From Chlorobiaceae bacterium (GTDB lineage: Bacteria > Bacteroidota > Chlorobiia > Chlorobiales > Chlorobiaceae), in assembly GCA_013336025.1 (NCBI GenBank), contig JAAXUM010000019.1, positions 1 to 11,587 on the forward strand: a DNA stretch of 11,587 nucleotides, read 5' to 3'. Shown one piece after another: positions 1-11,587 of this stretch. Position numbers and translations under genes: made by a program. Under the pieces are notes generated by a model. The model made no database searches and was not told the DNA's origin. It was given only the letters and a program-made list of their open reading frames with translations. The first letter of the stretch is position 1, and each line of letters starts with the position of its first letter.

Positions 1-385
1 CCCCGGCAAGCTTCTGAATGGGCGTTATACGCATGGGGCGCTGAGTTTTATTGACATAGTACCAGAGATTGTCGTTCAGCATCAGGAGCATATTTCCTCG
101 CTGTTTGACCGGTTCGATATAACTGACCAGAGTTTTTGTGCGGTTTTTTATAAACACCCTGAAAACATCCTTTTTCTGTTCACTCTGGTTTTCATACGAA
201 AGCGTTGCAGCCATGGTGAAATCCGACCATGGAGCTCTGACATCATCAGCTTGTTTGAGGATTTCTTCGGCATGGCTGTTTTGTTCAGCATCACTTGAAG
301 CTGTTTCTGCAAAACCATTCTGTTCGATTATAACCGTCAGAAGCAGAAGGAGGGAAATCACAATCCGGAAAAAAGTTTTATACAT
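1..385 (-). CDS. LolA-like outer-membrane lipoprotein-sorting protein (C-terminus cut by window edge)
   Basis: The visible part is 128 codons from ATG 385-383, running off the left edge. The N-terminus is a clear Sec signal peptide: Lys3 and Arg7, a hydrophobic core at about residues 8-20, and likely cleavage after Gly-Phe-Ala at 24-26. The mature part has alternating beta strands, and the visible end (GNMLLMLNDNLWYYVNKTQR, then PMRITPIQKLAG) resembles the LolA-like family annotated 'outer membrane lipoprotein-sorting protein', an open beta-barrel that carries acyl chains across the periplasm. The start codon overlaps the last 8 nt of the FtsX-type permease gene (ATGTATAA), so translation is probably coupled and no strong Shine-Dalgarno is seen. 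Next to an ABC ATPase and a Lol-type permease, it is probably the periplasmic acceptor of whatever the cluster exports. Ligand and final acceptor are unknown. Family assignment is from pattern recognition only. Confidence 0.75.
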   Translation of the reverse strand, partial: MYKTFFRIVISLLLLLTVIIEQNGFAETASSDAEQNSHAEEILKQADDVRAPWSDFTMAATLSYENQSEQKKDVFRVFIKNRTKTLVSYIEPVKQRGNMLLMLNDNLWYYVNKTQRPMRITPIQKLAG

Positions 386-1667
386 GAGTTAATGAATTGA
401 CGATTGAAATTTTTCTGATTTTCAGGAGGGTCAGCAATCCTGAAAATGTCGTAGAAAACATAACCAGCAGTGCTATCCATGGCAGAAACTCTGTGGCGGG
501 ATATATCTTGAGAAGGTATGTTGAAGACATTCCCGGCGGGGGTGGCATTCTGAATCCGGAATTATTGATAATGAACGAGAAAATGATTTTAAGCGCCATG
601 CCCCCAATAAGACTCATGAGTCCTATAAAAAAACCTTCGAAAAGAAACATAAGAGAGATCCAGGGGTTTGCTATTCCTATGGCTTTCAACGTTCCGATCT
701 CCCTTACTCTTTCCATTGTTGACATAAGCATGGTGTTTGTGCAGCTCAGAAAAACAATGACAACAACGATAATTCCCGTAAAACTGAAAATGATGCGGTA
801 TGCATCTCTGATTGAGTGGTAGTATTCAGCAAGTTGGTCCCAGGGGATCGCAGTAAACAGAGCCGGTTTCCCCGAACCGTTGATTGCGGCTGATACAAGC
901 GGCGTGATGGATTCAGTGTTATCTGTTTTGTCGAGAACAACAACAATTTTAGAAACCCTGTCCGTCTGCATAAGACTTTGGGCTGTTGGGATATTGGTGA
1001 CGAGGTAGTAACGATCTATCGATTTCATGGTGCTTTTGACAACTCCGGCAACTGTTACATCGACAACATTGACTGCGCCGTCTACGGTTGTACCCATCAG
1101 CATGAGGCTGGATCCGGTTTCAGCATTCAGCGATTTTGCCATTCCTTCGCCGAGAAGTACTCCGTTCTGTCCGGTCAGTTCAAGTTTTTTGTACGATGAG
1201 TCGTCCATTTTTGTTTTGGAAGACATCTTGTCCAGTGCATTCCAGTAATGCATAAGCTCGCTCTCTTTTTCAGGATCAATACCCATGCCAAGAAATGAAA
1301 TCGACTTCTCTCCATTTGAAATGAGCCCGTTAAATTCTATACGGGGTATGGTTGCTTTTATGCTTTTATTGGAAGCAATCAGCGCCTGAATTTTTTCATT
1401 GTCTGCTATTCCGTACTCGAGCGGATATCGTTCTTCTTTTTGCAGTGCTTCACGTTTTACGATCTGTATATGACCGGTCCCGCCGCTCGACGTGAAGCCC
1501 CTGCAGATGGTCATCTCCTTGAGGCCGTAAAAGGTGAAATCCATATATCCGGCAACAATTGCCAGTGCAGCAAAACCTGCCGAAGAGACAAGAATTGTAA
1601 TCAACGTTCTTCTGCTGTTACGAAAAAGGTTTCTGAGAGCTATACTGGCAAGTTTGATGCTATTCAT
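378..1667 (-). CDS. ABC transporter permease, FtsX/LolC-LolE/MacB type
   Basis: This is a 429-residue inner-membrane permease with the four-helix FtsX layout: TM1 at about 21-43, a large periplasmic domain at about 45-288, and TM2 about 290-313, TM3 about 337-366, TM4 about 394-416. The cytoplasmic stretch after TM2 (MERVREIGTLKAIG, 318-331) is the typical coupling segment that contacts the ATPase. The C-terminal RKISIVNSLTHV resembles the end of Lol permeases. Such permeases do not pump across the membrane; they use ATP to extract or push substrates (lipoproteins, lipids) at the periplasmic face. The partner is presumably the LolD-type ATPase at 3122-3832, with the LolA-like protein as acceptor. 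Only one permease is visible, so it may act as a homodimer. An in-frame TAA directly before ATG 1667 fixes this as the most upstream start; ribosome binding is weak (AAGAA-like). Confidence 0.88.
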   Translation of the reverse strand: MNSIKLASIALRNLFRNSRRTLITILVSSAGFAALAIVAGYMDFTFYGLKEMTICRGFTSSGGTGHIQIVKREALQKEERYPLEYGIADNEKIQALIASNKSIKATIPRIEFNGLISNGEKSISFLGMGIDPEKESELMHYWNALDKMSSKTKMDDSSYKKLELTGQNGVLLGEGMAKSLNAETGSSLMLMGTTVDGAVNVVDVTVAGVVKSTMKSIDRYYLVTNIPTAQSLMQTDRVSKIVVVLDKTDNTESITPLVSAAINGSGKPALFTAIPWDQLAEYYHSIRDAYRIIFSFTGIIVVVIVFLSCTNTMLMSTMERVREIGTLKAIGIANPWISLMFLFEGFFIGLMSLIGGMALKIIFSFIINNSGFRMPPPPGMSSTYLLKIYPATEFLPWIALLVMFSTTFSGLLTLLKIRKISIVNSLTHV

Positions 1668-1771
1668 TTAATTTCTTGTTGATTCGACTTATTTTACTGT
1701 TCATGAGATCGGCGATGTAATATAAAGTGACGCTGTACATTATGCGTATAAATTATTTCTTACATCCACTC

Positions 1772-3025
1772 TTATACTTTTTCAAGCAACATCGCTGAAA
1801 TAGTTATTCCCTGTGCGTAACCGATGCAGATGATTTTCTGGCCTGATGATATAGTTGAATCATCAATAAGCTGTTTGCACATCAAGGGAATTGCGCCCGA
1901 TGAGAGGTAACCGTTTTCATATAATGTGTTTCTGCTGAAGGCCATCTGTTCTTCGGAGAGGTCAAGCTCTTTAGCAATCTGTTTCAGAACAAGAGAACTC
2001 GACGCCTGGAAAACAAAAAGCAACTGGTCTTTTACTTCCCTGAACTCCATGCCGGCATCGCTGAAAAAAGATTTGACGAAATTATTGATATTCTTTCTGA
2101 TAAGCCTGAAATACTTCATCGGATCGATTCTGAACTCAAAAGCAGGATCCGAAACCTTCCAGACTGCTGAGTTCGTCGAATTCGGGATGGTCATGTTTTT
2201 AAAGGCAACGATTTTAAGAGAGGGCAGTCCTTTTTTTCGGGCATCATCGTACGTCATGATGGAATATCGTAAAAAACTGTCACTGAAGGTACTCATCAGT
2301 CCGACGTTGATCGGATGATCTTCGGAAAGATTGATGTGGATGCTGAACATTTCGGAATGTACAAGATCAATCCTTTTTTTAAGTTTTTCATATCCGCCCG
2401 AAAGGGAAGATCTTATCAGAGCATTTGCTGTACGTATTGCAGGTATGGGTGCGTTGCATGCTTTATGATAAAAGTTGGTGATATCGACATCATGCCACTT
2501 CTTTTCGGAGATAATGATGTCGACCGCGTTTGGGTCGAAATATCCTGTTGAGGTTACATGTATAATATGATCAGGCTGCTCATGTGCATCGTTATACAGC
2601 TTTCTGAGATGTTTTTCAGTATGAAGCCGGTATAACTCCATTCGATCATTTAAACCGGCACCGGCAGGATGGGTATGGTGTTTAGCCAGATTTTCATACA
2701 TGGGAAAAACGGATTCATACTCGATAAATCGTCCGTTTTCAACAATCGGACACTCTTCGTCGGCAGCATCATAATTTTCAGGCCAGATTGACAAATATCG
2801 CTGCTTTATGGTTTTTTCTGAAACCGCAAACTGGCTGAATTTAGTACGGACTTTTTTATGGATTTTCTCGACATCTTTTTCCGATGTTTTGCCTGACTTT
2901 ACGGCAAGCGCTTTTACCATTCCCTTTGCCAGCAGTTTGCAGGTCTTTTCCTGTGGGACAAGATCTCTTAAGCGTACTGAGTGAAAATCAGTTAAAACAG
3001 TAGCGGTGCTTTCAATCTCTTTCAT
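1772..3025 (-). CDS. Type III PKS/KAS III-like protein with a degenerate catalytic triad
   Basis: This 417-residue protein has a thiolase-fold layout closest to chalcone synthase-like/KAS III enzymes and is longer than usual for either (roughly 320-390). HVTSTGYFDPNAVD (155-168) matches the 'T-x-x-G' segment before the nucleophile. HKACNAPIPAIRTAN (187-201) places the nucleophile at Cys190. HSEMFSIHIN (223-232) matches the SEI/SEL strand. FVFQASSSLVL (337-347) sits where W-x-x-HPGG is expected, putting Gln340 at the catalytic His. NGYLSSGAI (371-379) sits where GNMSSA is expected, putting Tyr373 at the catalytic Asn. The 33-residue His-to-Asn spacing of chalcone synthase is preserved (340 to 373), which supports the alignment. 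Normal decarboxylative condensation therefore looks unlikely; acyl transfer, acyl holding or a structural role are possible. It lies between the ATPase and permease genes. Start ATG 3025; ribosome binding is weak. Confidence 0.78.
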   Translation of the reverse strand: MKEIESTATVLTDFHSVRLRDLVPQEKTCKLLAKGMVKALAVKSGKTSEKDVEKIHKKVRTKFSQFAVSEKTIKQRYLSIWPENYDAADEECPIVENGRFIEYESVFPMYENLAKHHTHPAGAGLNDRMELYRLHTEKHLRKLYNDAHEQPDHIIHVTSTGYFDPNAVDIIISEKKWHDVDITNFYHKACNAPIPAIRTANALIRSSLSGGYEKLKKRIDLVHSEMFSIHINLSEDHPINVGLMSTFSDSFLRYSIMTYDDARKKGLPSLKIVAFKNMTIPNSTNSAVWKVSDPAFEFRIDPMKYFRLIRKNINNFVKSFFSDAGMEFREVKDQLLFVFQASSSLVLKQIAKELDLSEEQMAFSRNTLYENGYLSSGAIPLMCKQLIDDSTISSGQKIICIGYAQGITISAMLLEKV

Positions 3026-3121
3026 GAAAATCTTTTTTTTCAGTTGCCATTAAAAAAATGTTACAAACCGGTTCACAGGCCATAAAAAAAGTGCTAAAAT
3101 AAAAAGGATGCCGGAAACAGT

Positions 3122-3832
3122 TCAGGCTATATGGTTGTGAAGAGCTATTTCGTCAACCATTATCTTTCCGTCACTGATATGAACAACGCTTTTTATTCTG
3201 TCGAGCACTACAGAATCATGAGAAGAGACAACGATGGTAATATGTTCCTTCTTGTTGAGGCTCATCAATAGATCAAGAATCCCTGCACCTGTTTTACTGT
3301 CAAGATTAGCTGTCGGTTCATCTGCCAGAATCAGAGCGGGTTTGCTTACCAGAGCCCTTGCAATGGCAACCCGTTGCTGCTGTCCGCCAGACATCTCTCT
3401 TGGATAGTGATGTTTTCTCTCAAGAAGCCCTACCTCGTCAAGCACTTCATCGACTCTTTGGCGGATGCTCTTTTTATCCATGCCTTTAAAAAGAAGAGGG
3501 AGTTCGACATTCTCATAAGCCGTAAGTACCGGAATTAAATTGAATGACTGAAAGACAAACCCGATCTTGTTAAGCCGCAGATTCGCCAGTTGTTCGAGGC
3601 TCATTGATGAGGTATCGATGCCGTCGATGATGACGTTCCCCTCATCCTGCTTGTCAATGCAGCCGAGAAGATGAAGCAGGGTTGATTTGCCGCTTCCTGA
3701 CAGTCCGACAAGGACGACGATATCTCCTCGAAAAAAAGAAAGATTGACATGATTGAGCGCGGTAACACGCCCTTCTCCGCTGCCGTAATATTTCGAGACA
3801 TTTATCAGTTGTGCAATAATCCTGTCATTCAT
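3122..3832 (-). CDS. lolD: ABC transporter ATP-binding protein, LolD/MacB family
   Basis: This is a 236-residue ABC ATPase with every nucleotide-binding motif intact: Walker [10 protein letters not shown] (43-51), Q-loop Gln95 in [10 protein letters not shown], signature [10 protein letters not shown] (147-156), Walker B ALILADEP (166-173) followed by the D-loop, and switch His205 in VVSSHD. The [20 protein letters not shown] segment is typical of the LolD/MacB/FtsE group, which pairs with FtsX-type permeases. It should power the permease at 378-1667 from the cytoplasmic side. It lies 105 nt downstream of the enoyl reductase gene and 96 nt before the KAS III-like gene, so the transporter is split by an enzyme gene. 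Start ATG 3832 gives a normal family N-terminus ([20 protein letters not shown]). The symbol reflects family membership; it may serve the cluster product and not general lipoprotein sorting. Confidence 0.92.
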
Positions 3833-3937
3833 GATTCAAACGGTTCTTTTCATGCATTTCCACATGTTCATTGAGTAATGATAACCGGAACAGGAGTTTG
3901 ATATGCAAGTCGTCGGACGTAACAAATCAAGGTCAGC

Positions 3938-4690
3938 TTAGGCCAATAATCCTTTTCCGCCATCAATTGTGATGGTTTGTCCGACGATCTGGGCTCCTGC
4001 ATCCGTTGTAAGAAAATTTACCACTTCAGCAACATCTTGAGGTGTTGTCATTCTGCCTGAAGGCGTATACTCGAGGGTGATGTTTAAAAGACGTTCAAGT
4101 TCCGGTAAAGCCTTTGCCGCATCGGTCATGACCAGGCCGGGGCAGACAAGATTAACCGCGATTCCTTCAGGAGCGAACTCACGGCTGTAGTGACGGAACA
4201 AGGCCTCCATGGCGCCTTTTGTAGAACCTACTGCGGCATAATCAGGAATAACCCGGGTTCCTCCAGGCGAGGTGATTCCGATTATACGGCCGCCTCTTCC
4301 CATTTTTCCTATAAGCTCTCTTGTCAGCCGGTGTACAGCAAAGAAATTGATTTCAAAAGTCCATTTCAGTTGTTTATCGGAAAGCTCCATGGCTTTCCGG
4401 TGTACTCCGCTGGCAGCAGAGTGTACAAGAATATCCACATGTTCGCAGGAATCATGAAGTTGCTGTACAACCTGGATGAAGCTTTCTTCATGAGAAAGAT
4501 CGCCTCTGAACGTCGTGATATCGAGTCCCCGGACAGCAGCCTCATGTTCAAGAGATTCGGCACTTTTACGGCTTCTTGCATAAAGTGCGAGCACTCTGGC
4601 TCCGCTTTCGGCAAGATTCAGCGATATGGCTCTCCCTATTCCTCTTGTTCCCCCTGTAACGACAGCAATTTTATTTGTCAGATGTTTCAT
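3938..4690 (-). CDS. fabL: FabL-type enoyl-[ACP] reductase (SDR family)
   Basis: This is a 250-residue short-chain dehydrogenase. The cofactor loop TGGTRGIG is at 12-19, with Arg16 and the downstream YARSRK (37-42) suggesting NADPH. Where a FabG-type ketoreductase has Tyr-x3-Lys, this protein has Tyr151-x6-Lys158 (YAAVGSTK). That spacing is the enoyl reductase motif of FabI/FabL, and as I recall the residue numbers match Bacillus subtilis FabL. SAASGVHRKAMEL (91-103) and the C-terminal IDGGKGLLA also resemble FabL more than FabG. Likely reaction: NAD(P)H-dependent reduction of trans-2-enoyl-ACP, completing the cycle with the neighbouring KR and DH. Its ATG overlaps the fabG stop (ATGA), with a GGGAG Shine-Dalgarno inside fabG. 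Automatic annotation would probably call it a 3-oxoacyl-ACP reductase, which the Tyr/Lys spacing argues against. Confidence 0.85.
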   Translation of the reverse strand: MKHLTNKIAVVTGGTRGIGRAISLNLAESGARVLALYARSRKSAESLEHEAAVRGLDITTFRGDLSHEESFIQVVQQLHDSCEHVDILVHSAASGVHRKAMELSDKQLKWTFEINFFAVHRLTRELIGKMGRGGRIIGITSPGGTRVIPDYAAVGSTKGAMEALFRHYSREFAPEGIAVNLVCPGLVMTDAAKALPELERLLNITLEYTPSGRMTTPQDVAEVVNFLTTDAGAQIVGQTITIDGGKGLLA

Positions 4691-5451
4691 ATTCCGGTGT
4701 CTCCCAATGATCTTCCGCCGTCAACAGGAATGACGGATCCGGTTATGTAGCGAGCCTCATCAGAACACAAAAAGGCAATGAGAGAACCTACATCTTCCGG
4801 TTCTCCAATAAATCCCGCCGGTATGTGTCTGTTGATTTCACGTCCCGAAGCTTTTTCAAGATAGTTCACAACTCCGGCAGTCATGGGTGTTCTGATCAGG
4901 CCGGGAGCAATGGCGTTAACTGTAATGCCGCGGTGGGCAACTTCGAGTGCAAGTGTTTTGGTAAATCCTATTATTCCTGCCTTGGCGGCGGCATAGTTCG
5001 CCTGTCCCCGTTTGGCATAGATTCCGCTTATCGAACTGAGATTGATAATTCTGCCATACCGTTTTCCATACATTGATTTCAATGCAAGCTGGCACATGGC
5101 CATGGTTACGATAAGGTGTTCATGGATAAGCTTGTCATGAATGGAAAAATCGGTCTGTAAAAAGAACCCATCCTTAATTCGTCCGGCTGAATTAACCAGA
5201 ATTTCAGGTTGTTTTTCGAAATCCGATACGACCTCATCATACAGTTCTTTTGCATCACGATATTCCGCAAGTGGGCGGCAATATATTCTGACTTCATGAC
5301 CCATATCGCGCAATTCAGCTGCTGATTCCTGCGCCTTTTCGTGATTTGATGCATATGCAAGAGCAAGGTCGTACTTTTCGGCAAGCGCTTTCGCTGCTCC
5401 GAAGCCTATGCCTGAAGTTCCGCCTGTTATAAGTGCAAGATGTTTTTCCAT
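4687..5451 (-). CDS. fabG: 3-oxoacyl-[ACP] reductase, FabG type
   Basis: This is a 254-residue classical SDR with cofactor loop TGGTSGIG (9-16), NSAG (87-90), catalytic Ser140 in INLSSISG, and Tyr153-x3-Lys157 in QANYAAAKAG. The 13-residue Ser-to-Tyr distance equals that of FabG. It should reduce 3-oxoacyl-ACP to 3-hydroxyacyl-ACP with NADPH in the cytoplasm. In the helix where most FabG proteins have the tetrad Asn, I read His112 (HEHLIVTMAMCQ), an unusual change if the alignment holds. A start 10 codons upstream (5481) is possible, but ATG 5451 gives the family N-terminus MEKHLALITGG. It has AAGGAG 8 nt upstream and forms a TGATG junction with the ketosynthase stop. The gene ends in an ATGA overlap with the enoyl reductase gene. 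Confidence 0.92.
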   Translation of the reverse strand: MEKHLALITGGTSGIGFGAAKALAEKYDLALAYASNHEKAQESAAELRDMGHEVRIYCRPLAEYRDAKELYDEVVSDFEKQPEILVNSAGRIKDGFFLQTDFSIHDKLIHEHLIVTMAMCQLALKSMYGKRYGRIINLSSISGIYAKRGQANYAAAKAGIIGFTKTLALEVAHRGITVNAIAPGLIRTPMTAGVVNYLEKASGREINRHIPAGFIGEPEDVGSLIAFLCSDEARYITGSVIPVDGGRSLGDTGI

Positions 5452-6686
5452 CAGTTCCGCTCCTTTTTTAGTACAAGGCATGCGTTCTGACCGCCAAATC
5501 CAAAACTGTTGCTGAGAATATAATCAATCGCAACATCACGACTTCCTTCGGGGACATAATCGAGATCACAGTCAGGATCAGGATCGTGCAGATTGATCGT
5601 GGGAGTTATTTTCTGGCGAAGCAGCATCAGAATACAGGCAATAGCCTCTACAGCTCCAGCAGCGACAGTCGAGTGCCCGATTTGCGATTTCAGCGAGCTG
5701 ACGGGAATTTGATAGGCATTCTCACCGAATACCTTTTTTATAGCCTGGGTTTCAAGGCGGTCATTAAGCACTGTTGATGTGCCGTGCGCATTGATATAAC
5801 CGATCGCTGTTTTTTCGATGCCTGCATCGGTTATGGCATCTTCCATAGCCCTGACAACACATTGATTGTCATCTCTGCCATCCGTCAATCGATAGGCATC
5901 CGAATTAAAAGCGTAGCCACATACCTGAGCAAGTATTTCGGCTTTTCGTTCTTCAGCGGCAGCTCTTGTTTCAAGAAGAAGCACAGCCGCAGCCTCACTT
6001 TTGACAAAACCGGAACGGCTTTTCGAAAACGGTCTGCTGGCGGTATGAGCGGGAACGTCATCGGTTGAGAGTGTATGCAGCAGATGAAAATTCATGAGCT
6101 GGCTTTCCCATGCTCCGGCATCTACAGCACAAACAAGGCACCTTTTTATTCGCCCGGATTTCAGCAGGTGGTATGCAACCCCAATTGCCTGACTTCCTGC
6201 AGCACATGCGGAATTGACACTGATTATGTTCTCGGGAGCAATTGAGCCGTGTCCTCGTTGTTTGAGTTTTTTGGCAATAATTTCAACAACCCATTCGGCA
6301 CGAAGTTCATCCCAGATAAATGAATCCGGGTCGTAATGCATCAGTGAATCCCTTACAATATCAAAATAAATACCTGCCGGAGATGCCTGAACAAGAGCGT
6401 CAATCGGAACTGACTCAGGCAGTCGCTGAAGAATCTGCTGAAGGGCATGGATAAGGTACCGGCCTCCATTTGTATGCAGGCCGAGAGGTAGGCCCAGTTC
6501 CGCAGCAGGCGGGATGTTCGTGTCATCAACAACTCCTCCGAATGCAACAGGAAAGTTATTTCCAACAAGTGACCCTCGCAGGTCGATAATACCCGAATCA
6601 CCTGCAAACATCCGCTTTTCAAACTCAGGTACCGATATCCCGATCGGAGAGGTAATACCAAAGTCGGTTACAACGATATCAAGCAT
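5451..6686 (-). CDS. Beta-ketoacyl-[ACP] synthase, FabF (KAS II) type
   Basis: This is a 411-residue complete ketosynthase with an intact triad: Cys161 in VNSACAAGSQAIG, His301 in INAHGTSTVLNDRLET, and His338 in SLKSQIGHS, with the conserved Lys333 before it. The C-terminal SNSFGFGGQNACLVL is the usual Gly-rich oxyanion/gating segment. It should catalyse decarboxylative Claisen condensation of acyl groups with malonyl-ACP. The canonical G-E-G-A after the RSGF loop is S-E-A-A (230-233), a sign that this is not the housekeeping FabF. It begins 7 nt after the ACP gene and is followed by fabG through TGATG. The CLF-like protein at 7011-7742 is the obvious candidate for a heterodimer partner. Chain length and starter cannot be read from the sequence. 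Confidence 0.93.
   Translation of the reverse strand: MLDIVVTDFGITSPIGISVPEFEKRMFAGDSGIIDLRGSLVGNNFPVAFGGVVDDTNIPPAAELGLPLGLHTNGGRYLIHALQQILQRLPESVPIDALVQASPAGIYFDIVRDSLMHYDPDSFIWDELRAEWVVEIIAKKLKQRGHGSIAPENIISVNSACAAGSQAIGVAYHLLKSGRIKRCLVCAVDAGAWESQLMNFHLLHTLSTDDVPAHTASRPFSKSRSGFVKSEAAAVLLLETRAAAEERKAEILAQVCGYAFNSDAYRLTDGRDDNQCVVRAMEDAITDAGIEKTAIGYINAHGTSTVLNDRLETQAIKKVFGENAYQIPVSSLKSQIGHSTVAAGAVEAIACILMLLRQKITPTINLHDPDPDCDLDYVPEGSRDVAIDYILSNSFGFGGQNACLVLKKERN
5460..5465 (-). promoter_or_regulatory. Shine-Dalgarno AAGGAG deciding the fabG start
   Basis: AAGGAG on the minus strand lies 8 nt before ATG 5451, inside the last codons of the ketosynthase gene. It supports the 254-residue FabG over the 264-residue version starting at 5481. 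Confidence 0.75.
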
Positions 6687-6693
6687 GAGCGTT

Positions 6694-6996
6694 CTATTGT
6701 TTTTCTTCTTCTTCTTTCTTGCGAAGAACCAGCATCATATAATCGATAATGTCCTGAACGGAAATATCAGTGATGTCGTCACCCTTTTTTTCGGTGATGT
6801 ATTGCAGGGCTTCGGTAAAATCAAGTTCAACTCCGGTACGCTGCTCTATTTCATAACTGATATCAAGATAATCGATGCTTTCAGCATCAAGGTCAGCCTT
6901 GAACATGCTTTCTTTCGTGATATCGCCCGCTTCGGTATTTAAAACAGCTCGGATTGCATCCTCAAGCTTTTCGAACAGCTCTTTTTCCGATAACAT
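6694..6996 (-). CDS. Acyl carrier protein, 100 residues, ESID-type motif
   Basis: This is a small acidic helical protein with the phosphopantetheine site at Ser40 in KADLDAESIDYLDISYEIEQ (33-52). The usual D-S-L is replaced by E-S-I followed by Asp. It is longer than a standard ACP of about 78-85 residues: helix III is preceded by an ITEKKGDDITD segment (67-77), and the C-terminus is a charged tail, RKKEEEEKQ (92-100), encoded by a run of GAA codons. It should carry the growing chain as a thioester for the KS, KR, DH and ER encoded around it, after activation by a phosphopantetheinyl transferase; acpS is three genes upstream. A strong Shine-Dalgarno (AAGGGGGG) precedes the ATG, which fits the high expression expected of a carrier protein. 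Confidence 0.92.
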   Translation of the reverse strand: MLSEKELFEKLEDAIRAVLNTEAGDITKESMFKADLDAESIDYLDISYEIEQRTGVELDFTEALQYITEKKGDDITDISVQDIIDYMMLVLRKKEEEEKQ

Positions 6997-6999
6997 TTA

Positions 7000-7007
7000 C
7001 CCCCCTT
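7000..7007 (-). promoter_or_regulatory. Strong Shine-Dalgarno of the ACP gene
   Basis: AAGGGGGG, extended upstream by further A residues, lies directly before TAA-ATG of the ACP gene in the 14-nt gap after the CLF-like gene. It is the most G-rich ribosome-binding stretch noticed in the operon, consistent with extra ACP synthesis. Confidence 0.65.
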
Positions 7008-7010
7008 TTT

Positions 7011-7742
7011 TTATAGTTGCGTTATGATCTGATGACTTATGCCATAATAAGACTCCGTTTCATCGAAATTTATATCCTGCCATTCAGAGTGTTTTTCATC
7101 AGCCGTCAAGAGCAGTGCTGCTGCACCCTCGCATAAAATTCGTTCATTCAGATTCTGCCTTCGTATGCGTTCAAGCACCAGAGGATTTTCAAAACTGAAG
7201 GCACTGCATACCAATGCCGCCGAAACGCGTCCGGCATTAAGATCATCCTCTGCCTGCCTAAGCGCATGAATGCTGCCGTAAGTTGAACTGTTGTATACAT
7301 TTAAAGGCCCCATAATTCCAAGAAATATCCCCATCTGGGCAGGTGCCAGATTCGTGACTTGCATGAGAAACATTTTAGGGTTCCTGACTTTTCTGTACTG
7401 CTCGGCAAAATCTTCCCGTGAGACATCAAGCATTTTCCGGGTTGATTCCAAATCGACCGGTCCATTTTCGATAGCGCAGTATATTCCGACACTGAAGGGA
7501 GAAATATCAAGAAATGGCTGCATTGCCGCCGTTCCTTCAAGACATGCAAGTGAGAGCAGAACGCCTGATCTGCTCATTGATCGGTAAACTTTTCGGTCGG
7601 GAAGCGGGGCCTTGCGTTCTTCTATCGGAAGCGCTTTTGAACGGGGAATGTTGATTTGCTCTCCGTAATATTCGCAAGTATATGGCTGTTCATTGATTTC
7701 AGGGCCGGGAACAAGGGCTTTGCTCCAGAGAATTTTGCTCAT
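7011..7742 (-). CDS. Ketosynthase-like protein lacking the catalytic Cys (chain-length-factor-like)
   Basis: This 243-residue protein corresponds only to the N-terminal half of a beta-ketoacyl synthase. The nucleophile-elbow region MGPLNVYNSSTYGSIHALRQ (144-163) aligns with 'GP..tistACaSglhAl', and the Cys position falls on Thr154. RILCEGAAALLLTADE (201-216) matches the 'GEGAaalvLe' strand. No His-containing C-terminal half follows, and the reading frame ends normally, so this looks like a genuine short form and not decay. It resembles the short 'Ketoacyl-synt_2' proteins that act as chain-length factors in aryl-polyene-type clusters (family assignment inferred). Expected role: inactive partner of the KS at 5451-6686, setting chain length. 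A start at 7784 is open, but ATG 7742 is preferred because GGGAGG precedes it and it overlaps the dehydratase stop as ATGA. Confidence 0.82.
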   Translation of the reverse strand: MSKILWSKALVPGPEINEQPYTCEYYGEQINIPRSKALPIEERKAPLPDRKVYRSMSRSGVLLSLACLEGTAAMQPFLDISPFSVGIYCAIENGPVDLESTRKMLDVSREDFAEQYRKVRNPKMFLMQVTNLAPAQMGIFLGIMGPLNVYNSSTYGSIHALRQAEDDLNAGRVSAALVCSAFSFENPLVLERIRRQNLNERILCEGAAALLLTADEKHSEWQDINFDETESYYGISHQIITQL

Positions 7743-8185
7743 ATTCCTCCCGTGATTGTTCTGCAAGTAGCAGAATCGTCGCATAGGGCATCAGTCATTT
7801 TTTCTGCAGGAATTGCAATATGACCATACATCACCTCGGCATAAGCAACATCTTTTCCATCAACTTCGATTCTTCCTTTGGCAATTGAGTAGGATTGACG
7901 AATGGTAACTTCGGTATGAATAAGCGCTTTGTCTCCAGGTTCGATGGCTTTCCGGAATTTTGCGCTTTTTACAGAGGTAAGGACCGGAAGAAAACCAGGC
8001 TTGGCTGCCATAATGCATTTGCCGCCTGTTTGAGCAATCATTTCAATCTGAAGAACACCGGGAACGAGAGGATAACCAGGAAAGTGATCCATAAAAAAAA
8101 GTTCGGAACGGGAAAAACATTTTACTCCTGTGGCTTTAATGCCAGGTTCCATTTCAATAATCTTGTCAACCATTAACCAACGCAT
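7739..8185 (-). CDS. 3-hydroxyacyl-[ACP] dehydratase, FabZ-like hotdog fold
   Basis: This 148-residue hotdog-fold protein begins MRWLMVDKIIEMEPG, matching the FabZ N-terminal strand (RFLLVDRVLE-EPG). The active site is intact: His34 in DHFPGYPLVPG (33-43) and Glu48 in VLQIEMIAQTGG (44-55). It should dehydrate 3-hydroxyacyl-ACP to the trans-2-enoyl product. It is the first gene of the biosynthetic operon, 215 nt downstream of acpS, and its stop overlaps the CLF-like start (ATGA). No clear Shine-Dalgarno precedes ATG 8185. The frame stays open upstream (IYPYT precedes the Met, echoing the 'RYPF' of longer FabZ proteins) but contains no ATG, so the exact start is somewhat uncertain; Met5 (8173) is another option. 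A housekeeping FabZ is presumably encoded elsewhere. Confidence 0.9.
   Translation of the reverse strand: MRWLMVDKIIEMEPGIKATGVKCFSRSELFFMDHFPGYPLVPGVLQIEMIAQTGGKCIMAAKPGFLPVLTSVKSAKFRKAIEPGDKALIHTEVTIRQSYSIAKGRIEVDGKDVAYAEVMYGHIAIPAEKMTDALCDDSATCRTITGGI
7746..7751 (-). promoter_or_regulatory. Shine-Dalgarno GGGAGG deciding the CLF-like start
   Basis: GGGAGG lies 3 nt before ATG 7742 and within the final codons of the dehydratase gene. With the ATGA overlap it favours the 243-residue product over the 257-residue frame starting at 7784. Confidence 0.65.
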
Positions 8186-8232
8186 CGTGTAAGGGTAAAT
8201 TGTTGATACTTCGCATACTGAATATAGAAAAA

Positions 8233-8261
8233 GCTATATTTTTTTACGGGAAGCGTTTCAA
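8233..8261 (-). promoter_or_regulatory. Candidate sigma70-type promoter for the lipid operon
   Basis: On the minus strand, TTGAAA (8261-8256) and TATAGC (8238-8233) are separated by exactly 17 nt, giving five of six and four of six matches to the sigma70 consensus. The predicted start near 8226 leaves a leader of about 40 nt before the dehydratase ATG at 8185. This is the best-spaced candidate in the 215-nt gap. A perfect TATAAT at 8329-8324 lacks a recognisable -35 at 16-18 nt. The call is by inspection only. Confidence 0.4.
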
Positions 8262-8279
8262 GAAAGGCCTCTTTATGCG

Positions 8280-8304
8280 GAAATTTTTATTCAGAAATTT
8301 TTAT
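8280..8304. repeat. 11-bp A/T-tract direct repeat upstream of the candidate promoter
   Basis: GAAATTTTTAT occurs at 8280-8290 and again at 8294-8304, a 14-bp period. Relative to the candidate start near 8226 the repeats span about -54 to -78, on the upstream side of the -35 box. Such A/T tracts could bend DNA, act as an extended UP-like element or bind a regulator. In this AT-rich gap chance repetition is also possible. Confidence 0.45.
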
Positions 8305-8331
8305 CTGTGTTATTTAACGGCATATTATACG

Positions 8332-8400
8332 CTATAAAGTAAAATTTTTTGAGGTAATGGACTATAAAAGTCAGATTTAAGGATATAATAATCTTTATAG
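8332..8400. repeat. Three copies of CTATAAA(A)G, two direct and one inverted
   Basis: CTATAAAG is at 8332-8339, CTATAAAAG at 8362-8370, and the inverted copy CTTTATAG at 8393-8400, immediately after the acpS stop. The second and third could pair as an AT-only hairpin at the end of the acpS transcript. With no GC in the stem and no U tract it would be a poor terminator. It may instead be a repeated binding site or reflect base composition. Confidence 0.35.
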
Positions 8401-8769
8401 TTACGAAACCAGTACAACAGCCGTTGCATATTGTTTGTCATGAGAGAGTGAGATACTGATCGAAGCTTCAGACAGGGGAGATTGTTTGTCGATCACCCGG
8501 ACAAATGGTTTGCCTTCGGGGTTATTGAGAATCTCTACGCTATGCCAGTTGAAGTGCTTGCTGATTCCGCATCCCAATGCTTTTGAAAGAGCTTCTTTCG
8601 CAGCAAATCTTGCCGCAACGCTTTGCGTCATATCGGCTTTTTTACGACAGAGGGCGATTTCGTTTTCGGTCAGTATTTTCATGAGAAAGCGATCGCCATA
8701 GCGGTTACAGGAGGTTCTGATGCGATCAACATTAATGATGTCCATTCCTATTTCCTGAACGATTGCCAT
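8401..8769 (-). CDS. acpS: Holo-[acyl-carrier-protein] synthase (AcpS)
   Basis: This 122-residue phosphopantetheinyl transferase moves the 4'-phosphopantetheine arm of coenzyme A to a Ser of ACP. Family motifs are in order: IGMDIINVDRI (7-17) with metal-binding Asp10, RFAAKEALSKALG (54-66) with Glu59 and Lys63, and the C-terminal ISLSHDKQYATAVVLV (106-121). The frame is open to a TTG at 8808, adding 13 residues, but ATG 8769 gives the usual AcpS length and N-terminus. No good Shine-Dalgarno is visible for either start. It is on the same strand as the fatty-acid-like operon and directly upstream of it, so its product may activate the cluster ACP, although it could equally be the cell's general AcpS. 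Confidence 0.94.
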   Translation of the reverse strand: MAIVQEIGMDIINVDRIRTSCNRYGDRFLMKILTENEIALCRKKADMTQSVAARFAAKEALSKALGCGISKHFNWHSVEILNNPEGKPFVRVIDKQSPLSEASISISLSHDKQYATAVVLVS

Positions 8770-8810
8770 TGATATTGTATGGAATGATGAAACCTTGTTA
8801 CCAAGCAAGA

Positions 8811-8837
8811 TGAGTCGGGTATGCCTGAAACGACTCA
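8811..8837. repeat. Perfect 7-bp inverted repeat upstream of acpS
   Basis: TGAGTCG (8811-8817) and CGACTCA (8831-8837) are exact inverted copies separated by 13 nt, ending about 42 nt before the preferred acpS start at 8769. It could be an operator or a leader hairpin. If translation began at the TTG at 8808, the repeat would sit just upstream of that codon. No promoter of good match was found around it. Confidence 0.4.
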
Positions 8838-8883
8838 GTTGTAATAAGATGTTAATTTTATTAATGAACTGTTACGATCGGTT

Positions 8884-8930
8884 GTTAATTCCCAAACGAA
8901 CTGTTTCTGACAGTGCGTTCGGGAATTAAC
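8884..8930 (-). terminator. Long inverted repeat just after purB (possible transcription end or palindromic repeat)
   Basis: Arms 8884-8903 and 8911-8930 are complementary at 18 of 20 positions around a 7-nt loop. On the minus-strand transcript one of the two mismatches becomes a G-U pair, so the stem is stronger in the direction of purB transcription. It begins 7 nt beyond the purB stop. No U-run follows on either strand, so it is not a textbook intrinsic terminator. It may stabilise the purB 3' end, need Rho, or be a dispersed palindromic repeat. Confidence 0.55.
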
Positions 8931-8937
8931 GGGAGGT

Positions 8938-10242
8938 TCAGAAGCCGTTACGCTGAAAAATGGTATCAACGCTGGTTTTGAGTTTTTCAAGAATGGTGTC
9001 GAAACTGAAGAGTTCGGTTATTTCCTGCGGGGTTACGTGTTCAAGAATTTCTTTATCCTCCAGCACGAGTTCACGGAGGTGAATCCTTTTCGACCAGCTT
9101 TCCATTGCGTTTCTCTGAACAAGTCCATAGGCTTTTTCACGTGTGAGCCCTTTTCCCGTTAATGCAAGGAGAAGGGTTTGTGATGTTGTCAGGCCGTAGG
9201 ATGAGTTGAAGTTCTCTTCCATGCGCTCAGGGTAGACCAGAAGGGTTTCAAGGGAGTCGCTGAACGTTCTGAGCATGTAGCAGAGCGCAATGGTGGAGTC
9301 AGGCATGATGATGCGCTCGACGGAGGAGTGTGAAATATCACGTTCATGCCAGAGAGCAACATCTTCCATTGCTGCAAGTGAATTTGAGCGGACTACACGG
9401 GCAAGACCGGTCAGTCTTTCGAAGGTGATCGGATTGCGTTTGTGCGGCATGGCCGAGCTGCCTTTCTGTCCTTTGCTGAAATACTCTTCAGCTTCGCGGA
9501 CTTCGGTGCGTTGCAGGTGGCGCAGTTCAACTGAAAATTTTTCAATCGATGAAGCAATGAGAGCAAGGGTAGTGGCAAATTCCGCATGACGGTCCCGCTG
9601 CAGGATCTGTGTCGATATCGAAGAGGGCTGAAGGCCGAGTTTTTCACAGACAACAGCTTCGATTTCAGGAGAAAGGTGCTGATAGGTACCTACGGCCCCC
9701 GAGATTTTTCCGACGGAGATCACGGCAACAGCTCTTTTCATCCGATCCAGATGCCGGAGCATCTCCTGGTGCCAGAGCAGCAGCTTGAGACCGAAGGTTG
9801 TCGGTTCGGCATGAATGCCGTGCGTACGTCCCATTTCGAGGGTATATTTGAACTCAACGGCTCTTTTGCCGAGAACACCAATCAACTGCTCAATATCGCC
9901 GAGAAGAATATGACCAGCATCGCGCATCTGCATGGCAAGACAGGTATCGACAACGTCTGAAGAGGTAAGGCCTTCATGAATATAGCGTGAGTCAGGCCCG
10001 ACGTAACCGGCTACATTGGTCAGAAATGCGATGACATCATGCTTTGTCTCTTTTTCGATTTCAAGTATTTCAGCAACATCAAACCTCGCGTTTTCCTTAA
10101 TGGTGTTGAGAGCTTTTTCAGGCACCACTCCGGTTTCCATTCGTGCTTCGACAGCAGCGATTTCAAGCTGGAGCCATCTCTGGAATTTTGCCTCTTCTGT
10201 CCAGATTGCAGCAATGTCTTTTGGTGAATAACGTGGTATCAA
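8938..10242 (-). CDS. purB: Adenylosuccinate lyase (PurB)
   Basis: This 434-residue protein belongs to the fumarase/aspartase superfamily. It cleaves SAICAR to AICAR plus fumarate and adenylosuccinate to AMP plus fumarate in purine synthesis. Family motifs: [12 protein letters not shown] (63-74) with His68, [13 protein letters not shown] (88-100) with His89, [15 protein letters not shown] (137-151) with His141, [10 protein letters not shown] (177-186), and the signature loop [13 protein letters not shown] (260-272) with catalytic Ser262/Ser263. Length and N-terminus ([17 protein letters not shown]) match the Bacillus-type PurB. The first codon of that N-terminus is TTG (10242-10240), with no obvious Shine-Dalgarno and no in-frame ATG that would keep the N-terminus. 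It shows no functional link to the lipid cluster. A long inverted repeat lies 7 nt beyond its stop. Confidence 0.96.
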
Positions 10243-10335
10243 TGTTTAATAATTTTAGTCGTTGCAAGGAAACCGGATAATGCAAAGAATATAGTGCACG
10301 GGAGCCTGAAAAACCACAGATGATCTTTATCGTGG

Positions 10336-11587
10336 TCAGGTCAGGGACGTTCCCGGCTGATTCTCACCGGTTTTTGAAAATTCACGATAGAGCATTTTAA
10401 TGTAATCAAGGGCTGCCTCTCGCTCATAGGGAATAATGCCGTCAATAACAGCGTTTTCCATACGGTTTTTCATGATTCCGACAAGTTTTCCTTCGCTGAG
10501 TCCAAGTGTGTCCATGATATCCTTTCCGTCAATCGGTGGCCTCCATTTTGCAAGGAGATCTTTTTCTGCGACCTCGGAAATTCTCAGTTCCACATTGTTG
10601 AAGTTGCTCATGATTCGAGCAACCTTGCGCGGGTTCTTACTGGTAACATCAGCCCTGCAGAGCAGCATCAGATCATCAAGGTCTCCGCCTGCATCAACGA
10701 TCAGGCGTCGCACAGCCGAATCGGTAATTTCCTCTTTTGAAAGAGGAATCGGACGGTGGTGCATGCGTACCATTTTTCGAACATACTCCGAAGGTTCAAG
10801 AGGCCAGCGCATGGTCGTAAAGATCTTCGATACCAGTCTGATTCCAACAGCCTCATGGCCATGAAAGGTCCAGCCTGAGGAAGGGTAGAACCGTTTGGTC
10901 AACGGTTTTGCAATATCGTGCAGCAAGGCGGAAACCCTCAGCCAGAGCTTGTCGCTTTGAACGGCAACATTATCAATCACCTTGAATGTGTGATAAAGCG
11001 TGTCTTTGTGACCCAGACCGTCAACCTGTTCAATTCCAGCCATAAGCGCCACTTCGGGCATAAATTCCTTCAACAGTCCTGTTTCATAGAGAATCGAAAG
11101 ACCTGTGGACGGCCTGGAGCACTGCATGATTTTCAGGAACTCCTGGCTGATGCGCTCTCTGGACACAATCTGAATCCTCTCATGCATCTCTCTCATGGCC
11201 ATAATAATAGACTCATCCAGGCTGAAATCAAGCTGGGCAGAAAACCTTGCCGCACGCATCATTCTGAGTGGATCATCAGAAAATGTCTGTTTTGGTTCGA
11301 GCGGAGTTCTCAGGATTCGTGCGGCAAGATGGTCGATTCCGTTAAACTGATCGACAAGAATGCCTCTGGAACTCTTGTTCAAAGAGATCGCAAGCGCATT
11401 AATAGTGAAATCGCGTCGGGCAAGATCTTCCTCAAGTGTGCCGATTTCAGTAATCGGTTTTCTTGAGTCCGGGTTGTACGACTCCTTGCGTGCGCCGACT
11501 ATTTCAAGCTTGAACGTTTGTTTTTCGCTGTCTGAAACCTCAAGCTGTGCGGTACGAAAGCGCTCGAATACAACAAGGTTTTTTCCT
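10336..11587 (-). CDS. cca: CCA-adding tRNA nucleotidyltransferase / poly(A) polymerase family with HD domain (N-terminus outside window)
   Basis: About 416 residues are visible, and the frame continues past the right edge. Numbering from the first complete visible codon: FKLEIVGARKESYNPDSRKP (25-44) is the end of the nucleotidyltransferase core, followed by the RRDFTINALA motif (58-67) and DDPLRMMRAARF (105-116) of the RNA/nucleotide-binding part. An HD phosphohydrolase domain follows (YHTFKVIDN near 198-206, LLHDIAKP near 221-228, TFHGHEAVG near 241-249). The catalytic Gly-Ser and DxD residues should lie just outside the window. The enzyme adds or repairs the tRNA 3' CCA; HD-containing members of this size are usually CCA enzymes, but poly(A) polymerase activity cannot be excluded. 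A TTG at 11382 would give a shorter frame, but the motifs upstream of it show the gene starts earlier. Confidence 0.92.
   Translation of the reverse strand, partial: GKNLVVFERFRTAQLEVSDSEKQTFKLEIVGARKESYNPDSRKPITEIGTLEEDLARRDFTINALAISLNKSSRGILVDQFNGIDHLAARILRTPLEPKQTFSDDPLRMMRAARFSAQLDFSLDESIIMAMREMHERIQIVSRERISQEFLKIMQCSRPSTGLSILYETGLLKEFMPEVALMAGIEQVDGLGHKDTLYHTFKVIDNVAVQSDKLWLRVSALLHDIAKPLTKRFYPSSGWTFHGHEAVGIRLVSKIFTTMRWPLEPSEYVRKMVRMHHRPIPLSKEEITDSAVRRLIVDAGGDLDDLMLLCRADVTSKNPRKVARIMSNFNNVELRISEVAEKDLLAKWRPPIDGKDIMDTLGLSEGKLVGIMKNRMENAVIDGIIPYEREAALDYIKMLYREFSKTGENQPGTSLT

What the first reader, a model, noticed from the sequence alone, without database searches (positions are those of the whole stretch)
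1..8185. Dedicated fatty-acid/polyketide synthase operon joined to a Lol-like export machine
Seen: ten same-strand genes encode a full reductive type II cycle (KS, CLF-like KS, ACP, KR, DH, ER) followed by a LolD-type ATPase, a degenerate KAS III-like protein, an FtsX/LolE-type permease and a LolA-like secreted protein. Known: KS/CLF pairs with ACP, KR, DH and LolA-like proteins occur in aryl-polyene-type clusters. Inference: a specialised acyl product is made and moved directly towards the outer membrane. The combination of a fully reducing cycle with an ABC/LolA route differs from the usual polyene layout and may be an undescribed outer-membrane lipid or lipid-anchor system.
Basis: partly seen in the sequence, partly recalled or inferred. 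Interest (0 to 1): 0.75.

Follow-up and report, generated by a model that had tools for sequence, protein, structure and literature searches.

The report
Chlorobium island for exported specialised lipid
Some uncultured lake green sulfur bacteria carry a compact gene set that looks built to make a special long-chain, possibly phenolic, lipid and move it to the outer membrane, using a chain-capping enzyme whose active site has been rewired.

Summary
Ten minus-strand genes (8185 to 1) encode a reducing type II cycle (KS, half-size CLF-like protein, ACP, KR, DH, FabL-like ER) and a LolD/FtsX/LolA-like route; an AcpS upstream belongs to the set. The operon appears to continue on another contig with a 451-aa secreted, possible beta-barrel protein.
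The host is Chlorobium. Eleven of 65 genomes of the genus carry the set, with conserved gene order. Outside the genus, no genome in a 394-genome phylum sample had a strong CLF-like match. So it is an accessory island, not the genus's housekeeping lipoprotein sorting.
The 'degenerate KAS III' is a full-length relative of ArsB/ArsC, the type III polyketide synthases that make alkylresorcinol and alkylpyrone lipids in Azotobacter. The window copy keeps the catalytic Cys but has Gln for His and Tyr for Asn; its clade is under purifying selection. A paralogue with intact triad shares the locus in two relatives and stands alone in a third.
Best reading: an Ars-like lipid system fed by a type II instead of a type I synthase, with a Lol-like exporter. 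The product and the export cargo are inferred, not shown.

The parts
8401..8808 (-). AcpS, phosphopantetheinyl transferase of the island
   Evidence: PF01648 match; stands at the head of the cluster in relatives; the only PF01648 match in carriers G030, G048 and G056
7739..8185 (-). FabZ-like 3-hydroxyacyl-ACP dehydratase (DH)
   Evidence: PF07977; NCBIfam FabZ 92 of 113 bits; alignment A5
7011..7784 (-). Half-size CLF-like protein (ketosynthase N-terminal-domain relative without the catalytic Cys)
   Evidence: 9 of 9 members match PF00109 weakly; Cys column T/S/R/V/G
6694..6996 (-). Dedicated acyl carrier protein, Ser40 as likely phosphopantetheine site
   Evidence: PF00550; alignment A6; site by recalled motif
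5451..6686 (-). FabF-like ketosynthase with Cys161, His301, His338
   Evidence: catalytic roles recalled
4687..5481 (-). FabG-like ketoreductase (KR)
3938..4690 (-). FabL-like enoyl reductase (ER), Y-x6-K motif
   Evidence: NCBIfam FabL 234 of 328 bits; best PDB match FabL 3oic; alignment A7
3122..3832 (-). LolD-like ABC ATPase
   Evidence: LolD 226 of 308 bits
1772..3025 (-). ArsB/ArsC-family type III PKS with Cys190-Gln340-Tyr373 in place of Cys-His-Asn
   Evidence: E 3.4e-64 to ArsC over residues 8-417; motifs and coordinates
378..1667 (-). FtsX/LolE-like permease
   Evidence: PF02687 and PF12704; lolCE 88 of 362 bits
2..385 (-). LolA-like secreted protein, cut by the contig edge; the rest, and a 451-aa secreted protein, lie on contig C96
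   Evidence: PF17131

Best explanation
This is an accessory lipid island of Chlorobium. Supported by sequence: AcpS, ACP, KS with a half-size CLF-like partner, KR, DH and a FabL-like ER make up a reducing type II cycle; the next enzyme belongs to the ArsB/ArsC type III PKS family; an ABC ATPase and permease, a LolA-like carrier and a possible outer-membrane barrel follow. Inferred: the KS/CLF pair sets a long chain length; the chain is handed from the dedicated ACP to Cys190 of the ArsB/C-like enzyme, as Azotobacter ArsA hands its chain to ArsB and ArsC; the enzyme caps or releases the chain. Intact-triad copies probably make an alkylresorcinol; the C-Q-Y and C-Q-D copies perform a slowed, shortened or altered reaction, or plain acyl transfer. 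The LolD-FtsX pump then lifts the lipid from the inner membrane onto the LolA-like carrier for delivery to the outer membrane.
For: Conserved gene order. Co-occurrence in the genus: ArsB/C-like strong in 11 genomes, FtsX in the same 11 of 65, CLF-like strong in 10 of 65, all among the 11, the eleventh (G041) being cut by its contig end. No strong CLF-like match outside the genus in a 394-genome phylum sample. Full-length ArsC match. Acyl transfer from the ArsA ACP to the Cys of ArsB and ArsC is reported in a review (PMC6274091, passages). Beijerinckia and Methylosinus plasmids place ArsB/C-like genes beside an ABC permease, ATPase and RND-type adaptor. The C-Q-Y clade is under purifying selection (dN/dS 0.12-0.16 in four pairs). 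A second, canonical FabF covers housekeeping synthesis.
Against: The window copy lacks the canonical His and Asn, so in this genome no standard type III PKS reaction is assured. There is no chemistry. KS, ACP, KR, DH, ER, LolD and FtsX proteins all score below the NCBIfam cut-offs of their best equivalog models, so activities and cargo are inferred. The Trp that favours resorcinol in ArsB is also present in the ordinary type III PKSs put in the same alignment and is replaced by Leu or Val in 4 of 11 Chlorobium copies, so it is weak evidence. FtsX has no blastp match to the Beijerinckia or Methylosinus permeases, so that parallel is one of layout. No PF03548 LolA was found in this genome, so a shared role in lipoprotein sorting here is not excluded.
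Confidence: 0.55

Rival explanations
1. An aryl-polyene-like or other type II polyketide system: the KS/CLF pair makes a polyene or partly reduced chain for an outer-membrane lipid, and the ArsB/C-like protein is an accessory.
For: KS with a half-size CLF-like partner, ACP, KR, DH and a LolA-like carrier, as in ape clusters (PMC8358021 and PMC8253772, passages).
Against: A conserved FabL-like reductase argues for saturation. No aryl-loading synthetase, methyltransferase or RND pump was seen among the operon genes. No ApeC hit by sequence.
Confidence: 0.15
2. A dedicated fatty acid for lipid A, phospholipid or a lipoprotein anchor: the type II cycle makes an unusual acyl chain, the C-Q-Y protein is a plain acyltransferase or thioesterase, and the LolD/FtsX/LolA genes sort the modified lipoprotein or lipid.
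For: Cys190 is kept while His and Asn are changed; the exporter is Lol-like; no other LolA was found in this genome.
Against: Intact-triad copies exist at the same locus in three relatives. No acyltransferase or lipoprotein gene was seen in the conserved block.
Confidence: 0.2
3. The synthase genes and the Lol-like genes are neighbours without a shared function, the latter doing housekeeping lipoprotein sorting.
For: No PF03548 LolA in this draft genome.
Against: 54 of 65 genomes of the genus lack the FtsX gene altogether at E<=1e-30, and its presence matches that of the ArsB/C-like gene in all 11 carriers. This genome has higher-scoring LolC/E-like permeases elsewhere.
Confidence: 0.05

Closest known systems
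Azotobacter vinelandii ars system (ArsB/ArsC type III PKSs with the type I fatty acid synthase ArsA)
   Same: Type III PKS of the same full-length family; dedicated fatty acid synthase genes in the same cluster; membrane lipid as proposed product
   Different: Here the synthase is type II (separate KS, CLF-like, ACP, KR, DH, ER); the window has one ArsB/C-like copy, with a C-Q-Y triad; a Lol-like exporter is in the operon
Beijerinckia indica pBIND02 and Methylosinus sp. C49 pMSC49a ars-like clusters
   Same: ArsB/C-like genes next to a type I PKS/FAS gene and ABC permease, ATPase and adaptor genes
   Different: Type I synthase; intact triads; RND-type adaptor instead of a LolA-like carrier; permeases without blastp match to this one
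Aryl polyene clusters (ApeO/ApeC; ApeL, ApeM, ApeN)
   Same: KS with a half-size CLF-like partner, ACP, KR, DH and a LolA-like carrier (PMC8358021 and PMC8253772, passages)
   Different: FabL-like ER and type III PKS genes here; an ABC pump instead of an RND pump; no aryl-loading synthetase or methyltransferase seen
Planctomycetota and cyanobacterial (hierridin) type III PKS operons
   Same: Alkylresorcinol synthases in small operons (PMC10896814, passages)
   Different: [quoted passage not shown] that paper's text has no occurrence of 'fatty acid synthase'
LolCDE-LolA lipoprotein sorting
   Same: ATPase, FtsX-type permease and LolA-like periplasmic protein
   Different: Single permease gene; LolD and lolCE scores below cut-off; absent from 54 of 65 genomes of the genus

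Membership tests
ArsB/ArsC type III PKS family | Full-length sequence relationship to ArsC | tested here: met
   Residues 8-417 to ArsC 10-410, E 3.4e-64; 3vs8 and 3vs9 are the only PDB matches at 1e-10
ArsB/ArsC type III PKS family | Cys-His-Asn catalytic triad | tested here: not met
   C190, Q340, Y373 in the window; intact in one copy each of G003, G008 and G041
Ars phenolic-lipid system | Type I fatty acid synthase in the cluster | tested here: not met
   Discrete type II proteins instead
Ars phenolic-lipid system | Alkylresorcinol or alkylpyrone product | not testable with these tools
   No chemistry
Aryl polyene cluster | KS plus half-size one-domain CLF | tested here: inconclusive
   Length and N-terminal-domain matches fit; no ApeC hit by sequence; structure prediction could not be run
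Aryl polyene cluster | Aryl-loading synthetase and RND exporter | tested here: not met
   Not among the operon genes seen
LolCDE/LolA lipoprotein sorting | Scores above the curated LolD and LolC/E cut-offs | tested here: not met
   LolD 226 of 308 bits; lolCE 88 of 362 bits
LolCDE/LolA lipoprotein sorting | Transports lipoproteins | not testable with these tools
   No cargo data
FabL enoyl-ACP reductase | Score above curated cut-off; Y-x6-K motif | tested here: inconclusive
   234 of 328 bits; motif conserved in the 8 SDR2 rows; best PDB match FabL

The most novel reading that the evidence does not exclude
The C-Q-Y and C-Q-D clade is a new enzyme activity evolved inside the type III PKS fold: it takes a long chain straight from a dedicated type II ACP, keeps the nucleophile, but no longer extends by the ordinary malonyl route, and so builds an undescribed outer-membrane lipid in green sulfur bacteria that is exported by its own Lol-like pump.
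Probability: 0.35. Interest if true: 0.75.

Novelty: new variant of a known kind. Interest (0 to 1): 0.6.

Why it matters
If right, it extends Ars-type lipid biosynthesis to green sulfur bacteria and shows the same type III PKS family coupled to a type II synthase in place of a type I one. It offers a natural series of triads (C-H-N, C-Q-D, C-Q-Y) in one operon family, which makes the roles of His and Asn testable in enzymes that selection has kept. It also proposes a lipid cargo for a LolD/FtsX/LolA-like route.

Tried and rejected
Naming the genus: a scan with the single window protein found no relative; an FtsX alignment gave 10 named loci, all MAGs. Considered and rejected: the window's type III PKS as a decaying gene (dN/dS low; but a true remnant of such a gene exists in L050); the Lol genes as the genus's housekeeping set; a second LolA-like gene in this genome, which proved to be the other part of the same gene at another contig's edge. 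One dN/dS row for the intact copy was in the wrong frame and was redone (0.079). CLF-like protein against plasmid records: no match. FtsX against plasmid records: 47 records, best identities about 30%, generic permeases. Direct profile comparison of CLF-like with KS was weak (probability 2.5%, E 0.018). Promoter and terminator scans found no more than shuffles would give for promoters (12 against a mean of 17.1) and about chance for terminators (14 against 11.4), so they were not used. Literature: 9 searches ran. No paper in the library holds both 'Chlorobium' and 'alkylresorcinol'. One search matched 601 papers, of which 10 were listed; the one listed with 'Chlorobi' names it only as a phylum. 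One search gave 3 papers, seen as a listing only. Absence from print is therefore not shown beyond these searches. Papers seen as passages: PMC6274091, PMC3098273, PMC8358021, PMC8253772, PMC12559476, PMC10896814, PMC6562949; none was read whole.
Full report
What is there. The window is one whole contig (C105) of a 2.18-Mb draft genome, 92% complete. The order of transcription is AcpS, DH, CLF-like, ACP, KS, KR, FabL-like ER, LolD-like, ArsB/C-like, FtsX-like, LolA-like, with purB and a CCA-transferase-like gene further upstream (these last two names are recalled, from no call). Within the synthase block, and between FtsX and LolA, genes overlap or lie within 14 bases; gaps of 96-105 bases separate the ER, LolD, ArsB/C-like and FtsX genes, and 215 bases lie between AcpS and DH. 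The LolA-like gene runs off the contig. Its other part, and then a 451-aa protein, lie at the end of contig C96. That protein is 53-63% identical to the one after LolA in nine relatives. Three of the 10 aligned members give a weak beta-barrel match (MtrB/PioB, best 9e-4); the window genome's own copy gives none. Secretion is judged by eye from the N-terminus.

Whose it is. The ten loci found by the FtsX alignment are named Chlorobium sp. or Chlorobiaceae, all MAGs.

Conserved and accessory. Ten longer regions were fetched from ten same-genus genomes. One of them (L030) is a short contig with only the ArsB/C-like gene of this set; in the other nine the gene order agrees wherever the contig reaches, apart from which ArsB/C-like copies are present, where they sit, and extra genes before FtsX in L023 and L024. 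In G056 the ArsB/C-like gene sits upstream of AcpS; in G049 it is on another contig. Of 65 genomes of the genus, FtsX matches at E<=1e-30 occur in 11. The CLF-like profile matches 14 of 65 at E<=1e-3, of which 10 are strong (E<=4e-138); the other four are weak hits of 57-60 profile positions in frames of 418-455 aa, which look like ordinary ketosynthases. The ArsB/C-like protein matched 21 of 101 relatives at E<=1e-3, of which 11 are strong (E<=2.1e-80), all in the genus; one further genome of the genus, G012, has a weak hit (4e-5). The strong carriers are the same 11 genomes; the one without a CLF match (G041) has its contig end inside the cluster. In a phylum sample of 394, genus members included, the CLF-like profile matched 19, of which 10 strongly, all in the genus; five genomes of the same family gave only weak hits. 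The ArsB/C profile matched 115 of 394 at E<=1e-15, but the best outside the genus was 7e-42, against 4e-149 or better for the best match of each carrier. AcpS: carriers G030, G048 and G056 show only the cluster's PF01648 match; seven other carriers show two or three, and G041 none.

Not housekeeping. The genome has one other ketosynthase, a FabF above its cut-off (628 against 494 bits), and a tandem pair of LolC/E-like permeases that score higher on lolCE than the window permease, though also below the cut-off (window permease). It has eight FtsX-domain places in all. No PF03548 LolA was found in this draft genome, which keeps some room for a role in lipoprotein sorting here.

The central correction. 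The 'KAS III-like' protein is a type III PKS of the ArsB/ArsC family: the window protein alone finds only the two ArsC entries in PDB at 1e-10, over its full length, and the family profile gives 1e-114. [quoted passage not shown] The window copy has C190, Q340 and Y373 in place of Cys-His-Asn.

Three flavours. Motifs were read for 13 Chlorobium copies in the 11 carriers: three intact (A: G003, G008, G041), eight C-Q-Y (B: G000, G003, G020, G024, G030, G035, G041, G048) and two C-Q-D (C: G049, G056). So A and B stand together in two genomes, A alone in one, B alone in six. At the column of the Trp/Gly switch, one search shows Trp in both A and five of seven B rows, Leu in two B rows and Val in both C rows; but Trp is also there in the Beijerinckia, Methylosinus, G264 and two ordinary type III PKS rows, so it says little. 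In a 17-row tree, B and C together form one fully supported group (100/100), apart from A and from the proteobacterial copies; how A, these and the proteobacterial group relate is not resolved. One His-to-Gln change is the simplest history (inference). B is under purifying selection: dN/dS 0.12, 0.14, 0.12 and 0.16 in four pairs, with dS above 1.4 in two of them and only 0.025 in one; C 0.24 in its one pair; A 0.079 in its one pair.

What the change may mean. In alfalfa chalcone synthase the other His303 changes listed abolished malonyl-CoA decarboxylation, His303Gln being the stated exception; Asn336Asp severely impaired it (PMC6274091, passages). So B and C should not be called dead: the swap seen at His is the tolerated one, and Cys is invariant. 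Asn to Tyr is not among the changes listed there. A fungal cluster of type III PKSs with a changed triad (H303D, N336S) has been noted (PMC12559476, passages).

Other parts. KS keeps Cys161, His301 and His338 (catalytic roles recalled). The CLF-like protein is about 250 aa, matches the N-terminal ketosynthase domain weakly in 9 of 9 members and has no Cys at the aligned position (that alignment is weak). Aryl-polyene ApeC is likewise half-size with one thiolase domain (PMC8358021, passages), but no ApeC hit was found by sequence. The SDR has FabL as best match in NCBIfam and PDB and Y-x6-K.

Mechanism. Supported by sequence: the set of cycle enzymes, the ArsB/C family relationship, the exporter family, conservation and co-occurrence. 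Inferred: long chain length, saturation, hand-over from ACP to Cys190, the nature of the product, and delivery to the outer membrane. ArsB/C-like genes also lie beside ABC exporter genes in Beijerinckia and Methylosinus, which supports export of the product, although those permeases show no blastp match to this one. The Beijerinckia cluster has been listed as a type P secondary-lipid synthase like that of Azotobacter (PMC3098273, passages).

Limits. Structure prediction never ran. Searches outside the phylum were limited to plasmid records, PDB and two scans of genome contigs. The ten named carriers are MAGs, and no chemistry is known.

Noticed in passing
L072 (G000:C96) 2431-4236: The operon appears to continue here: the other part of the LolA-like gene and a 451-aa secreted protein.
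   Followed up: yes
L023:7648-8655 and L024:5717-6952: Extra genes of 335 and 411 aa without Pfam match lie between the ArsB/C-like and FtsX genes.
   Followed up: partly
L050:7408-7626: Remnant of an ArsB/C-like gene between LolD and FtsX, while the same genome (G049) keeps a C-Q-D copy on another contig.
   Followed up: partly
L029:7153-7785 and L030:4238-4870: A GNAT acetyltransferase gene follows the C-Q-D ArsB/C-like gene in G056 (Pfam match), and a gene with a like N-terminus follows the copy in G049.
   Followed up: partly
L063:13199-16200: Beijerinckia indica pBIND02 carries two ArsB/C-like copies; the second has a changed neighbourhood of the catalytic Cys (CCHG for GCYG).
   Followed up: no
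L025, L027, L031 flanks: In these three the island lies between a sulfide:quinone-reductase-like gene and a bciA-like gene (names recalled), but next to other genes elsewhere, so its site varies.
   Followed up: no
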